A stretch of 64,000 bases of DNA, taken from positions 310,001-374,000 of the forward strand of contig NZ_LRPC01000001.1 of NCBI RefSeq assembly GCF_001592965.1, given 5' to 3'. The notes beneath the pieces were generated by a model. It had not been told where the DNA came from, ran no database searches, and saw only the letters and a program-made list of their open reading frames with translations. This stretch comes from Roseivirga spongicola. GTDB lineage: Bacteria > Bacteroidota > Bacteroidia > Cytophagales > Cyclobacteriaceae. Below, piece by piece: positions 1 through 64,000 of the stretch. Both the position numbers and the translations under genes were made by a program. The number at the start of each line of letters is the position of its first letter. Positions within the stretch are counted from its first letter, which is position 1.

Positions 1-103
1 TCAGACGATTAACAAATACAAATTGTTCATAATTGAGATTCTTTCTCATTATGGGACAACCTAGAATCAAGAACTGAAGCTGCCAAAAAAGAAGACTGAG
101 TTA

Positions 104-457
104 CTATGAGTAAACACCAAAAGACTCTAAAACTTCTTCGATATCATCAGAAAAGTCGAAGAAAGAGAGATAAGCATCAAACCCTCTATTTAAGATTTGA
201 TCTTTCATTTGCGGTACCATAAACGTGTGCATTCCTACTATTTTGACACCTGGGAATTGGGTTCTCAGCTTGGTCAAAATATCTGACTCCTCGTTTGTAA
301 GGTCTGTTAGGTTAACAAAGACCACAGCACTAGAATGGCCAGTCATAAAATCTGGCGCAAGGAAGCTACGTGGAGAAACAAGCCTCGCATTTGGCATGAA
401 AATTTTCAATGCCTCTAGAAGAGTATCATTAAGTGGCGTTTGCTTACCAATAAGCAT
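104..457 (-). CDS. Receiver-like protein lacking the phosphoacceptor
   Basis: This 117-residue protein has the length and beta/alpha rhythm of a single CheY-type receiver. It aligns by eye with the receiver of the adjacent response regulator: a hydrophobic strand ending near N49, then a strand 'VKIVGM' and a 'GFDAYLS' segment. The acidic pair near the N-terminus is missing, the phosphoacceptor Asp is Asn or Leu (around N49), and the conserved Lys is Ser (about S98). It therefore probably cannot be phosphorylated and may act as a binding or decoy module. It is the last gene of a minus-strand series (two kinases, then the regulator) but also has its own promoter with two copies of a shared operator. 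The fold assignment is inference; the missing residues are seen directly. Confidence 0.6.
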   Translation of the reverse strand: MLIGKQTPLNDTLLEALKIFMPNARLVSPRSFLAPDFMTGHSSAVVFVNLTDLTNEESDILTKLRTQFPGVKIVGMHTFMVPQMKDQILNRGFDAYLSFFDFSDDIEEVLESFGVYS

Positions 458-471
458 TACGAAGCTTTTAA

Positions 472-543
472 CAAAATTACAAAATTGAGCCTCTCGAAAG
501 ACTCGGTGATTTACCTAGTTCAATCGAGTAGGTAAAATACCTA
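472..543 (-). promoter_or_regulatory. Promoter with two copies of a shared inverted-repeat operator
   Basis: Read on the minus strand, positions 479-472 spell TAATTTTG, a perfect Bacteroidota -7 box (TAnnTTTG). Upstream are two 15-bp imperfect inverted repeats, at 503-517 (TCGGTGATTTACCTA as written on the plus strand) and 529-543 (TAGGTAAAATACCTA), starting 26 bp apart. Similar sites with similar geometry lie upstream of three other genes at 11.1, 11.9 and 12.6 kb. The nearer site overlaps the -33 region, as expected for an activator that touches RNA polymerase. The bound protein is unknown; the NarL-type regulator encoded immediately upstream is the obvious candidate. Confidence 0.6.
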
Positions 544-547
544 TTTC

Positions 548-1207
548 CTATATATCATCAAAAAGCTGTCTGTCAACAGCATAAATTACGAGACCAGCTA
601 CATTTTTACTTCCCGTCTTATCAAGAAGATTCCTCTTGTGTGCGTCTACAGTTCTTACGGAAATGAACAACTCATCTGCTATTTCTTGGTTCGAATATTC
701 CTTCAGAATTAACCTCAAAACTTCCTTCTCTCTATCCGTCAGGGGCATTTCCATGGCCACATTACTGCTAGATTTGGTCTTAACCTTTCTAATGTTATTC
801 ATGATAATGCTTGTAACTTCTGGGCTATAATAAGTACCTCCCATCATTACATTTTGAATAGCGAGTTTCACTTCACTTTCACCACAATTCTTTAGCAAGT
901 AGCCCATTGCCCCTTCTGCCAACATTTGTTTAATATGCTGACTCTCCCCCATCATAGTAAGTGCAATCAGTTTAATATCAGGAAATTTAGACTTTAACTC
1001 TTTGGCCAACTCCAAACCATCCATCTCTGGCATGTTCAAATCGCTAAGTACTAAATCTACTTCCAAAGACTCGAGCTGCTCTAGGCAGTCTATACCATTT
1101 TCTGCTTCACCTACAATTTTGTAGCTCTCGTCTTCTGCTAAGTAAGTTTTAATACCCTCTCTGATCATTTTATGATCATCGACTAACATGATTCTTACAG
1201 TATCCAT
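548..1207 (-). CDS. NarL/FixJ-family response regulator
   Basis: This 219-residue protein has an N-terminal receiver with the acidic pair at D10/D11, phosphoacceptor D56 in 'LSDLNMPEMDG', T84 and K106. A C-terminal LuxR-type helix-turn-helix follows, with 'LTDREKEVLRLI' and 'SNQEIADELFISVRTVDAHK'. It begins 2 nt after the stop of the upstream kinase, so the two are almost certainly cotranscribed. HisKA_3 kinases of the NarX type normally phosphorylate NarL-type regulators, so one or both upstream kinases are the likely partners. As the only DNA-binding regulator in this island it is the best candidate to bind the operators at 503-543 and 11.1-12.7 kb. Family and pairing follow established knowledge; the operator link is inference. 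Confidence 0.93.
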   Translation of the reverse strand: MDTVRIMLVDDHKMIREGIKTYLAEDESYKIVGEAENGIDCLEQLESLEVDLVLSDLNMPEMDGLELAKELKSKFPDIKLIALTMMGESQHIKQMLAEGAMGYLLKNCGESEVKLAIQNVMMGGTYYSPEVTSIIMNNIRKVKTKSSSNVAMEMPLTDREKEVLRLILKEYSNQEIADELFISVRTVDAHKRNLLDKTGSKNVAGLVIYAVDRQLFDDI

Positions 1208-1209
1208 TT

Positions 1210-4200
1210 TTAAACTTCGGTTAATATATCCTTTGAAATCTGTACGACTATAAATGTTCCCTTTCCCGGAGCGCTTTCTATTTCTAAAACTCCTGAAATA
1301 GCATCGATTCGGTTTTGCATACTCCTCAATCCGAACCCAATATCAGAAGATTTTGCTTCTTCTACATCAAAACCACTACCATCATCTTCTACAGTGAGCA
1401 TCAAAATATCGTTATAATCTCTCAATTGTACATTTACCTCATTGGCGTTTGCATACTTAATAACGTTATTCAGCGCCTCTTGCAGAATTCTATAGAGAGT
1501 AACCTCAATATTCTTGTCAATGTTACTTTCATCTGCCAAGTTATGGTTAAAGTGAAAGATAGTACCATCAACAGAGTTATTAAATTCCATAATAAGGCTC
1601 TTGCAAGCACTTATAAAGCCGAAATCTACAATGGCTTTGGGCATAAGAGTATGGGCAACGCCTCTACTTTCTGCTATAGCTTGCTGCAAATATGACCATC
1701 CTTGTTCAAATTTCTTCTGACTTCTGTCACTCAATTTAGAAATCTCTCTATGAATGAACTCCAAATTTAAAGCCGATATGGTCAGGGTTTGCTGTAAACC
1801 ATCATGGATTTCTCTAGAAATTCTGCGTCTTTCGTTGTCTTCTGTCTGCAGAATAGCCTCTAACTTATCCTTGGTTTTCTTTTTCTCTTTAGAAATATCT
1901 GAAATGGTACCAACAAATCGCAAAGCATCACCCGACTCCGACTTAACTACTTTTCCTCTCATTAACACCCAAAGCCAAGAGCCATCGAACATTTTCATCC
2001 TAAACTCTCGAACAAAGGTATTATCTCCAAGCTGTTGAATTTGCTTTCTTAATTCATCTACCGTTCCAAAATCGAAATCGGACTTATTAATAAGTTTAGT
2101 GATCCCTACAATATGTTCCTGTACAGAACTTATTTTGTAACCAAGCATTCTATAAAGCACCGGACTAACATCTACTTTGCCCGACTGAAAGTCCCAATCT
2201 ATAATAGCATCTTGAGTGGCTTCTAAGGCAAACCTGAGCTTCTCTTCTCGCTCTCGAATTACCTTTTGAGACTTAATTAGCTCTGTAATATCATGAGCGA
2301 TTCCTATAATTCGAACGACTTTACCGTCTTCAAGGATTGGTATTAAACTGGTTTCGAAGTCTTGTTCTTTATCTTGAAACTTAACCTTCTCTTGATAGGT
2401 AACCACTTCGCCAGAATCTCTACAACTCGCAAACCTCCAATTCAAGTAATCGGCCATCTTAGGGAAGAGATCTTCGATATACCTGTCTATCACATTTTCA
2501 TTTGAATAGCCTATTATTTTGGCATCTACCGAGTTTATTTCCAAATACTTAAACCTATCTCCCTCAACCCCGACAATAAAAATGGCATCATTGATATTCT
2601 CGAAAACTGAGTGGTACTTATCCCTGTCGAGTTTAATCTGCAACCTGCTATCTTCTAAAGCCTGCTCCATTTCCATCTCATGTGTCATATCCATGACCAC
2701 CACCAAACTAAGTTCTTCTTCCTTAATCTTGAGGTTTGTAAACTCTAAGCGTATTGGGAATCTGGTGCCATCTTTATGACAGCCGCTATAATGCCCTCCA
2801 GGCTCAACTTGGTTTTTAAGCAATTCCTCGTCAAACTTCCCATCAATATTCTCAAATATGGGTATAAGCTCACTGATGTTTTTGTACTGAAACTCCTCTA
2901 GTTCAAAATTGAATATTTGGGCAGCTTTTTTATTGAACAGCTCTAAGCTTCCCTCGCCATTTACAAGTATAAGGCCGTTAGCTCCAGCTTCGAATACATG
3001 CCTAAACCGTGCTTCGCTTTCTAGCCTGGCCAACTCATTCTTTTTTCTGTCGTTAATATCTGCCAGTACACCCACCAATTTCTTAATAGTTCCATTAGGA
3101 TAGCGCTCTACCACTCTCCCCATGGACTCCATCCAGACATAATCACCAGACTTGCTCTTTATTCTATATTCGACCCAGTAATTATTGATGTATTGATTAT
3201 CTGTTCCGGGCTTGCTGATCTTAGCGAACTGAGCCTGATCTCTAGGGGCATCTTCAGGGTGAATAAGGGCCTCCCACCCTTCTCTTGTCAATTCAAAATC
3301 GCCTGCCTGGTAGCCTGCAAGGTTATAGAATTGCTCTGCATACATATAGTCTGTTATATGCCCTTCTTTATCATAGATTTCGTAGTAAGAAGCTAACTTA
3401 CCTGCCTCCATAGCTAAATTTAGCTGCTCTAAAGCCTTGGTAAGCGTTTCTGTCCTTTCTTCTACGGTGTCTTCAAGACTATTAAGAACTTGCTTCAATT
3501 CGGTGGTTCTTAAGTCTACTTCAACTTTTAGTTTTTTATTCTTCTCCCTTATAATTCTTGTCCTCCATTTTACAAGAATTACTAGCAATGCAAAGCAAAG
3601 CAAGCCAACAAGAATAGTAAACAGGGTGCTTTCATACCATTTAGCTAGCTTTCTAACAGATATTGTTTCTACAGGACTCTCTTTGCCCATGTTGGCCAGG
3701 CGCAACTTAAATGTGTAATTCCCTTTAGGCAAATTGGTGTAAATAGCGCTCGATCTTTGACCTACATTATGCCACTGATTATCAAACCCTTCTAAAGTAA
3801 ACTCATACTCTAAACTGCCGTAATTCAAAAAGTCGATTCCAGAATAATTTATAACTAGGTTATTATCATTACCTGAAAGTTGAATCTGATTATCTTTTAT
3901 ATTAAAAACCTCATTTTCAACCATGTAAGATTCAATATCTAATACGGGACTCCTCTTTGGCTTAAAATCTGGAGTAACCTCAATAAGCCCTCTATCTGTG
4001 GTGATGAGTATTTTTCCTGAGGTAGTTTTGATTTGTAGCGGGTACCCTAATGCATTATCTGAAGAGCTAATAGCATAGAATTCAATATTGCTTAGCGGAT
4101 CCCCATTTTCTATCAAATCTTCAAATTCTTTCAGCGGCAAATAAGAGACACCCAAATTGACTCCGAACCATAACCCTCCATTATCATCAGGAATCATGGA

Positions 4201-5853
4201 ACTACTATTCTTAACTTTAAAATTCTGCTTACTATCTAAAACCGACACTGAATCACCTTTAAGCTGAATTAACCCTCTAGATTTGCTACTAACCCAAACT
4301 GATTCATTCACCTCTGTGGCTGAAAAGAAGTTCTCTCTTTCAAGGCCAAGTTCTGATCCAACAGCTTCTAACTTGTCATCTTTAAGTTGATATAGCCCTG
4401 AATCTGTTCCTATTAAAAGCCCATACTCATCTGTTTCATAAAAGAAGAAAATCCTCTTGTCGTCTAGTTCCTTTTTCTTGTTCGTAATACCGTTTTTGAT
4501 AGCTACAGTTTCATATCGCCCATCAGTGGCCTGACGATTAACCCAAAGCGTTTCACTTTTATCTGTAAACAGCGCACGTGTAGGCCTATCATCTATCTGA
4601 CGAACCAAGGATGTATTGACACTATTATATCGCACCTCAAAAAGCCCCGACTGCCCCCCTAAAAGCAAATTCCCATTATTTAATTGAGCAATTGACTTAA
4701 TAGACACTGGCAGATTGTCATCACTCGGTATAGGGGATAAAACACCATTTTTAATAGAAAAAAGTCCCCTATTGACCGACCCAACCCAAACATTACCTTC
4801 TCTATCTTCATAAACAGATGTGGTAAGTGCTACTTCACCTTCGTTATAATAGTCTATAAACCCAACAGCTGATTGATATAGAAAAGCTGCCCCACTATAT
4901 GTACCTATCCAGAAATCTCCATGCTTATCTTCGAAAACCGCATTAACATGAAAGTCATTACTAGCAAGTGAGTAATTCACAATCTCTACTTTTGTGCCGT
5001 TGACTCTGTATAAATTCTCATGCGCTAGAACCCAAATAAAGCCTTGAGAGTCAGCTTTGAGTGAGTGAATAATATCGCCTCTAACCCCAGCTTCTTGTTG
5101 ATCGCTCCAATCTATCTTGGTTTTGACTCCATCTTTTACTCTGTAGAGACTCCCATTTTCTAAGGCTACATAGATAGACCTATCTATATTTCCGACAGCG
5201 TGTTGAATATCATCTGGAAAAAGTTCGTTCAGAAAGGGGAATGATTTCTTAGATTGCGCACCATCTACGGTGAATACCTCCTCTTCTTTGGTTACCACCC
5301 ACAGTAAGTTTTGTTGACATTTAATTAGACTTTTGATTTCACCAAGCCCGAGCGGATCTTTTACGGCACTATCACCGCCAACTCTATATAGAAAGCCTCT
5401 GGCTAAGGCCCAAAGATTTCCTTCAGGGTCAAATTCTAGCCTATCAATATCATTCTTGAGCTGCTTATTAGCATCTTTCCAAACAGAAAATTTACGATTT
5501 TTATAATAGTATAGGTTTTCATTGGTAGACAACCATAAAATATCGTCTGGACTTAAAACAGCCTGCTGAAATTCGTCTCTATTAAATACCTCAACCTTAC
5601 TTCTGTCATAAACTTCAACATCATAGCCGTCAAATCGAAGCACGCCTTCTGCAGATGTCATCCAAATGTAGCCAGTAGAATCTTGCGCTATATCTGTAAT
5701 CTCAGACCTGCCTAAGGGGCTTTTCTGATGCCAATAGGCTAAATCATTCTGAACAAGTGGGCGTTGATGCCAAACATCATACTTAGGACTATCTTGAGCA
5801 GATAAACTTGCTGCACATAGTAACAAACAACAAAATTTAACAATAAACCTCAT
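1210..5853 (-). CDS. Propeller/Y_Y_Y/multi-PAS HisKA_3 sensor histidine kinase
   Basis: This 1547-residue membrane kinase starts with a signal peptide (residues 1-19). A periplasmic region of two-component-regulator propeller repeats (recurrent 'G.IWVGS', 'DFWIGT' motifs) and a Y_Y_Y domain runs to about residue 735, followed by one transmembrane helix near 741-761. The cytoplasmic part has a coiled coil, four PAS-like domains (about 804-931, 931-1057, 1064-1197 and 1201-1324), then a HisKA_3 module with H1350 in 'EIHDGLQQ' and a HATPase domain ('DDGSGFD', 'GFGLRSMQNR'). Unlike the hybrid systems of Bacteroides it has no receiver or DNA-binding domain; the regulator is the next gene, 2 nt away. 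It is a close paralogue of the preceding kinase, with the catalytic His at the same residue number. The ligand is unknown; a glycan is only one possibility. Confidence 0.93.
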   Translation of the reverse strand: MRFIVKFCCLLLCAASLSAQDSPKYDVWHQRPLVQNDLAYWHQKSPLGRSEITDIAQDSTGYIWMTSAEGVLRFDGYDVEVYDRSKVEVFNRDEFQQAVLSPDDILWLSTNENLYYYKNRKFSVWKDANKQLKNDIDRLEFDPEGNLWALARGFLYRVGGDSAVKDPLGLGEIKSLIKCQQNLLWVVTKEEEVFTVDGAQSKKSFPFLNELFPDDIQHAVGNIDRSIYVALENGSLYRVKDGVKTKIDWSDQQEAGVRGDIIHSLKADSQGFIWVLAHENLYRVNGTKVEIVNYSLASNDFHVNAVFEDKHGDFWIGTYSGAAFLYQSAVGFIDYYNEGEVALTTSVYEDREGNVWVGSVNRGLFSIKNGVLSPIPSDDNLPVSIKSIAQLNNGNLLLGGQSGLFEVRYNSVNTSLVRQIDDRPTRALFTDKSETLWVNRQATDGRYETVAIKNGITNKKKELDDKRIFFFYETDEYGLLIGTDSGLYQLKDDKLEAVGSELGLERENFFSATEVNESVWVSSKSRGLIQLKGDSVSVLDSKQNFKVKNSSSMIPDDNGGLWFGVNLGVSYLPLKEFEDLIENGDPLSNIEFYAISSSDNALGYPLQIKTTSGKILITTDRGLIEVTPDFKPKRSPVLDIESYMVENEVFNIKDNQIQLSGNDNNLVINYSGIDFLNYGSLEYEFTLEGFDNQWHNVGQRSSAIYTNLPKGNYTFKLRLANMGKESPVETISVRKLAKWYESTLFTILVGLLCFALLVILVKWRTRIIREKNKKLKVEVDLRTTELKQVLNSLEDTVEERTETLTKALEQLNLAMEAGKLASYYEIYDKEGHITDYMYAEQFYNLAGYQAGDFELTREGWEALIHPEDAPRDQAQFAKISKPGTDNQYINNYWVEYRIKSKSGDYVWMESMGRVVERYPNGTIKKLVGVLADINDRKKNELARLESEARFRHVFEAGANGLILVNGEGSLELFNKKAAQIFNFELEEFQYKNISELIPIFENIDGKFDEELLKNQVEPGGHYSGCHKDGTRFPIRLEFTNLKIKEEELSLVVVMDMTHEMEMEQALEDSRLQIKLDRDKYHSVFENINDAIFIVGVEGDRFKYLEINSVDAKIIGYSNENVIDRYIEDLFPKMADYLNWRFASCRDSGEVVTYQEKVKFQDKEQDFETSLIPILEDGKVVRIIGIAHDITELIKSQKVIREREEKLRFALEATQDAIIDWDFQSGKVDVSPVLYRMLGYKISSVQEHIVGITKLINKSDFDFGTVDELRKQIQQLGDNTFVREFRMKMFDGSWLWVLMRGKVVKSESGDALRFVGTISDISKEKKKTKDKLEAILQTEDNERRRISREIHDGLQQTLTISALNLEFIHREISKLSDRSQKKFEQGWSYLQQAIAESRGVAHTLMPKAIVDFGFISACKSLIMEFNNSVDGTIFHFNHNLADESNIDKNIEVTLYRILQEALNNVIKYANANEVNVQLRDYNDILMLTVEDDGSGFDVEEAKSSDIGFGLRSMQNRIDAISGVLEIESAPGKGTFIVVQISKDILTEV

Positions 5854-5903
5854 AATCCATGTAAGCTCTTGGGTCTAGCCTTTTTGCTAGATGCAATAAT
5901 TAA

Positions 5904-8900
5904 TTATTCTAAAGCCTCTTTCAATATTTCCACTATAACTACTGTGCCTTTGCCAGGGGCACTATCAATTTCTAAATGAGCTGAAATAGCATCAATTCTA
6001 TTCTGCATACTTCTTAAACCATAACCGTTTCCTTTAGCCTTTACAGCCTCAACATCAAAGCCTACACCATTATCTTCAATAGTCATTAAGATAATATCTT
6101 CGAACATTTTCAGTTGAACATTTACTTCAGAGGCTCTAGCATACTTAATAATATTATTTATAGACTCCTGAAGAATTCTGTAAAGCGTTACTTCTACATT
6201 CTTATCGGCTATTCTTTCATCGGCTAAGTTTTCATCAAACCTAAATGCCGTTTCTTCAATACTATTATCATACTGCATGATTAGACTTTTACAAGCGCTA
6301 ACCAAGCCAAAATCTACAATTGCCTTAGGCATGAGGGAGTGTGCCACTGTTCTACTTTCGGCTATTGATTTTTGCAAATACTCCCAAGCGGTATTGAATT
6401 TCTCTTTCCCTTTCTCGGAAAGTTTCTCTACCTCCTTCTTTGCAAACTCCATGTTAAGCGCAGTAATAGTAAGGGTTTGTTGTAACCCATCGTGGATTTC
6501 TCTTGAAATCCTACTTCGCTCATTATCTTCGGTAAGTAAAACTGTCTCTAACTTTTCCTTAGTCTTCTCTCTTTCTCCGGTAATGTCGGTAATTATCCCA
6601 ACAAAGCGCTGTGCCCTACCTTGAGCATCTCTCTCTACTACCTTACCTTTAAGGAGAACCCATAGCCACTCGCCAGACTTCTTTTTCATTCTAAAGCTAC
6701 TGGCAAACTGTTCTCCAACCTCTAACTTATTGATAATTCTCAGAAGATCAGCCTTATGTATGTTATCAATGTCTCCTGAGTGAGCAATTTTCATTAAACT
6801 TTCTAAGTTCTCATCAATCTCAGATCTATCATACTCAAGCATTCGGAATAACGCATCGCTAAACTCCATAATGCCATTGGTCATGTTCCAATCAAAGATT
6901 GCATCTTGAGATGCCTGAAGAGCATACCTTAACTTCTCTTCTTTATCCTTTATCAATTTATCTTGAGCTAACTGACCTGTTATTTCGTGAGCGATCCCTA
7001 TAATTCTCACTACCTTACCATTTTCAATTATAGGGACTAAACTGGTATCAAAATCTCTTTTCCCTGTTTTTAGACTGAGTTGTTCTCTGTAGGTAATTGT
7101 CTGCAAACTATCTCTACAAGTGCTATACCTCCATTCTAAATATTCGGCAAAATCTGGAAAGACCTCGGAAACAGATTTATTAGCCACCTGTTCTGTAGAC
7201 AGGTTGATTATTGCCTCTTGAGCCTTGTTGAATTCGACAAACTTGAACTCTCCATTATCATCTACATCCAGAATAAATAGCGCATCACTTATATTCTGGA
7301 AAATGGTCATATACCTATCTCGCTGTCTTTGTAGTTCTTGCTTACTACTCTTGAGCGCGTTTTCCATCTTCACTCTTTCAGACATATCGATCACTAAAAC
7401 CAGCGTATACTTTTTGTCTTGCAAGTTGATGGGACTTACTCCAATTTGAAGCGGAATAACTTCTCCAGCTTTTGTAAGGCCTTCCAAGTCTCTCTCTATG
7501 GTAATTGGTGCCGAAAACTCAGCTTTATGATAGCCCTCCCTTAAACCAACATGATGACCACGATAATTATGAGGAATTAAGTCTTCAACCCTTACGCTTT
7601 TCCACTCTTCTCCTTGGTATCCGAATACGCTTTCGGCTTTAGCATTCTGCATTACAATGGCCCCATTAGAATCAACCAGTAAGTGGGCACTTGTGCTTTG
7701 CTCAAAGAGCTTCTGGAACATTTCATGGCTAGATTTCTGCTCTAACTCTGCCTCTTTTCTATCGGAAATATCAGTAACTAAACCCGTAATTCTAGACTCT
7801 AAGAGTTTCCCATTAGACGACATCCAAATATAAGCTCCATCTTTTCTTCGAGCCCTGTATTCTACTTCGAAGGTTGTGATAGGGTCTATGGAACGTTGAC
7901 TGTCTAACATTTCTTCAATAGTATTTACTACATATTCTTTGTCATCTGGATGAATGATCTCAATGAAGTTATCCCAAGTGGTTTGAAAAGACTGTGGTTC
8001 ATATCCGAGCAGCTTAAAGTACCTATCTGAGTATTCAGCAACTCGCTCACCTTTTTTATTCAAGCTCCAAACGTAAGATGCATGCTTTCCTGCATCCATA
8101 GCTAAATTGAGCTGTTCATTTGCCCTCAAGAGGCTTGACGTTCTTTCTTCTACCTTTTCTTCCAAGCTAAAAAGCACCTCCTCTAGCCTGGTAGTTCTAC
8201 TAATCACCTGCTCTTGCAGTCTGCTGTTGTGTTCTCGAATAGACCTCGTTCTGGCTCTATAGGCCAGAACAAACAATAAAATAATTAAAACAATGTAGAG
8301 GATAATAGCCAAGTTGGTTCTATACCAATATTTAGCCTTTATAATTGTAAATGCTTGGTTTGCTTCTTCGTAATAACCATCTGAATTCACCTCTCTTAAT
8401 CTAAAGCTATAATTCCCTGCGGGGAGGTTAGTATAGTAGATGTCCCTGACTCCCTTAATATTATACCAACCTTTATCAAACCCCTCTAATTTATATTCAA
8501 AAGATAGATCTCCTCTTTCTTGAAAGTCTATGGTAGAGAACCTTATACTGATTTTATTACTGTAAGGAGGTATCTCAACTATTTCTTCTGGATGATATTC
8601 TTCTCCATCCACAGTAATTGATTGAACCTGATAATTCCGAGTTCTAGGCGCTCTATAGTTCTCATTTACAACTACCAACCCATTAGGGCTGCTGTAGTAG
8701 ATAACACCATTTTTTGCTTTCCAATTAATAGGGTGTCCAGCAGGACTCACAGTAACGTTAGCTGGATAATATTCTACACTTTTCAGGGAGTCTTGCTCAA
8801 TAATATTTCTCTTTAGCTCTGACAAAGCGACTCTGTATAGTCCACTTAGGCTAGAAAACCAAACGCCACTATTAGCGTCCATCATTATGGCAGTTGGGGA

Positions 8901-10541
8901 ACTGATAGAAAAGCCATTTTTAGAGTTATGGGTTGTTAGCTGACCCGAACTCTTTTCATATCTAATTAAGCCCTTCCCTTCCGTAACTGCCCAAAGATTC
9001 TCTTCTCCATTGAAGTAACTTGTAAAGGCCTCTGTGGAAAAGCCATAGCTACCTCCCACCTCAGTAACTTCACCTCTATAATACCTGAAAAGACCATTTA
9101 GAGTGCCTATTATAAAATTATCTGGCTGAAACTCATTTATCCACCTTACATTCTTCCCATTCAACTCAGGCACCTCCACCAGCTCATTATCTCTATAGAG
9201 TAGTGTCCTGGTCTTTGCAAGGCCTCCTATCTCATTTATCCATACTACATCGTCTCCAGTAGCGTATGCAAAACGAACATTTGAGCTCACAATCTTCTGA
9301 AGGAACTCCAGTACTCCATTTTGGTATCTAACCTTAATTAGCCCATTTTCTCCGCCAATGAGTAAATCACCATTACTTTGTTCATTAATGGTGAAAATAT
9401 TGGATGGCATTCTAAATGAAGCTTTTGGCTTCACCAGTTCACCCTTTTGATACAAATAAAGCCCCTTACCTCCAGTTGCTACCCAGATATTGCCATCCGA
9501 AGCCTCAATAACAGCCTTTGTTTCTACCGGTGTTGTTACTCCTCCTTCATTAAGCTGTACCAAGCCTACTGGTGATTTGGGAATATAATTGAGGCCGCGA
9601 TAGGTACCAATCCATATATCTCCATTTCTATCTTCAAACAAGGTTCGAACACCGTTGTCTGATAAACCATCGTGAGTGGTAAGACTTTCTACCTTGTCTT
9701 TACTGAACCTGTAGGTACCATTTACAGAAGATGCCCATACAAACCCATGAGAGTCTGGGAATAGATTTCGCACCAAACCAATATCAAATGCTTTTTCCGA
9801 ATTGATTTCAATGAACTCTTCATGATTATAGTAAAGTAGCCTTTCATCGTCTAGAGAGATGTAAAGATTACCTTCTGCATCATCTACCACCATTCTAATG
9901 GCTACTTCACCGGTATATTCATTAACCTCTGGTAAGTCATAAAGCTGTTTGTCTTTCACATACTTTACCTTACCAGTATTTAACATTACCCAGATCCTAT
10001 CGTCAAATCCTCTTTTTAATTGGTATGCATTTTCAATTCCAAACGGGGCTTTCTTTACACCAGTCTCATCAATTTCTAAAGCCTGACCATTGGCCAACGC
10101 TATTAAACTACCGTCTTGTCTAGTAATTATTTTCCACGCCAATGAAATCTCTACATCGTCAGAAACCCATTCATTGAACTTCTCACCATCGTAATAATAG
10201 AGCCCATCCCTACCACAGACCCAAACCTTTCCATCTTGAGCCACTTCTACTTGCGCAAAGTCTTGACTTTCAAAAACAGAAGTATTGTTTAAGTTGAAAA
10301 CGGTTGAACGCCTTCCATCGAACCTGATAACTCCCTCACTTGTAGCTAACCAGATAAAGCCAAACTTATCTTGATCTATGTCCCAAACTGTAGCCCTACC
10401 GAGTGGGTTTGAAAACTCCCAGTTTTTGATGACATTTTGATTGATGGGACGTTCCCTCCACATCTGATGTGGATCATTTTGAGCAAAGAGTAGATTACCA
10501 AAAAGGGAAAGAATAAATAACAGCCTAACAGAGTACCTCAC
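5904..10541 (-). CDS. Propeller/Y_Y_Y/multi-PAS HisKA_3 sensor histidine kinase, paralogue
   Basis: This 1545-residue protein has the same architecture as its downstream neighbour: signal peptide (about 1-20), periplasmic propeller repeats, Y_Y_Y domain, one transmembrane helix near 740-760, coiled coil and four PAS-like domains. A NarX-type HisKA_3/HATPase module follows, with H1350 in 'EIHDGLQQ' and 'EDNGVGFD'. The last 200 residues are strongly conserved between the two kinases while the sensor parts have diverged. That suggests tandem duplication and different inputs to the same regulator. The gap between the two kinase genes is only 50 bp, so an operon of kinase, kinase, regulator and receiver-like gene is likely. 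No receiver domain is fused. Confidence 0.93.
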   Translation of the reverse strand: MRYSVRLLFILSLFGNLLFAQNDPHQMWRERPINQNVIKNWEFSNPLGRATVWDIDQDKFGFIWLATSEGVIRFDGRRSTVFNLNNTSVFESQDFAQVEVAQDGKVWVCGRDGLYYYDGEKFNEWVSDDVEISLAWKIITRQDGSLIALANGQALEIDETGVKKAPFGIENAYQLKRGFDDRIWVMLNTGKVKYVKDKQLYDLPEVNEYTGEVAIRMVVDDAEGNLYISLDDERLLYYNHEEFIEINSEKAFDIGLVRNLFPDSHGFVWASSVNGTYRFSKDKVESLTTHDGLSDNGVRTLFEDRNGDIWIGTYRGLNYIPKSPVGLVQLNEGGVTTPVETKAVIEASDGNIWVATGGKGLYLYQKGELVKPKASFRMPSNIFTINEQSNGDLLIGGENGLIKVRYQNGVLEFLQKIVSSNVRFAYATGDDVVWINEIGGLAKTRTLLYRDNELVEVPELNGKNVRWINEFQPDNFIIGTLNGLFRYYRGEVTEVGGSYGFSTEAFTSYFNGEENLWAVTEGKGLIRYEKSSGQLTTHNSKNGFSISSPTAIMMDANSGVWFSSLSGLYRVALSELKRNIIEQDSLKSVEYYPANVTVSPAGHPINWKAKNGVIYYSSPNGLVVVNENYRAPRTRNYQVQSITVDGEEYHPEEIVEIPPYSNKISIRFSTIDFQERGDLSFEYKLEGFDKGWYNIKGVRDIYYTNLPAGNYSFRLREVNSDGYYEEANQAFTIIKAKYWYRTNLAIILYIVLIILLFVLAYRARTRSIREHNSRLQEQVISRTTRLEEVLFSLEEKVEERTSSLLRANEQLNLAMDAGKHASYVWSLNKKGERVAEYSDRYFKLLGYEPQSFQTTWDNFIEIIHPDDKEYVVNTIEEMLDSQRSIDPITTFEVEYRARRKDGAYIWMSSNGKLLESRITGLVTDISDRKEAELEQKSSHEMFQKLFEQSTSAHLLVDSNGAIVMQNAKAESVFGYQGEEWKSVRVEDLIPHNYRGHHVGLREGYHKAEFSAPITIERDLEGLTKAGEVIPLQIGVSPINLQDKKYTLVLVIDMSERVKMENALKSSKQELQRQRDRYMTIFQNISDALFILDVDDNGEFKFVEFNKAQEAIINLSTEQVANKSVSEVFPDFAEYLEWRYSTCRDSLQTITYREQLSLKTGKRDFDTSLVPIIENGKVVRIIGIAHEITGQLAQDKLIKDKEEKLRYALQASQDAIFDWNMTNGIMEFSDALFRMLEYDRSEIDENLESLMKIAHSGDIDNIHKADLLRIINKLEVGEQFASSFRMKKKSGEWLWVLLKGKVVERDAQGRAQRFVGIITDITGEREKTKEKLETVLLTEDNERSRISREIHDGLQQTLTITALNMEFAKKEVEKLSEKGKEKFNTAWEYLQKSIAESRTVAHSLMPKAIVDFGLVSACKSLIMQYDNSIEETAFRFDENLADERIADKNVEVTLYRILQESINNIIKYARASEVNVQLKMFEDIILMTIEDNGVGFDVEAVKAKGNGYGLRSMQNRIDAISAHLEIDSAPGKGTVVIVEILKEALE

Positions 10542-10607
10542 AGTATTGAAGAAAAAGGGGTCGGCTTTATACTAAATAAAGCTAACATATTGATTTGCAA
10601 AGCTAAG

Positions 10608-11099
10608 CTATTTTAGTCGCACTACCATTCCCATATCGAAAATGGGATATCGATCGCTCATTCCTACACCACCCTTAATCGCCAATTTAGACGAGATAGA
10701 TACCCTAGATTGAACCATAGGTATTAAAGACACAAAGCGCTTGTCGGTAACTGTAAACCTCATTTGGGGGCCAAATGCTACTTTGCCGTTAGAATTGAAC
10801 ATAAAACTAAACTCTACCCCTTGTTCAGAGCTTTGAGCTTGCTCAGACTGGGTTCTTCCGGCTGTTCTGAAGTAACCTACTCTGAACTTATTAGACCACG
10901 CAACATCTACATTCCAACCTGTTTTCCACCCTCTGATAGACCTATTGGTTTGGCCTCCTATTTCTAAAGCTGGACCATTATTGATCTTAGAAGCTTTATA
11001 AGATCTAGACTTATAATATCCTTTAAAGCTTTGTGCCTGTAATTGATTACAAAACACTGAGAAGACCGCTAGAATTAAGGTGATAAGTAGAGTTTTCAT
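10608..11099 (-). CDS. Small exported protein, probable outer-membrane barrel
   Basis: This 163-residue protein has a clear signal peptide (about 1-23, ending 'QLQAQ'). The rest is strand-like, with alternating polar and aromatic residues and a C-terminus 'MGMVVRLK' that ends on hydrophobic strands like small outer-membrane barrels. It shares a 'YYKSRSYK' segment just after the signal peptide with the 157-residue protein at 12.1-12.5 kb ('YYYKRSYD'), so the two may be paralogues. The gene has its own promoter with three copies of the shared operator and an A/C-rich leader. It lies directly upstream of the kinase operon, so read-through into the kinases is possible. I do not recognise a named family. 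Confidence 0.7.
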   Translation of the reverse strand: MKTLLITLILAVFSVFCNQLQAQSFKGYYKSRSYKASKINNGPALEIGGQTNRSIRGWKTGWNVDVAWSNKFRVGYFRTAGRTQSEQAQSSEQGVEFSFMFNSNGKVAFGPQMRFTVTDKRFVSLIPMVQSRVSISSKLAIKGGVGMSDRYPIFDMGMVVRLK

Positions 11100-11125
11100 G
11101 GTGTTGGTTTTTGTTGTTTACATCA

Positions 11126-11218
11126 CAAAGTTTACGATTAGCCCCTGTGATTTTGATGGAGAAACACCTGACTCGAAAAAACCAGAGAATTACCGAAGTG
11201 CAGTGGGTAAATCACCTA
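11126..11218 (-). promoter_or_regulatory. Promoter with three copies of the shared inverted-repeat operator
   Basis: On the minus strand an AACTTTG-type -7 element lies at about 11133-11126. Three 15-bp sites start at 11156 (ATGGAGAAACACCTG, weakest), 11182 (CCAGAGAATTACCGA) and 11204 (TGGGTAAATCACCTA), as written on the plus strand. The steps are 26 and 22 bp, the same as in front of the gene at 12.5 kb, and the nearest site starts 23 bp from the -7 box. I predicted the weak proximal site from the spacing rule and then found it to be a partial match. Confidence 0.55.
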
Positions 11219-11240
11219 ATTAACAGAGAGTTAAAATATG

Positions 11241-11266
11241 AAAGGACTACACGACTGTAGTCCTTT
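11241..11266 (-). terminator. Hairpin, probable terminator of the 194-residue lipoprotein gene
   Basis: This is a perfect 11-bp stem (AAAGGACTACA with TGTAGTCCTTT) with a 4-nt loop, 40 nt beyond the stop codon of the gene at 11307-11891. On the minus strand the tail is only moderately U-rich, so termination is likely but not certain. Confidence 0.55.
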
Positions 11267-11306
11267 CAATTCATAACACGAATGCTATGTGTATAATTAG
11301 TCTGAT

Positions 11307-11891
11307 CTAATTCAAATGTTCTGTGATATACAGGCGAATATCTTGTGGAGCCACTTCATCACCTCCAAAATATGGATATAACAAATAATAAACCCCTGTA
11401 TCGCAAGCAGCACCTCTTTCTACCACCACGCTTTGGTCTTCGAATAAAAATCGGTACTGATGGTCTTCAAGCGAAATACTCATATCTACAGCCGTTCCAA
11501 TTTCCATCGACCCAATCTGCTGATATAATCTCTTTTTCTTCTGATACACATAAGTGAATATGTCTACCTGATCTGTTTCTGGATTATAATTCCATCCAAA
11601 ACGTGCACTATTCTCATGGTGGAGACTGTTACAATCGGCAAAACCGAAAAGCTTATTAATGTCTTGTTGGTTTTTGTTTCCCAGATTATACCTGACGGAC
11701 TCATCAAAACGAACAGTTAGATTTAATGTCTCAGATTTGAGTGTCCTTAAGCCTTTTGGATTTGCACTATTTTCTATTGAACTCTCGTGCTTACCTTCTT
11801 TTATGAGATAAACAGTTTCTTTAATATCATAAAGGTCGGAGCAACTGTAAAAGCTCGCAGCAAGCACTATTAATGCAATAAGCTTTTTCAT
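11307..11891 (-). CDS. Lipoprotein of unknown function
   Basis: This 194-residue protein has a lipoprotein signal with lipobox 'SFYSC' (Cys about residue 17), so it is anchored in the cell envelope. The body has no motif I recognise; it is rich in beta-type segments and includes two further Cys residues that could form a disulfide. It is expressed from its own promoter carrying two copies of the shared operator and has the same ACAAAACC-type leader next to the ATG as its two neighbours. Its terminator-like hairpin follows at 11241-11266. Membership in the local regulon is inference from the operator. Confidence 0.75.
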   Translation of the reverse strand: MKKLIALIVLAASFYSCSDLYDIKETVYLIKEGKHESSIENSANPKGLRTLKSETLNLTVRFDESVRYNLGNKNQQDINKLFGFADCNSLHHENSARFGWNYNPETDQVDIFTYVYQKKKRLYQQIGSMEIGTAVDMSISLEDHQYRFLFEDQSVVVERGAACDTGVYYLLYPYFGGDEVAPQDIRLYITEHLN

Positions 11892-11912
11892 GGTTTTGTG
11901 GTTTTGTTAATG

Positions 11913-11983
11913 CAAAGTTGATTGGAAGTAAGCTCACATTTATTGGTGAATTGCCTGAATAAAAAGACTAGGTAAATTGCTTA
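11913..11983 (-). promoter_or_regulatory. Promoter with two copies of the shared inverted-repeat operator
   Basis: The minus-strand -7 element CAACTTTG lies at 11920-11913. Operator copies start at 11943 (TTGGTGAATTGCCTG, plus strand) and 11969 (TAGGTAAATTGCTTA), 26 bp apart, with 23 bp from the -7 box to the first copy. No third copy is seen at the expected next step, where a terminator stem lies instead. Confidence 0.6.
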
Positions 11984-12017
11984 CAAAAAGAAGAGGCAAG
12001 CCACCACAGCTCGCCTC
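11984..12017 (-). terminator. Rho-independent terminator of the 157-residue protein gene
   Basis: The stem is GAGGCGAGC with GCTTGCCTC on the minus strand (one G-T pair), with a 7-nt loop and a following TTCTTTTTG tract. It lies about 40 nt beyond the stop codon of the gene at 12059-12532. Confidence 0.7.
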
Positions 12018-12058
12018 ACAACAAAACCAACTTTCCACCGAGAGGTGGATATCTTCGG

Positions 12059-12532
12059 TCAATAAAGGTTGAACATCAACCTTGCGCTGGCCATATTTCT
12101 TTCTTTGTTACCTCCGTACTCAAATGCTAAACGCCAGCTATCGCTAAACTTAAATCTTACTTCACCTGTAAAAATGGTTTTCTGGAGCTCTCCATTGAGT
12201 GTTGCTTTTCTGGCTCCTGCCGCTAGCTCAATACTTTCGGCTACAGGCTGAGCCAAGCTCAAATGAAGACCAGCAAACCTATTATCTAAATGCGGCTGCT
12301 CCTCATTCACTCCGTAATCTCTTGTGTGAAAATAATTCAGGGAAAGCACCTGCTTGAAATTCATACCTATTCCGAAGCCAAACTTCATTCCGTCATAGTT
12401 GGCAACAGTTGGAACTACCTGAAATGTTGCAGCCTTATTTCTATGGTTGTCATAACTTCTTTTATAATAGTATTGACTAAAGGCTGCTTGTGCCGATACC
12501 AAAAAGAGGGCGATGATAAATAGCTTTTTCAT
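12059..12532 (-). CDS. Small exported protein, probable outer-membrane barrel
   Basis: This 157-residue protein has a signal peptide (about 1-19, ending 'AAFSQ'), then alternating strands ('FGFGIGMNF', 'GEVRFKF', 'WRLAFEYGG'). The last residues 'ARLMFNLY' end in an aromatic residue, as in outer-membrane barrels. Its post-signal 'YYYKRSYD' resembles the 163-residue protein at 10.6 kb. The promoter carries three operator copies with the same 26/22-bp steps as that paralogue. The function is unknown. Confidence 0.72.
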   Translation of the reverse strand: MKKLFIIALFLVSAQAAFSQYYYKRSYDNHRNKAATFQVVPTVANYDGMKFGFGIGMNFKQVLSLNYFHTRDYGVNEEQPHLDNRFAGLHLSLAQPVAESIELAAGARKATLNGELQKTIFTGEVRFKFSDSWRLAFEYGGNKERNMASARLMFNLY

Positions 12533-12562
12533 GGTTTTGTTGTTTTGTAAATGAATACATCA

Positions 12563-12655
12563 CAAATGTCGTATGACCACGACTGCTACATATCCGACTA
12601 TTGCCTGATTGGGCATATTCGGCAAGTCTCCTAGACTGAATAGGTATTTTTCCTA
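12563..12655 (-). promoter_or_regulatory. Promoter with three copies of the shared inverted-repeat operator
   Basis: The minus-strand element GACATTTG lies at 12570-12563. Operator copies start at 12593 (TCCGACTATTGCCTG), 12619 (TCGGCAAGTCTCCTA) and 12641 (TAGGTATTTTTCCTA), as read on the plus strand. The steps are 26 and 22 bp, with 23 bp from the -7 element to the first copy, reproducing the layout at 11126-11218. Confidence 0.6.
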
Positions 12656-12703
12656 GGAGCCTTTAAGCTTCTCCGCTTAATGGGTCTTGCTTTCAGAAAA
12701 GAA

Positions 12704-12739
12704 TAAAAAAAGGCCACAGATCTTAACAGATCTACAGCC
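12704..12739 (-). terminator. Rho-independent terminator of the 139-residue lipoprotein gene
   Basis: On the minus strand this is a 12-bp stem (including three G-T pairs) around AGATCT, with loop GTTA, followed by seven T. It lies 32 nt after the stop codon of the gene at 12771-13190. Confidence 0.75.
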
Positions 12740-12770
12740 CCTATCTTGAGTTTATAATACTTAACTATTC

Positions 12771-13190
12771 TTATTTACTTACTCTTTTTCCTGTCATTGG
12801 GAAGGCATCTTGACCTAGGTAAACTGCACCGCTCATAGCATCGCCATCAAACTGGCACTCAAGTTCAGCTACAGTTCCCATTACTTCAATAGAACCCGTC
12901 ATGTTAGTTCCCTGAACCGTCACTCCATTTACATCTAAAGTACCAAACTGATCGGTTTCTAAAGTTGCGCTATAGGCTCCAGGGCTACCCATAATTCTTA
13001 GTGTTCCGCTACTGCCTCCATCAGGAGTATCTACAGAGTATTCCCAAACGCCAGCTGGGTCATATACTTTTTGCTTTGCTTCGGCCTTGGCAGAGGAGTT
13101 AGTTGTTGTACCACTTGCTGCACAACTCACCACAAAAGCTGAAATCAACAAAAAGGCAAATACAGTTTTCAATGTCATTCTAGTCTTCAT
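12771..13190 (-). CDS. Small lipoprotein, beta-rich
   Basis: This 139-residue protein has a lipoprotein signal with lipobox 'FVVSC' (Cys about 23) and a Ser/Thr/Ala linker. The domain of about 90 residues that follows looks like an all-beta, lipocalin-like fold ('GVWEYSVDTPDGG', 'GTLRIMG', 'GTVAELECQFDGDAMSG'). Its promoter region lacks the operator shared by the genes to its left, so it is probably regulated separately. No specific function can be assigned. Confidence 0.75.
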   Translation of the reverse strand: MKTRMTLKTVFAFLLISAFVVSCAASGTTTNSSAKAEAKQKVYDPAGVWEYSVDTPDGGSSGTLRIMGSPGAYSATLETDQFGTLDVNGVTVQGTNMTGSIEVMGTVAELECQFDGDAMSGAVYLGQDAFPMTGKRVSK

Positions 13191-13310
13191 GCAATTATTA
13201 GTTTTGAAATTAAAGAGCTATGAAAATAGTACTTTTTCACTGATGACCCGCTCAGAAAGCCCCCATCTTTTGCCAAAAAATGAAAGATTCTCCAATAATC
13301 CCAATGCGGT

Positions 13311-13340
13311 TTTGATTGTAAGCATTATGGCCTAACTTTG
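13311..13340 (+). promoter_or_regulatory. Promoter of carB
   Basis: The -33 element TTTG at 13311-13314 and the -7 box TAACTTTG at 13333-13340 are separated by 18 bp. They match the Bacteroidota housekeeping consensus and lie 45 bp ahead of the carB start. Confidence 0.65.
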
Positions 13341-13384
13341 TGCCAATTTGTACCTAAGTCAAAAAGTCGTTCCTTACCTGAAAA

Positions 13385-16198
13385 ATGCCGAAAGACAATA
13401 GCATCAAGTCCATCCTAATTATCGGAAGTGGGCCAATCATTATCGGACAAGCCTGTGAGTTTGATTATTCTGGTTCTCAAGCAGCCAGATCATTAAGAGA
13501 AGAGGGCATTGAAGTTACCCTCATCAATTCTAACCCTGCTACCATCATGACCGACCCGGTTATGGCTGATAACGTTTATCTGAAGCCATTAACTAAAAGG
13601 TCGATCATTGAGATTTTGGAAAAGCATCAGATTGATGCTGTACTTCCTACCATGGGTGGTCAAACAGCCTTGAACCTTGCCATAGACTGCGACAAAGCAG
13701 GAATTTGGGATAAATACAATGTGAGAATCATTGGCGTTGACATTAACGCCATTGAAACCACTGAAGATCGTGAGAAATTCAGGCACAAAATGATTGAAAT
13801 TGGAGTAGGTGTCTGTAAAGGAGAAACCGCTACTTCATTTCTAAAAGGAAAAGAAATTGCTCAAGAAATTGGGTTCCCATTGGTTATTAGACCTTCCTTC
13901 ACCCTTGGGGGCTACGGAGGTGGTTTTGTAGATAATCAAGAAGAATTCAACGAAGCACTAAAAAGAGGTTTAGATGCCTCTCCAATTCACGAAGTACTTG
14001 TAGAACAAAGTATTTTGGGTTGGAAAGAATATGAGCTAGAGCTACTCAGAGACAATATTGGTAACGTAATCATTATTTGTTCTATTGAGAACTTTGACCC
14101 TATGGGGGTTCACACAGGTGATTCTATTACCGTTGCGCCTGCCATGACTCTACCAGACACTGTCTATCAGAAAATGAGAGACATGGCCATCACAATGATG
14201 AATGCCATCGGTCAATTTGCAGGTGGTTGTAATGTTCAGTTCTCTGTAAACCCTGAAACTGACGACATTATTGGTATTGAGATCAACCCAAGGGTTTCTC
14301 GTTCTTCAGCTTTAGCATCAAAAGCAACCGGTTATCCAATTGCTAAAATTGCAGCTAAGCTGGCCATTGGTTACAACCTAGACGAACTTAAAAACCAAAT
14401 CACTAAAACTACTTCTGCTTTCTTTGAGCCTGCATTAGACTATGTGATTGTAAAAATACCTCGTTGGAACTTCGATAAATTCAAAGGTTCTAACAGAAAA
14501 CTAGGCTTACAAATGAAGTCTGTTGGCGAGGCCATGGGTATTGGTAGAAACTTCCAAGAGGCACTACAGAAGGCTTGCCAATCTCTTGAGATAAAAAGAA
14601 ACGGACTAGGAGCCGATGGAAAAGAGCTTACTGACCAAGCGGCTATTTTAGATAGCCTCGAGAACCCAAGCTGGAACAGACTCTTCCATATTTACGATGC
14701 CTTCAAATTGGGCATTCCATTCAAAACTATTCAGAAGAAGACTAAAATCGATAAGTGGTTCCTTCAGCAAATTGAAGAGCTTATTGAGCTTGAATCTGAA
14801 ATTGAACAATACAACTTAGATACCCTTCCTGAAAGACTCTTAAGAATAGCCAAAGAGAAAGGTTATGCCGATAGACAAATTGCTCACTTATTAAAGTGTT
14901 GGGAAAGCGAAGTATTTAAGAAGCGCCATGATTTAGGTATCAAGAGAGTTTACAAACTAGTAGACACTTGTGCCGCAGAATTTGAAGCGCAAACCCCTTA
15001 CTACTACTCAACTTTCGACCAAGAAAACGAGTCAGAAGCTTCTGACAACAAGAAAATCATTGTACTTGGATCAGGACCTAACCGAATTGGCCAAGGAATT
15101 GAGTTCGACTACTGTTGTGTACACGGTTTGTATGCTGCTAAAGAGTGTGGTTATGAAACCATCATGATCAACTGTAACCCTGAAACGGTTTCTACGGACT
15201 TCGATACTGCCGATAAGCTTTATTTCGAACCAGTATTCTGGGAGCATATTTACGACATCATCCTTCATGAAAAGCCAGAAGGTGTAATTGTTCAGTTGGG
15301 TGGTCAAACAGCACTTAAACTAGCTGAAAAACTAGATAAATATGGCATCAAAATCATCGGTACTAGCTTTGAGGCGCTAGACCTTGCAGAAGATAGAGGT
15401 AGATTCTCCACACTACTTGCTGAAAACAATATCCCTTACCCGAAATTCGGAGTAATTGAAGATGCTGATGAAGCATTGGAGTTATCTAAAGAACTAGGCT
15501 TCCCTCTTCTAGTTAGACCTTCCTATGTATTGGGTGGTCAGAGCATGAAGATTGTAATCAACGAGCAAGAGCTAGAAGAGCATGTGGTAAATATCTTAAG
15601 AGACATTCCTGGTAACAGAGTATTGTTAGATCACTTCTTAGATGGCGCCATTGAAGCTGAAGCAGATGCTATTTGCGATGGAGAAGATGTGTACATCATA
15701 GGCATTATGGAGCACATTGAGCCTGCAGGTATTCACTCGGGCGATTCTTATGCCGTATTACCTCCTTATAGCTTAGGCGACTTCGTTATTCAACAGATTG
15801 AAGCTCATACCAAGAAAATTGCGCTGGCTTTAAAAACCGTTGGACTGATAAATATTCAGTTCGCCATAAAAGACGATAAAGTTTATATCATTGAGGCGAA
15901 CCCTAGAGCTTCTAGAACCGTTCCTTTCATAGGTAAAGCCTATCAGGAGCCTTATGTAAACTTTGCTACTAAGGTTATGTTGGGAGAGAAAAAGCTTAAG
16001 GATTTCGACTTTAAGCCGGTTAAAAAAGGTTACGCCATTAAGGAACCTGTATTCTCATTCCACAAATTCCCGAATGTAAATAAGGAGTTAGGCCCTGAAA
16101 TGAAATCTACGGGAGAAGCCATTTACTTCATAGATGATTTGATGGACGACTACTTCCTAGACATTTATTCTAAACGTAATCAGTATTTAAGTAGATAA
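13385..16198 (+). CDS. carB: Carbamoyl-phosphate synthase large subunit
   Basis: This 937-residue protein carries both ATP-grasp halves. The first opens with '[24 protein letters not shown]' (split motif around residues 8-31); the second has '[20 protein letters not shown]' and '[11 protein letters not shown]'. It makes carbamoyl phosphate for pyrimidine and arginine synthesis with the small subunit CarA, which is not adjacent. At 937 residues it is shorter than the usual 1060-1080. It ends about 20 residues after '[18 protein letters not shown]', so most of the C-terminal MGS-like allosteric domain is absent. I believe this short form occurs in other Bacteroidota, but here it is read only from length. 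The DUF4834 gene follows 7 bp downstream. Confidence 0.95.
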
Positions 16199-16205
16199 TA
16201 GCGGT

Positions 16206-16457
16206 TTGTTAAAGTTTTTATTCTTCATATTCCTTGTCTTTTGGATTCTTAGAAGTGTTCTTCGATTCTTTACGGTGAACCTTTTTGGTCAAGCGCAGCA
16301 ACAACGGAGCTTCAACCAACAAGGGCGCTACGAACAGCAACGTCAACCTAAGGATGGCAACGTTAAGATCGACTATGCACCAGGTAAGAAGAAAGGCAAA
16401 AAGTCTTCAGACAATTTTAAGGGTGGAGACTACGTAGATTACGAAGAAGTAGATTAA
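16206..16457 (+). CDS. DUF4834-like small membrane protein
   Basis: This 83-residue protein has an N-terminal hydrophobic helix ('FLFFIFLVFWILRSVLRFF'), a Gln/Arg-rich middle, and a basic then acidic tail ending 'GDYVDYEEVD'. The only in-frame start near the coding signal is TTG at 16206, 7 bp after carB. It is therefore probably cotranscribed with carB and perhaps translationally coupled. The layout fits the DUF4834 family of Bacteroidota; the function is unknown. Confidence 0.75.
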   Translation: MLKFLFFIFLVFWILRSVLRFFTVNLFGQAQQQRSFNQQGRYEQQRQPKDGNVKIDYAPGKKKGKKSSDNFKGGDYVDYEEVD

Positions 16458-16475
16458 TTAAAATCAAAAACATAG

Positions 16476-16503
16476 AAGCCGATCAATTGATCGGCTTTTT
16501 TAT
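16476..16503 (+). terminator. Rho-independent terminator after carB operon
   Basis: A palindromic stem GCCGATCAATTGATCGGC is followed by TTTTTTATT. The same GCCGATCA stem is reused as the tRNA terminator near 47.55 and 47.90 kb. The stop codon of the convergent gene lies inside the stem. Confidence 0.85.
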
Positions 16504-17673
16504 TACATCACTTTTGAACTTAATAAACCATATAAAAGGAACCTCGTCTTGTACCTCTTCTAAGATGGGAGCTTCGTCAATGTTTTTAAAATTAGAATAC
16601 ACTTGAGATAACAAAGTAGCTCCAGTTCCAGCAACAAAATAGTCATTATAAGTAGCAGGAAAGTACACATAGCCACTCTCTCGATTACGCACTTTCAATT
16701 GATAAGGTATGCTCAAAGTATTCCCATTATTCTTATCAAACAATGCATAAAAGTATTCTTTCCCTTTAGAGTAAAGAAAGAGTAAATGATTACCACTTTC
16801 TTGAACAGCACCTCCTTGAATTGCCAAGTACCCTTTTTGTTCTTTTATATCTCTGACAGCTTGAGCATTAAGGTTTGGGTCATCTACATAAGTCTCGATA
16901 AAATCTTCTGGCAATGCATCATCACCAAAATTCACCCTATATTCTGTGTAAACAGTGTCTTCATCAACTCTTGAAATGTCATGCGAAAACACATTCACTG
17001 ATAGAGGTTGCTTTGAGTTACTGAAATGGCTATAAAAGTTGATTATATTACGAGATTTGGCCTCTTCAGGCAGAGGGAAGAAAACCTTAGTATCAGTGAA
17101 GGTACTATCCATTACAACCAACTGCCCCTTAAACGAATAGCTTGAATTCATTCCTAGATGAAATGCAAGTCTTCCGCCTGTAAGACTAGCCATGTCTTTG
17201 ATAAAACTGAATTCAACTCTCTTTTCTTTGATAAATTGCCCCTGAGTATTGAACCATAAGATCTTCCCTGCTGCTGATAAGATTACCTCGCCTTTAACAT
17301 CGTCATAAGCCACTTTCCAAAGATACTGGTATTGACCAGGGCCATCTCCAGGTGAATATATTTTAGTCTGGAATGCACCCTCATCATCAAAAATAATCAC
17401 ACTTTGCCCCTGCTCGTCAAACACTATCACCAACTCATCAGTGATGAAGAGGTTGGTGACACTTTGAAATAAGGCATCGTCTTGGGTGTCTAACTTCAAA
17501 AAATATACATCCTCAATTAAATCCGTAAAGTAACCATCAAAAACTTCAGCATTAGCAACATCAATGACTTGGGGCAATATTGCCGACTGATCTGAAGTAC
17601 TATTCTCTTTTTCTGAAGAGCAGGAGAGAATTAAAATAAACAGTAAGGCTAGAGGGTGGTATTTCATGTGCAT
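16483..17673 (-). CDS. Six-bladed beta-propeller lipoprotein
   Basis: This 396-residue protein has a lipoprotein signal ending 'LILSCSS' (Cys near residue 18). ATG at 17667 is an equally plausible start. The body has repeated strands such as 'LVIVFDEQGQSVIIFDDEGAF' and a 'GDGPGQY' motif typical of the 6-bladed beta-propeller (BF3886-like) proteins common in Bacteroidota. Such proteins are usually surface or periplasmic and of unknown ligand. It is monocistronic and convergent with the carB operon. Confidence 0.8.
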   Translation of the reverse strand: MHMKYHPLALLFILILSCSSEKENSTSDQSAILPQVIDVANAEVFDGYFTDLIEDVYFLKLDTQDDALFQSVTNLFITDELVIVFDEQGQSVIIFDDEGAFQTKIYSPGDGPGQYQYLWKVAYDDVKGEVILSAAGKILWFNTQGQFIKEKRVEFSFIKDMASLTGGRLAFHLGMNSSYSFKGQLVVMDSTFTDTKVFFPLPEEAKSRNIINFYSHFSNSKQPLSVNVFSHDISRVDEDTVYTEYRVNFGDDALPEDFIETYVDDPNLNAQAVRDIKEQKGYLAIQGGAVQESGNHLLFLYSKGKEYFYALFDKNNGNTLSIPYQLKVRNRESGYVYFPATYNDYFVAGTGATLLSQVYSNFKNIDEAPILEEVQDEVPFIWFIKFKSDVIKKPIN

Positions 17674-17734
17674 TTCTGAAGATACACCCTTTCTTTTTAC
17701 CCTAAAAAATTTTTACACTCGATTAATCTTTTTT

Positions 17735-18808
17735 TTATGGCACTTGGTATACCATAGCATTGATATGCATACCAGCACCAACCGAAGCAAATACAACGTG
17801 GTCTCCAGATTTGATTTCATGCCCCTCAAGTTCACCTCTCAATATTAGATCCAACATGGTTGGTATGGTGGCTACAGAGCTATTACCAAGTTTACCAATA
17901 GTCATAGGCATTAGCTGTTTTACATCTGGCTCGTAGCCATAAAGCTTATACAGCTTCAGCAAAATGGCTTCATCCATTTTCTCGTTAGCCTGATGAATGA
18001 GCACTTTATCAATATCGTCTAAATCTAGATTAGCCTTTTCAATGGCCGTTTTAATAGCTTCAGCTACATTTACCAAGGCATATTCATAGATTTTACGCCC
18101 CTTCATTTTGATGAACTTATTCCCATTGCCTGCTAGATCTGGCTTAAATGAAGGTCCCATAGCTAAATAAGCCAACTCGGCAGAAGCATCTGTTCTCGAA
18201 GCTTGGCTCAGAAATCCACCAGTAGGGTTTTCGGTGGCCTGAAAAATGGCAGCTCCTGCGCCATCAGAAAAAATCATGGAGTCTCGATCGTGCTTATCTA
18301 CAATTTTACTCAGAGTTTCTGCGCCAATTACCATAACGGCTTTAGCATCGCCACAACGTATCATTTGACTGGCCTGAATAGCTCCTTGAACCCAACCAGG
18401 GCACCCAAAGACAATATCATAGCAGGAGGTTTTTGGATTTTCAATTCCTAGCTGATGTTTTACTTTTGCCGCAAGGCTCGGCATTATGTCTATCCTATTG
18501 GATTGATCATCGATGTCACCAAAATTTTGCGCTACTATAATATAGTCTAAGTCTTCTTTATCTACAGTACTATTGGCTAGAGCATTCTTAGCCGCTATGG
18601 AAGCTAAATCTGAGCAAAGCTGATCTGGCTTAGCGTACCGCCTCTCTCGTATACCTGTGATTTTCTCAAACTTTTTAATGATTACATCATTCTCGTATGG
18701 AAATGGTTCACCATTCTCTTGATAGAACTCATGATTGAGAAAATCTTCATTCTTAACTACCTGTTCGGGAATACAACTTCCCACTCCATTGATAATTACG
18801 TTTGGCAT
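17735..18808 (-). CDS. 3-oxoacyl-ACP synthase III family protein (FabH-like)
   Basis: This 357-residue thiolase-fold condensing enzyme keeps the catalytic triad: C136 in 'IVFGCPGWVQG', H272 in 'LIHQANEKM' and N309 in 'GKLGNSSVA'. Relative to housekeeping FabH (about 320 residues) it is longer and has an extended N-terminal region, like FabH paralogues that use unusual starters. It starts 3 bp after the TetR repressor gene, so it is part of a repressor-controlled two-gene operon. The substrate is unknown; a role in specialised lipid synthesis or membrane adaptation is inference. Confidence 0.85.
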   Translation of the reverse strand: MPNVIINGVGSCIPEQVVKNEDFLNHEFYQENGEPFPYENDVIIKKFEKITGIRERRYAKPDQLCSDLASIAAKNALANSTVDKEDLDYIIVAQNFGDIDDQSNRIDIMPSLAAKVKHQLGIENPKTSCYDIVFGCPGWVQGAIQASQMIRCGDAKAVMVIGAETLSKIVDKHDRDSMIFSDGAGAAIFQATENPTGGFLSQASRTDASAELAYLAMGPSFKPDLAGNGNKFIKMKGRKIYEYALVNVAEAIKTAIEKANLDLDDIDKVLIHQANEKMDEAILLKLYKLYGYEPDVKQLMPMTIGKLGNSSVATIPTMLDLILRGELEGHEIKSGDHVVFASVGAGMHINAMVYQVP

Positions 18809-18811
18809 ATC

Positions 18812-19399
18812 CTAGCTTTCTGATTTATATGAAACTGCATCCCAGCAGGCCTCAGAAGCCTGATCGATGCGTTCTTCAGTCAATTGTTGATTATGATCTA
18901 AATGCAGTTTGGCCAAAGAAACAATTGGCCCATAGAGTAGTGCAATAATGGTGTACAAAGGCAGGTCTTTCATTGCCTTCGCCCTTTTAGACTCAATAAA
19001 GAACTGCATGATAGGCCCGAGAATTATAAAAGTCTCTTCCCGGGTCATATTGCTAACAAACGGAGCATACCTATACTGTTCTACAAACTGAAACTCTTTA
19101 GGGTTAGCAATACAATATTGAATGAGGTTTCTCCATAAGTGCTTAAACCGCTCTTTATAAGACCCTTCTTCTCTATAATCTTGCAACATGGCCTTAATTA
19201 CACGCTTTTTAATAGCGGTAAAAAGCTCATTGATTAAGTGCTCCTTATTATCGAAGTACCGGTAAATAGTGCCGGCACCAACCCCCGCATGCTGAGCAAT
19301 TAATGAAATAGGAGTAGCATGGAAACCATAATCTGTAATCAGATTCAGCGTAGTTTCCAATATTAGCTTTCTTTTATCTGTGGCTTGACTCTCTATCAT
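18812..19399 (-). CDS. TetR/AcrR-family repressor
   Basis: This 195-residue protein has an N-terminal HTH ('GVGAGTIYRYFDNKEHLINELF') and a helical ligand-binding C-terminal part. It is followed after 3 bp by the FabH-like gene. A perfect 20-bp palindrome sits 7 bp ahead of its start, so it almost certainly represses its own operon. The ligand may be an acyl-CoA, since TetR regulators beside condensing enzymes often sense these, but that is inference. Confidence 0.9.
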   Translation of the reverse strand: MIESQATDKRKLILETTLNLITDYGFHATPISLIAQHAGVGAGTIYRYFDNKEHLINELFTAIKKRVIKAMLQDYREEGSYKERFKHLWRNLIQYCIANPKEFQFVEQYRYAPFVSNMTREETFIILGPIMQFFIESKRAKAMKDLPLYTIIALLYGPIVSLAKLHLDHNQQLTEERIDQASEACWDAVSYKSES

Positions 19400-19405
19400 T
19401 CTATA

Positions 19406-19425
19406 CGGAATGAACGTTCATTCCG
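19406..19425. promoter_or_regulatory. TetR operator palindrome
   Basis: CGGAATGAACGTTCATTCCG is a perfect 20-bp palindrome located 7 bp upstream of the TetR start codon. The GAATGAACGTTCATTC core is typical of TetR/AcrR operators. Confidence 0.85.
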
Positions 19426-19516
19426 AGCAAAGGAAAAGAGTAAATTAGAAGAAATCAAAGGATTAGGTCATTTACTTTAGTACTTGGCGTTAAAAAACTT
19501 CTAGAGGGCACTTCTC

Positions 19517-19548
19517 TTTGGTGGCTGAAGAGTTTTGATGTATTTTTG
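19517..19548 (+). promoter_or_regulatory. Promoter of accD
   Basis: TTTG at 19517-19520 and TATTTTTG at 19541-19548 are separated by 20 bp, a good match to the Bacteroidota consensus, 40 bp ahead of the accD start. Confidence 0.7.
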
Positions 19549-19588
19549 CCAACTCGCTTGAGAAAGAAACTCACTTAAACCAGTTTAT

Positions 19589-20431
19589 ATGTCTTGGTTT
19601 CAAAGAAAAGTAAAGGGAATTACCACACCTACTGAAGAGAAGAAAGACGCGCCTGATGGCCTGTGGTTCAAAACCCCGGGTGGAACTATAATCCATACCA
19701 GAGAGCTAAAGAATAATGCCTATGTGAGTCCTGAAGATGGTTTTCACGTAAGAATTGGCTCTAGAGAATATTTTGAAATCCTATTTGATCAGAATAAATT
19801 CACTGAGTTAGATGCTGACATGAGCTCAGCAGACCCATTGAATTTCAACGATAGCAAGCCTTACCCAAAAAGAATAGCTGCCACCCAAGAGAAAACGAAA
19901 TTGAAGGACGCGGTTCGTACTGCCTATGGCAAAATGAACGGTGTAGATATTGTTATCTCATGTATGGACTTTGCTTTTATTGGAGGCTCTATGGGCTCTG
20001 TAGTAGGTGAAAAAATTGCTAGAGGTATTGACTATGCATTAAAGACCAAAACCCCGTTTTTAATGATCTCCAAATCTGGAGGTGCGAGAATGATGGAGGC
20101 AGGTTATTCACTTATGCAGATGGCCAAAACTTCTGCCAAGCTGGCCTTATTGTCTGAAGCAAAAGTTCCATATATCTCGCTTTTAACCGACCCAACTACA
20201 GGTGGAGTAACTGCCTCTTATGCCATGTTAGGTGATTTCAACATTGCCGAGCCTGGTTCATTAATCGGTTTTGCTGGCCCAAGAGTAATCAGAGATACAG
20301 TAGGAAAAGATTTACCGAAAGGCTTCCAAAGTGCTGAGTTTGTATTGGATCACGGTTTCTTAGATTTTATTGTAGACCGAAGAGATTTGAAAAAGCAACT
20401 CACTACGTTGCTCAATATGTTGAAAGACTAA
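19589..20431 (+). CDS. accD: Acetyl-CoA carboxylase carboxyltransferase subunit beta
   Basis: This 280-residue protein transfers the carboxyl group from biotin to acetyl-CoA in fatty-acid synthesis, as the partner of AccA. The crotonase-like core is intact ('[19 protein letters not shown]', '[18 protein letters not shown]', '[15 protein letters not shown]'). The four zinc-ribbon Cys found in the E. coli enzyme are all replaced near residues 28-52 ('WFKTPGGTI', 'YVSPEDGFH'). From memory this loss is usual in Bacteroidota and not a defect. The gene has its own promoter and terminator. Confidence 0.95.
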
Positions 20432-20455
20432 TATCAATCTCTTTACAAGAATTTG

Positions 20456-20487
20456 AAAAGGGTGTCTCAAAAGGACACCCTTTTTTT
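20456..20487 (+). terminator. Rho-independent terminator of accD
   Basis: An 11-bp stem AAAAGGGTGTC/GACACCCTTTT with a short loop is followed by a T run, 25 nt after the accD stop. Confidence 0.88.
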
Positions 20488-20527
20488 ATTATCCATTCAG
20501 TCAACTTGAAATAATTTCAATATCCCT

Positions 20528-20558
20528 TTTGAAAACTCGCAAACGGCTACTACGTTTG
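20528..20558 (+). promoter_or_regulatory. Promoter of the SAM riboswitch-metX-hom unit
   Basis: TTTG at 20528-20531 and TACGTTTG at 20551-20558 are 19 bp apart. Transcription would start near 20565, about 50 nt ahead of the riboswitch. A perfect hairpin TCCCGATA-GT-TATCGGGA (20581-20598) lies at the start of the leader. Confidence 0.7.
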
Positions 20559-20611
20559 TAACATCAAGTCATTCAATCCCTCCCGATAGTTATCGGGATT
20601 TCGGAACGAAT

Positions 20612-20738
20612 CGATTTATAAAGAAGCGTGGAGAGACAGGCTCTATGAAGCGCTAGCAACCATGCCGACACATCGGCAAAGGTGCTAAATCCTGATCCCA
20701 AATGAGTGTCAAGTTGGCTCTCGGGAGAATATAAATTG
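20612..20738 (+). promoter_or_regulatory. SAM-I (S-box) riboswitch aptamer
   Basis: Helix P1 pairs 20612-20620 with 20730-20738. The conserved cores are present: GTGGAGAGAC, then GAAGCGCTAGCAACC, then a perfect hairpin TGCCGA-CACA-TCGGCA (20663-20678), then AAGGTGCTAAATCC, the most diagnostic S-box segment. SAM binding would lower expression of the downstream metX-hom pair, that is, feedback control of methionine synthesis. Motif and context agree fully. Confidence 0.92.
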
Positions 20739-20768
20739 GTTAAACATGCTTCAAATTCCAATTGCAAG

Positions 20769-20816
20769 ACCCTTATCGGGTTGGGTAAATCAAACCCAAC
20801 TAGCACTGCTATTTTA
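20769..20816 (+). terminator. Probable expression platform of the SAM riboswitch
   Basis: Two mutually exclusive hairpins are possible: ACCC-TTATC-GGGT (20769-20781) and GTTGGGT-AAATCAA-ACCCAAC (20780-20800), the second followed by a modest U-rich stretch CTATTTTATT. This fits a terminator/antiterminator switch, although the tail is weak. Confidence 0.45.
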
Positions 20817-20885
20817 TTACATATCTAGCCGAATGTGTAGGGCATAATTTCCGCCCACTTCTTTTCACATTTAAACCACTAGCAC

Positions 20886-21956
20886 ATGTTAACAAAAAGC
20901 CATCTTGGCTTGAATGAATCGATAGATTCAGCTCAAGCTCCTATACAGTATTATTCAATTAAGGGAGATTTCAGCCTAGAAAACGGCAGTTTCCTAACCG
21001 ACCCCGTGATTGCTTATCACACATTCGGAAAGCTCAATAAAAATGCTTCTAATGTAGTTTGGGTCTGTCATGCCCTTACCGCTAATGCCAATCCACTAGA
21101 GTGGTGGCCAGGTTTGGTAGGTGAAAATGACCTGATAAACCCAAAAGAGCATTTCATCATATGCGCTAATATCATTGGCTCTTGCTATGGAAGCACAGGC
21201 CCAAAAGACTTCAATCCGAACACTGGAGAAAGATACCTAAGAAGTTTCCCACTCCTCACAGTTCGCGACATGGTTAAAGCGCATGAGTTACTGAGAGCAC
21301 ACTTGGGTATTTCTAAAATTCATTTGGGCATAGGGGGCTCCATGGGGGGGCAGCAAGTGTTGGAATGGGCCATAGAACAACCAGAAATCTTTAAAAACAT
21401 CTGTTTAGTAGCCTCAGGAGCTAAAAGTTCGCCATGGGGTATCGGCATTCGAACAGCTCAGCGAATGGCTATTGAAGCAGATCCTAGCTTCTTCTCCAGC
21501 TCACCGAAAGGTGGCTGGAAAGGGCTAGAAGCCGCCAGAGCAATGGCTATGATTTCTTATAGAACAGATGCTATTTTCAACTTCAGCCAAAAAGAAGGCA
21601 ATGAAAAAATCGATGGGTTCAATGCAGATAGCTATCAGCGCTATCAAGGATTAAAGTTGCAAAAACGCTTCAACGCACATTCATACTATAGCCTTTCTAA
21701 ATGTATGGACACCCAAGATGTAGGCAGAAAAAGAGGCGGTTTACAAGAAGCGCTAAAAAGAGTAAAAGCCAACACACTGGTCATAGGCATCAATTCAGAT
21801 CTACTCTTTACCAAAAACGACCAACAAGTTTTAGCACATGGTATAAAACAAAGTCAGCTCACATTTATAGACTCTAACTATGGACATGATGGCTTTTTAA
21901 TTGAAGCCAACACCATTTCAACAATTCTTAAAAACTTCTTAAACGATCGAAAATGA
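20886..21956 (+). CDS. metX: Homoserine O-acetyltransferase
   Basis: This 356-residue alpha/beta-hydrolase-fold enzyme makes O-acetylhomoserine for methionine synthesis. The nucleophile S152 lies in 'GIGGSMGGQQVLEWA', the acid in 'INSDLLF' and the His in 'NYGHDGFLIE'. 'CHALTANANP' and 'GSCYGSTGP' are family signatures. Its stop overlaps the start of hom (ATGA), and a SAM-I riboswitch precedes it, giving end-product control. MetX rather than MetA is expected in Bacteroidota; some members of this family act as succinyltransferases, which cannot be excluded by eye. Confidence 0.93.
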   Translation: MLTKSHLGLNESIDSAQAPIQYYSIKGDFSLENGSFLTDPVIAYHTFGKLNKNASNVVWVCHALTANANPLEWWPGLVGENDLINPKEHFIICANIIGSCYGSTGPKDFNPNTGERYLRSFPLLTVRDMVKAHELLRAHLGISKIHLGIGGSMGGQQVLEWAIEQPEIFKNICLVASGAKSSPWGIGIRTAQRMAIEADPSFFSSSPKGGWKGLEAARAMAMISYRTDAIFNFSQKEGNEKIDGFNADSYQRYQGLKLQKRFNAHSYYSLSKCMDTQDVGRKRGGLQEALKRVKANTLVIGINSDLLFTKNDQQVLAHGIKQSQLTFIDSNYGHDGFLIEANTISTILKNFLNDRK

Positions 21957-23230
21957 AAAACATCAATATCGGATTATTCGGGTTCGGCTGCGTAGGCCAA
22001 GGGCTTTACGAAACACTTAACAACTCCAGGAATTTCGCAGGTGAAATCAGTAAAATCTGTATTAAAAATGCAGATAAAAAGAGAAAGCTACCCAGCCAAC
22101 TATTTACAACGAGCAAAGAAGAAATAATTAATGATGAGGCTATAGATATTGTTGTTGAGCTCATAGATGATGCAGATGCAGCACTATCTATTGTTGTTGC
22201 TGCATTAAAAGCGGGTAAGTCTGTTGTCACTGCAAATAAGAAGATGGTTGCCGAAAACCTTGAATACTTAGTTGAACTTCAGCAACAAACTGGCAAAGCG
22301 GTTCTTTATGAAGGTGCGGTTTGCGGAAGCATACCAATAATCAGGACTCTTGAAGAGTATTTCGGTCATGAACCTCTCAATGAAATTAAAGGAATCTTCA
22401 ATGGCTCAACCAACTATATTCTGACCAAGATTTTTGAGGAGCGACTAGACTATCCAAAAGTGTTAAAAGAAGCCCAAGAACTTGGGTTTGCCGAAACCGA
22501 CCCAACCTTAGACGTTCAAGGCTTCGACCCAAAATTCAAGTTGAGTATCTTATTAACACATGCCTTCGGCATACATGTTCCCCCTAGCCACATTACCAAC
22601 CTTGGAATAGATAGACTAAAAACAGCAGACCTGGAATACGCCAGAGCTAACGGACACACCATTAAACTGGTGGCTCAAGCTAAGAGAATTGGGGAAAAAG
22701 TTTTTGGCTTTGTTATTCCACAGTTCGTACAGCCAGACCAGACATTAGCTAACATTCAAAATGAATTCAATGCAGTAACTATTAACGGAGAGTTCTGTGA
22801 CGAACAATTATTTATTGGCAAAGGAGCTGGGAGCTTACCTACGGGAGCTGCGGTTTTATCTGACATCTCTGCACTGAGTTATGACTACAAATACGAATAC
22901 AAGAAACATTACAATCTGGGCAAACTGCCCTTTAGCAATCAATCGCCAATTCAGGTATATGTGAGCTATAACTCTCCAGAGCAAGTAGACTTAAGTGATT
23001 TTGAAAGCATTCAAGAAAAGTACTTCAGTTTCGACCATTGCTATATTATAGGTAACATTTGCATAGGTAAGCTGCAAAAAGCAGAATGGCGAAACAATCA
23101 GAATATCAACATAGTTCTAACACCCGAAGGCTGTCAAAAGGGCTTGGGCAACCTCTGTGTGAGCGACTTAAAAGAAGAAATCTCCGAACTTAAGAAGGGC
23201 CAAAAAATCAGGGAAAGAATAACCATTTAG
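21953..23230 (+). CDS. hom: Homoserine dehydrogenase
   Basis: This 425-residue enzyme reduces aspartate semialdehyde to homoserine. It has an N-terminal Rossmann motif ('IGLFGFGCVGQGLYE'), 'VTANKKMVAE', and the catalytic region 'GIFNGSTNYILTKI' and 'GFAETDPTLDVQGFD'. It is monofunctional, without the aspartokinase fusion. The start overlaps the metX stop by 4 bp, so the pair is translationally coupled and shares the SAM riboswitch. It feeds homoserine directly to MetX. Confidence 0.93.
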   Translation: MKNINIGLFGFGCVGQGLYETLNNSRNFAGEISKICIKNADKKRKLPSQLFTTSKEEIINDEAIDIVVELIDDADAALSIVVAALKAGKSVVTANKKMVAENLEYLVELQQQTGKAVLYEGAVCGSIPIIRTLEEYFGHEPLNEIKGIFNGSTNYILTKIFEERLDYPKVLKEAQELGFAETDPTLDVQGFDPKFKLSILLTHAFGIHVPPSHITNLGIDRLKTADLEYARANGHTIKLVAQAKRIGEKVFGFVIPQFVQPDQTLANIQNEFNAVTINGEFCDEQLFIGKGAGSLPTGAAVLSDISALSYDYKYEYKKHYNLGKLPFSNQSPIQVYVSYNSPEQVDLSDFESIQEKYFSFDHCYIIGNICIGKLQKAEWRNNQNINIVLTPEGCQKGLGNLCVSDLKEEISELKKGQKIRERITI

Positions 23231-23354
23231 CCCCATTTTACCATTGGTATCTTTTTTCGAGTTCTCTTACTGATTTAATCTTTAAGTCAATATATTTGTA
23301 GCCCTAACGACCCAAGGGTCAAATACAAAATGTTGATTTAAAATCTATTAGTAG

Positions 23355-24659
23355 ATGTCATCTATCATTATTACTTCAATAGTTGCTTTCTCGGTTGTAA
23401 TACTGCTTTTGGTTTTCATTTTGCTTTATGCACAATCAAAGCTAGTTCAGTCGGGCGATGTTAAAATCATCATCAATGGTGATGAGAAAAACCCGGTAGT
23501 TACTTCGGCAGGTTCAACCCTATTAGGCACGCTATCAGGACAGAAAATTTTCCTTCCATCAGCTTGTGGAGGAGGAGGTACATGTGCCATGTGTAAATGT
23601 ACAGTGAAAGAAGGAGGAGGAGATGTGTTACCTACCGAGGTAGGCCACTTAAGCCGCTCTGAGCAAAAAGAAGGTGTAAGACTTTCTTGTCAGGTTAAGG
23701 TGAAGCAAGACATGCGCATCGAAATTCCTGAAGAAATCTTCGGTATTAAGAAGTGGGAATGCGAAGTAGTATCTAACTACAACGTGGCATCTTTCATTAA
23801 AGAATTTGTGGTAAAACTCCCTGAAGGAGAGCACCTTGAATTCGAAGCTGGAGGTTACATTCAGGTAGACGTACCACCTGTAGTTTGCGATTTCAAAGAC
23901 ATGAACATTGAGCCACATCCGGAAGATCCGGCTGGTCCAGACAAGTTTAAAGGTGACTGGGATAAATTCGGCCTTTGGGATTTGAAAATGGTAAACAAGG
24001 AAGAAATCTTCCGTGCTTACTCAATGGCCAACCACCCTGCAGAAGGAAACATCATCATGTTGAATATTCGTATTGCTACTCCACCATGGGATAGAGCGAA
24101 CAACAAGTGGATGGATGTTAATCCAGGAATCTGTTCTTCTTACGTATTTACTAGAAAACCAGGAGATAAAGTAACTATCTCAGGACCTTACGGTGAATTC
24201 TTTATTAAGCCAACTGACGCAGAAATGCTTTATGTTGGTGGTGGTGCTGGTATGGCTCCAATGAGATCTCACCTGTTCCACCTTTTCCACACGTTGAAAA
24301 CGGGTAGAAAAGTAACTTACTGGTACGGTGGTAGATCTAAAAGAGAATTGTTCTATCTAGAAGATTTCAGAAAGATCGAAAGAGAGTTTCCAAACTTCCA
24401 GTTCTTCCTAGTGCTTTCTGAGCCACAACCTGAAGACAACTGGGTGGAGAAGAAAGATATTAACGATAAAGAAGGCGATGGTTTCTTAGGCTTCGTTCAC
24501 CAAGCGGTGATCGATCAATACCTAAGCAAGCATAAAGAGCCAGAAGAAATTGAATTCTATTTCTGTGGACCTCCAATGATGAACGCAGCGGTTATTAAGA
24601 TGTGCGAAGATTGGGGTGTGCCAGACGAAAACGTCTCTTTTGACGACTTCGGAGGATAA
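23355..24659 (+). CDS. nqrF: Na+-translocating NADH:quinone reductase subunit F
   Basis: This 434-residue protein has one N-terminal transmembrane helix (about 3-27) and a plant-type [2Fe-2S] domain with Cys in '[14 protein letters not shown]' and 'LSCQVKV'. A FAD-binding barrel ('RAYSMANHP') and a NADH-binding domain ending '[12 protein letters not shown]...FDDFGG' complete the standard NqrF architecture. It is the electron-entry subunit of the sodium-pumping respiratory complex. nqrA-E are not adjacent: upstream is hom and downstream is a 665-bp repeat-filled gap. The complex must be encoded elsewhere, or this is an extra copy. Confidence 0.93.
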
Positions 24660-24680
24660 TCAATCTCAACAATAATATTG

Positions 24681-24711
24681 AAAGCCATCTGTGAAAACGG
24701 ATGGCTTTTTT
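24681..24711 (+). terminator. Rho-independent terminator of nqrF
   Basis: The stem AAAGCCATC/GATGGCTTT with a short internal part is followed by a T run, 21 nt after the nqrF stop. Confidence 0.85.
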
Positions 24712-24794
24712 GTTGAACTCATTTTCTGGGTGGATAAAATGCACTCTCTGATCTCTCGGAGCCTCAGCGTGGCTTACTAAACTAATTGGCTCAA

Positions 24795-24909
24795 CTTTAT
24801 CACTTAGTCATCCTGAGTGTGCGAAGGATCTTATATATCAAGAAAAGTCAACCCCCCTCTTTTCCATCCCGACCGAAGCGGAGGGATCGGCCAAACTAGT
24901 AATTTGTAG
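24795..24909 (+). repeat. Intergenic repeat, copy 1
   Basis: The copy runs from CTTTATCACTTAG to AATTTGTAG. It includes CATCCTGAGTGTGCGAAGG, CATCCCGACCGAAGCGG and AGGGATCGGCCAAAC, with internal complementarity (ATCCC...GGGAT). It matches copy 2 over the same order of blocks with a variable middle. Confidence 0.8.
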
Positions 24910-25115
24910 ATCTTTCGACTTCGCTCAGGATGGAAAACACTCACGTCCGATGCCGTGATTCGCCAAACATTAATTAGCCAGTCATGGTATCTCCACCATA
25001 ACCTGACTTAGATCAATCGTGAGGTCACCGATATGAGCAGTGCAGGAATCGATAAAAGAGACCTTTCTCCGAGCTTGAACTTCTGAACAGGTAATTCTGA
25101 GACATTTGAAAAATG

Positions 25116-25228
25116 CTTTATCTCTTAGCCATCCTGAGTGTACGAAGGATCTTATGCACCCGTAAAAGCTATTTACTCTTTTTCATCCCGACCGAAGCGG
25201 AGGGATCGGCCAAACCAATAATTTGCAG
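25116..25228 (+). repeat. Intergenic repeat, copy 2
   Basis: The block order is the same as in copy 1 (CATCCTGAGTGTACGAAGG, variable middle, CATCCCGACCGAAGCGG, AGGGATCGGCCAAAC, AATTTGCAG), in the same orientation, starting 321 bp further on. Such CATCCTGAG-type palindromic repeats are commonly dispersed in Bacteroidota intergenic DNA. Confidence 0.8.
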
Positions 25229-25324
25229 AGATTATTAGTGAGTGTAGTTTGAAGCTACACTCAGGCATATATTCATTAGATCAAAACCTAAGATTCTGTA
25301 TATTCAGCATTCAACCTTAATACT

Positions 25325-26203
25325 ATGACATTGAAACGCAGAAATTTTCTTAAAACGGCCGGAGGCTTTGCAGCTGGCTTAGCCATTGCTCCTTATGCCT
25401 GTTCATCGGGCAACAAAACTGAAGTAGCTTCAACTGACAGCGTAGTTACTAAACCATTTGGTCTTCAACTTTACTCTTTGCGAGACGATTTTCCAAAAGA
25501 CCCTAAAGGTGTACTGGCTAAAGTTGCTTCATACGGCTATAAGCAAATTGAAAGTTATGAAGGCCCTGACGGTATGTTCTGGGGAATGACTAATAAAGAG
25601 TTTAAAGCTTACATAGATGAGCTTGGCATGAACGTGGTTGCCAGCCATTGCGATATTGACAAAGATTTTGAACGCAAAGCGGCAGAAGCAGCGGAAATTG
25701 GAATGAAATACCTCATCTGTCCATGGAGAAGTCAGGAAACCCTTGATGGTTACAGACAAGCTGCGGCTGACTTCAATGCCAAAGGAGAAATCTGCAAAAG
25801 CAATGGAATTCGTTTCGCCTATCACAACCACGCTTATAGCTTTACCAAACTAGAAGACATCTACCCTCAAGATATATTCATGAATGAAACCGACCCTAAC
25901 TTGGTTGATTTTGAAATGGACATGTATTGGGTGGTTACAGCTGGTGAAGACCCTGTAGCTTGGTGTAAGAAACAGCCTGGAAGATATAAATTAGGACATG
26001 TTAAAGACCGCATGGCCAATACGGAAGAAAGAGAAGCAACTTGTACACTAGGCACTGGAATAATTGACTATGCATCTATAGCCCCTGCTGTTAAAGAGGC
26101 TGGCATGGAATACCTTATTGTTGAACAAGAAAGATATGACGGCACCACTCCTCTCAAGAGTGTACAAGACGATGCTGAGTATATGAAAAAGCTTTCTGTA
26201 TAA
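25325..26203 (+). CDS. Sugar phosphate isomerase/epimerase family protein, exported
   Basis: This 292-residue protein has an N-terminal Tat signal ('RRNFLKTAGGFAAG') followed by 'APYACSS', which looks like a lipobox, so it is probably a Tat-exported lipoprotein. The TIM-barrel body has family motifs 'FGLQLYSLRDDFP', 'RFAYHNHAYSF' and 'LIVEQERYDG'. Members isomerise or epimerise sugars or act on oxidised glycosides; the substrate cannot be told from sequence alone. It heads a run of sugar-related genes (Gfo/Idh/MocA oxidoreductase, HAD phosphatase, aldose epimerase), which suggests carbohydrate processing. Confidence 0.85.
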   Translation: MTLKRRNFLKTAGGFAAGLAIAPYACSSGNKTEVASTDSVVTKPFGLQLYSLRDDFPKDPKGVLAKVASYGYKQIESYEGPDGMFWGMTNKEFKAYIDELGMNVVASHCDIDKDFERKAAEAAEIGMKYLICPWRSQETLDGYRQAAADFNAKGEICKSNGIRFAYHNHAYSFTKLEDIYPQDIFMNETDPNLVDFEMDMYWVVTAGEDPVAWCKKQPGRYKLGHVKDRMANTEEREATCTLGTGIIDYASIAPAVKEAGMEYLIVEQERYDGTTPLKSVQDDAEYMKKLSV

Positions 26204-26370
26204 AGATAGCATTACAACATGTCACTCATAGATTCTAAAGAGTGACATTTTATACCCCCTCTAAAGCCAGAAAGCAATTCTCTCTTAATACTAGATTAAA
26301 AAAACACCTTCTTAACTTCAATTATCTCTTTTCCCCTTATGCTTCTCAACATATTTGGTGAACTTAGAGT

Positions 26371-27321
26371 ATGAACTGGGGATTTATAGGATTCGGAAGA
26401 ATAGCACGAAAATTTTTAGCAAGCTTAGAAACGGTAGAAGGAGAAACTCCATATGCATTTGCATCTAGATCTAATGCTCATGAACTGGCCAAAGAGTTTC
26501 CCTCAGTAAAAGTTTTCGACTCTTACGATAAACTATTGGCAGATGAAAACATAGACATTGTCTACATCAGCACAACTAACAACTTCCATTGCGAAAACAC
26601 CATATCAGCACTTAGGGCAGGCAAACATGTGGTTTGTGAAAAGCCGATGGGAGTTTCTAGCCAAGAGATAGAGCAGATGACTCAAGTAGCTCAAGAAACT
26701 GGAATGTTTTTGATGGAAGCCATGTGGATGCGTTTTTTGCCTGCCTATAGAGAAGCCATTAAAAGGGCGAAGTCGGGCGAAATAGGTCCTATCAAATACA
26801 TGACCGCTAGTTTTGGTTTTAGGTCTATTGATAAATTAACTAAAGATGGAAGGCTTTTAAATCCAGATTTAGCTGGAGGAGCCCTTTTTGATGTTGGTGT
26901 TTATCCATTAACCATAGCAGCAGATTTATTTGGTTGGAACCCGAGCTCTTTTACAGCCGATGCCCAAATAAGTGAAACAGGAGTAGACCAAAGCACACAG
27001 CTACAGTTAAACTATTCAGAGGGGCAGATGGCGCAATTATTTGCGAGCATTACAGTAACCACAAACAAGGAAGCCTGTATTTATGGCGAAGATGGCTTCA
27101 TTCGTATGCCTCTTTTCTGGAAGTGTCAGGAATTTGAGGTTGTAAAAGGAGAAGAGGTAGAAAAGGTTGCCATACCATTTGAAAGCACAGGTTATGTCCA
27201 TGAAATTGTCGCAGCTAGAGAATGTATTAATAATGGGGAAAAAGAGTCAAACCTTTTTACCTTAGAAGAGAGTTTGCAAAGCGCTAAACTCGTTGAAAAG
27301 ATTTTATCAACCGTTTTTTAG
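26371..27321 (+). CDS. Gfo/Idh/MocA family oxidoreductase
   Basis: This 316-residue NAD(P)-dependent dehydrogenase has an N-terminal Rossmann fold ('WGFIGFGRIARKFL') and the family's catalytic-lysine motif 'VVCEKPMGVS'. A C-terminal alpha/beta dimerisation domain follows ('GGALFDVGVYPLTIAADLFG'). It resembles dimeric dihydrodiol/xylose dehydrogenase-type members acting on sugars or sugar acids. The HAD phosphatase gene follows after 5 bp, so they are one operon. The precise substrate is unknown. Confidence 0.9.
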   Translation: MNWGFIGFGRIARKFLASLETVEGETPYAFASRSNAHELAKEFPSVKVFDSYDKLLADENIDIVYISTTNNFHCENTISALRAGKHVVCEKPMGVSSQEIEQMTQVAQETGMFLMEAMWMRFLPAYREAIKRAKSGEIGPIKYMTASFGFRSIDKLTKDGRLLNPDLAGGALFDVGVYPLTIAADLFGWNPSSFTADAQISETGVDQSTQLQLNYSEGQMAQLFASITVTTNKEACIYGEDGFIRMPLFWKCQEFEVVKGEEVEKVAIPFESTGYVHEIVAARECINNGEKESNLFTLEESLQSAKLVEKILSTVF

Positions 27322-27326
27322 TTCAC

Positions 27327-28100
27327 ATGCCCAAAGGTTTTCTAATAGATCAAGACGGTGTCATTTATGTTGAAAACAAGATGATTCCGGGTGCTGATAA
27401 GTTTATCAAAACGCTTCAAAAGGAGAATATACCGTTCACTTTTATGACCAACAATAGCCAGCGTACTCCACTAGATGCTGTTAGAAAACTGGCAAAAATG
27501 GGCATTTATGTAGAACCTGAAAACGTGTATACATCGGCCATGGCCACTGCACATTTTATGGGTCAGCAATTTCCAGAAGGAACAGCTTATGTTTTGGGAG
27601 AAGGAGGCCTTATTTCTAGTTTACATGAACACGGGTTCACCCTAGTGCAAAACGACCCAGACTTCGTTGTGGTTGGTGAAGGCATCAATTTTACCTTAGA
27701 AATGGTGCGCAAAGCCATCGACTTTATACTAGACGGAGCAAAATTAATTGCTACTAACCTAGATCCATCGCCTCGCAAGCCAGGCTGGAACAACTTAGGG
27801 ATTGCTGGAATAGTAGCTATGATTGAAGCTGCAACAGGTAAGCAGGCATTCTCTGTTGGCAAACCTAGCCCCGTTATGATGCGCCAGGCTAGAAAGCACA
27901 TTGGTCTGGCTACTGAAGAAGTGACTGTTATTGGAGATACTTTGGCTACCGATATACAAGGCGGTGTTCAAGTTGGTTACCACACTATACTTACCCTTTC
28001 GGGAATGTCTAAGCGAGAAGACCTCAATGATTATCCGTTCAAGCCCGATTTAGTCATAGATTCTATTGCAGACTTGACCATACCGTTACCTTGGTGGTAA
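27327..28100 (+). CDS. HAD-IIA family phosphatase (NagD-like)
   Basis: This 257-residue protein carries HAD motif I 'LIDQDGVIY', motif II 'FMTNNSQRTP', a class IIA cap region and motif III/IV 'VIGDTLATDIQGG'. It is a cytosolic phosphatase acting on small sugar or nucleotide phosphates; the family also includes phosphoglycolate and p-nitrophenyl phosphatases. It sits 5 bp after the oxidoreductase and 50 bp before the aldose-epimerase gene, consistent with sugar metabolism. Confidence 0.88.
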   Translation: MPKGFLIDQDGVIYVENKMIPGADKFIKTLQKENIPFTFMTNNSQRTPLDAVRKLAKMGIYVEPENVYTSAMATAHFMGQQFPEGTAYVLGEGGLISSLHEHGFTLVQNDPDFVVVGEGINFTLEMVRKAIDFILDGAKLIATNLDPSPRKPGWNNLGIAGIVAMIEAATGKQAFSVGKPSPVMMRQARKHIGLATEEVTVIGDTLATDIQGGVQVGYHTILTLSGMSKREDLNDYPFKPDLVIDSIADLTIPLPWW

Positions 28101-28150
28101 AAGCTCCAAGAAACAGTTAATCATTGACAGAATAAGCACCTACAAACACC

Positions 28151-29005
28151 ATGGAACAACTCAGCTTTGAAGGAAGCAAACTTATTATAAATCCCCAAAA
28201 CGGGGCTTCTATCACTAAATGGACTTGCTTTAAAGCGCGTGAAGAGGTAACGCTCATCAATAATAGAGACTTCAATCTATTTGAAAGTTCTTTATTGTTT
28301 CCTTTTCCCAATCGGTTGGCCTCAGGCAAATACAACTATGAAGGTATGAGTTTTCATTTTGATGAGAACGACCCTGGAAAACCCAATGCGCTCCATGGTT
28401 TCATTTACAATGTGGCCTTCGACTTAGTTGAAAAACTCGATAATTCTATTCGTTTCAGGCACGAATATGATGGCACACTGGAAGCCTACCCCTTCCCATT
28501 TACTTTCGAGGTAAACTATATACTCAAGAAGAATGAGTTAGAAATTCAGGTTGATATACAAAACACAGGAAGCCAAACAATGCCCTGTGGTTTTGGCTGG
28601 CACCCCTACTTCGATCTGGAATTAACTAATGAGCCATGTAGGCTAAAAATGCCCAAAACAAGCCTAATTGAGGTCAACGAAAACCTTATTCCTACAGGAG
28701 CAGAAAGTCACAATAGAGACTTTCAAGACTTTACATCGGTGTTCGCAAAAGAGCTAGATAGCTGCTATAGGTTGGAAAAAATAGAAGATAGAAACAGTGT
28801 ATTCCTTAACTACCCTCAGTTAGGTACTTTAGAGATTTGGCAAGACCACAACTTTCCTTTTGTTCAAGTGTATAAGCCCGATGAGCGGGCCATGGCAATA
28901 GAACCTATGAGCTGTGGAATAGATGCTTTCAACACTCAGCAAGGCATAAAAAAAATTGCCGCAGAACAGTCTTGGTCTTTAAAAATGGGGCTCAAGCTAT
29001 TTTAG
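28151..29005 (+). CDS. Aldose 1-epimerase family protein
   Basis: This 284-residue all-beta galactose-mutarotase-like protein has a substrate-binding His in 'NALHGFIYN', a second His in 'GFGWHPYFDLE' and an acidic 'AIEPMSCGIDAFN' near the C-terminus, all in the order expected for aldose 1-epimerases. It interconverts sugar anomers. It is the last gene of the plus-strand sugar cluster and ends 1 bp from the convergent regulator gene. Confidence 0.88.
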   Translation: MEQLSFEGSKLIINPQNGASITKWTCFKAREEVTLINNRDFNLFESSLLFPFPNRLASGKYNYEGMSFHFDENDPGKPNALHGFIYNVAFDLVEKLDNSIRFRHEYDGTLEAYPFPFTFEVNYILKKNELEIQVDIQNTGSQTMPCGFGWHPYFDLELTNEPCRLKMPKTSLIEVNENLIPTGAESHNRDFQDFTSVFAKELDSCYRLEKIEDRNSVFLNYPQLGTLEIWQDHNFPFVQVYKPDERAMAIEPMSCGIDAFNTQQGIKKIAAEQSWSLKMGLKLF

Positions 29006-29006
29006 C

Positions 29007-29426
29007 TTAATCAAGCCTATCTGGAAAATACTTTTCTAGTACTGATTGAAACTTTTCAATGTTCAAAGGCTTGTTCATAAACTCCGTTACATTGCCATCT
29101 CCGTCAGCCATCTTTTTGTCATCGGGATTCAAAGAAGTGGTGAGCATTACTACTACTACGCCACCTTTTTGTTCATCATCTAGCTTCTTATATTCTTCCA
29201 AAAACTCCCAGCCATTCATTCTAGGCATGTTAATATCTAGAAAAATAAGTTCAGGCCTTGGATAACTACCTGTTTGATTAGAACTGAGGTAGTCTAGTGC
29301 CTTTTGACCACTAGTTACAGCAACAGTTTCTTCAACACCGCCATGTTTCTGAATAAAAATCTTGTGGATGAAATTATCTGCTTCGTTGTCATCAATCAAC
29401 AAAACACGCTTAAGAATCTTTCTCAT
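29007..29426 (-). CDS. Single-domain response regulator (Rcp1/CheY-like)
   Basis: This is a receiver-only protein of 139 residues from the ATG at 29426 (an upstream TTG would add two residues). The acidic pair 'LLIDDNEADN', phosphoacceptor 'IFLDINMPRMNGWEF', 'VVMLTTSLNP' and Lys in 'EFMNKPL' are all present. It starts 6 bp after the stop of the kinase, so kinase and receiver form a two-gene operon and a phosphorelay pair. With no output domain, it probably works through protein binding or a further phosphotransfer step. Confidence 0.92.
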   Translation of the reverse strand: MRKILKRVLLIDDNEADNFIHKIFIQKHGGVEETVAVTSGQKALDYLSSNQTGSYPRPELIFLDINMPRMNGWEFLEEYKKLDDEQKGGVVVVMLTTSLNPDDKKMADGDGNVTEFMNKPLNIEKFQSVLEKYFPDRLD

Positions 29427-29432
29427 TTTCAA

Positions 29433-31127
29433 TTAGCCTACTAATGTAAAATAAAAGGTTGTCCCTTTGTTTAACTCAGATTCTACCCAAATCTCACCTC
29501 CATGATGTTCAACGATTTTCTTTGAGAGAGCCAAACCAATCCCTGAACCTTCCACTCGATCCTTTGAGTGTAATCTCTGAAAAACCTTAAATATTTGCTT
29601 GAAGTATTGTTCTTCTATACCAATACCATTATCGCTAAACGTAAAAATCCAGTACCCGTTGGTGCGCTCAGCCGATATTTGTATTAGACATGGAACATTA
29701 GGTCTTACAAATTTAATAGAATTGACAATTAAATTGTGAAAAAGTTGTGTCAGTTCTAGTTTTGAACCCGATACAACTGGTAAATTTTCAACTTCAATAG
29801 AAACATCAATTCTATCTTTTTGTTCTAATGCATTAAAAACTTCCTTAGCGAGTAACTGACAGTCTACCTGTTCAAAATTATTATCCGAACCGATGAGGGA
29901 ATAATCTAGCAACCCCTTCACGAGGGTACTCATCCGCCCAACGCTCTCTCCTATAAACCTTAGACTCTGCTGTTTTACCTGCTCATCTGAGTTAAACTCT
30001 TCATTTAGCAAAAGGTCCGAATAACTCAAAGTAGTGCGCAAAGGTTCTTGAAGATCGTGCGAAGCAATGTATATAAAGTGCTTTAGCTCTTCATTTGTTT
30101 TTTCAAGCTCACGTGCTTTTCGCTCAAGTTCTAACTGCATTTCTACCTGTTGGGTAATTACCTCGGTGAACATGATCATCCCGCCTATCTCACCATTATC
30201 ATCTCTCCACGGTAGCAACTCATATTTGAGCCAATCTACTTTTCCATCAGCTCTATCAAACCTATCTCTATCTGTTTTATAGGTTTCTCCCTTCAAAATT
30301 CTCTGATGAATCTCCTTCCACTCAGGAATTTCATTGATCTCAGGAAAAATATCGTAATGATTTTTTCCGATTATACTTCTGCCCTCTAAACCATAGTCTA
30401 CATACCACCGGTCGCTGGCGAACAAGTAATCCATCTTCAAGTCGAACATGGCTACAGCCGCTGGGGTGTGTTTCACAAAAAACTCTAAAGATTGCCTGCT
30501 CCTCATCAGGCTACCTTCAGCTCTGCTCAACTCTCTTATGATGGGTTTAACCAGATTGAAGTAGAGCACTACTAAAGAAACGATTACAAGTATAGACAGA
30601 ACCAAGGTCCAAAGTCTCAGGTTAAAAATGGAGCGGTTGTAATTTTCTTCGGCCTGAAAAACAATTTCGTCCATCAACGAAAGAAATGCCTGCTCGTTTC
30701 TCTCTACCTCATTTAGCATAGATGGGGTAATTTGAGTGGTTTCATTTATCTGGGCAACCACTCTTAATAGTCCCTTCTTAAATGGCTCTACTTGCTTAAA
30801 AAGAGACAATAGATCTTGATCTGTTAGACTTGGCAATCCTAGAGAATCATTTCCATAGATTAAGCCATCATGAACGAGCGTCCATGTTTCAGCATCATTC
30901 TTAATTTCTTGGATAGAAGTAAGGCCTAATGAGGTAGTGTAGATGCCTTTTGCAATTTTTTGACTCAACATTCTTTGCCTACCTGAAAGGTTTATGACAG
31001 CAGCATCGGTTCGCCTTTCTCTAATTAGCGTTTCGAGAATAATGGCGAGCAGCAGCACAAGGACAAGAGAAACCAATAGGTTTATCTTGGCTGCCCTATC
31101 CAATGTTTTCTTTGTCATGGCGGCCAT
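29433..31127 (-). CDS. Sensor histidine kinase with PilJ-type input and PAS domain
   Basis: This 564-residue kinase has two transmembrane helices (about 15-32 and 168-190) flanking a helical periplasmic domain. That domain contains 'INLSGRQRMLSQK', the PilJ/NarX-type signature of type IV pili methyl-accepting N-terminal domains. A PAS domain (about 215-335), a coiled coil, HisKA ('IYIASHDLQEPLRT', His about residue 356) and HATPase ('NSIKFV', 'DNGIGIEEQ', 'GSGIGLALSKKI') follow. It pairs with the downstream receiver. ATG at 31118 is an alternative start. The ligand is unknown. Confidence 0.92.
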   Translation of the reverse strand: MAAMTKKTLDRAAKINLLVSLVLVLLLAIILETLIRERRTDAAVINLSGRQRMLSQKIAKGIYTTSLGLTSIQEIKNDAETWTLVHDGLIYGNDSLGLPSLTDQDLLSLFKQVEPFKKGLLRVVAQINETTQITPSMLNEVERNEQAFLSLMDEIVFQAEENYNRSIFNLRLWTLVLSILVIVSLVVLYFNLVKPIIRELSRAEGSLMRSRQSLEFFVKHTPAAVAMFDLKMDYLFASDRWYVDYGLEGRSIIGKNHYDIFPEINEIPEWKEIHQRILKGETYKTDRDRFDRADGKVDWLKYELLPWRDDNGEIGGMIMFTEVITQQVEMQLELERKARELEKTNEELKHFIYIASHDLQEPLRTTLSYSDLLLNEEFNSDEQVKQQSLRFIGESVGRMSTLVKGLLDYSLIGSDNNFEQVDCQLLAKEVFNALEQKDRIDVSIEVENLPVVSGSKLELTQLFHNLIVNSIKFVRPNVPCLIQISAERTNGYWIFTFSDNGIGIEEQYFKQIFKVFQRLHSKDRVEGSGIGLALSKKIVEHHGGEIWVESELNKGTTFYFTLVG

Positions 31128-31272
31128 GTTTACTTAAAAAAGTAAAAATCTGTTTAGTTGAGGTGCACGACTTTTCAGTCTTACTTCATGAAAATAGTCA
31201 ACAAAACCCAAAGTCTTTTGTCCGTTAATCAGATAGTTAGGCCAGTCAAGAATTAGCATAATGAATATTTAC

Positions 31273-31310
31273 AAAAAAAGAGCAGCAGAAAACAATTCTA
31301 CCGCTCTTTC
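31273..31310 (-). terminator. Rho-independent terminator of the universal stress protein gene
   Basis: On the minus strand this is GAAAGAGC, a loop, then GCTCTTTTTTT. It lies 27 nt after the stop of the gene at 31337. The rest of 31128-31272 shows nothing definite beyond the presumed kinase promoter. Confidence 0.7.
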
Positions 31311-31336
31311 TTAAGAATGTCTATTTAAGATTTCCT

Positions 31337-32161
31337 TTACTCGTGCAATACCATAAGCGGCATTGGAATATCTAGAACCATCTTTTTAGTATGACTAGCG
31401 TTTCTAAGCCTATCGAAAAAGCCATGATGCTTGGCAATCATAGCCAGTAGATCAATATTTAGCTCTTGCGCTGTTTCTTCTAGCCCTTCTTCTACATCAT
31501 CAAACTTTCTGAAATGGAATGTATGGTTGTTGTTCTTGAGGTATTTTTCCATTCTTCTGGCCACATCTATTTGTCCTTTTACTTCAACATCGCCAGTATC
31601 TATATGTATTACATGGAGCTGAGCATAAAAAGCTCGCGCAAGCTCTGTTACGGTATGTATAAGATCTGGATTAGGTACAGAGAGAAAATCTCCTGCAATT
31701 CCTATATGAGTCATTTTAGTGATATCGGCATCTTCTGGAAGAGCAATCACCGGGCAGGCAACATTCTTCATTACATAATATGCGTTGCTACCAATTAATG
31801 CTTTGGCAAAACCAGATGCTCCGTGAGTGCCCATAACTACCATGGCTACACTTCCATCTTCATTCATTTCATTGATTCCTTCATGTAGCGGACCATATTG
31901 AATGGCAGTTTCATAGGTTATCTTTTCTAACAATGGAAATTCGGTCACCACCTCGTTTAAACTAGCTCTAGACTGTTTCTCCAGTTCCTGAAAGCTGTAG
32001 TCTGCGCCACCAACGGGTGCTCCTTCGGCAAAACCTACAGGAACCATTACCGAATGATACAAGACCAAATCTAGCTTCATTCTCTCGGCAATTTTTATGG
32101 CGTTGGCGAGGGCATTTTTTGAGCAATCTGAGAAATCTATAGGTACAATTAGCTTTTTCAT
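31337..32161 (-). CDS. Universal stress protein, tandem UspA domains
   Basis: This 274-residue protein starts at the ATG at 32161. That start fits the family ('MKKLIVPIDFSDCSKNAL') and is preceded by AAGGAGGATATT, an unusually strong Shine-Dalgarno sequence for this phylum. The first Usp domain contains an ATP-binding-like 'VVMGTHGASGFAKALIGSNAYYVMKNVACPVIALP'-type region (GxHGxxG, then the S/N loop). The second domain (about 145-274) is more divergent ('LAMIAKHHGF'). Such tandem proteins respond to stress or oxygen limitation. It is monocistronic. Confidence 0.9.
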   Translation of the reverse strand: MKKLIVPIDFSDCSKNALANAIKIAERMKLDLVLYHSVMVPVGFAEGAPVGGADYSFQELEKQSRASLNEVVTEFPLLEKITYETAIQYGPLHEGINEMNEDGSVAMVVMGTHGASGFAKALIGSNAYYVMKNVACPVIALPEDADITKMTHIGIAGDFLSVPNPDLIHTVTELARAFYAQLHVIHIDTGDVEVKGQIDVARRMEKYLKNNNHTFHFRKFDDVEEGLEETAQELNIDLLAMIAKHHGFFDRLRNASHTKKMVLDIPMPLMVLHE

Positions 32162-32290
32162 AATATCCTCCTTGTTTATGGTATCTAATGTAAATTCCAT
32201 TCCAAACTTTTTTTGTGACACATATCAGCATATTTTATGATATGCATCAAGTACACCTCTTTAGTCCGTTCATTTTTTTCTAATTGTGAC

Positions 32291-32305
32291 ATTGAATTTC
32301 TCAAT
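32291..32305. promoter_or_regulatory. Possible FNR/CRP-like inverted repeat
   Basis: ATTGA-ATTTC-TCAAT is a 5-5-5 inverted repeat between the divergent stress-protein and DUF1328 genes, preceded by TTGTGAC. It resembles Crp/Fnr-type sites only loosely. A second imperfect inverted repeat, CATATCA...TGATATG, lies at about 32220-32245. Confidence 0.25.
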
Positions 32306-32433
32306 TTGACAAGTCGAAACAAACCAAATAGGCCTCCCTTGAACCCTGAATAGAATCTACAGATTGGATACAGATTTGAAGATTAGTTAGCGTGCAAAGC
32401 GCACAATTATGTTCAACTAAAACTCTTGAAATT

Positions 32434-32595
32434 ATGTTAATGTGGGCAATTATATTCTTTATTATAGCCGTTATAGCCGCACTTTTCGGCTTTAGAGGAG
32501 TGGCATCCGTATCTTCAAATATTGCGAGATTTCTATTCTTCATATTTGTGGTGTTATTTATTATATCCATTGTGATGCAGCTAGTAGGTTACTAG
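32434..32595 (+). CDS. DUF1328 small membrane protein
   Basis: This 53-residue protein is almost entirely two hydrophobic helices ('MWAIIFFIIAVIAALFGF' and 'FLFFIFVVLFIISIVMQL') joined by 'RGVASVSSNIAR', the standard DUF1328 (YtjA-like) layout. ATG at 32434 gives the family's normal N-terminus; the longer reading frame is not needed. A terminator follows. The function is unknown; it sits beside stress-related genes (Usp, MscS). Confidence 0.88.
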   Translation: MLMWAIIFFIIAVIAALFGFRGVASVSSNIARFLFFIFVVLFIISIVMQLVGY

Positions 32596-32611
32596 TAATC
32601 ACAAGGCACAA

Positions 32612-32643
32612 AAAAAGCCGGGGCATTTGCTCCGGCTTTTTTG
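32612..32643. terminator. Bidirectional rho-independent terminator
   Basis: The stem AGCCGGGGC-ATTT-GCTCCGGCT is flanked by an A run on one side and a T run on the other. It serves the convergent DUF1328 and lipoprotein genes. Confidence 0.9.
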
Positions 32644-32660
32644 TTTGCATTAGGTTTTAT

Positions 32661-33023
32661 CTACCCATTTCTACCGCTTAAAAAGTCTTCAACATCGTTA
32701 TAAGTCTCTTCTGCCCAGTCTTTTGTGTCTTCCCAAGCTTCTTCAGTGGCATCAGCTACATTATCTCTAGCCTCTTCCAAAGCCGATTTTTGATCCAAAA
32801 GCTCTTCCTTTTCTTCCTCTAAAGACTCCGCTACATCTTCAGATGCATCTTTTAAGTCGTTATTTATTTCTGTAAGCTCATCATCAATGTCATCGATGGT
32901 ATTGTCGATTCTATCGGTAAGTTCCATTCTTTCCTGCTCCCAATCAGACTGATTAGTATTGTTGCATGAAACGAATATGATGGATAGTAAAACTGCGATT
33001 AATGTTATGTTTGCTTTTTTCAT
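32661..33023 (-). CDS. Acidic coiled-coil lipoprotein
   Basis: This 120-residue protein starts at the ATG at 33023, which gives a clean lipoprotein signal (MKKANITLIAVL...'IIFVSC'). The mature part is a highly acidic helical coiled coil (about 30-100; 'DDIDDELTEINNDLKDASED') ending in 'DVEDFLSGRNG'. It is probably a periplasmic or outer-membrane anchored structural or stress protein; no defined function. It lies 54 bp after the MscS gene and may be cotranscribed. Confidence 0.8.
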   Translation of the reverse strand: MKKANITLIAVLLSIIFVSCNNTNQSDWEQERMELTDRIDNTIDDIDDELTEINNDLKDASEDVAESLEEEKEELLDQKSALEEARDNVADATEEAWEDTKDWAEETYNDVEDFLSGRNG

Positions 33024-33077
33024 GATCTTAAATGTTTTGTTCGTTGCGCCAAATAATTCAAAGGCCATACCAAAACT

Positions 33078-33980
33078 TTAAGACTGTTCTTTGAGCGTCT
33101 TAATATGCCCTTCCAATCTCTCTCCTCCTTTGATACCAAAATCTAGCGTTCTGATTGGGAAAGGTATAGTGATACCATGTTCTTTATACGCTTTGTCTAT
33201 TGCCATAATGGCTTCACTTCTGGCCTCTAAAAACTGAGGCTGCGTTGGTGAATAATTAATCCAGAACATGATTCTATAATTTATCGATGAGTCTCCAAAC
33301 TCTTCGAAAACTAGTTTTATGTCATCTTCGGTGAGCATATCTAAGCTCTTGAGTGCATCTTCTGTAATTTTCTTCACCTCCTCTAAGTCTTCGGCATAAG
33401 AAACCCCTACGTTTAGATCTACTCTTCTTTTATAGGTTTTAGTGAAGTTGGTGATAGGGTTTTGGAACACCAGCCTATTTGGAATAATAATATGGAGACC
33501 TTGAAAGGTTTCTAATACGGTTGCCCTGAGTTGAATATCTCTTACAAAACCCGTGTAGCCGTTTGTTTCAATGATATCTCCAATATTCAACGGCTTTTTG
33601 AACGCCATGATAATACCTGAAATAAAATTGGCCGATATGTCTTGAAAGGCAAAACCAATAGCCAAACCTGCTATACCAGCACCCGCCAAAATGGAAGTTA
33701 CTGCTTTACTTAAATGGAGCAGATTAAGTGCTATTACTAAACCTGAGCCGATAATAAAAATGGACATGATGGTAGAAATGAGCCCAATTATGGCTGGTTG
33801 CTCAATAAACCTACCCATCAACTTTTTAGTACCTACTCTTACTAATTTACTCAGGAAGTAAAAGATGACTAACACAATAAGTGCTACAACAAAATTGGGT
33901 AGCATTTCTGTAAGGGTTTCTAACCAACCCTGAAGCTTTTCTTCAACTATTTCGAAAGCTTTTGAAACATTAAAATCCAT
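33078..33980 (-). CDS. Small-conductance mechanosensitive channel (MscS family)
   Basis: This 300-residue protein has an N-terminal amphipathic segment, three transmembrane helices (about 27-45, 64-86, 92-118) and the pore-lining TM3 with Ala/Gly packing ('ILAGAGIAGLAIGFAFQDISANFISGI'). The beta domain ('GDIIETNGYTGFVRDIQLRATVL') and C-terminal alpha/beta domain follow. It opens on membrane tension during hypo-osmotic shock. Length matches the E. coli channel (286). Confidence 0.95.
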   Translation of the reverse strand: MDFNVSKAFEIVEEKLQGWLETLTEMLPNFVVALIVLVIFYFLSKLVRVGTKKLMGRFIEQPAIIGLISTIMSIFIIGSGLVIALNLLHLSKAVTSILAGAGIAGLAIGFAFQDISANFISGIIMAFKKPLNIGDIIETNGYTGFVRDIQLRATVLETFQGLHIIIPNRLVFQNPITNFTKTYKRRVDLNVGVSYAEDLEEVKKITEDALKSLDMLTEDDIKLVFEEFGDSSINYRIMFWINYSPTQPQFLEARSEAIMAIDKAYKEHGITIPFPIRTLDFGIKGGERLEGHIKTLKEQS

Positions 33981-34074
33981 AGAATTTCTCTTCTAGTATG
34001 TTTAGTTCTAACAAAAGGGGAATAACGAATTCACATTTATATAAACATTATCACTACTCAACATTGTTTAAAAA

Positions 34075-35532
34075 GTGGTGAAAGTCTTATTAACAGGTGC
34101 AAACGGATACATAGGAAAGCGACTCCTCTATCTTCTGGTAGATAGAGATTTGGAGGTGATATGCTGCGTTAGAGATGCCTCTAGATTCAATCATGCTTTA
34201 AGTGATCATGAGCGAGTATCTATTATTGAGGTAGACTTTCTGAAGGAGGAAACACTCGAGAGAATTCCAGAAGATGTAGATGCTGCCTACTACTTAATGC
34301 ACGCCATGTCTATGTCTGGTGGAGACTTTGCCAGAAAAGAAGAGCAAATGGCTCAGAACTTCACCAAAATAAGTGAAAAAAGAAATTTGCAGCATGTCAT
34401 CTACCTCGGTGGCATTGCCAATGACAAAGAGCTTTCCCCTCACTTAAAAAGTAGACTCAACACAGAGAACGAATTAAAAAAAGGCAATTACAATTTTACC
34501 AGCATTAGAGCAGGAATCATTGTAGGTTCTGGCAGCGGTTCTTTCGAAATCATCAGAGACTTGGTAGAAAAGCTCCCTGTAATGATAGCACCCAAATGGC
34601 TAAAGACTAAATCTCAACCAATAGCGGTTAAGAATATTCTTGAGGTGTTGAGTCAGTCATTATTCGATGAATTCACCTATAATGAAACATTCGACATTGC
34701 AGGGCCAGACACCATGTCTTACAAAGACATGCTTATGAAATTTGCAGAAGCTCGTGGGCTAAAGCGGTGGATTATTTCTGTTCCGGTATTAACTCCTAGA
34801 CTTAGTTCTTACTGGCTATATTTTGTTACCTCAACATCGTACAACTTAGCTACTAACCTAGTAGACAGTATGAAAACGGAGGTTATAGCTAGAGACAATA
34901 GGTTAATTGAGCACCTGAAAATAGAGCTAATCAGTTACACCGATGCCGTTAAAAGAGCCTTTTCTAGAATAAAACAAAACCAGCTAATCTCTAGCTGGAA
35001 AGACGCCATGTCTAGTGAAACTATTACCAAGCATTTCGAAGATTTGGTAGAAGTTCCAGACTTCGGCTGTTTCAAAGACCACAAGCAAGCCAAGATTACA
35101 AATGAAGAACATGTATTAAATAATATATGGTCTATTGGTGGAGAGCGTGGTTGGTACTATGGCAACTGGATGTGGAAAATTAGAGGCTACATGGATAAAG
35201 TAGCCGGTGGTGTAGGGCTAAGAAGGGGAAGAACTCACCCTTCAGAAATTAACTCTGGCGACTCATTAGACTTTTGGAGAGTAATTGTTGCCGACAAATC
35301 AAAAAAGAGACTTCTGCTTTTTGCAGAAATGAAACTCCCAGGAGATGCCTGGTTGGAGTTTAAAATTGACAAAAACCAAGTACTGCATCAAACCGCCACA
35401 TTTAGGCCTAAGGGTTTATGGGGTAGGTTGTACTGGTTTGCGGTATTGCCGTTTCATGGCTTTGTTTTTAAAGGAATGATCAGAGGCATTACCCGAGAAA
35501 CAAATGTTCAACTTAAAACAGTAATACAATGA
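34075..35532 (+). CDS. NAD(P)-binding SDR-family protein with DUF2867 domain
   Basis: This 485-residue protein has an N-terminal atypical extended SDR Rossmann fold ('LLTGANGYIGKRLL', then 'AAYYLMHAMSMSGGDF') and a C-terminal DUF2867 (about 325-480, 'GERGWYYGNWMWKIRGYMD'). Start choice is between two tandem GTG codons (34075 and 34078). The gene overlaps the next by 4 bp (ATGA), so the three genes from here to 36555 form an operon. The substrate is unknown; related proteins are annotated as NAD-dependent epimerase/dehydratase-like. Confidence 0.85.
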   Translation: MVKVLLTGANGYIGKRLLYLLVDRDLEVICCVRDASRFNHALSDHERVSIIEVDFLKEETLERIPEDVDAAYYLMHAMSMSGGDFARKEEQMAQNFTKISEKRNLQHVIYLGGIANDKELSPHLKSRLNTENELKKGNYNFTSIRAGIIVGSGSGSFEIIRDLVEKLPVMIAPKWLKTKSQPIAVKNILEVLSQSLFDEFTYNETFDIAGPDTMSYKDMLMKFAEARGLKRWIISVPVLTPRLSSYWLYFVTSTSYNLATNLVDSMKTEVIARDNRLIEHLKIELISYTDAVKRAFSRIKQNQLISSWKDAMSSETITKHFEDLVEVPDFGCFKDHKQAKITNEEHVLNNIWSIGGERGWYYGNWMWKIRGYMDKVAGGVGLRRGRTHPSEINSGDSLDFWRVIVADKSKKRLLLFAEMKLPGDAWLEFKIDKNQVLHQTATFRPKGLWGRLYWFAVLPFHGFVFKGMIRGITRETNVQLKTVIQ

Positions 35533-35963
35533 ATTTCTTAAGAATACTTATCACAGGATTTATACTATTAGTCAGCTCAATATTCTTGGCTGTAGCCATG
35601 GGTGCGTTTTTCGCTCCCGGAGAGGTAATGCAATATTTGAGTCTGCAGCCTGTCTCAGACAGTACATTTAATTCCATTCGTTCATATTATGGTGGTCTAA
35701 ACTTAGCCTTTGCTGGCTTTCTATTCTATGCCGGTTTCAGAATGCAAAAAACAGCATTAGGCTTTATTAGCTTATATACCATTGGTTTCTTAATAGGTAG
35801 AGTTTACAGCTTTTTTGCTGAAGGTGTAGCTTCCGCTTTTGTCATTAGATGGACCGTGGTAGAGACCATCTTGTTCGTTATTAGCTTCTTGCTGATTAGA
35901 GCCTTATTAAAAACTCCAGAACAAGCAGGAACAAGCAAAATTGAAGTTCAGTCTCAAGCATAA
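35529..35963 (+). CDS. DUF4345-like membrane protein
   Basis: This 144-residue protein has four hydrophobic helices (about 6-26, 50-70, 75-95, 105-125) and 'RSYYGGLNLAFAGFLFYAG', which resembles the DUF4345 family. Its start overlaps the preceding stop (ATGA), indicating coupling. The function is unknown. Confidence 0.75.
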   Translation: MNFLRILITGFILLVSSIFLAVAMGAFFAPGEVMQYLSLQPVSDSTFNSIRSYYGGLNLAFAGFLFYAGFRMQKTALGFISLYTIGFLIGRVYSFFAEGVASAFVIRWTVVETILFVISFLLIRALLKTPEQAGTSKIEVQSQA

Positions 35964-35967
35964 TTCA

Positions 35968-36555
35968 ATGAAACAGATTGAAACTTACGGGTATAGGAAA
36001 ACCATTCCTGATGAAATTTATTTTCAGGTACTGGAAACGCTTTCCTATTACCCCGAATTAAAAAATACTCCCATCACATTTAGGTTCAAAAATCCGCAGG
36101 AGCACATTATTATGAGTGCTCAGCCTGTTTTTAAAACTCTATTTAGGGTTTTAGACGAACGAGCCTATTATGTAAACATTAGCAGAACTATTAAGCTTGG
36201 TTCTGATAGTATGAAAATTGAAGATTTGCCAAAAGATGTTTTGATAGGATGGTTAGGCCATGAATTAGGTCATCTGATGGATTATAAGGACAGGTCTGCT
36301 TGGGGCATGATAAAGTTTGGAATTGGCTACCTGCTCTTTCCAAACTTTGTAAAGGGAGCCGAACGGAAAGCAGATGAATATGCAGTTCAGCACGGTTTAG
36401 GAGATTATATAGTGAAAACTAAAAATTACATTCTAAACCATGCTGAAATACCGTTGAGCTATAAAGAGAAAATGAAGAAGTTATACCTTTCTCCAGAAGA
36501 GATTATGCAGATGGTAGATACTGACCAGCAGGGCACAGTAAGCCCTGCTATTTAG
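35968..36555 (+). CDS. Putative zinc metallopeptidase (HExxH, M48-like)
   Basis: This 195-residue protein starts at the ATG at 35968, 4 bp after the previous stop. It contains 'GHELGHLMDYK', an HExxH zinc motif, and downstream 'GAERKADEYAVQHG', supplying the third ligand Glu and Asp in the gluzincin pattern. There is no signal peptide and only a weak hydrophobic stretch ('MIKFGIGYLLFPNF'), so it may be cytosolic or peripheral. The last 8 bp overlap the convergent GH3-like gene. Confidence 0.75.
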   Translation: MKQIETYGYRKTIPDEIYFQVLETLSYYPELKNTPITFRFKNPQEHIIMSAQPVFKTLFRVLDERAYYVNISRTIKLGSDSMKIEDLPKDVLIGWLGHELGHLMDYKDRSAWGMIKFGIGYLLFPNFVKGAERKADEYAVQHGLGDYIVKTKNYILNHAEIPLSYKEKMKKLYLSPEEIMQMVDTDQQGTVSPAI

Positions 36556-38080
36556 TCCTGACAAACTCCTCGAACTCTAGAAGTGTTTCTTCATTCATCA
36601 TTCGGGGAGTTTTTACTTGTCCACCCTTCTTTTTGTTCTTTCCATTCCAATCGTGGAAATCGTCAGCCTTAATGAGCTTTACATCAATGCCTTTTAGAGC
36701 TTTAGATCTGGCTACTTTGTAGTTCTTGTTTTTGGATTTAAGCACTTCATCAAGCTTCTGACTTACTTCAGACTCACTGGCTTTCTGGTCTCCAGCCAAA
36801 CCTAGGAACCATTGGTGAATGAATTCGCCATCTTTCTTAACAGCACCTACAGTAAACTCAGGAATCTGCAGACCGAAAGCTTCTTCCAGTTCTTGAACAG
36901 CCTCATTCATTTTTGAAACCGATAATTGAGAACCCACCACATTCAAGTAGTGCTTCGTTCTACCAGTTATTTTAATTTCAGCTCTCTCAAGATTAGTAAA
37001 CGCAATAGTATCGCCAATACTATAGCGCCAAGCACCGCTTACCGTACTAATGAGCATGGCATAGTCTTCTCCTTCATTTACTTCGCTAAGTGATAGGGCG
37101 GGTGCATCTTCTATAGGACTTCCGTTTTCATCGAAATACTCTTCTTTAAAAGGAATAAATTCAAAATAGATTCCTGAATCAATAGATAACTGCATAGCCA
37201 TTTGATCATTTGGCCTCGCCTGATAAGCCAAGAATCCTTCAGAAGCCAAATAGGTATCTAAATAAAGCATTGGCTTAGAAGTTAGCGCATCAAAACTGGC
37301 TCTGTATGGCTCAAAAGCTACTCCTCCTGAATTATAAACCATCAGGTTTGGCCATATATCATGAATAGTTTCTGCCTTGTTGTGCTCTACTACCTTTTGC
37401 AGCATTAATTCAATCCATGACGGAATTCCAGAAATAGCACCAATATCCCAACTGGGGGCTTGTTTGGCAATAGCTAATACTCTTTCGTCCCAATCTTCAA
37501 TAGAGGCAATGTCTTCACCAGGCTTGTAATACCCTTTAAACCAGAATGGGATATTACTAGCGCTAATACCACTAATTTCTCCCTCGTAGTGACCGTTAAC
37601 CTCTTCTAAATCGGTACTGCTACCCAACATCAATATTTGTTTTTCGAAGAAGCTATCTGGCAAATCGTGTTCAGAAAGGCTAAGCACTTGCTTTACACCA
37701 GTTTCTCTAATGGCTTCAATCATTTCTTGTGTAACTGGTATGCGCTTGCTCTTATTACCCGTAGTGCCCGAGCTTAAGGCGAAATACTCTGGCTGGCCTG
37801 GCCAAGTAATGTCTACCTCTCCTTCTACCGTTTTGAACCACCATGCATCGTGCATTCTGTGATAGTCGAAAGCGGGAACCTTCTTCCTAAATTCTTCTAT
37901 GGGCGAATCGCTCTCCAGCAATTGCTCAAACTGATAGAACTTACCGAAAGCCGTATCTTTAGCCTTCTTTAGTAATTTCTTTAGCACCTCCTCCTGATGT
38001 TCTTGAGGTGTTTTACTGTTATCGGTGATTTGTTCACCAAGATCTATAGCTCTTTTTATAATTTTCCCGAGTAATGGCAT
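36548..38080 (-). CDS. GH3 auxin-responsive promoter-family protein
   Basis: This 510-residue member of the adenylate-forming superfamily has a phosphate-binding loop 'FALSSGTTGNKSKRIPVT', 'YNSGGVAFEPY', 'YLASEGFLAYQ' and a C-terminal 'KITGRTKHYLNVVGSQLSVSKMNEAV'. Plant GH3 enzymes conjugate amino acids to acyl acids. Bacterial homologues are common in Bacteroidota but their substrates are mostly unknown. It is monocistronic, and its 3' end overlaps the metallopeptidase gene by 8 bp. Confidence 0.9.
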   Translation of the reverse strand: MPLLGKIIKRAIDLGEQITDNSKTPQEHQEEVLKKLLKKAKDTAFGKFYQFEQLLESDSPIEEFRKKVPAFDYHRMHDAWWFKTVEGEVDITWPGQPEYFALSSGTTGNKSKRIPVTQEMIEAIRETGVKQVLSLSEHDLPDSFFEKQILMLGSSTDLEEVNGHYEGEISGISASNIPFWFKGYYKPGEDIASIEDWDERVLAIAKQAPSWDIGAISGIPSWIELMLQKVVEHNKAETIHDIWPNLMVYNSGGVAFEPYRASFDALTSKPMLYLDTYLASEGFLAYQARPNDQMAMQLSIDSGIYFEFIPFKEEYFDENGSPIEDAPALSLSEVNEGEDYAMLISTVSGAWRYSIGDTIAFTNLERAEIKITGRTKHYLNVVGSQLSVSKMNEAVQELEEAFGLQIPEFTVGAVKKDGEFIHQWFLGLAGDQKASESEVSQKLDEVLKSKNKNYKVARSKALKGIDVKLIKADDFHDWNGKNKKKGGQVKTPRMMNEETLLEFEEFVRTK

Positions 38081-38143
38081 AGTTGATTGGGTTACAGTTT
38101 AAATACTAATCAATTTCAATCTTGTTTAAATAAGACTGCTGCA

Positions 38144-40744
38144 TTAGAACAAGAAGCCAGCTCTTAGCATAAATGAGCCACTTTCTTCTTCCGTTATTCC
38201 ATAATGCAGCGATACAACTATGTAATTGTAAAGGGCAGCAAAAGCACCTGGACCGTAGGTTCTTTTGAAACCGCTAGTTTCTCCGTCTTCAGTCCAAACT
38301 TTACCATGATCTACAAAGCCGATAAGCCCGAAGTCTCCGGTCATCACTACATTATTCATCTGGAAGAGAGACAACCTAAATTCAGTGTTATTATAGAAAA
38401 TACCTTGTCCTGCAAAACGTGTTCTTCTGAAACCTCTTAGGTTGGTTTGTCCTCCCAAGAAGTTAGAGTGATAGAATAAGTAAGGCCCTGAGTTATTTTC
38501 TACTCCGAAACGAGTAGCCACTGTAAGTCTGAAAGGTAGTTTGAAAGTATAATACAAGCTCACATCAGTTTTTAGGCTTGTCATATTCACTTTGTCTCCA
38601 CCTATATCATTCCAATAATCCATTTGTGCCTGCCACTTGATACCCATAGAAGGGTGATTCGGGTGGTCATAATATCTTAGTCTGGTAAAGAAAGAAGCTC
38701 CTAAAAATGAGGTAGAACCAGTAGTAACTGTATTATTTGGCCCCATGAGGTCAGAAATTACTCCATCTGTTTCTGTCACATTCACGTGTTCAAAAGTTGG
38801 CCCAAAGCCCATTTCGAAGTACTTACTAGACTTTCTGATAATGCTCGGAGAAAAATTGAAACGCTCTAAACCTACTCTGTAATAGTCAATAGGCTGATCG
38901 AAAGTAGTGTTACCTCCTTGGCCGAAATAGTTGAAAGCATATTTACTGTTGTGTCCCCAGGTATCGATTTCAACATCCCAATGCTTGGCAATGAATGAAT
39001 TGTAACGCCCATTGTAAGCAGCATTGAAACCATTAGTTCTTGTAGCCCAATTGGCTTTGATTAGATGAGTTGCTTTAGGGTCTTCTTTATACTGCTGACG
39101 CTCAATGTACAAGCCAGCACCTAAAAACAAACCGTCATCTGGGGTATAATCGAAAGAGGCTCTTGGCGTAACTATATCGTATTTGAAATACTTTCTCTCA
39201 AAATCGTAGACAGCCGATGACTCCGTATCTCTTACAGGAACTGAAGCGTATTTTTCACCAAACACTTCGGTAAACTCTTCATCTTTATCATAGAACTTAA
39301 CTCCTCTAAAGCGTCCTTCTTCAGTTCTGGCACTAATTATACTGTCTTTACCTTCACCACCATACATCTGAACTTCTATTGGGAATTTCTGCTCTCCGTA
39401 GACTTTAAATCTATCGATTCCTCTCAATCCGTGAAGGATAATTCGTTTTGTAGTATCCGGGTGGAAGGTTCTTTCATATAGTAAATCTTCCTCTTTTCCG
39501 TCTTCTTCTACCTTATGCACAACTACCTTTACGGTGTTATCGGTCTGATTATACACCTCAAAAAGTTCGTGCTTATCACTAAAAGCTACTCTCACTTCTC
39601 TGCTCAAGAACTCATAGTATTTCACAATTTCTTCGTCCATTAGGTCTCTTCTAGACTTAATCTTGGCAGCTATTTCAGGCCCAGAAAGCTCATAAACTTC
39701 TTCTGGTATCTGCTTTATGGCATAGTCAATTACGCTGTCTGTTAACTGGGTCTGTACTTCCTTCACCATTCTTTGCCAATCGCTCAGTTGAAGTTCATTA
39801 AGCAGGTTTCTATCTATATTTCTTGCCGACCAGTTAAATCCATTGATGTCATTAAAATCGTAATCGAAATGGCCGATTCTTCTCATAAAGTACCTAGAAG
39901 TACCAATGGAAGGAATGAATCCGTCCATCTTTGCGAACACTTGGTCTCTATCTCTTGGAATAGCTTTGTAAAGTACACCCTTACCATCTTTTTCAAACTC
40001 AGCCCATCTCCACTGGTCTTCATGTCTATCCCAGTCGCCAATAATCATATCAAAAATTCTGGCTTTGGCTAAAAAGAGCTGGTCTACGCTGTTGTCGTTA
40101 TCTTCTCGAAGCTCTTCATAAAGCTTCTCTGTACCCACAGCGTTTTCTGTATTGCCGAACCTGTCGAATTCGGACAGATCCTCATCGGGTCTTATTTCAA
40201 TCATAAAAAGCTTATCGCCATATTCTTGAGAATATTCACCGAGTTGGTCATTGGCTGGCACATAAAACAATTTTGGATTGGTGTAATAGATACCTAGGGC
40301 ATCAGACATTGGAGGGATTGTCAGAAAACTGTATGGATGCGCTGTACTAATCTGATCTTTGAGAATGTTATTTACCCATGTTCCTCTTAACATGCTAGGT
40401 AAGGTCTTGGCCGGGAACTTATCTATTGTTCTTAGATTATACTGAATGTTGTCTTCAGAAGTAAGCCTAAGTGTTTTGGTTTGGTTACCTCCGCCAAGCT
40501 TGAGTATTTCCAACCCACCTTTGTATTTATCTAAATCGAAAATAGGAGCGCTTACTGGAGTTGTCCAGGTTTCCCTATAGTGATTCCCGAAAAAGAATCT
40601 GCCTACTCTACCTTTTTCAAAGTTCGGGTTGGCACTAATGGTTACGGTTGAATCTTTTACATTCTGTTGAGCCTGCGTGTGCGGCATAGATGACAGTACA
40701 AGTGCTGTCGCGATGAGGGTTTTAAAAATGATTTTAGTGAACAT
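38144..40744 (-). CDS. Surface-antigen (D15-type) barrel with N-terminal kinase-like domain
   Basis: This 866-residue exported protein has a signal peptide ending 'HTQAQQ' (about 1-26). The N-terminal half resembles CotH/HipA/FAM20C-like kinases: a Gly-rich loop 'KLGGGNQTKTLRL', 'YNLRTIDK' supplying a candidate Lys, then 'IGDWDRHEDQWRW' (catalytic-loop-like) and 'YKAIPRDRDQVFA' (metal-binding DxD-like). The C-terminal ~350 residues form a barrel of the bacterial surface antigen/BamA type ('GGQTNLRGFRRTRFAGQG', last residues 'FMLRAGFLF'). Barrel and signal peptide would place the kinase-like part in the periplasm. The barrel call is firm; kinase activity is inference from motifs. Confidence 0.75.
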   Translation of the reverse strand: MFTKIIFKTLIATALVLSSMPHTQAQQNVKDSTVTISANPNFEKGRVGRFFFGNHYRETWTTPVSAPIFDLDKYKGGLEILKLGGGNQTKTLRLTSEDNIQYNLRTIDKFPAKTLPSMLRGTWVNNILKDQISTAHPYSFLTIPPMSDALGIYYTNPKLFYVPANDQLGEYSQEYGDKLFMIEIRPDEDLSEFDRFGNTENAVGTEKLYEELREDNDNSVDQLFLAKARIFDMIIGDWDRHEDQWRWAEFEKDGKGVLYKAIPRDRDQVFAKMDGFIPSIGTSRYFMRRIGHFDYDFNDINGFNWSARNIDRNLLNELQLSDWQRMVKEVQTQLTDSVIDYAIKQIPEEVYELSGPEIAAKIKSRRDLMDEEIVKYYEFLSREVRVAFSDKHELFEVYNQTDNTVKVVVHKVEEDGKEEDLLYERTFHPDTTKRIILHGLRGIDRFKVYGEQKFPIEVQMYGGEGKDSIISARTEEGRFRGVKFYDKDEEFTEVFGEKYASVPVRDTESSAVYDFERKYFKYDIVTPRASFDYTPDDGLFLGAGLYIERQQYKEDPKATHLIKANWATRTNGFNAAYNGRYNSFIAKHWDVEIDTWGHNSKYAFNYFGQGGNTTFDQPIDYYRVGLERFNFSPSIIRKSSKYFEMGFGPTFEHVNVTETDGVISDLMGPNNTVTTGSTSFLGASFFTRLRYYDHPNHPSMGIKWQAQMDYWNDIGGDKVNMTSLKTDVSLYYTFKLPFRLTVATRFGVENNSGPYLFYHSNFLGGQTNLRGFRRTRFAGQGIFYNNTEFRLSLFQMNNVVMTGDFGLIGFVDHGKVWTEDGETSGFKRTYGPGAFAALYNYIVVSLHYGITEEESGSFMLRAGFLF

Positions 40745-40857
40745 GCCATTCTAACTTTCAAAAACCGTGACAAAATAATTATGGTCGCTAGGCGTTTCGG
40801 TTTCTTCATTTTCGCTTTCCAAAAAATCATGGTATCGGATTTGAACTACTTAAGCCA

Positions 40858-42039
40858 ATGGAAACCACAGAAAACATCGACCAAAGCATCATCCGTAAGC
40901 GAGTAGCCTCTGCTTACGAGCATCGAACAGAAGAAAACATAACCTTCCACCATCTTAATAGGCTCAACCAAATATTGGTCACCTTAAAAGAAGATGCTGA
41001 AGAGCTCTTTGAGAGCGAAAACACTAGAAATCAAATTGAGTTAGCAATAGCTACCTACTATTCTACATTCTGGTTTAAAGGAGAAGATAAAGATGAGTCT
41101 GCCAAGACATTTCTGGAAGAAAATTTCAGTGAATATCTAGGTGAAAAAGATGTGGATTCCATTACTAAACTATCACTATCCATAAACGATCATAATACCA
41201 AAAAAACTACCTCTGAGGCTATTGTCTACGATATTTACTGGTCTTTTCTGGGTAAAAAGAAATTGGTCAGAAACTTAGAATTGCTTGCCATTGAGCACCT
41301 TGGAGATGCTAGTCATAAGAAGGAAACGCTTAAGGAATATATAGAAGTAATTTCTGCTTTCAGATACAGAACCAAATGGGCTATAAAGGAGTATTCTGAG
41401 CGAAAATCGCTCAATACTAGAAAGGTTTTATCTGCCATTGAAAAGGAAGAAAAAAAGAGAAAAAAGCAGCTTAGAAGATCGCATAAACTAGGCAGAGGCA
41501 TTGAAACAATGTATCGCTCTATTTATAAAAATCACGTGAATTTAAGCGCCATTGCAGATGCAAAAGCTAACCTCATAATCCGCGTAAATACCATTATAAT
41601 GTCCATTATTGTTACTTTAGCGGGTACTGGATACACTTTCTTCGATGGTGGTTTTTACAAGTATTCTAGATTTACAGCTCCCGTTTTAGTACTTCTATTA
41701 GGCTCTCTAGCAGCAGTAATATTCGCAGTATTATCTGCTCGCCCAAAGGTTACCAGAATTAACCTAACCAAGCAAAAAATAAGAGGCAACGACTCTAGTT
41801 TACTCTTCTTCGGAAACTACATAAACTTAGATAAAAAGGACTTTATAAGAGAAATGAGCCTGTTTAGACAAGATAAGAAGAGAGTATATGACCAAATGTC
41901 TGTAGACATCTACTACCTAGGTTTAGTATTGGATAGAAAGTATAGGTTAGTAACCATCTCATACAACATATTTATGGTGGCCATAGCACTAAGTGTACTG
42001 TCTTTTATTACCATATTTTCTATCACTCAATTCTCCTAA
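40858..42039 (+). CDS. Pycsar-type effector family protein (DUF5706) with degenerate HD region
   Basis: This 393-residue protein has a helical N-terminal region (about 10-215) that occupies the place of an HD domain in relatives but lacks a clear HD pair. A basic coiled segment follows, then the hallmark 'MYRSIYKNHVNLSAIADAKANLIIRVNTIIMS' leading into three transmembrane helices (about 241-262, 274-296, 363-390). The C-terminal part matches the DUF5706/PycTM family of membrane effectors activated by cyclic nucleotides in Pycsar defence. No cyclase gene is adjacent, so it is an orphan member, perhaps housekeeping. Family match is good; activity is unknown. Confidence 0.75.
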   Translation: METTENIDQSIIRKRVASAYEHRTEENITFHHLNRLNQILVTLKEDAEELFESENTRNQIELAIATYYSTFWFKGEDKDESAKTFLEENFSEYLGEKDVDSITKLSLSINDHNTKKTTSEAIVYDIYWSFLGKKKLVRNLELLAIEHLGDASHKKETLKEYIEVISAFRYRTKWAIKEYSERKSLNTRKVLSAIEKEEKKRKKQLRRSHKLGRGIETMYRSIYKNHVNLSAIADAKANLIIRVNTIIMSIIVTLAGTGYTFFDGGFYKYSRFTAPVLVLLLGSLAAVIFAVLSARPKVTRINLTKQKIRGNDSSLLFFGNYINLDKKDFIREMSLFRQDKKRVYDQMSVDIYYLGLVLDRKYRLVTISYNIFMVAIALSVLSFITIFSITQFS

Positions 42040-42135
42040 AAAAAGTATTTGAAGTTGATTTAAGAGACCAATTACCCTCTCCTAAATTCTTTTAATGAAA
42101 AGGATTTTCTCAAAATGAACACTGTTTTCAATATG

Positions 42136-42170
42136 ATAAGCGCCACGCAAATGGCGCTTATTTTTTATTT
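42136..42170 (+). terminator. Rho-independent terminator of the DUF5706 gene
   Basis: The 10-bp stem ATAAGCGCCA/TGGCGCTTAT is followed by TTTTTATTT, about 97 nt after the stop. Confidence 0.85.
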
Positions 42171-42395
42171 CAGCCAGGTGCATTCTCTAGTCTCATGGTA
42201 GAATTTTCGGACGGATGTCTCCATTGGAATTCAACTTACTGACCCGCCATGGTTAAATAGATTGAGAATAAATTCTACTTTTTTCACTGAATTAGTTAGC
42301 TCTTTTAGAGCCCTTTAGATTCCATGGCAACCCTCTTCAATTAAAGGCATATTGAACCAATCTGGATTTTTCATTAAATCGTAAATCTGTTAGAC

Positions 42396-42413
42396 TGTGC
42401 ATTCCAATGCACA
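42396..42413. promoter_or_regulatory. Inverted repeat ahead of the LytS-type kinase gene
   Basis: TGTGCATT-CC-AATGCACA is a perfect 8-2-8 inverted repeat 62 bp before the kinase start. It is a possible operator or mRNA hairpin; no protein can be assigned. Confidence 0.45.
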
Positions 42414-42474
42414 ACAAGCTTATTTTTTTAGAGAAATCAGACTCTTGGACACCATTCAAAAGGACTAAGTGGGT

Positions 42475-45279
42475 ATGGCGTTGCGCGCATTTATTTTCTT
42501 CATTTTGATCATACAATCCCTTGCTGTTTTGGGAGTTACCCCTCAGCAACAAGAGGTGTTTTATCATCAATTTGAAAAGAGTGATGGGCTGCTTTCGAAC
42601 ACTGTTTATGATATCAACCTGAACGAAAACGGTGAAATCATCTTCGGAACGGATAGAGGGTTAAGCATCTACAATGGTCTCACGTTTAACAACAGAACTT
42701 ATGTTGGTGCTAGCAATGCGCTAAACGATGTATACCAAATAGGAGAAGGGGCCTATATTGGTACTAACTTCGATTGGGAGTATGTCTTTTTTAAAAAAGA
42801 CACAACCCAGGTTCTGGCCATAAACAAGTCTGGCCTAGACTTTCCTAGGGTAATCCCACTTGGGGATCGGAAACTACTTTATGTAAAAACCGGCCTTATT
42901 TCTCCTGATCAACAAGACACCATTCACTTCAAAAATTCTTTCGATTTCTTGTACCACTTAGTACAGCATGGCAACACAACTTGGTTTACTGCTGGTGACA
43001 CTCAAGAAAACACTCTCTATAAACTAGAAACCAATGATAGATTAAGCACCATAAGCTTAGGATTTTCCATGACTAAAGAAGATATCCCTTTTACTTACAA
43101 TGAAGGCATTCTTTTCTACAGGCCATCGGTAGGGGGCATTACTAATGTAAGTGGGCAACTTATTCAATCCTTACCCTTTTCTCCTGAAAAGGTGAACAAC
43201 CTTTACATCCATGAAAACACGCTGTATTTCTCTACCCTCAACGGCCTGTGGGTTTTCAATCTGGCTTCGGAAAAAGCTGAACACTACTTATCCGATATTC
43301 AAATTTCTGACACCATGTTTGATGTAGAAGGAAACCTCTGGTGCTCTAGCTTGCTTCATGGTGTGTTTATGATTCCTTCCCTTACCCGAAGGGTTATCAA
43401 ATTTGAAGATAAGCTAGACGAAAGTCTCATTTTACAAAGTCAACAAAATGGCCCAAGCAATGCGCTTTTACTCACCAATGACTCTAAACTATATGAATTG
43501 GACTATAGAGATTACTCTTTAACCTTCAAAAGAGAAGTTCCTTCTCCCAATAGGATAGAAGGTTTTTTGGCCGATAGCACAACCAAAACGATATACTTAG
43601 GCAGCAACCTTGCCGAATTGCTAGACGCCAAAAGCTTAGTAACGCTAGAATCATTTAAACTAAGTGCAATAAAAGGCTTCTTACCCAGTAGAGAAAAGCT
43701 CTTTATGGCTACTTCTAGCGGACTTTATGTATACCACTTAGAAGGAAAGTTAGCGGAATTGATTCTACCAAAACATAGGTTAAGAGGTCTTTTTCGGCAA
43801 AAAGGTCAACAATATTGTTACTCAGCAAATAAGCTCTGGGAAATAGCTGAAGATGAAAGCTTAAAGCTTATTCTCGATAATCAGAATATTGAAAAAGTAG
43901 TTTATAGCGGAAGCCGAACTTTCATACTTACCACCACTGGAGGTGTTTCCGAACTAAAGGAAAATAAGCTCGAACCTATCATTCAGTCAGGAGAAGACTA
44001 CTCGGACATTTTCCTGACCGACAACTACCTATTCGTGATCAATTCTGAAAGAGCCGATGTTTTCGATCTCAAGACTTTTGAAAAGCGAAACTCCTTCTTC
44101 AACTCAAAAGGAATTGACACCAACAAGTTAGTTGCTGTTGTAGAGTTCGATGGTCAACTGCTGTTCTTGCATCAACAATTTATGAGTGCTTTTTCTAGTT
44201 TTCCAGAGCGCAACCTAGTTAAACCAACCATTAAACTGCTCAACAGAGAACTACTGCCAGAAAAACTCACATCGATAGACTACTCATCAAACGATTTGAG
44301 GTTCGCGTTCGGGGTATATCCTAACATTAGCGCTCAAGGAAAAACCAGTGTAATGTATAGAATTAAAGGGCTCAGCCAAGACTGGTTGCCGCTGTACGCC
44401 ACCAATGGTAGCTACAATATAGACCTACTCAACCTTGCCAATGGCCAATATGAGTTGGAATTGATGGCAGAAAATGAAGACGGGGTAACATCGGAGGCTT
44501 TCCTCCTCCCCTTCTCCATCAAACCTCCATTGTGGCGTCAGAATAGCATGTTACTACTCTATATAGTAATACTGGGCGGCATCTTTTGGACTTCGTTTTA
44601 CCTGAATAGATTGAGACTTGTGAGAAAAAACAAGGTAGAGTTAGAAAAGGTAAGACTGAACAACCAATTGGCTGCTGCCGAGTTAAAGGCCATCAGATCG
44701 CAAATGAACCCGCACTTTTTGTTCAATGCCATGGCCACCATTCAAAATGCCATTCTAAAAAAAGATTTGAAAGATTCATTAGACGGGCTTTCGAGTCTTT
44801 CCAAACTGCTTCGCGATGTATTACATAAGTCTTCTATGGAAGTGCATTCGGTTCAGGCGGAAATAGACTTCTTACACAACTACCTCAAACTCTCTAAAAA
44901 ACGCTTTGGCGAAGAATTCGAATACGAAATTGCTTGTGAGAAGGAAATAGACACTGCATTCGAAAAAATACCTACTCTTATTACTCAACCTTTTGTAGAA
45001 AACGCGATAGAACATGGCGTATCTAAGCGAAAAGGGGCAAAACACATATCTATTGCTTTCAGCAAGGTAATTAAGGGGTATCAAGTAATAATCAAAGACA
45101 ACGGCTTAGGCAGCGACCCCACCACTTGGTATAATGAAGAAAAAGGATCTTTTGCTTTAAAAGCCATTGAAAATAGAATTAGCAGAGTGAATAAGCTTAG
45201 CAAGCTAAAAGTAGGCAGTACTATTTCTTCGGCCAGTGAAGGCACAACCGTAACATTAACATTTGAGCATGAGCAATAA
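42475..45279 (+). CDS. Propeller/Y_Y_Y sensor histidine kinase of the LytS type
   Basis: This 934-residue protein starts at the ATG at 42475, which gives a good signal peptide (about 1-20); an upstream GTG is possible. The periplasmic part has degenerate two-component propeller repeats and a Y_Y_Y domain ('MYRIKGLSQDWLPLY'). One transmembrane helix (about 692-712) leads to a short coiled coil, then a His_kinase domain with H747 in 'QMNPHFLFNAM' and HATPase 'FVENAIEHGVSKR'. The partner LytTR regulator overlaps its 3' end by 11 bp, a tightly coupled two-component operon. The signal is unknown. Confidence 0.92.
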   Translation: MALRAFIFFILIIQSLAVLGVTPQQQEVFYHQFEKSDGLLSNTVYDINLNENGEIIFGTDRGLSIYNGLTFNNRTYVGASNALNDVYQIGEGAYIGTNFDWEYVFFKKDTTQVLAINKSGLDFPRVIPLGDRKLLYVKTGLISPDQQDTIHFKNSFDFLYHLVQHGNTTWFTAGDTQENTLYKLETNDRLSTISLGFSMTKEDIPFTYNEGILFYRPSVGGITNVSGQLIQSLPFSPEKVNNLYIHENTLYFSTLNGLWVFNLASEKAEHYLSDIQISDTMFDVEGNLWCSSLLHGVFMIPSLTRRVIKFEDKLDESLILQSQQNGPSNALLLTNDSKLYELDYRDYSLTFKREVPSPNRIEGFLADSTTKTIYLGSNLAELLDAKSLVTLESFKLSAIKGFLPSREKLFMATSSGLYVYHLEGKLAELILPKHRLRGLFRQKGQQYCYSANKLWEIAEDESLKLILDNQNIEKVVYSGSRTFILTTTGGVSELKENKLEPIIQSGEDYSDIFLTDNYLFVINSERADVFDLKTFEKRNSFFNSKGIDTNKLVAVVEFDGQLLFLHQQFMSAFSSFPERNLVKPTIKLLNRELLPEKLTSIDYSSNDLRFAFGVYPNISAQGKTSVMYRIKGLSQDWLPLYATNGSYNIDLLNLANGQYELELMAENEDGVTSEAFLLPFSIKPPLWRQNSMLLLYIVILGGIFWTSFYLNRLRLVRKNKVELEKVRLNNQLAAAELKAIRSQMNPHFLFNAMATIQNAILKKDLKDSLDGLSSLSKLLRDVLHKSSMEVHSVQAEIDFLHNYLKLSKKRFGEEFEYEIACEKEIDTAFEKIPTLITQPFVENAIEHGVSKRKGAKHISIAFSKVIKGYQVIIKDNGLGSDPTTWYNEEKGSFALKAIENRISRVNKLSKLKVGSTISSASEGTTVTLTFEHEQ

Positions 45280-45994
45280 AATAACAGCAATAATAGTAGA
45301 TGACGAGGGACAGGCGCGAGAATCGCTTCGCAGGTTATTGCAGTTCATTAGCGACTCTGTTGAAGTGGTTGACGAGGTAGCCACTATAATGGATGCCGCT
45401 CAAAGCATTGAAAAGAACAATCCAGATGTTGTCTTTCTAGATATTCAACTCGATGGTCAATTGAGTTTCGAGCTTTTTGAGGTTTACCCTGACTTAGAAA
45501 ATAAGCTTGTGGTGTTTGTTACAGCGCATGATCATTACGCTATCCGAGCCATAAAACTTTCTGCTTTCGATTACATATTAAAACCTGTGGACCTAGATGA
45601 GCTAAGCGACTGTATAAAACGCTTAAATGAAAAACTAGAGGATAACTTTAAACCAAAATTTGATGCCTTAAAATCTAATTTACACAAGGTTGAAAAAGTA
45701 GCCGTTGCCTCAAGAACCGGTATAGAATACGTTCCTATCAGCGATCTTTTATTTCTAGAAGCTTCGGGTATGTATACAGTTTTCCATTTGCAAGAGCGCC
45801 AAGTAGTAGCTTCGAAGCCAGTGAAGGAGTTTGAACAAATGCTACCAGAAACCTTCTTCCGTTCTCACCGCGGTTATCTGGTGAACATGAAACTGGTAGA
45901 AGAAGCCAAAGGACAAGAATTGAAGCTTGTAAATGGGCAGTCAATACCAATTGCACGCTCAAAAATGAATGAGTTTAAAAGTAAATGGAAATAA
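45269..45994 (+). CDS. LytTR-family response regulator
   Basis: This 241-residue protein starts at the ATG at 45269; an upstream TTG would add two residues. The receiver has 'AIIVDDEGQAR', phosphoacceptor 'VVFLDIQLDG', 'FVTAHD' and 'DYILKPV'. The C-terminal LytTR DNA-binding domain (about 140-241) has 'FLEASGMYTVFHL' and 'FFRSHRGYLVNM'. It overlaps the kinase gene by 11 bp. LytTR proteins bind direct repeats, so the inverted repeat at 42396-42413 is not an obvious target. Confidence 0.95.
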   Translation: MSNKITAIIVDDEGQARESLRRLLQFISDSVEVVDEVATIMDAAQSIEKNNPDVVFLDIQLDGQLSFELFEVYPDLENKLVVFVTAHDHYAIRAIKLSAFDYILKPVDLDELSDCIKRLNEKLEDNFKPKFDALKSNLHKVEKVAVASRTGIEYVPISDLLFLEASGMYTVFHLQERQVVASKPVKEFEQMLPETFFRSHRGYLVNMKLVEEAKGQELKLVNGQSIPIARSKMNEFKSKWK

Positions 45995-46020
45995 AAAAGC
46001 CCAACAATATGCCGGGCTAT
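45991..46020 (-). terminator. Terminator of the cadherin-like lipoprotein gene
   Basis: On the minus strand AGCCC-loop-GGGCT is followed by TTTTTTAT, 27 nt after the stop of the gene at 46047. The convergent LytTR gene ends at the other side. Confidence 0.65.
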
Positions 46021-46046
46021 TACAAATCAAAAACTATGATTACTCT

Positions 46047-47255
46047 TTATGGCTTATCTACCAAGCTAATCGGTCTTGATATGAAAGGGAAGTTAGCGCT
46101 TATGCCAAACTGCGCATGAGAAATCACAATTGCGCCAGAAGAACTTTTTCCTAAATAGTATCTTAAGAATAATTCGTGCTCGCCATTTTCCTTAGAAGTC
46201 ACAATTGTTTCGTGCTGCCCCACTGAGATAAAAAGAGGTGCTATTCTATAAGTCAAGCCACCGCGGTACTCAGCTGTTGGCGGAATGTACCATTCGTCAT
46301 TGCCATCATTGCTATAGCTCTCCACAGCCTCTACAAGTTCAGAGTACGTACCTGCCTCAATCTTTTCAGGAGCCACTAGTACAACACTGTAGTCCGCATT
46401 AACTCGAATAATTCTTCCACCTTTATAGGTTTGTCCATAAATATCAGAGCCAATTAAATTTCTAATCTGGCTAATGGTTTGACCTTGATGGTTTACGCGC
46501 TCATCGAATTCATTTTCACCCTCAACATCTTCAATTTGAATATTTAAGGTCATTTGATCTAGAACCTCGCCTTCAACATCAAGAATATAAATTGTGTCAG
46601 ACCAAGTTTTAAGACCATCTCCTTCTGAAGTAAAACCAGTGATTTCTTCAAAATCCCAATTTCCAGAATTCCAGAATTCCAGTAATCCTGTTAGGTTATT
46701 AAAATCGAATACTCGAGCATCACCTTTTAACAGCGGACTCAAGTTCTCATCGTAGTCAAAGCTATAATTTAGGCCTTGCTCTGCAGTGAGTAAGTCACTT
46801 AGCGTCTCTTCAAATTCCCCAGAAAGTGTATTTTCCTTGATGGTATAAGTGTGAGAATCGCTGTTAAAGCCCACATAGTCTGCCAAGTTGTTAATGGCAA
46901 TATTAAGTGTAGCACTTTCGGTTACTTCGTCTACAGTAGCCTCAAGTGTTACTGAAATACTTTCGTTCACTTCAAAATCGAAAATGCTGGCATCGTTCAC
47001 AACTAATTCATTATTGGCGTTTAGTGATACTGCGTCTGCAGGAGTTTGACTAGTAATGGCTAAAGTTACATCCGTTCCGTTTACTACATCTACCGGAATA
47101 GTACCGATAACGGCACCTTGTTCAGGGTTTTCATCAATGCTAAGTGTTGGTGCAGTAATGGTAATTTCAGGAACTGGCACCGGTTCTTTGTCTTCGCTAT
47201 CGCATTGATAGAGAAACATAGAAAGCAATAATGCTAGGGCTGTGATTTTTCTCAT
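46047..47255 (-). CDS. Lipoprotein with cadherin-like domains
   Basis: This 402-residue protein starts at the ATG at 47255, giving the lipoprotein signal MRKITALALLLS...'FLYQC'. Two cadherin-like beta domains follow: 'ITAPTLSIDENPEQGAVIG', then 'HTYTIKENTLSGEF'. The C-terminal ~120 residues ('GQTYKGGRIIRVNADYSVVLVAPE' start, 'GNDEWYIPPTAEYRG', ending 'ANFPFISRPI') resemble the DUF1566/FISUMP-like surface modules. It is probably exposed on the outer membrane for adhesion or binding. It is monocistronic. Confidence 0.78.
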   Translation of the reverse strand: MRKITALALLLSMFLYQCDSEDKEPVPVPEITITAPTLSIDENPEQGAVIGTIPVDVVNGTDVTLAITSQTPADAVSLNANNELVVNDASIFDFEVNESISVTLEATVDEVTESATLNIAINNLADYVGFNSDSHTYTIKENTLSGEFEETLSDLLTAEQGLNYSFDYDENLSPLLKGDARVFDFNNLTGLLEFWNSGNWDFEEITGFTSEGDGLKTWSDTIYILDVEGEVLDQMTLNIQIEDVEGENEFDERVNHQGQTISQIRNLIGSDIYGQTYKGGRIIRVNADYSVVLVAPEKIEAGTYSELVEAVESYSNDGNDEWYIPPTAEYRGGLTYRIAPLFISVGQHETIVTSKENGEHELFLRYYLGKSSSGAIVISHAQFGISANFPFISRPISLVDKP

Positions 47256-47535
47256 GTTGATTAATTTTTGCGCAAAAAAATGACACAACATGAGCCATGA
47301 CAATACTTAACTGCTAAGCTGTTTATGTCAATTGCTAAAGTGTAAAAAGATTTGTAAAACAATGGTAAAAGAAGCGTTGAAAACGGCTAAATCTACTAAC
47401 GCTAACTAGTCTGCCCTAGTAACTGGAGCTTGCCTATGGCGGGTACATATCATTCAAAGTACATGTTATGCTAATTTCAGTTGGAATGGGAGTAAGAATG
47501 ATCCGCACTGCAAGTTGAACCAGAGAAAAGTATTG

Positions 47536-47583
47536 AAACAAAAAAAGCCGATCAATTTGATCGGCTTTTACGCTGTAGCGGGG
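47536..47583 (-). repeat. tRNA-tail/terminator direct repeat, outer copy
   Basis: A 48-bp segment from AAACAAAAAAAGCCGATCA to TTACGCTGTAGCGGG. On the minus strand it reads tRNA acceptor end, spacer, hairpin terminator (GCCGATCA/TGATCGGC) and T run. It is nearly identical to 47879-47926, 343 bp away in the same orientation, differing only around the hairpin loop. The DNA between this repeat and the lipoprotein gene (47256-47535) holds nothing I can name. Confidence 0.85.
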
Positions 47584-47623
47584 ATCGAACCTGCGTCCGT
47601 CACCTGACGGATATGAGCCCAAC
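47575..47623 (-). pseudogene. Degenerate 3' fragment of a CAT-anticodon tRNA
   Basis: On the minus strand the segment starts GTTGGGCTCATA (anticodon-arm-like, anticodon CAT), then diverges into CCGTCAGGTGACGG. It ends with GCAGGTTCGATC and CCCGCTAC, a T-arm/acceptor end with several bases missing. There is no 5' half. It begins at the stop codon of the GIY-YIG gene, so it is a tail copy rather than a functional tRNA. Confidence 0.7.
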
Positions 47624-47877
47624 TAGCCTTTCTTCAATATTTTTGAGCATATAAAATCTCTTCCCCTACTAGATTTTAACTCCTTTTCCCTTTTCATTGC
47701 ACTTGGCTTATCAACATAATCCTCTGTGTAAACAACCTCCCAAGGACGAAATTTTATTGTCCAGCCTTTTGTTGCTAGTTTATTATGGGAAAGCACTCGC
47801 TGCTCCAGATTGCTAGAGTAGCCGATATAAATCTTATCGAATTTCGAAGAATAGAGAACGTAAACTGTGTATGTCAT
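47623..47877 (-). CDS. Small GIY-YIG endonuclease
   Basis: This 84-residue protein starts at the ATG at 47877. It has the compact GIY-YIG core 'YTVYVLYSSKFDKIYIGYSS', then 'LEQRVLSHN', 'WEVVYTEDY' and 'AMKREKELKSSRGR', which contains the expected Arg and Glu. It is a single-domain nuclease. The gene lies exactly between two copies of a tRNA tail plus terminator and ends at the tail fragment. This suggests a small insertion unit or scar at the tRNA locus. It has no own promoter that I can see, and it may be read from the tRNA promoter when the tRNA is intact. Confidence 0.85.
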   Translation of the reverse strand: MTYTVYVLYSSKFDKIYIGYSSNLEQRVLSHNKLATKGWTIKFRPWEVVYTEDYVDKPSAMKREKELKSSRGRDFICSKILKKG

Positions 47878-47878
47878 A

Positions 47879-47926
47879 AAACAAAAAAAGCCGATCAAAA
47901 TGATCGGCTTTTACGCTGTAGCGGGA
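47879..47926 (-). repeat. tRNA-tail/terminator direct repeat, inner copy
   Basis: This is the second copy of the 48-bp unit described at 47536-47583, with hairpin loop AAA instead of ATT. On the minus strand it is the natural terminator of the tRNA whose 3' end lies at about 47918. Confidence 0.85.
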
Positions 47927-47962
47927 GCAGGACTCGAACCTGCGACCTTTGGGTTATGAGCC
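47918..47962 (-). pseudogene. 3' half of a CAT-anticodon tRNA; probable attachment site (left end of element)
   Basis: On the minus strand this reads GGCTCATAACCC (anticodon loop with CAT), variable region AAAGGT, an intact T-arm GCAGG-TTCGAGT-CCTGC and acceptor strand TCCCGCTA. The 5' half is missing: beyond the anticodon stem the sequence becomes unrelated (AT-rich) and the stem pairing breaks. A tyrosine integrase gene follows at 48134. This is the duplicated 3' tRNA segment expected at one end of a tRNA-integrated element; the crossover probably lies near the anticodon loop at 47950-47962. The intact tRNA should be at the far end, outside the window. Confidence 0.8.
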
Positions 47963-48065
47963 TTGTCTTTATTGGTTTTGTGTAGTCAATAAAAGCTCCT
48001 AATCACTCATTATAGGTCATTTATGGTACGTTGGAAACCGTTGAGAACTGCTCAAAACTACAAAT

Positions 48066-48087
48066 TGTTTTAGGTATGTTTTAGGTA
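48066..48087 (+). repeat. Two perfect tandem copies of an 11-bp motif before the integrase
   Basis: TGTTTTAGGTA occurs twice head to tail at 48066-48076 and 48077-48087, ending 46 bp ahead of the integrase start. One helical turn of spacing fits a protein-binding site, for example integrase arm-type or excisionase/repressor sites. Confidence 0.7.
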
Positions 48088-48133
48088 TAATGTTGCCCAA
48101 TAATTATCTTTACAGAGTTCATAATCAAACAAG

Positions 48134-49474
48134 ATGGCATCTGTTAAACTGGTTTTCTGGAAACACGACAAGAAGAAAGACGGCACCTCACCTATTGCCA
48201 TCAGAATTACAAAAGACCGTAAGACAAGGTATATTTTCACTGGAGAATATGCACAAGAAAAAGACTGGGACTTCAAGCAATCAAAAGTCAAAAAGTCACA
48301 CGTGAACTCCGTTCGCTTAAATAACTTGCTCCAAAAGAAACTTTCTGAGGCTCACGCTGCCATACTAGAAGCTGAAGCAAGTACAGAAGAATTGTCGGCA
48401 AAGCAGATACAAAAGAAGGTAAAACGAACTGGAAAGAATGTTTCATTCTTTCAATTGGCAAGTGAAAGAATTGGTAGAAAATATAATGAAGGCAAATTCT
48501 CGGTTGTTAAGCCTGAAATTTCAATTCTCTATAACATAATGGAATTCATTAACCTCAACCATTCTAAACCGAGACAAAAAGTGGTTGAAGAGATAAAAAA
48601 TCGAAGGTTAGAGCGAATTTCAAAGGCTAGAAAAGGGCTTTATAGTGTCGATGATGAACTTAAAGAATTTGCAAAAAACAGCTCCCTTAGTTTCTCTGAC
48701 ATTGACATGGGCTTCATTAATAACTTTAAAAGTTTCAGTACATCCTATCTAGAACAGAAGCCCAGAACAATAACCAATCAGCTAATCTTCATTCGCACAA
48801 TGTATAACCTTGCAATAAATGAAGGAATCATTGATCGAAAGTATTACCCATTTGCTGGAGAAAATGAAAAAATTAGAATTAAGTCTGGAAACAAAATTGG
48901 TCTTACTAAACCTGAGATCGAACGTATAGAGAAACTAAAATTAGAAAAAGGAAGCTCTATTTGGCATACCAGAAATGTCTGGTTATTCTCATATTATTTT
49001 GCGGGAGTGAGAATTTCGGATGTTCTTGAAATGAAGTGGTCTGATTTTGTTGATGGTCGTCTTTATTATCAGATGAACAAAAATGAAAAACCCGTAAGTC
49101 TGAAAGTTCCAAATAATGCTTCGCAGGTCTTGAGCTTATATTCCAAAGGCAAAAAATCTCAAATGGACTACGTTTTCCCCTTTTTAAAAAAAGCTGACCC
49201 CAAAAGTAAAGTAGACTTGTTCACGAAAACTCGTAACGCAACCAAACTCCTAAACAAATACCTAAAGAGAATAGCTGATATGTGCGACATTGATAAAAAC
49301 TTATCCAATCATATCGCTCGCCATAGTTTCGGAAATATTGCAGGAGACAATATACACCCATTAATGCTACAAAAACTCTACCGGCATACCGACCTAAAAA
49401 CCACTATAAATTATCAGGCCAACTTCATTCATAAGGAAGCGGATGAAGCATTAGAAAAAGTGCTAAACTCCTAA
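48134..49474 (+). CDS. Tyrosine recombinase (integrase)
   Basis: This 446-residue site-specific recombinase has an N-terminal arm-binding domain (about 1-90, 'LVFWKHDKKKDGTSPIAIRI'), a SAM-like core-binding domain (about 95-255) and a catalytic domain. R293 lies in 'AGVRISDV', the H-x-x-R is H393/R396 in 'HIARHSFG', H418 is in 'YRHTD' and nucleophile Y427 in 'INYQA'. All catalytic residues are present, so it is likely active. It lies 170 bp from the tRNA-derived attachment site, as is normal for integrases of Bacteroidota ICEs and IMEs. The 207-bp gap after it shows no gene; it should hold the promoter of the next operon. Confidence 0.95.
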   Translation: MASVKLVFWKHDKKKDGTSPIAIRITKDRKTRYIFTGEYAQEKDWDFKQSKVKKSHVNSVRLNNLLQKKLSEAHAAILEAEASTEELSAKQIQKKVKRTGKNVSFFQLASERIGRKYNEGKFSVVKPEISILYNIMEFINLNHSKPRQKVVEEIKNRRLERISKARKGLYSVDDELKEFAKNSSLSFSDIDMGFINNFKSFSTSYLEQKPRTITNQLIFIRTMYNLAINEGIIDRKYYPFAGENEKIRIKSGNKIGLTKPEIERIEKLKLEKGSSIWHTRNVWLFSYYFAGVRISDVLEMKWSDFVDGRLYYQMNKNEKPVSLKVPNNASQVLSLYSKGKKSQMDYVFPFLKKADPKSKVDLFTKTRNATKLLNKYLKRIADMCDIDKNLSNHIARHSFGNIAGDNIHPLMLQKLYRHTDLKTTINYQANFIHKEADEALEKVLNS

Positions 49475-49681
49475 GGATTAAAGCCTTATGACCTTCATTT
49501 TAGTCAACTTCACACGACTAAACTGAATAAGGTGCTTAAAGTATAGATTAAATCATCTTGTGGACAATTAATTGCGCTTCAAATACTCTGATTCAATCAT
49601 TTTCTTTAATTTAAAATCAATTTCGGTCATAGAATTTTAAATAAACAGATACACGCTTTTAGCATTTAATCAAGGTGACAC

Positions 49682-51865
49682 ATGGGATGGATCATATTCA
49701 TATTTATCATTTATGTATTGTATTCATTCACTCGTAAGAAAGAGAAGAAAGTACCTTCAAGGAGTGCAGAAGTGAATTTTAGGAGTGACACTGACTATAT
49801 CCACTCTTATTCTTACTTTGAAAAAGAAAAATCTAAAAATACCTCAAAAGGCAAATGGATCATGCCCGGTGAGGAGGTTTCAATAAAAAGCAAAACCATC
49901 TCAAAAGGACTATTTTATTTTGGCGGAGTTCTAAAAGGTGAAAATTATAACGAAACCGAAAGCTCTTTGGTCGATGAGACTCTTCAAATAAAGGAGAGCC
50001 AATATACTTACACTGATAGTAGCCTTGGATATTGGCCAAGTTTCATTGATTTATCGCCCAGTTGCAGAGGTGCGTATATTGACTGGCTTGCCAGTGATCG
50101 TGATATGTCTGACACCCCGATCGGATATCTATTCATATATTTTTATGGACTGGAAAGGCGCATCATCAAGGACTATAAAGATGGCCTGGTAGGAGATGAA
50201 GAATGTCTTCAGATTTGCAATGAAATAATTCGTCTCAGATCAGTTTTCAGAGATAATTATTCATTTAATAGCTACTCCTCTAATCTTCTAGAATACATTT
50301 CCATCACCCTGCCCCATATTCTTTCCATTCAGGATGATCAAATAGAAAATTCGATAAATTCGAATGTATTTAAAGTAAAACTTGCTCGAATTGCTCAAAA
50401 TAGTGAGCCTTTGAATCCAGAGCTTGCGTTCTCCTGGATATCCAATCATCCAGAACACTCTTTCAGAACACCTGCGAGACGTTGCCCAGAAGAGTTTAGA
50501 ACATTGTTTTTATATAGGTATAAAGAAACCTACAATGATGGCATTGTCATAAAGCCGAACAAAACAAAGCTCAACCTTCATTATCGTCCCGCAAGTAGAA
50601 GTTTAAGCTATTTTAGATACGGTCCGCATGACTTGAGTGATGTAACAGTGCTATCAGGCCCCACCAATAAATTGGCTAAAATTGCCTATCAATGCGTTGA
50701 TGACCTAGATGCTTATAGCAGATATCTCGGGAGAAAAAATTCAAACAAAGAAAGTATTGAAGCTGTCGCCCTTTTACCGAATGAGTTGATTAATGAATTC
50801 CAATTGATCAAAGACCTGAGGCTATGGGCCGAAAATATTATAACTACCAATGATGGCATCTGTGAGTTTAAAGATTTTTGGCGACAAACTAAACTACCCC
50901 TCCCTTCAAAACTGAATAAAAAAGAGCAGGAATTAGCTTGCAACCTCATTGAGAAAATTGGCTACTCAGCTGCACCAGATCTAAACTTACACAGTAGTAA
51001 ACTCAACATTGATGACCCAATTGTGATTTACCATAGGCATGAACCAATAGAATTCAAGAAACAAAAAGTCTTTCGTGATGTGGCTATAAAGTTACGGTTA
51101 GGATCAATTATTGCGAACGCTGATTTGCATATTCATAGTAATGAAAAAACCTATCTTCAGGAACTTATCAACACCAATGACAATCTGTCTTCCGAAGAGA
51201 AATTGTCATTAGAAGCCTATCTTAAATGGCTGTTAATTTCACCCTCTGATTTTTCAGGTCTAAAAAATTCTTTGTCAAAACTCAGTGAGCACAACAAAGA
51301 ATTGGTCAGGAAAATGATCATTCATGTAGCTCTTTCTGATGGCAAAATTGACCCTAATGAAGTCAAAGAAATAGAAAAACTATATACCAGTCTGGGATTT
51401 GATAAATCAGCAGTACCTGCAGACATACACGCGTTATCTTCACGCAAAGTCGAACATGTCTCTACTAGAAAAGATGCCGTTCCAAAAACTAATCAAAACA
51501 AATCCTTCTCTCTAGACGAGAGTGTTTTAAGTTTTCATGAAACAGAAACCAAACAAGCTCAGGACATTTTGAATAATATTTTCAAGAATGAAGATGAGGA
51601 AGAAGAAATGATCCAAGCCATTCCTGAACAAACACTTGAAAATAAAGCATTGTCTATCTATCAAATTATTTCTCATCGAGACCGAATAGAAAAAGATGAA
51701 TTCGAAAGAATTTGTTCTGAATATGGCTTTTTTGTTCAATCTGCTATTGATAGCATAAATGAATGGGCTTTTGAAAAAGTAAACGCACCGGTACTTGAAG
51801 AGGATGTTGATGTAATTGTCGATCGAGAAATTGCGGAAGAATTAAAAGAATACGAGGAAACATGA
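49682..51865 (+). CDS. sngA: Shango-type defence protein A: TerB-N/TerB domain protein
   Basis: This 727-residue protein has a short N-terminal transmembrane segment (residues 2-14) and a basic stretch. A TerB-N domain follows ('GYWPSFIDLSPSCRGAYIDWLASDR', 'GYLFIYFYGLERRI'), then a middle TerB-like segment near 550-580 ('HVALSDGKIDPNEVKEIEKLYTSLGF') and a C-terminal TerB-C-like region ('LSIYQIISHRDRIEKDEFERIC', about 660-710). It overlaps the ATPase gene by 4 bp (ATGA), which in turn overlaps the helicase gene by 4 bp. The trio TerB protein, ATPase and DEAD/DEAH helicase is the published composition of the Shango anti-phage system. The membrane segment suggests membrane attachment. Confidence 0.85.
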   Translation: MGWIIFIFIIYVLYSFTRKKEKKVPSRSAEVNFRSDTDYIHSYSYFEKEKSKNTSKGKWIMPGEEVSIKSKTISKGLFYFGGVLKGENYNETESSLVDETLQIKESQYTYTDSSLGYWPSFIDLSPSCRGAYIDWLASDRDMSDTPIGYLFIYFYGLERRIIKDYKDGLVGDEECLQICNEIIRLRSVFRDNYSFNSYSSNLLEYISITLPHILSIQDDQIENSINSNVFKVKLARIAQNSEPLNPELAFSWISNHPEHSFRTPARRCPEEFRTLFLYRYKETYNDGIVIKPNKTKLNLHYRPASRSLSYFRYGPHDLSDVTVLSGPTNKLAKIAYQCVDDLDAYSRYLGRKNSNKESIEAVALLPNELINEFQLIKDLRLWAENIITTNDGICEFKDFWRQTKLPLPSKLNKKEQELACNLIEKIGYSAAPDLNLHSSKLNIDDPIVIYHRHEPIEFKKQKVFRDVAIKLRLGSIIANADLHIHSNEKTYLQELINTNDNLSSEEKLSLEAYLKWLLISPSDFSGLKNSLSKLSEHNKELVRKMIIHVALSDGKIDPNEVKEIEKLYTSLGFDKSAVPADIHALSSRKVEHVSTRKDAVPKTNQNKSFSLDESVLSFHETETKQAQDILNNIFKNEDEEEEMIQAIPEQTLENKALSIYQIISHRDRIEKDEFERICSEYGFFVQSAIDSINEWAFEKVNAPVLEEDVDVIVDREIAEELKEYEET

Positions 51866-53172
51866 TGAGTGGAATCAAAATTAGAACAAAGGAAAAGGAT
51901 GCAATCATTCAGTCACTAAAGTCTGGAGTTACTCCAAAAATTGGAATACAGCATATTCAGGTAGGTCGAAGTAAAGAGCTTCAAGCTCTACACAAGGATA
52001 TTGAAAGGGTTTGTGATGGTGGCTCAGCATTCCGCTTAATTATCGGAGACTACGGCTCTGGAAAAACATTCTTCTTGAGTGTAGTGAGATCAATCGCACT
52101 AGAAAAAATGCTCGTGACTGTAAATGCAGACTTATCCCCTGATAGAAGAATTCATGCTTCAGGAGGGCAGGCTCGAAATTTATATTCTGAATTGATGAGG
52201 AATATTTCAACCAGAACCAAGCCAGATGGCAATGCACTAACAACCATAGTGGAAAAATTCATCACACTGGCCCGTCAGGAGGCTGATCAAAAAGGTATTG
52301 ATGTTACGGAATCTATCCAAACAAGACTTCAGGCGCTAACTGAATTGGTGGGCGGGTATGATTTTGCAAAAGTCATTGAGGCATATTGGCAAGGGCATGA
52401 AGCGGGTGATGAACATCTTAAATCTAATGCTATTCGATGGCTTAGAGCTGAGTACACTACAAAAACAGATGCAAAAAATGATCTGGGCGTGAGGACAATT
52501 ATTTCAGATGATCATTTCTATGACGCTTTAAAGTTAATGAGTTTGTTTGTGCAACAAGCGGGCTACAATGGGCTTCTGGTCAATTTAGATGAAATGGTTA
52601 ACCTGTATAAACTTCATAGCACTCAAGCCAGAACGTCTAATTATGAGCAAATTCTTCGCATTTTGAATGATTGTCTTCAGGGAAGTGCTGAGAATCTTGG
52701 GTTTCTATTGGGTGGCACACCGGAATTCTTACTTGATCCAAGGAAAGGTCTTTACAGTTATGATGCTCTTCAGACAAGATTGGCTGAAAACAGTTTTGCC
52801 AATAGAGCAGGTGTCATTGATTATTCCTCCCCTGCCCTTCACCTCGCAAGCCTTACTCCTGAAGAGTTGTTCATTTTGCTTAAGAATTTGAGAAATGTTT
52901 TTGCCGGTGGAGATTCTACTAAATACCTAGTTGACGACAGTGCTCTAAAATCATTCCTAGATCATTGTAACAAAACCATAGGCAATGCCTATTTCACTAC
53001 ACCTAGAAACACTATAAAGGCATTCATAGACCTATTGAGTGTCTTAGAACAAAACCCACAACTTGATTGGCAGAACTTAATTGAGGACACAACAATTGCT
53101 ATAGAAACACCAAGTGATATTGATGATGGGCCACTGAATTCTGACGATGAGTTGGTTTCTTTCAAATTATGA
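51862..53172 (+). CDS. sngB: Shango-type defence protein B: DUF2791-like ATPase
   Basis: This 436-residue P-loop ATPase has Walker A at residues 62-69 ('GDYGSGKT') after 'VGRSKELQALHKDIERV'. A Walker B-like 'GLLVNLDEMVNLYK' lies near residues 234-247, and sensor-type 'FLLGGTPEFL' follows. It resembles the DUF2791/BREX BrxD group of ATP-binding proteins. Start and stop overlap both neighbours by 4 bp, so the three proteins are translationally coupled. The protein probably couples ATP hydrolysis to loading or regulation of the helicase; the mechanism is inference. Confidence 0.85.
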   Translation: MMSGIKIRTKEKDAIIQSLKSGVTPKIGIQHIQVGRSKELQALHKDIERVCDGGSAFRLIIGDYGSGKTFFLSVVRSIALEKMLVTVNADLSPDRRIHASGGQARNLYSELMRNISTRTKPDGNALTTIVEKFITLARQEADQKGIDVTESIQTRLQALTELVGGYDFAKVIEAYWQGHEAGDEHLKSNAIRWLRAEYTTKTDAKNDLGVRTIISDDHFYDALKLMSLFVQQAGYNGLLVNLDEMVNLYKLHSTQARTSNYEQILRILNDCLQGSAENLGFLLGGTPEFLLDPRKGLYSYDALQTRLAENSFANRAGVIDYSSPALHLASLTPEELFILLKNLRNVFAGGDSTKYLVDDSALKSFLDHCNKTIGNAYFTTPRNTIKAFIDLLSVLEQNPQLDWQNLIEDTTIAIETPSDIDDGPLNSDDELVSFKL

Positions 53173-55358
53173 CAGAGCCATTTCATAGTTTAGATAGGCG
53201 TATACAAAAATGGATTTTCAAACAGGGCTGGACCGGTTTGAGACAAATTCAAAATGACGCTATTCCTCCAATACTGGCTGGAAATCAGGATGTGATCATC
53301 AGCGCCTCTACAGCAGCTGGTAAAACAGAGGCATTTTTTCTACCAGCTTGTTCTTCAACAATAGATGAAAAGGATGGCTATTCAATACTTTACATTAGCC
53401 CCTTAAAAGCTCTCATCAATGATCAATATAGAAGGCTTGAAAGTCTAAGTATCATTACCGACATTAATGTTACTCCCTGGCACGGTGATGTAGCACAAAG
53501 CCTAAAGACCAAATCAAAACGCAACCCTTCTGGCATTGTACTTATAACACCTGAGTCGTTAGAATCATTATTGATCAGGAATTCTGGCTGGGTTCAAAGG
53601 TCCTTTTCATCCTTAAAGTACATTGTAATAGATGAATTTCATGCCTTCATCGGTACTGAACGAGGTCAACACCTCTTATCACTTTTAAATAGACTAGAAG
53701 CCCTACTCCAAGAGATTGAAGAGCCTATTCCAAGGGTAGCTTTAAGTGCAACCTTAGGCAACTTAGATGAAATCCCTGGGGTATTAAGACAAAACGCCCA
53801 AATGCCCTGTTCCATAATTAAGGAGAGTAAATCCAACTCTCAGATTAGGTTTGGCATTCAAGGCTATATTGACCCTATAGACAACGACCAGAAGATACCA
53901 GCATTTCATCGAATATGTACTGATCTCTTTTCTCTCTGTAGAGGAGGTTCACATTTGATATTTGCGAATAGCCGAAAAAGAACTGAAAGTATTAGCGCTC
54001 AATTAAGTGATATGTGTGAACAAGAAGTTGTTCCTAATGAGTTTTTTCCACATCATGGATCGCTTGATAAAAGCCTTAGAGAAGCTTTAGAAGCCAGACT
54101 TCAAAAAGATAATCTCCCCACTACGGCAGTTTGCACAATGACTCTGGAACTTGGGATTGATATAGGAAAAGTGGATTCTGTTATACAGGTAACTGCACCT
54201 CATTCTGTAGCCAGTTTACGTCAAAGGTTAGGTCGTTCTGGACGAAGAAACACCCCCTCTACGCTCCGAATGCTTATTTCTGAAAAGGAAATAAACGTAG
54301 ATTCTAGCATCGGAGACAAGTTGAGAATAGAGTTACTTCAATCAATAGCGATGACCCGGCTTCTTATTATTCAAAAATGGTATGAACCAGCTGATTTAGG
54401 AAGCTTTCACTTTTCTACACTTCTGCATCAAATTTTGGCGCTAATTGCCCAATGGGGTGGCATTAGGGCAGATCAAATTTACAACTCTCTCTGTAAAGAG
54501 GGATGCTTCAATAATGTAACGGTCGAGCAGTTTAAAGAACTCCTACACCATATGGGGCAACAAGACCTGCTTACACAAATATCTGGAGGACAACTGGTTT
54601 TAGGGCTTAAAGGTGAATATTTAACAAATAGCTATAATTTCTATACGGTTTTTAAGACCCCTCAAGAATTTCGAGTAATTGCTGGAGATAAGACATTGGG
54701 AACTTTGCCTGTTGACACCCTAATATTGGAAGGACAACACATTATTTTTTCTGGCAAACGATGGAGGGTTGAAAACATTAATACTGATAATAAAACCATA
54801 ATTGTATCTCCTTCTAAAGGAGGGGATCCTCCGCAATTCAATGGCCATGGAATGATAGTTCACGATATTGTCAGACAAGAAATGTTTAACATCTATAAAA
54901 GTGGAAACTACAAAATTCCAGTTGGCACGTCTGAGGTAGATTACTTAGACTCAACCGCCAAATCTCTTTTCAACGAGGGACTCGAATTCTTCCAGGAAGC
55001 ATTACTTCATGAGCGGAGAATTTTTCAAAATAACGATTACGTATATATAGTCCCCTGGATGGGTGATAAAATTGTAAATACGATTGCCACAATGTTGATT
55101 AAGCTTAATTATAAGGTCTCTATATTCTCAGGCATCATAGAAATTGAAAAAACGAATTTGGAATCTGTTTCAAATTCACTGTTTGAATCATGCTCAAACA
55201 AGCAGCTCACCAATTCAGATCTTGCCTTGTCTGTCAGAGAAAAAAGGATTGAAAAGTATGACGATTTTTTACCCGAATCTTTGCTCAATATAGGCTATGG
55301 CCAGAATTACTTTGATGTAGAGCGAGCTAGAGAATGGATTAAATTACACCTAGTTTAA
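53169..55358 (+). CDS. sngC: Shango-type defence protein C: Lhr-like DEAD/DEAH helicase
   Basis: This 729-residue superfamily 2 helicase has a Q-motif-like 'LRQIQNDAIPPILAG', Walker A 'STAAGKT' (47-53), 'YISPLKALINDQ', DEAD-box-type 'VIDEFHAF' (near 156) and 'VALSATLG'. The C-terminal helicase motifs are 'MTLELGIDIGKVDSVIQ' and 'LRQRLGRSGRR'. The remaining ~330 residues resemble the winged-helix and C-terminal regions of Lhr helicases. It is the effector-like component of the Shango operon; the last gene, with no obvious terminator after it (55359-55492 is non-coding and AT-rich). Confidence 0.88.
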   Translation: MTEPFHSLDRRIQKWIFKQGWTGLRQIQNDAIPPILAGNQDVIISASTAAGKTEAFFLPACSSTIDEKDGYSILYISPLKALINDQYRRLESLSIITDINVTPWHGDVAQSLKTKSKRNPSGIVLITPESLESLLIRNSGWVQRSFSSLKYIVIDEFHAFIGTERGQHLLSLLNRLEALLQEIEEPIPRVALSATLGNLDEIPGVLRQNAQMPCSIIKESKSNSQIRFGIQGYIDPIDNDQKIPAFHRICTDLFSLCRGGSHLIFANSRKRTESISAQLSDMCEQEVVPNEFFPHHGSLDKSLREALEARLQKDNLPTTAVCTMTLELGIDIGKVDSVIQVTAPHSVASLRQRLGRSGRRNTPSTLRMLISEKEINVDSSIGDKLRIELLQSIAMTRLLIIQKWYEPADLGSFHFSTLLHQILALIAQWGGIRADQIYNSLCKEGCFNNVTVEQFKELLHHMGQQDLLTQISGGQLVLGLKGEYLTNSYNFYTVFKTPQEFRVIAGDKTLGTLPVDTLILEGQHIIFSGKRWRVENINTDNKTIIVSPSKGGDPPQFNGHGMIVHDIVRQEMFNIYKSGNYKIPVGTSEVDYLDSTAKSLFNEGLEFFQEALLHERRIFQNNDYVYIVPWMGDKIVNTIATMLIKLNYKVSIFSGIIEIEKTNLESVSNSLFESCSNKQLTNSDLALSVREKRIEKYDDFLPESLLNIGYGQNYFDVERAREWIKLHLV

Positions 55359-55492
55359 AACTCTAGTTGCAGCCTCATTAAAATTGAACTTCACTCCACA
55401 AAATAGAATGTGTTTATTTATCTGTCCCAAATTCGTATTTGATAATCAAAAATGTTAGAATTGGATTTCAACACAGTACCAATGGAGGAGAT

Positions 55493-55759
55493 ATGGAGGT
55501 TATAGTTATAGAGAGTAAAGCCTTTCAAGAACTACTTAATCAATTGGTTGAAAGACTCCAGCCAACAGAAAAGGAATTGAACAAATGGATTGATGGCAAA
55601 GAAGTTATGGAAATCCTGCACATAAATTCCAAAAGTACCCTCCAAAAAATGAGAGACAATGGGGAAATCGAATTCTCCAAAATAAACGATCGAACAATAC
55701 TCTATAATAGGTTCTCTATTGAAGAATTCATTGAGAGCAAAAAATCTAAAACTTTTTGA
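55493..55759 (+). CDS. Small HTH_17-type DNA-binding protein (excisionase-like)
   Basis: This 88-residue protein starts at the ATG at 55493, preceded by GGAGGAG, a real Shine-Dalgarno-like sequence. A central MerR/excisionase-like winged HTH 'KEVMEILHINSKSTLQKMRDN' is followed by 'EIEFSKINDRTILYNRFSIEEFI'. Proteins of this kind in Bacteroidota mobile elements act as excisionases or regulators of mobilization genes. It lies before the mobilization genes, not beside the integrase, so both roles are possible. Confidence 0.8.
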   Translation: MEVIVIESKAFQELLNQLVERLQPTEKELNKWIDGKEVMEILHINSKSTLQKMRDNGEIEFSKINDRTILYNRFSIEEFIESKKSKTF

Positions 55760-55761
55760 TC

Positions 55762-56064
55762 ATGGGAGATAAGGAAAACAAGGCCGATAAAGAACAGCTT
55801 GAATTATCTGCCTTATACAAAAGAGCATATAATGATGCCGAATTGGTCATCAGCCAGTTCCCTCAGCTCATCGACAAACTGGAAAGACCAAAAGGAGAAC
55901 CAAGCGAGTATACCAAAGGATTCGAGGATCGAATAAACGAACACAAAAAAGTTCTGGAAGCAATGAAAGATAATCCATACCAACGTATGAACCAGCGATA
56001 TGGAATTGAAAGGGACAACTCCGAAAAGCCCAAGGATCTCGGAAAAGATGATCGAAATAATTAG
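55762..56064 (+). CDS. Small charged protein of the mobilization region
   Basis: This 100-residue hydrophilic, probably helical protein ('DKEQLELSALYKRAYNDAEL', 'NEHKKVLEAMKDNPYQRMNQRYG') starts 2 bp after the HTH gene, with which it is surely cotranscribed, and is followed 14 bp later by the coupling ATPase. I do not recognise a family. Position suggests a mobilization accessory protein. Confidence 0.65.
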   Translation: MGDKENKADKEQLELSALYKRAYNDAELVISQFPQLIDKLERPKGEPSEYTKGFEDRINEHKKVLEAMKDNPYQRMNQRYGIERDNSEKPKDLGKDDRNN

Positions 56065-56078
56065 CTGATCGTACTTCT

Positions 56079-57605
56079 ATGGGTCTCTTTGGAAAAATCA
56101 GTAAACAACCTAACCTCGAAAAAATTCTCGATCAGGAATTATACAGGGTTCCAACCACGGACACCTCAATTTCTTGGGCTGACAGTCTTGAAGGAACATT
56201 AATAACCGGAGCCACCGGCAGTGGTAAGACTTCAGCAATTGGAAAATATGTGGGGCAAGCCATGCTTAACAAGGGATTTGGCATGGTTATTTTCTGTGCA
56301 AAGAAGGAAGAAAGAGAAAGATGGGAGGCTTATATAGAAGATTGCGGCCGCACTGAAGATAAGATCGTATTTAACAAAGCAAGCGGATTAAAATTCAACT
56401 TTCTTAAGTATGAGTTGGACCGAGACGGGGATGGTTCAGGTGATGTCCTAAATGCCCTGAACATTTTGATGAATCTCAATGAACAAAGCCGCATATACCA
56501 GAGTGGTAATTCTGGTAACAAAGATGAACGCTTCTGGGATGAGTCATTAAGGAGATTAATTTCCCGGACAATTGCCTTACTCCGTCTTGCAGGTGAAGAG
56601 GTGAGCATCTACAACATGCGAAAAATCGTTGTTAACTGTTTTCGAGACGAAGATGCCAAGCGTTATTTCAATCTTACGAAACTCGCTTTTAGTAATGAAC
56701 AAATAGATAAACGGGTAAAAGACCAAGCCTTTCAGGATTTAACCGAGTGGAAGTCATCTAACTATTTTGTCGAGGTCATCGATATGATCATAAGTGGCCC
56801 ATATTACGGTTCTGAAGAAACAGATGTTATCCTTGACTATTGGTTAAAAGAATTTGCCAATATTTCGGATAAAACAGCCTCAATAATAATTGAGAGCTAC
56901 ATGGGGTGTGTGGAAGCTTTTATCGGAAATGGCATTCTAAAAGATCAATTTTCACAAGGTTTAAGTAAAGAGTTAGCCCCTGAATCAATAATCAAGGGGA
57001 AGAAGATTCTCATCATTGACTTCCCTGTAAAAGAGTTTGGTTTGAGTGCTATCTATGCCGCAACTATTTATAAAACTGCATTCCAAAACGCATGCGAAAG
57101 ACGGAATTTAACAGATGAGACAGACCCCAAACCAATTGGGCTATTCATCGATGAATACCAAAGTTTTTGCAATCCTGTTTCAGACAGTCTCTTCCAGGCT
57201 ACCGCGCGAAGTTCCTGGGTTGCATGCGTGTACATTACACAGAACATCAACAACCTCTTCTTTGTAATGGGGGATAGCCAGCCTCAAGCCCGGGCATATA
57301 GTCTTCTTGGGAATTTGAACCTCAAATACTTCGCTAACAATGCTGATATCACCACAAACGAGTGGGCTTCCAATCTTATTGGAAAACATTGGATTGATGT
57401 TTATTCGTCTAGCTACAACAAAGACAGTGATTTAACCAAGTCCAAATCAATGCAGTTTCACTACAAGGTTACCCCAGATCATTTTACTACCCTAAAAACG
57501 GGTCGAAAAGAGAATGGTCACAAAGTTCAAGCACTGGTATTCAAGCCTGGAAAGCTTTGGGATGATAAGGATTCCAATTTTGCCATAGTGGAGTTCAAAC
57601 AGTAG
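56079..57605 (+). CDS. VirD4/TraG-like type IV coupling ATPase
   Basis: This 508-residue ATPase has Walker A at residues 44-51 ('GATGSGKT') and Walker B-like 'GLFIDEYQSF' near 353-362. The 'SWVACVYITQNINNLF' and 'LLGNLNLKYFANNADITTNEWASNLIGKHW' segments are typical of TraG/TraD coupling proteins. It lacks the usual N-terminal transmembrane helices, so it may need a membrane partner; several membrane proteins are encoded in the operon at 59.5-62.3 kb. It would link the MobF relaxosome to a secretion channel. Confidence 0.85.
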   Translation: MGLFGKISKQPNLEKILDQELYRVPTTDTSISWADSLEGTLITGATGSGKTSAIGKYVGQAMLNKGFGMVIFCAKKEERERWEAYIEDCGRTEDKIVFNKASGLKFNFLKYELDRDGDGSGDVLNALNILMNLNEQSRIYQSGNSGNKDERFWDESLRRLISRTIALLRLAGEEVSIYNMRKIVVNCFRDEDAKRYFNLTKLAFSNEQIDKRVKDQAFQDLTEWKSSNYFVEVIDMIISGPYYGSEETDVILDYWLKEFANISDKTASIIIESYMGCVEAFIGNGILKDQFSQGLSKELAPESIIKGKKILIIDFPVKEFGLSAIYAATIYKTAFQNACERRNLTDETDPKPIGLFIDEYQSFCNPVSDSLFQATARSSWVACVYITQNINNLFFVMGDSQPQARAYSLLGNLNLKYFANNADITTNEWASNLIGKHWIDVYSSSYNKDSDLTKSKSMQFHYKVTPDHFTTLKTGRKENGHKVQALVFKPGKLWDDKDSNFAIVEFKQ

Positions 57606-57610
57606 GACTA

Positions 57611-57976
57611 TTATCCAAGCACACTCACTTGTTGAATATTCCTGATTTGCCAGTCTCTAATGTATTTCAGATCAATTTGATCAGGGTTACCCCTTTCTAA
57701 ACACTTAACAAGTGCATCAATTTTTTGGTCATCATTCAATTTCACTCTTGGAGATTGAGAATGTGCCTTTTCCTTAATTAGCTCCAGCAACATTTGATTT
57801 TGAGCATCAGTTAACTCGGTACCACCTGCACAGATCATCAAACTTATTGCTGACAAATCAGGGTCCCAATTATGTTGTTCTAAAGTTTCAATGGCTATTG
57901 AAATTAGGTCTAAATCTTCTTCCTTCTTATCCGAGGCATTTCTGAAAGAGTTCAATAACTCTGTTAACTGTAACAT
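57611..57976 (-). CDS. Hypothetical helical cargo protein
   Basis: This is a 121-residue protein from the ATG at 57976 (a TTG one codon upstream is less likely). It is acidic and mostly helical with no signal peptide or recognisable motif; one Cys-containing segment, 'LMICAGGTELTDAQNQML', stands out. It is on the opposite strand to the mobilization genes, 32 bp downstream of the 449-residue cargo gene, and probably cotranscribed with it. The function is unknown; a partner of that protein is plausible. Confidence 0.55.
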   Translation of the reverse strand: MLQLTELLNSFRNASDKKEEDLDLISIAIETLEQHNWDPDLSAISLMICAGGTELTDAQNQMLLELIKEKAHSQSPRVKLNDDQKIDALVKCLERGNPDQIDLKYIRDWQIRNIQQVSVLG

Positions 57977-58008
57977 CAAGTCGCTCCAAAAATTAGTACA
58001 AATTTAGT

Positions 58009-59358
58009 CTAATCCTTTTCCAAATTGCTGTCAACAAATTTTTCCATATTGTCGTGAACGAATGTTCTAATTGCGTTTGCAATTTCTCTTCTTTCTTTCT
58101 CGGAAGACAAAGATTTATAGATATGCTTATTGATTACATTAGTACTTATTGATTTGATCCTGTCTGAGACATATAAATCATTATATATAAGCATTATATA
58201 CTTGCAGTGTGCCAATGCCCAACCTAGTTGAACTAGAGAATATGATGCCTTATTAACATTAGTAATTACCAGAATAAAAAACCTTGTTCTCTTTAACAAT
58301 TTTAGGCTATCTATTGATTTTAAATCACTGGCAGGCATATTGGAATCAGTCTGCTTACTAATAAGCTGCACTTTTTCATTTTTCAACGCACCTTCAATTT
58401 CCAAAATCAGTTTATCTACATTTTGGGGTTGGCCGACCTTTTCTGAAGAACCATTTTGTTTAGATGAACCTTGAGGTGTTGCCAAATATACTCTAGGTAT
58501 TTCCAGCTCAAGAAACCTATTTTTCTTATTCTTTAAAGGCACATACTCATCTAAGTATACTTGTAACTCATCAAGGCTAGGCACGGTTCTGGGAACGCTT
58601 CTATAGTTCCTTTTCTTTAATGAAAGATATTGTTTGATCGCTTCAGGAATAGCTATAAACGCCTTTGAGTTTAACCTATAGGAACAAAGAATTGGTTTCA
58701 TCTCATCTTCACTGAATTTTTCATTCGTAATCTGGTGAAGTACTATTAGACCTGAGTAAACAAACTGTTCATCATAAGTTGTATAAGTCCCTAACATTAT
58801 CTCATCATTAGGATTCATATATACTGCCTTTATATGAAGTTCACGTGTAGTGTTAACTGGATCATCTTTTAAATCAAAATATATAACCTTCCTATTCCCT
58901 TTGATTATTTCATAAGTCCCAGAATAGTCTTTGCTGAAACCATCAACAACGTTTTCCAACTCTGCTACATTTCCAATTGAAGTTTCCAATAAAGCCCTAG
59001 CTATTTTCAGGTGTTTACTTTTTCTTTCCGCTACAGATAGAAAATAAAAAAACCATTTTTTATCAACGAAATTATCCCTTCCACTCTCTGCAATAAATGT
59101 CTTTGCTACTTCAATGAATTTCGGCCCCTCTACGGATATCTTCTCATAGAAGCCTTTTTCTCGAGCATTTAATTTGGAAAATGATATTTCACCCTTGTGA
59201 GAGCGTGCGGCCCGGACGAGATAATAACAATAGGTCCGTGACCATGACTTAAAATTAGATTTCCTATACCATTCTTCATATTTCCACCATCCACCTTCCT
59301 GTTTTCCTACGATTTCACTGTATTCTAAGATAGAGTCTAATAGCTGCTCATTTTTCAT
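58009..59358 (-). CDS. Cargo protein with possible TIR/deoxyribosyltransferase-like C-terminus
   Basis: This is a 449-residue protein from the ATG at 59358 (an upstream TTG would add 11 residues). The N-terminal ~130 residues are helical; the middle (about 145-270) is beta-rich ('RKVIYFDLKDD', 'LGTYTTYDEQFVYSGLIVLHQI'). The last ~150 residues look like a Rossmann-type TIR or nucleoside deoxyribosyltransferase-like domain: 'PRVYLATPQGS', then 'LKRTRFFILVITNVNKASYS', 'LVQLGWALAHCKYIMLIYND'. The residue where those families carry the catalytic Glu appears to be Gln ('LVQLG'). It is divergently oriented from the mobilization operon across a motif-rich region. A defence role is inference from the domain, the cargo position and the neighbouring Shango system. 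Confidence 0.6.
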   Translation of the reverse strand: MKNEQLLDSILEYSEIVGKQEGGWWKYEEWYRKSNFKSWSRTYCYYLVRAARSHKGEISFSKLNAREKGFYEKISVEGPKFIEVAKTFIAESGRDNFVDKKWFFYFLSVAERKSKHLKIARALLETSIGNVAELENVVDGFSKDYSGTYEIIKGNRKVIYFDLKDDPVNTTRELHIKAVYMNPNDEIMLGTYTTYDEQFVYSGLIVLHQITNEKFSEDEMKPILCSYRLNSKAFIAIPEAIKQYLSLKKRNYRSVPRTVPSLDELQVYLDEYVPLKNKKNRFLELEIPRVYLATPQGSSKQNGSSEKVGQPQNVDKLILEIEGALKNEKVQLISKQTDSNMPASDLKSIDSLKLLKRTRFFILVITNVNKASYSLVQLGWALAHCKYIMLIYNDLYVSDRIKSISTNVINKHIYKSLSSEKERREIANAIRTFVHDNMEKFVDSNLEKD

Positions 59359-59393
59359 ATGTGTGCACTTAGTTTTTCGAAAACTATCCAATT

Positions 59394-59448
59394 AAATCCA
59401 AAAAATCCAGATTGGATTTTAAAAATCCAATAGTACTCGATAAATCCA
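59394..59448. promoter_or_regulatory. Phased AAATCCA motifs and 21-bp palindrome between divergent operons
   Basis: AAATCCA occurs at 59394, 59403, 59423 and 59442, and inverted (TGGATTT) at 59413, giving steps of 9, 10, 10 and 19 bp. The central pair forms ATTGGATTTT-A-AAAATCCAAT (59411-59431), a perfect 10-1-10 palindrome. The array lies 36 bp from the 449-residue cargo start and 15 bp from the start at 59463. It looks like a cooperative operator controlling one or both divergent units. Confidence 0.65.
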
Positions 59449-59462
59449 TTTAAAAACTCTAA

Positions 59463-60005
59463 ATGACTGTAAATCAGTTATTTAGAATTGTTTTTATTGA
59501 TTCAAACAAACCATATTTGTCAAAACCAATCTTGAAAAAGGATATGAAACTAAGACTAACATTGAAACAGTGGCTACTTCTCATACTGCAAGGTGGTAAT
59601 GAAGAGGAGTCCAAAAAAAGAGATAAGTATCAGAGGCTATCCAAGTCCAAAGTGATTGCCGAATGGCGGAGAAAGTCTTTTGATAGTGCCTCAAAAAATA
59701 TAGCAGACAAAGAAGTTATCTCCCAGGCCCAAACTGCCATGTCTGAATTGAAGATTACTACCTCTTCAATTTATGACCAGCAAATAATTGAAAGCAAAAA
59801 CTCCTTAAAGGCAGACGAACAAGAGTTAGAAAAAATCAATGCCGACCCTAATGCTTACCTCCAAATGATCATTAATACCCTCCCAGAGGCAGACCATCAA
59901 AATGTCACAAAATTAATGGTGGAGCTGACTAAGGTTCAGGATGACCTTCAAAATACTACAGTAAGATTATTAGAACTCCAAAACGAATACAATAATGATA
60001 AATGA
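59463..60005 (+). CDS. Coiled-coil protein, first gene of the mobilization operon
   Basis: This 180-residue protein has a basic N-terminus with a hydrophobic segment 'LTLKQWLLLILQGG' (about 32-45). The remainder is helical and coiled-coil-like ('KNSLKADEQELEKINADP', 'ELTKVQDDLQNTTVRLLELQ'). ATG at 59544 (MKLRLTLKQW) is an equally likely start. Its stop overlaps the next start by 11 bp. No known family is recognised; probably an element-specific transfer accessory. Confidence 0.65.
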   Translation: MTVNQLFRIVFIDSNKPYLSKPILKKDMKLRLTLKQWLLLILQGGNEEESKKRDKYQRLSKSKVIAEWRRKSFDSASKNIADKEVISQAQTAMSELKITTSSIYDQQIIESKNSLKADEQELEKINADPNAYLQMIINTLPEADHQNVTKLMVELTKVQDDLQNTTVRLLELQNEYNNDK

Positions 60006-60663
60006 ATTAGAAACCACCGGAAACAGCAGTGTGTACAGAAAGTCATACTGGTTTGTTGTGATAGTGTATGTCATTTTATGCACTGTCTTGAATCGCCCCA
60101 CATTCGAGGAATTTTCAGGAGGGATCTACCTCTTCGGTTTGATCCTTTCATTGTGCATGAGCATTGTAGAAATGAAGCTGGCACAGTTCATAGGGAAGTC
60201 TTTGGCTCTCAAAAGATGGAAAAGAGCAATTGTATCATTCATGGTTGGCTTGGGTATGGTGCTATACCTTGTAAGTAAACAAGTCGACTTTGGTTTCGGC
60301 CTGATCATTCTTCTCGTTTTTATGGTCGGCATTCTTTTCTCGTATGGTTATGCCATTGATGAAGAGAAATTCAGAATCCCCAGACTCATAGCCTTTCTGA
60401 CTAATAAAATTAATACCCTCAAAGGAAGTAAAGTCCAGTTAAAAAACGACCTAACCAGAGCGCAAGATCAATTGGTCATTAAAGCCCAGGTAATTATGAA
60501 TAACAAAGTTGAATCACTCAACAAAAGCATTGCTTCCACCTCAAACAGAATTGAAAAATTGTCAAAAGAGAAAGAGGCTGAGTTAAAGTCAGTTGAACAT
60601 CTCGAAAGAGAGGTAATTGCTGAAATTAAAAGAGGCTATTATGACTTTGATGAAGTAGCCTAA
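59995..60663 (+). CDS. Membrane protein with C-terminal coiled coil
   Basis: This 222-residue protein has about four transmembrane helices (about 18-36, 44-62, 76-93, 100-120) followed by a cytoplasmic coiled coil (about 140-215, 'LNKSIASTSNRIEKLSKEKE'). It overlaps the preceding coiled-coil gene by 11 bp, so the two products may interact. The function is unknown; a membrane anchor for the coupling ATPase, which lacks its own membrane helices, is an attractive but untested idea. Confidence 0.65.
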   Translation: MINELETTGNSSVYRKSYWFVVIVYVILCTVLNRPTFEEFSGGIYLFGLILSLCMSIVEMKLAQFIGKSLALKRWKRAIVSFMVGLGMVLYLVSKQVDFGFGLIILLVFMVGILFSYGYAIDEEKFRIPRLIAFLTNKINTLKGSKVQLKNDLTRAQDQLVIKAQVIMNNKVESLNKSIASTSNRIEKLSKEKEAELKSVEHLEREVIAEIKRGYYDFDEVA

Positions 60664-60690
60664 CTATTCAATCCTTAAAACTTTATATCC

Positions 60691-61449
60691 ATGAAACTAT
60701 CAAATGAAAACCTTTTCAATGCATTGTCCCTGATCGGGGCAATGCTACTAATATCAATCATAGCAACCTCTTGCCAGGACAGAGACCCTTTAATAGGAGA
60801 CAGTTATGAGTATGTTCTGCTCATTGATGTATCAAAATCATACGAAGATTCAAAAAGTAGTTTGATCGGGGATATCTTACATTCTGCACTTATGAAAGAG
60901 ATGGGAATTGAGGAGAACTCACCAACCAATATTGGCGCCAGAATTTATTTCTCTTACATGGGCAAGTCATATCTACCTATTGTGAGTAAAGCGGAGTTAG
61001 AATCTAAGATATGGATGCTGAACCCTAGAAAGGATAGAATTAACGAGGTTAATACCTTTTACAATCTATCCAAGCAGCAAACCAATGATCTACTATCCCG
61101 TAATGCCAATGATCAAATAAGTAACCTCTATAGAGGAATGCTGAATGGTTTATCCCAAATGGATCATTCTGCCCAGCATCGAAAAATGATAGTAATGGCT
61201 GATTATTTAGAATCTTCAGTAATTCTGGAAATGGGAGACTATTTAAAGCAACCCGAGAAACTTCAAACTGACTATGAGAAACTCAAAAGCTTACTGGTCG
61301 CATCAGAACCTATTTCAGATGAATTCAAGGGTACTGAGATTATCTTAATATGCCCGGAATACTATCTGGTCAGCTATGAAGCCGCTAAATTCTGGAGACG
61401 CTTCTTTGAGGAGCATGGCCTGATCGTTTCGATACGACCTAGCTACTAA
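60691..61449 (+). CDS. VWA-like lipoprotein
   Basis: This 252-residue protein has a lipoprotein-type signal with 'IATSC' (Cys 28). The mature part begins with 'YVLLIDVSKSYEDS', where D46, S48 and S50 form a DxSxS metal-binding (MIDAS) motif of von Willebrand A domains. 'KMIVMADYLESS' occupies the second acidic loop position. It lies 27 bp after the membrane/coiled-coil gene in the mobilization operon. It probably acts outside the inner membrane in protein contacts; similar VWA-like proteins occur in Bacteroidota mobilization clusters, but I cannot name a characterised homologue. Confidence 0.65.
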   Translation: MKLSNENLFNALSLIGAMLLISIIATSCQDRDPLIGDSYEYVLLIDVSKSYEDSKSSLIGDILHSALMKEMGIEENSPTNIGARIYFSYMGKSYLPIVSKAELESKIWMLNPRKDRINEVNTFYNLSKQQTNDLLSRNANDQISNLYRGMLNGLSQMDHSAQHRKMIVMADYLESSVILEMGDYLKQPEKLQTDYEKLKSLLVASEPISDEFKGTEIILICPEYYLVSYEAAKFWRRFFEEHGLIVSIRPSY

Positions 61450-61542
61450 CCCCCCTCACTATCTATTCAAAGTACTTTCCAAGGCTTGGTAAAGGCCTTG
61501 CCTTGGATCGCTTTGTCTTCTCAAAATCAAACCTTCACAGCT

Positions 61543-62304
61543 ATGATCACCAAAAAATCAAATCAAGACATCAAACCCCGAAAGAAATGTTTCGGTGATA
61601 GTTCAATCATTTTCGGAGCCACGAAGACTGAGGTTTACAAACTTCTATTCAGCAACCCATCCCTGGCTCTTTTAAGGCTTTTGGGTCAATGGATAGAGTT
61701 TACTACAGCCGCGCTTGCTAATTGCCAAAACACCGTGTACCGCAATCAATTTGGATTATTGAACCAAGGTATAATTCTCACATTCAGTTCAGTGGGACTT
61801 GCTCTAATCGCAAACTCGGAACATTCATATCTGGCCTTAGGCTCCATTTCACTACTGATGTTGCCAATTCTGCCATTTTTTTATGATTGGGATACTCTCT
61901 ATTCGTGGGCCTTTCTTGACATACGCAGTCTGCCACTTCTTGTGTACTCAGGTATAATGCTTTTGACTGGCCTAGTGAACACAACCATGATTTACATCGG
62001 AAAAGGCAATCCGGATGACATGAGCAAATCTGGTGAAAGCTGGATCCTCTTAGGGTTAAACAAACTTTTTTCAAAAATCAAAAGATTAACAAAAGGACGT
62101 CTAAAGCTGAAAGCCAACGAGTTTGTAGTTAACGCTTTTGTTGAATGTGGGATCACGGTATCCATTGGATACTACTTTTGGACGGAAGTACAAGACCATA
62201 CTTTTGGGTTATTCTGCTTTTTGATGTCATCTGCCGAATTCTTTAACCAGATCAAATCCAAAACAGCTCAACTTAATCGACAGGCTTATTTGAATGCATC
62301 ATGA
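61543..62304 (+). CDS. Polytopic membrane protein of the mobilization operon
   Basis: This is a 253-residue protein from the ATG at 61543 (a TTG 57 bp upstream is less convincing). It has about five hydrophobic segments, including 'IILTFSSVGLALIA', 'LALGSISLLMLPILPFF', 'LPLLVYSGIMLLTGLVN' and 'FGLFCFLMSSAEFF', and a basic cytoplasmic loop ('KIKRLTKGRLKLK'). No family is recognised. It lies between the VWA-like lipoprotein and the relaxase. Confidence 0.65.
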   Translation: MITKKSNQDIKPRKKCFGDSSIIFGATKTEVYKLLFSNPSLALLRLLGQWIEFTTAALANCQNTVYRNQFGLLNQGIILTFSSVGLALIANSEHSYLALGSISLLMLPILPFFYDWDTLYSWAFLDIRSLPLLVYSGIMLLTGLVNTTMIYIGKGNPDDMSKSGESWILLGLNKLFSKIKRLTKGRLKLKANEFVVNAFVECGITVSIGYYFWTEVQDHTFGLFCFLMSSAEFFNQIKSKTAQLNRQAYLNAS

Positions 62305-62416
62305 GGTCTTTTTACAACCTTGACGTGTAAGTCAAAAACAGATACAAACTTTCTATCAACAGCCGGACTCTATCCAGCGACTCAGTACAAATCACCCACA
62401 TACAAACAGAAGAACG

Positions 62417-64000
62417 ATGCTTGGAATTAATGTTTTCAAGGATGTGAAATCTGCATCCGATTACTATATCAACCTTTCCCATGAAAGTGCTTATTATTTA
62501 GAGCATGTGGTCAAGGCGACCTGGTTTGGAAAAATCAGTAAGCGGATTGGCTATGACGGTGTCCAGGTCAAAAGATCAGATTTTATCAGCTTTGGTAGAG
62601 GACAGGTTCCAAATTCAGATATCAGGTTCAAAGTAAGAAAGGTGGATAACGCCAGAAGCTATTATGATTTCACTTTCTCCGTTCCCAAGAGCGTATCATT
62701 GCTTTATGGATTGACCAGGAATGAAGCCATCCATCAATGTCATATTCAGGCATATAAAACTGTTTTAGTGGAGATCGAGGCAAACGCCCAGAGTCAGCAT
62801 AATTCAGCGACTCAAAGAGGATGGGAGACATGTGGAGAACTCCTAATTGCAAATTTTGACCATTTTTTAAGCAGACCGTGTGAGGTCAAAAAGGATGGGG
62901 AAATTATATATGTATCAGATCCTCAGATACATACACACTGTCTAATCCCGAACGTAACATTTAGCCATATCAATAACCGGTTTCAGGCCCTTGAGCTAGG
63001 CAATTCAGTTCATCGACAGGCCAAATATTTCGAAGCTGCCTACCACTCATACTTAGCCAAGAATCTTGAAAAATTAGGCTTTAGGACAAGGATAACCCGT
63101 GATCGTTTCGAGCTTGTTGGCATCAGTCGCGAACAAATCATGCTTTTTTCAAATAGAACAAAGACAATCGATCAGGTTGCCTTGGAAAAAGGTATCTCGA
63201 ATAAGTCCAGCAAGTCCAAACTCGCCCTTCTCACCAGAAATGCGAAAGCCAAAGTAGTCGGAGAAGAAGAGCAATACGAGCACTGGAAGAGCCGACTGAG
63301 CGAAAAGGAATTTGAAGCTCTATTCAAATTGAAGAATCAGACGATTGATAAAAGAGATAGTATTTCAGCTGACTTAGCTATTGAAAAATCAATTCAACAC
63401 CATTGTGAAAGGAACTCCGCATTTAAGCAAAGTGATGTCCTGGCATACGCCCTCAAATTGGGCTACGGCACTTTACTACCCGAAGATGTCAAAGCGGCTC
63501 TAACCAGAAGAGATGACATTATCAAAGCTGAAATTGACACAGTCCCCTTTCTAACAACAAAGGACATGATCAGGCAAGAGTCTGAACTTGTCATGCGAGC
63601 CAATGAAGGAAAAGGTGCTTTCGCTCCAATCTTTCAGAACTACTCGCCTAAGCAACACCTATTGAACGATCAGCAGAAAAATGCGATTAAGCAAATACTC
63701 AATTCAAGAGATTTTATAACGGTCTTGAAAGGGAGTGCCGGTGTAGGAAAAACATCATTGTTAACTGAGGTAAGGGATGCAGTAGCTCTAACGGGCAAGC
63801 AACTATTCAGTCTTGCGCCCTCCTCTCAAGCCGTTTCCGTACTTAGAAGTAAAGGCTTCAAAGCAGAGACCATTGCCGGATTTCTTCAGAACAAAACTCT
63901 TCAAGAGAAAGTATTTGGACAGGTAATACTGGTTGACGAAGCAGGGATGTGCGGTACCAAGGTTACCAATCAAATTCTGACAATTGCCAAAGAAAAGAAT
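62417..64000 (+). CDS. MobF-family relaxase-helicase (TrwC/TraI-like), cut by window end
   Basis: The frame is open from the ATG at 62417 to the last base (528 codons, no stop). The N-terminal TrwC-type relaxase domain has candidate nicking tyrosines Y16/Y17 and Y26/Y27, 'FTFSVPKSVSLLYG', H149 in 'NFDHFLSRP' and the H172-T-H174 pair of the HUH motif ('HTHCLIPN'). A RecD-like helicase follows, with Walker A 'GSAGVGKT' (439-446) and Walker B 'LVDEAGM'. It nicks the transfer origin, stays covalently bound, and unwinds the strand for export through the coupling ATPase. Full-length proteins of this family are about 900 residues or more, so roughly half is outside the window. The origin of transfer was not identified; the 62305-62416 gap is one candidate place. 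Confidence 0.92.
   Translation, partial: MLGINVFKDVKSASDYYINLSHESAYYLEHVVKATWFGKISKRIGYDGVQVKRSDFISFGRGQVPNSDIRFKVRKVDNARSYYDFTFSVPKSVSLLYGLTRNEAIHQCHIQAYKTVLVEIEANAQSQHNSATQRGWETCGELLIANFDHFLSRPCEVKKDGEIIYVSDPQIHTHCLIPNVTFSHINNRFQALELGNSVHRQAKYFEAAYHSYLAKNLEKLGFRTRITRDRFELVGISREQIMLFSNRTKTIDQVALEKGISNKSSKSKLALLTRNAKAKVVGEEEQYEHWKSRLSEKEFEALFKLKNQTIDKRDSISADLAIEKSIQHHCERNSAFKQSDVLAYALKLGYGTLLPEDVKAALTRRDDIIKAEIDTVPFLTTKDMIRQESELVMRANEGKGAFAPIFQNYSPKQHLLNDQQKNAIKQILNSRDFITVLKGSAGVGKTSLLTEVRDAVALTGKQLFSLAPSSQAVSVLRSKGFKAETIAGFLQNKTLQEKVFGQVILVDEAGMCGTKVTNQILTIAKEKN

Follow-up and report, generated by a model that had tools for sequence, protein, structure and literature searches.

Why should a gene for a very small nuclease lie, with almost nothing else, between two copies of the same tRNA end and terminator? 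The question is posed by a 64,000-nucleotide stretch of the Roseivirga spongicola genome (contig NZ_LRPC01000001.1, positions 310,001–374,000; called the window below, its genome being G000). An initial annotation of this DNA had described a 48-bp direct repeat, recurring 343 bp apart and made up of a tRNA acceptor end and a terminator hairpin, and had proposed that the interval is a minimal mobile unit inserted at a tRNA-Met-like gene. A repeat search of the window confirms the spacing and the content of the repeat but not its length; the two copies (47536–47582 and 47879–47925) are 47 nt long and 96% identical, and each comprises a terminator-like hairpin and a tRNA acceptor end on the minus strand.

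Anatomy of the unit

Read along the minus strand, the order of elements is tRNA-Met 3′ end, terminator, GIY-YIG ORF, degenerate tRNA 3′ part and a near-identical second terminator. The tRNA-Met end is a 45-nt segment at 47918–47962 that overlaps the first repeat copy (47879–47925). It is followed by terminator-like hairpin 1 (47886–47912; inverted repeat I10, then a T run) and by the 84-aa ORF (47623–47877; Pfam PF01541, E=3.9e-14), whose ATG lies just past that T run and whose frame is open to a TTG at 47898. As first described, the interval holds one GIY-YIG ORF and a degenerate second copy of the tRNA 3′ part that begins at its stop codon (47572–47622). Within this second copy the 16-nt palindrome TCCGTCAGGTGACGGA (minus strand; 47596–47611) replaces the 3′ side of the anticodon arm, an arrangement that recurs in the congener G009, and the second repeat copy (47536–47582) carries terminator-like hairpin 2 (47543–47569; inverted repeat I9). 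The single ORF fills the whole unit, which has no integrase of its own. A search of the window with ARAGORN yields no complete tRNA, and the sole Rfam match at gathering score there is a SAM riboswitch at 20613–20737 (+).

The tRNA gene itself is intact and lies 60 kb from the unit. It encodes an initiator tRNA-Met(CAT) (G000:C1:417759–417832, minus strand), thereby giving the tRNA-Met-like gene of the initial annotation its identity, and its last 45 nt (nt 30–74) are repeated with 100% identity at window 47918–47962. Between the two lies a ~60-kb integrative element with a tyrosine recombinase, encoded outside the unit at 48134–49474 (+; Pfam Arm-DNA-bind_5, Phage_int_SAM_5 and Phage_integrase). 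The presence of this element and of the 45-nt repeat agrees with the earlier suggestion that a larger element later used the tRNA end of the unit as its attachment site. The original order would have been tRNA-fMet, terminator, ORF, second tRNA end, terminator; the ~60-kb element would then have taken the same tRNA end as attachment site and split the intact tRNA from the unit, and the 45 nt that originally preceded the unit would now be one attachment repeat of the integrative element. Behind the integrase, at window 49682–55358, three adjacent genes match PADLOC SngA, SngB and SngC (E 3e-79, 1e-183 and 1e-260), which we take to be names of the Shango anti-phage system, and the element seems to carry a defence system. 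Partial fMet 3′ repeats are also found 2–95 kb from the fMet gene in G005, G010, G006 and G001, and this attachment site may serve further elements in the genus. That genus is taken to be Roseivirga, to which a record named Roseivirga sp. E12 belongs whose encoded protein is identical to that of the congener G013.

Other units in the genome

The same layout is present at three tRNA genes of this genome (38 tRNA matches are listed): fMet, Val(TAC) and a second tRNA with a CAT anticodon. Four tandem units lie behind tRNA-Val(TAC), with spacings of 413, 412 and 412 bp, and one unit plus the start of a second ORF lies behind the CAT-anticodon tRNA, which from its anticodon arm is probably tRNA-Ile2. 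Since the layout recurs four times at tRNA-Val(TAC) and again at the second CAT-anticodon tRNA, that of the window is not a chance arrangement. In all, the genome has 14 Pfam GIY-YIG matches, one of which, judged by its length, is probably UvrC. A decayed unit is visible at tRNA-Asp (G000:C28:996214–996533), where a hairpin-bearing tRNA end is accompanied by an ORF fragment with a stop (C28:996444–996533). Palindromes of the TCCCGA kind are found a short distance upstream of tRNA-Asn and of one further tRNA match (G000:C1:813497–813514; C31:113669–113753), and the motif TCCCGA(N0-12)TCGGGA occurs at 53 places in the genome, as against 8 for a reversed control.

Distribution across Bacteroidota

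The window unit is one of a widespread class of ~0.3–0.55 kb units across Bacteroidota. Relatives were collected with a profile (A2) of 20 ORFs picked for tRNA linkage, and its score ranking favours the tRNA-linked clade because it was built from linked ORFs. At E<=1e-3, a limit that also admits unlinked cousins, 44 of the 60 class genomes have a match; at 1e-14, matches occur in 16 of 59 genomes of the order and in 44 of 80 genomes of the phylum. The initial annotation had staked its proposal on tRNA linkage among relatives, and the proposal survives: in a class census of 89 matched places a same-strand tRNA adjoins 35 of 48 relatives that score at least 62 bits and 3 of 41 below that line, which was set once the scores had been seen. 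Among the 48, a tRNA lies within 600 bp upstream in 30, only within 300 bp downstream in five and at neither side in 13; the corresponding numbers among the 41 are two, one and 38. The census covers matches outside G000 with E below about 2e-12, apart from two that fall within other loci. In a pooled set of 196 distinct ORFs that cover at least 50 profile positions, which mixes overlapping samples, the linked fraction by falling score is 70/84, 17/23, 18/23, 10/20, 4/37 and 0/9.

The linked ORFs fall under 25 tRNA labels. Second copies could be placed for 19 anticodon labels from 46 genomes, and in the 47 units that were measured the end of the second copy lies a median of 379 bp from the end of the tRNA (range 300–553). 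Linkage was read from ARAGORN and the label is that of the nearest ARAGORN tRNA, which is wrong at least once (inspection of L108, which has the label Ser, shows a 5′ unit at tRNA-Pro); ORFs without an ARAGORN tRNA were counted as unlinked, and a tRNA end is visible by eye in L103, L105, L113 and L133. On contig G187:C34 eight ORF matches follow one another in ~364-bp steps, one of them with an internal stop. Tandem arrays, together with the spare-copy palindromes, the lineages that follow tRNA type and the mirrored form described below, go beyond what the initial annotation had noticed.

Related GIY-YIG ORFs also lie away from tRNAs, and 28 of the 39 with enough flanking sequence are flanked by direct or inverted repeats (controls, 1/60 and 3/77). 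They include L016, L017, L018, L019 and weaker census loci, and are possibly autonomous copies of REP/MITE-like repeats. On a contig of a Candidatus Berkelbacteria MAG (L275) a similar GIY-YIG ORF stands behind tRNA-Thr(CGT) and ends in a second tRNA 3′ part; this is maybe an instance of the design outside Bacteroidota, or else a misbinned contig. With the Asp-type protein L068 as the only query, phage and plasmid records gave 4 and 22 matches, each below 60% identity. Viral contigs gave no match to the window protein and one locus with L068, at which 22 of 82 residues match. Among the matches listed by a literature search that covered few subscription papers, there was no description of such bacterial units.

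The second tRNA copy and the mirrored form

The typical order is intact tRNA, terminator, ORF, second tRNA copy with palindrome-broken arms, and the terminator again. A second copy reaches an alignment score of at least 50 in 78 of 106 linked units (69 at the 3′ side and nine at the 5′ side) and is absent at that threshold in 28. Because a scan through alignment gaps (36/78) misses arms that have been swapped gaplessly, hairpins were scanned for directly (stem at least 6, loop at most 8) in 59 copies placed by their conserved end: 53 of these contain a perfect hairpin, compared with 17 of 59 intact tRNAs and 12.8% of shuffles. In none of the 59 do the three arms all survive; among the 51 second copies of the 3′ kind, 24 have an intact T arm. 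The palindromes are often similar phylum-wide (TCCCGA..TCGGGA and TCCGCC..GGCGGA).

The 35 nt behind the tRNA and behind the second copy have a median identity of 0.91 within a unit (at least 0.8 in 32 of 50), whereas the 35 nt behind tRNAs of the same type in different genomes have a median identity of 0.49 (at least 0.8 in 4 of 214 ordered pairs). The worry, voiced with the original proposal, that the repeats are ordinary terminators found widely is answered by this locus specificity. Chance or plain terminators are ruled out: the terminator sequence varies between genomes, yet it is duplicated within most units. The ORF often starts shortly past a T run (at least five T within 20 nt in 49 of 84).

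A mirrored form, in which the ORF precedes the intact tRNA and follows a palindrome-bearing 5′ copy of that tRNA, occurs at six loci (L109, L110, L117, L134, L141 and, with a broken ORF, L151); in L109 and L117 the sequence preceding the tRNA is duplicated as well. Of the six Ser(TGA) ORFs, five group in one clade (SH-aLRT 89) that spans 3′ and 5′ units, and the sixth, L260, lies elsewhere.

The nuclease and its lineages

The structure model of the window protein is one compact domain (pLDDT 93), and residues Y6, Y17, G19, R27 and E64, which we take to be catalytic, are invariant across 26 rows. A separate DNA-binding module of the I-TevI or Seg type is lacking, the window protein having 84 aa and the other rows a similar length. 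The closest solved structures are UPF0213 BH0048 and SLX1, a nuclease of branched DNA, and UPF0213 GIY-YIG proteins (PDB 1zg2 and 1ywl), listed as hypothetical proteins, are the closest solved sequences and fold. GIY-YIG is the sole Pfam match in three unit proteins, which show no Y1 (HUH) transposase domain; the nucleases have only weak matches in PHROGs and NCBIfam and none in PADLOC. The ORF is under purifying selection between genomes, where dS is mostly saturated and dN is about 0.1–0.6. The median dN/dS is 0.16 over 14 usable pairs, which are mostly within-genome copies, and the four Val copies of G000 show little constraint.

Enzyme lineages tend to keep to one tRNA type, an association that is statistical and has exceptions. 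On a tree of 148 ORFs, which has few columns and many weak forks, the tRNA types of the 113 labelled ORFs (25 types) require 44 changes, whereas 200 shuffles average 84.9 and never fall below 77. The count is 45 (84.8 shuffled) with the catalytic core only, 45 (75.1) with one row per genome and type, and 45 (68.4, minimum 63) when the window's genus enters once per type. When each labelled ORF is paired with the closest ORF from a different genome, the tRNA types agree in 66 of 113 pairs (8.4 expected) and differ in 47; the link is therefore not strict, and at least one of the mismatched neighbours is due to label errors such as that of L108.

Gain and loss

The initial annotation had looked to a comparison of occupied and empty tRNA loci, and such a pair exists at tRNA-Asn in two sister species, G004 with a unit and G006 without, whose tRNA and preceding 397 nt are 95% identical. 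The G006 allele is 402 bp shorter, about one repeat period, and consists of the intact tRNA, one terminator, the first 12 nt of the G004 ORF and then the common flank. This difference fits recombination between the repeats, and since the 12-nt ORF start is still there the vacancy is likelier a loss than a pre-insertion state. Of 30 units that are followed by no further ORF, 8 likewise repeat the initial 12 nt of the ORF beyond the second terminator (0/608 for random stretches).

Units are patchily distributed within the genus. At tRNA-Val(TAC) one is present in 7 of 18 genomes, three of them at contig ends with partial ORFs, a count in which the G006 remnant and older relics are taken as absent, G010 is excluded because its contig stops 6 nt past the tRNA, and the tRNA of G016 has only 84% identity. 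Occupancy needs six changes on the carB tree (shuffled mean 5.8) and thus clusters no better than chance; the Val tRNA is 100% identical between occupied and vacant congeners. The Val ORF tree joins G000 with G002, and a constraint uniting G001 and G002, which is nearer to the carB tree, is rejected (p 0.029 for protein and 0.004 for DNA), a conflict that depends on a single species marker and on a grouping named with the trees already seen. Of the 18 genus genomes in which the fMet gene was located, two have an fMet unit, namely G000 and G009, the latter with an internal stop in the ORF. Four others have a distant second fMet end with no listed relative of the window ORF beside it. G015 falls short of a clean vacant fMet site; its upstream tRNA flank is shared and its terminator near-identical, yet beyond the terminator nothing matching the G000 flank was found.

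Comparison with known elements

Several known systems share parts of this design. As in ICEs, islands and prophages that target tRNA genes, a tRNA 3′ end is used and restored and the flanks are direct repeats; the tRNA end is duplicated and a complete tRNA is kept. The units differ from such integrative elements in their size (~0.4 kb), in having no recombinase, in the mirrored 5′ form and in their tandem arrays. In REP elements with RAYT transposases a single nuclease is linked to short palindromes, and the units also have short palindromes linked to a nuclease gene (53/59 second copies), but they have a GIY-YIG domain in place of the Y1 transposase and sit at tRNA genes. In an archaeal case, as far as the available part of its description goes, the tRNA-Thr of Caldiarchaeum is disrupted by a 1.8 kb element with a predicted recombinase gene, which similarly lies as a mobile element between a tRNA fragment and a tRNA (PMC3293823).

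SegB of phage T6 is the nearest analogue, and serves as proof of principle for the mechanism. According to the available part of its description, it is a homing nuclease of the GIY-YIG family whose cuts fall inside tRNA genes, prefers RAWTSGAAC, is associated with tRNAs in phages without isotype preference, and gives rise to tandem amplifications that require SegB activity and recombination genes (PMC13096335). The reverse complement of its site, GTTCSAWTY, by our reading resembles a T-loop. On the same partial account, the units are like SegB and the free-standing GIY-YIG homing endonucleases of T-even phages in that the nuclease gene adjoins tRNA genes and undergoes tandem amplification (PMC13096335); unlike the phage-borne SegB, they lie on bacterial chromosomes, encode proteins of ~77–101 aa, have lineages that follow tRNA type and keep the tRNA intact. 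The palindrome-spoiled tRNA copy is a feature of the units that the available part of the SegB description does not mention (PMC13096335).

What the units may be

The earlier idea of a minimal mobile unit at a tRNA gene with a duplicated tRNA end gains support from the census linkage, the locus-specific terminator repeat, the G004/G006 pair and the integrative element with its attachment repeat. The explanation we prefer, and to which we give somewhat better than an even chance, is that the unit is a selfish minimal nuclease cassette, specific to one tRNA gene, that recombines in after its cognate tRNA gene has presumably been cut and leaves the tRNA whole. The nuclease would cut or nick the cognate tRNA gene, and the break would be repaired from a unit-bearing copy on incoming DNA or on the sister chromosome; one broken end would pair with the intact tRNA and the other with the second tRNA end, a pairing that would copy the unit in and yield a complete tRNA. 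The repeats of the unit would allow array growth and precise drop-out, the palindromes would disarm the spare tRNA copy, suiting it for neither tRNA function nor cleavage, and occasional self-cutting repaired from a neighbouring copy could make arrays such as those seen. In its favour we count the recurrence at three tRNA genes of this genome, the census linkage, the link between lineage and tRNA type, the hairpins, the duplicated 35 nt, the G004/G006 pair, the patchy Val units, the Val ORF tree in conflict with the carB tree, the Ser(TGA) clade of 3′ and 5′ units and the precedent of SegB.

From its sequence the unit behaves like a homing element with putative cleavage: it has a nuclease domain with conserved residues, occupied and vacant alleles, and a lineage tied to its target gene. 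If the tRNA is the recognition site, however, insertion does not destroy it, since the intact tRNA and terminator remain, and congeners with and without a Val unit have the same Val tRNA sequence (100% identity). The unit is for that reason not filed as a standard homing endonuclease gene; the usual self-protection by site destruction is missing, which is a problem for a homing explanation because the intact tRNA beside the unit should remain open to cutting. Also to be set against the nuclease cassette are the lack of a separate DNA-binding module, the 28 of 106 units without a second copy, the 47 of 113 mismatched neighbours, the separate position of L260, the little constraint on the Val copies, the ORF trace in the G006 allele, the stop in the G009 fMet ORF and the dependence of the tree conflict on a single marker and on a grouping chosen afterwards.

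The nuclease might instead act on the short palindromes (TCCCGA..TCGGGA and kin), as part of a REP-like, palindrome-mobilising unit that favours stem-loop DNA such as tRNA arms. The palindromes in 53 of 59 second copies and the repeat-flanked unlinked cousins (28/39 against controls of 1/60 and 3/77) keep such a system alive, and the 53 genomic places of the TCCCGA motif (8 for the reversed control) and the presence of the branched-DNA nuclease SLX1 among the nearest solved structures point the same way; it leaves the link between lineage and tRNA type and the adjoining intact tRNA unexplained, and we regard it as unlikely, if worth keeping in view. That the ORF is a static, vertically inherited gene with a host role, copied and lost through unequal recombination between the repeats alone, would suit the purifying selection between genomes and the G006 allele, which resembles a precise loss, and inheritance at each tRNA locus would likewise produce clustering by tRNA type. 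This seems to us distinctly improbable: Val occupancy is unclustered on the carB tree (six changes, 5.8 shuffled), the fMet unit is in just 2 of 18 genus genomes, a single nuclease clade holds 3′ and 5′ forms, and the Val ORF and carB trees conflict.

A function at the RNA level, with the nuclease attacking its cognate tRNA and the spoiled copy acting as decoy or antidote, would account for the tRNA-type specificity and for a second copy that resembles a tRNA and may share a transcript with the ORF. GIY-YIG enzymes are known as DNA nucleases, though, and an RNA target needs neither adjacency to a tRNA gene nor a duplicated terminator or promoter region, so this is very unlikely. Finally, the 45-nt attachment repeat overlaps the first 47-nt copy, and the repeat might be nothing but the attachment duplication of the integrative element. 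Units at tRNA-Val, the CAT-anticodon tRNA and the G009 fMet gene contradict this, since in each of them the tRNA immediately precedes the unit with no intervening integrase, and make the attachment duplication a next to negligible prospect.

A broader proposal, which we put somewhat short of an even chance, is that the nuclease cassettes are a new class of mobile element: phylum-wide, ~0.4 kb, one-gene cassettes, each nuclease lineage dedicated to one tRNA gene, settling at either side of it, regenerating the whole tRNA and leaving a discarded copy disarmed by a palindrome, with the tRNA gene as homing site and its recombinational repair as the mechanism of transposition. If this is true, few self-sufficient mobile units would be smaller, and their landing sites would be essential genes, the tRNAs, that come to no harm. 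The cassettes offer a set of natural nucleases that seem to differ in their tRNA-gene specificity and a direct test case of a nuclease that tolerates an intact target next to itself, and they may be where palindromic repeats of Bacteroidota genomes come from.
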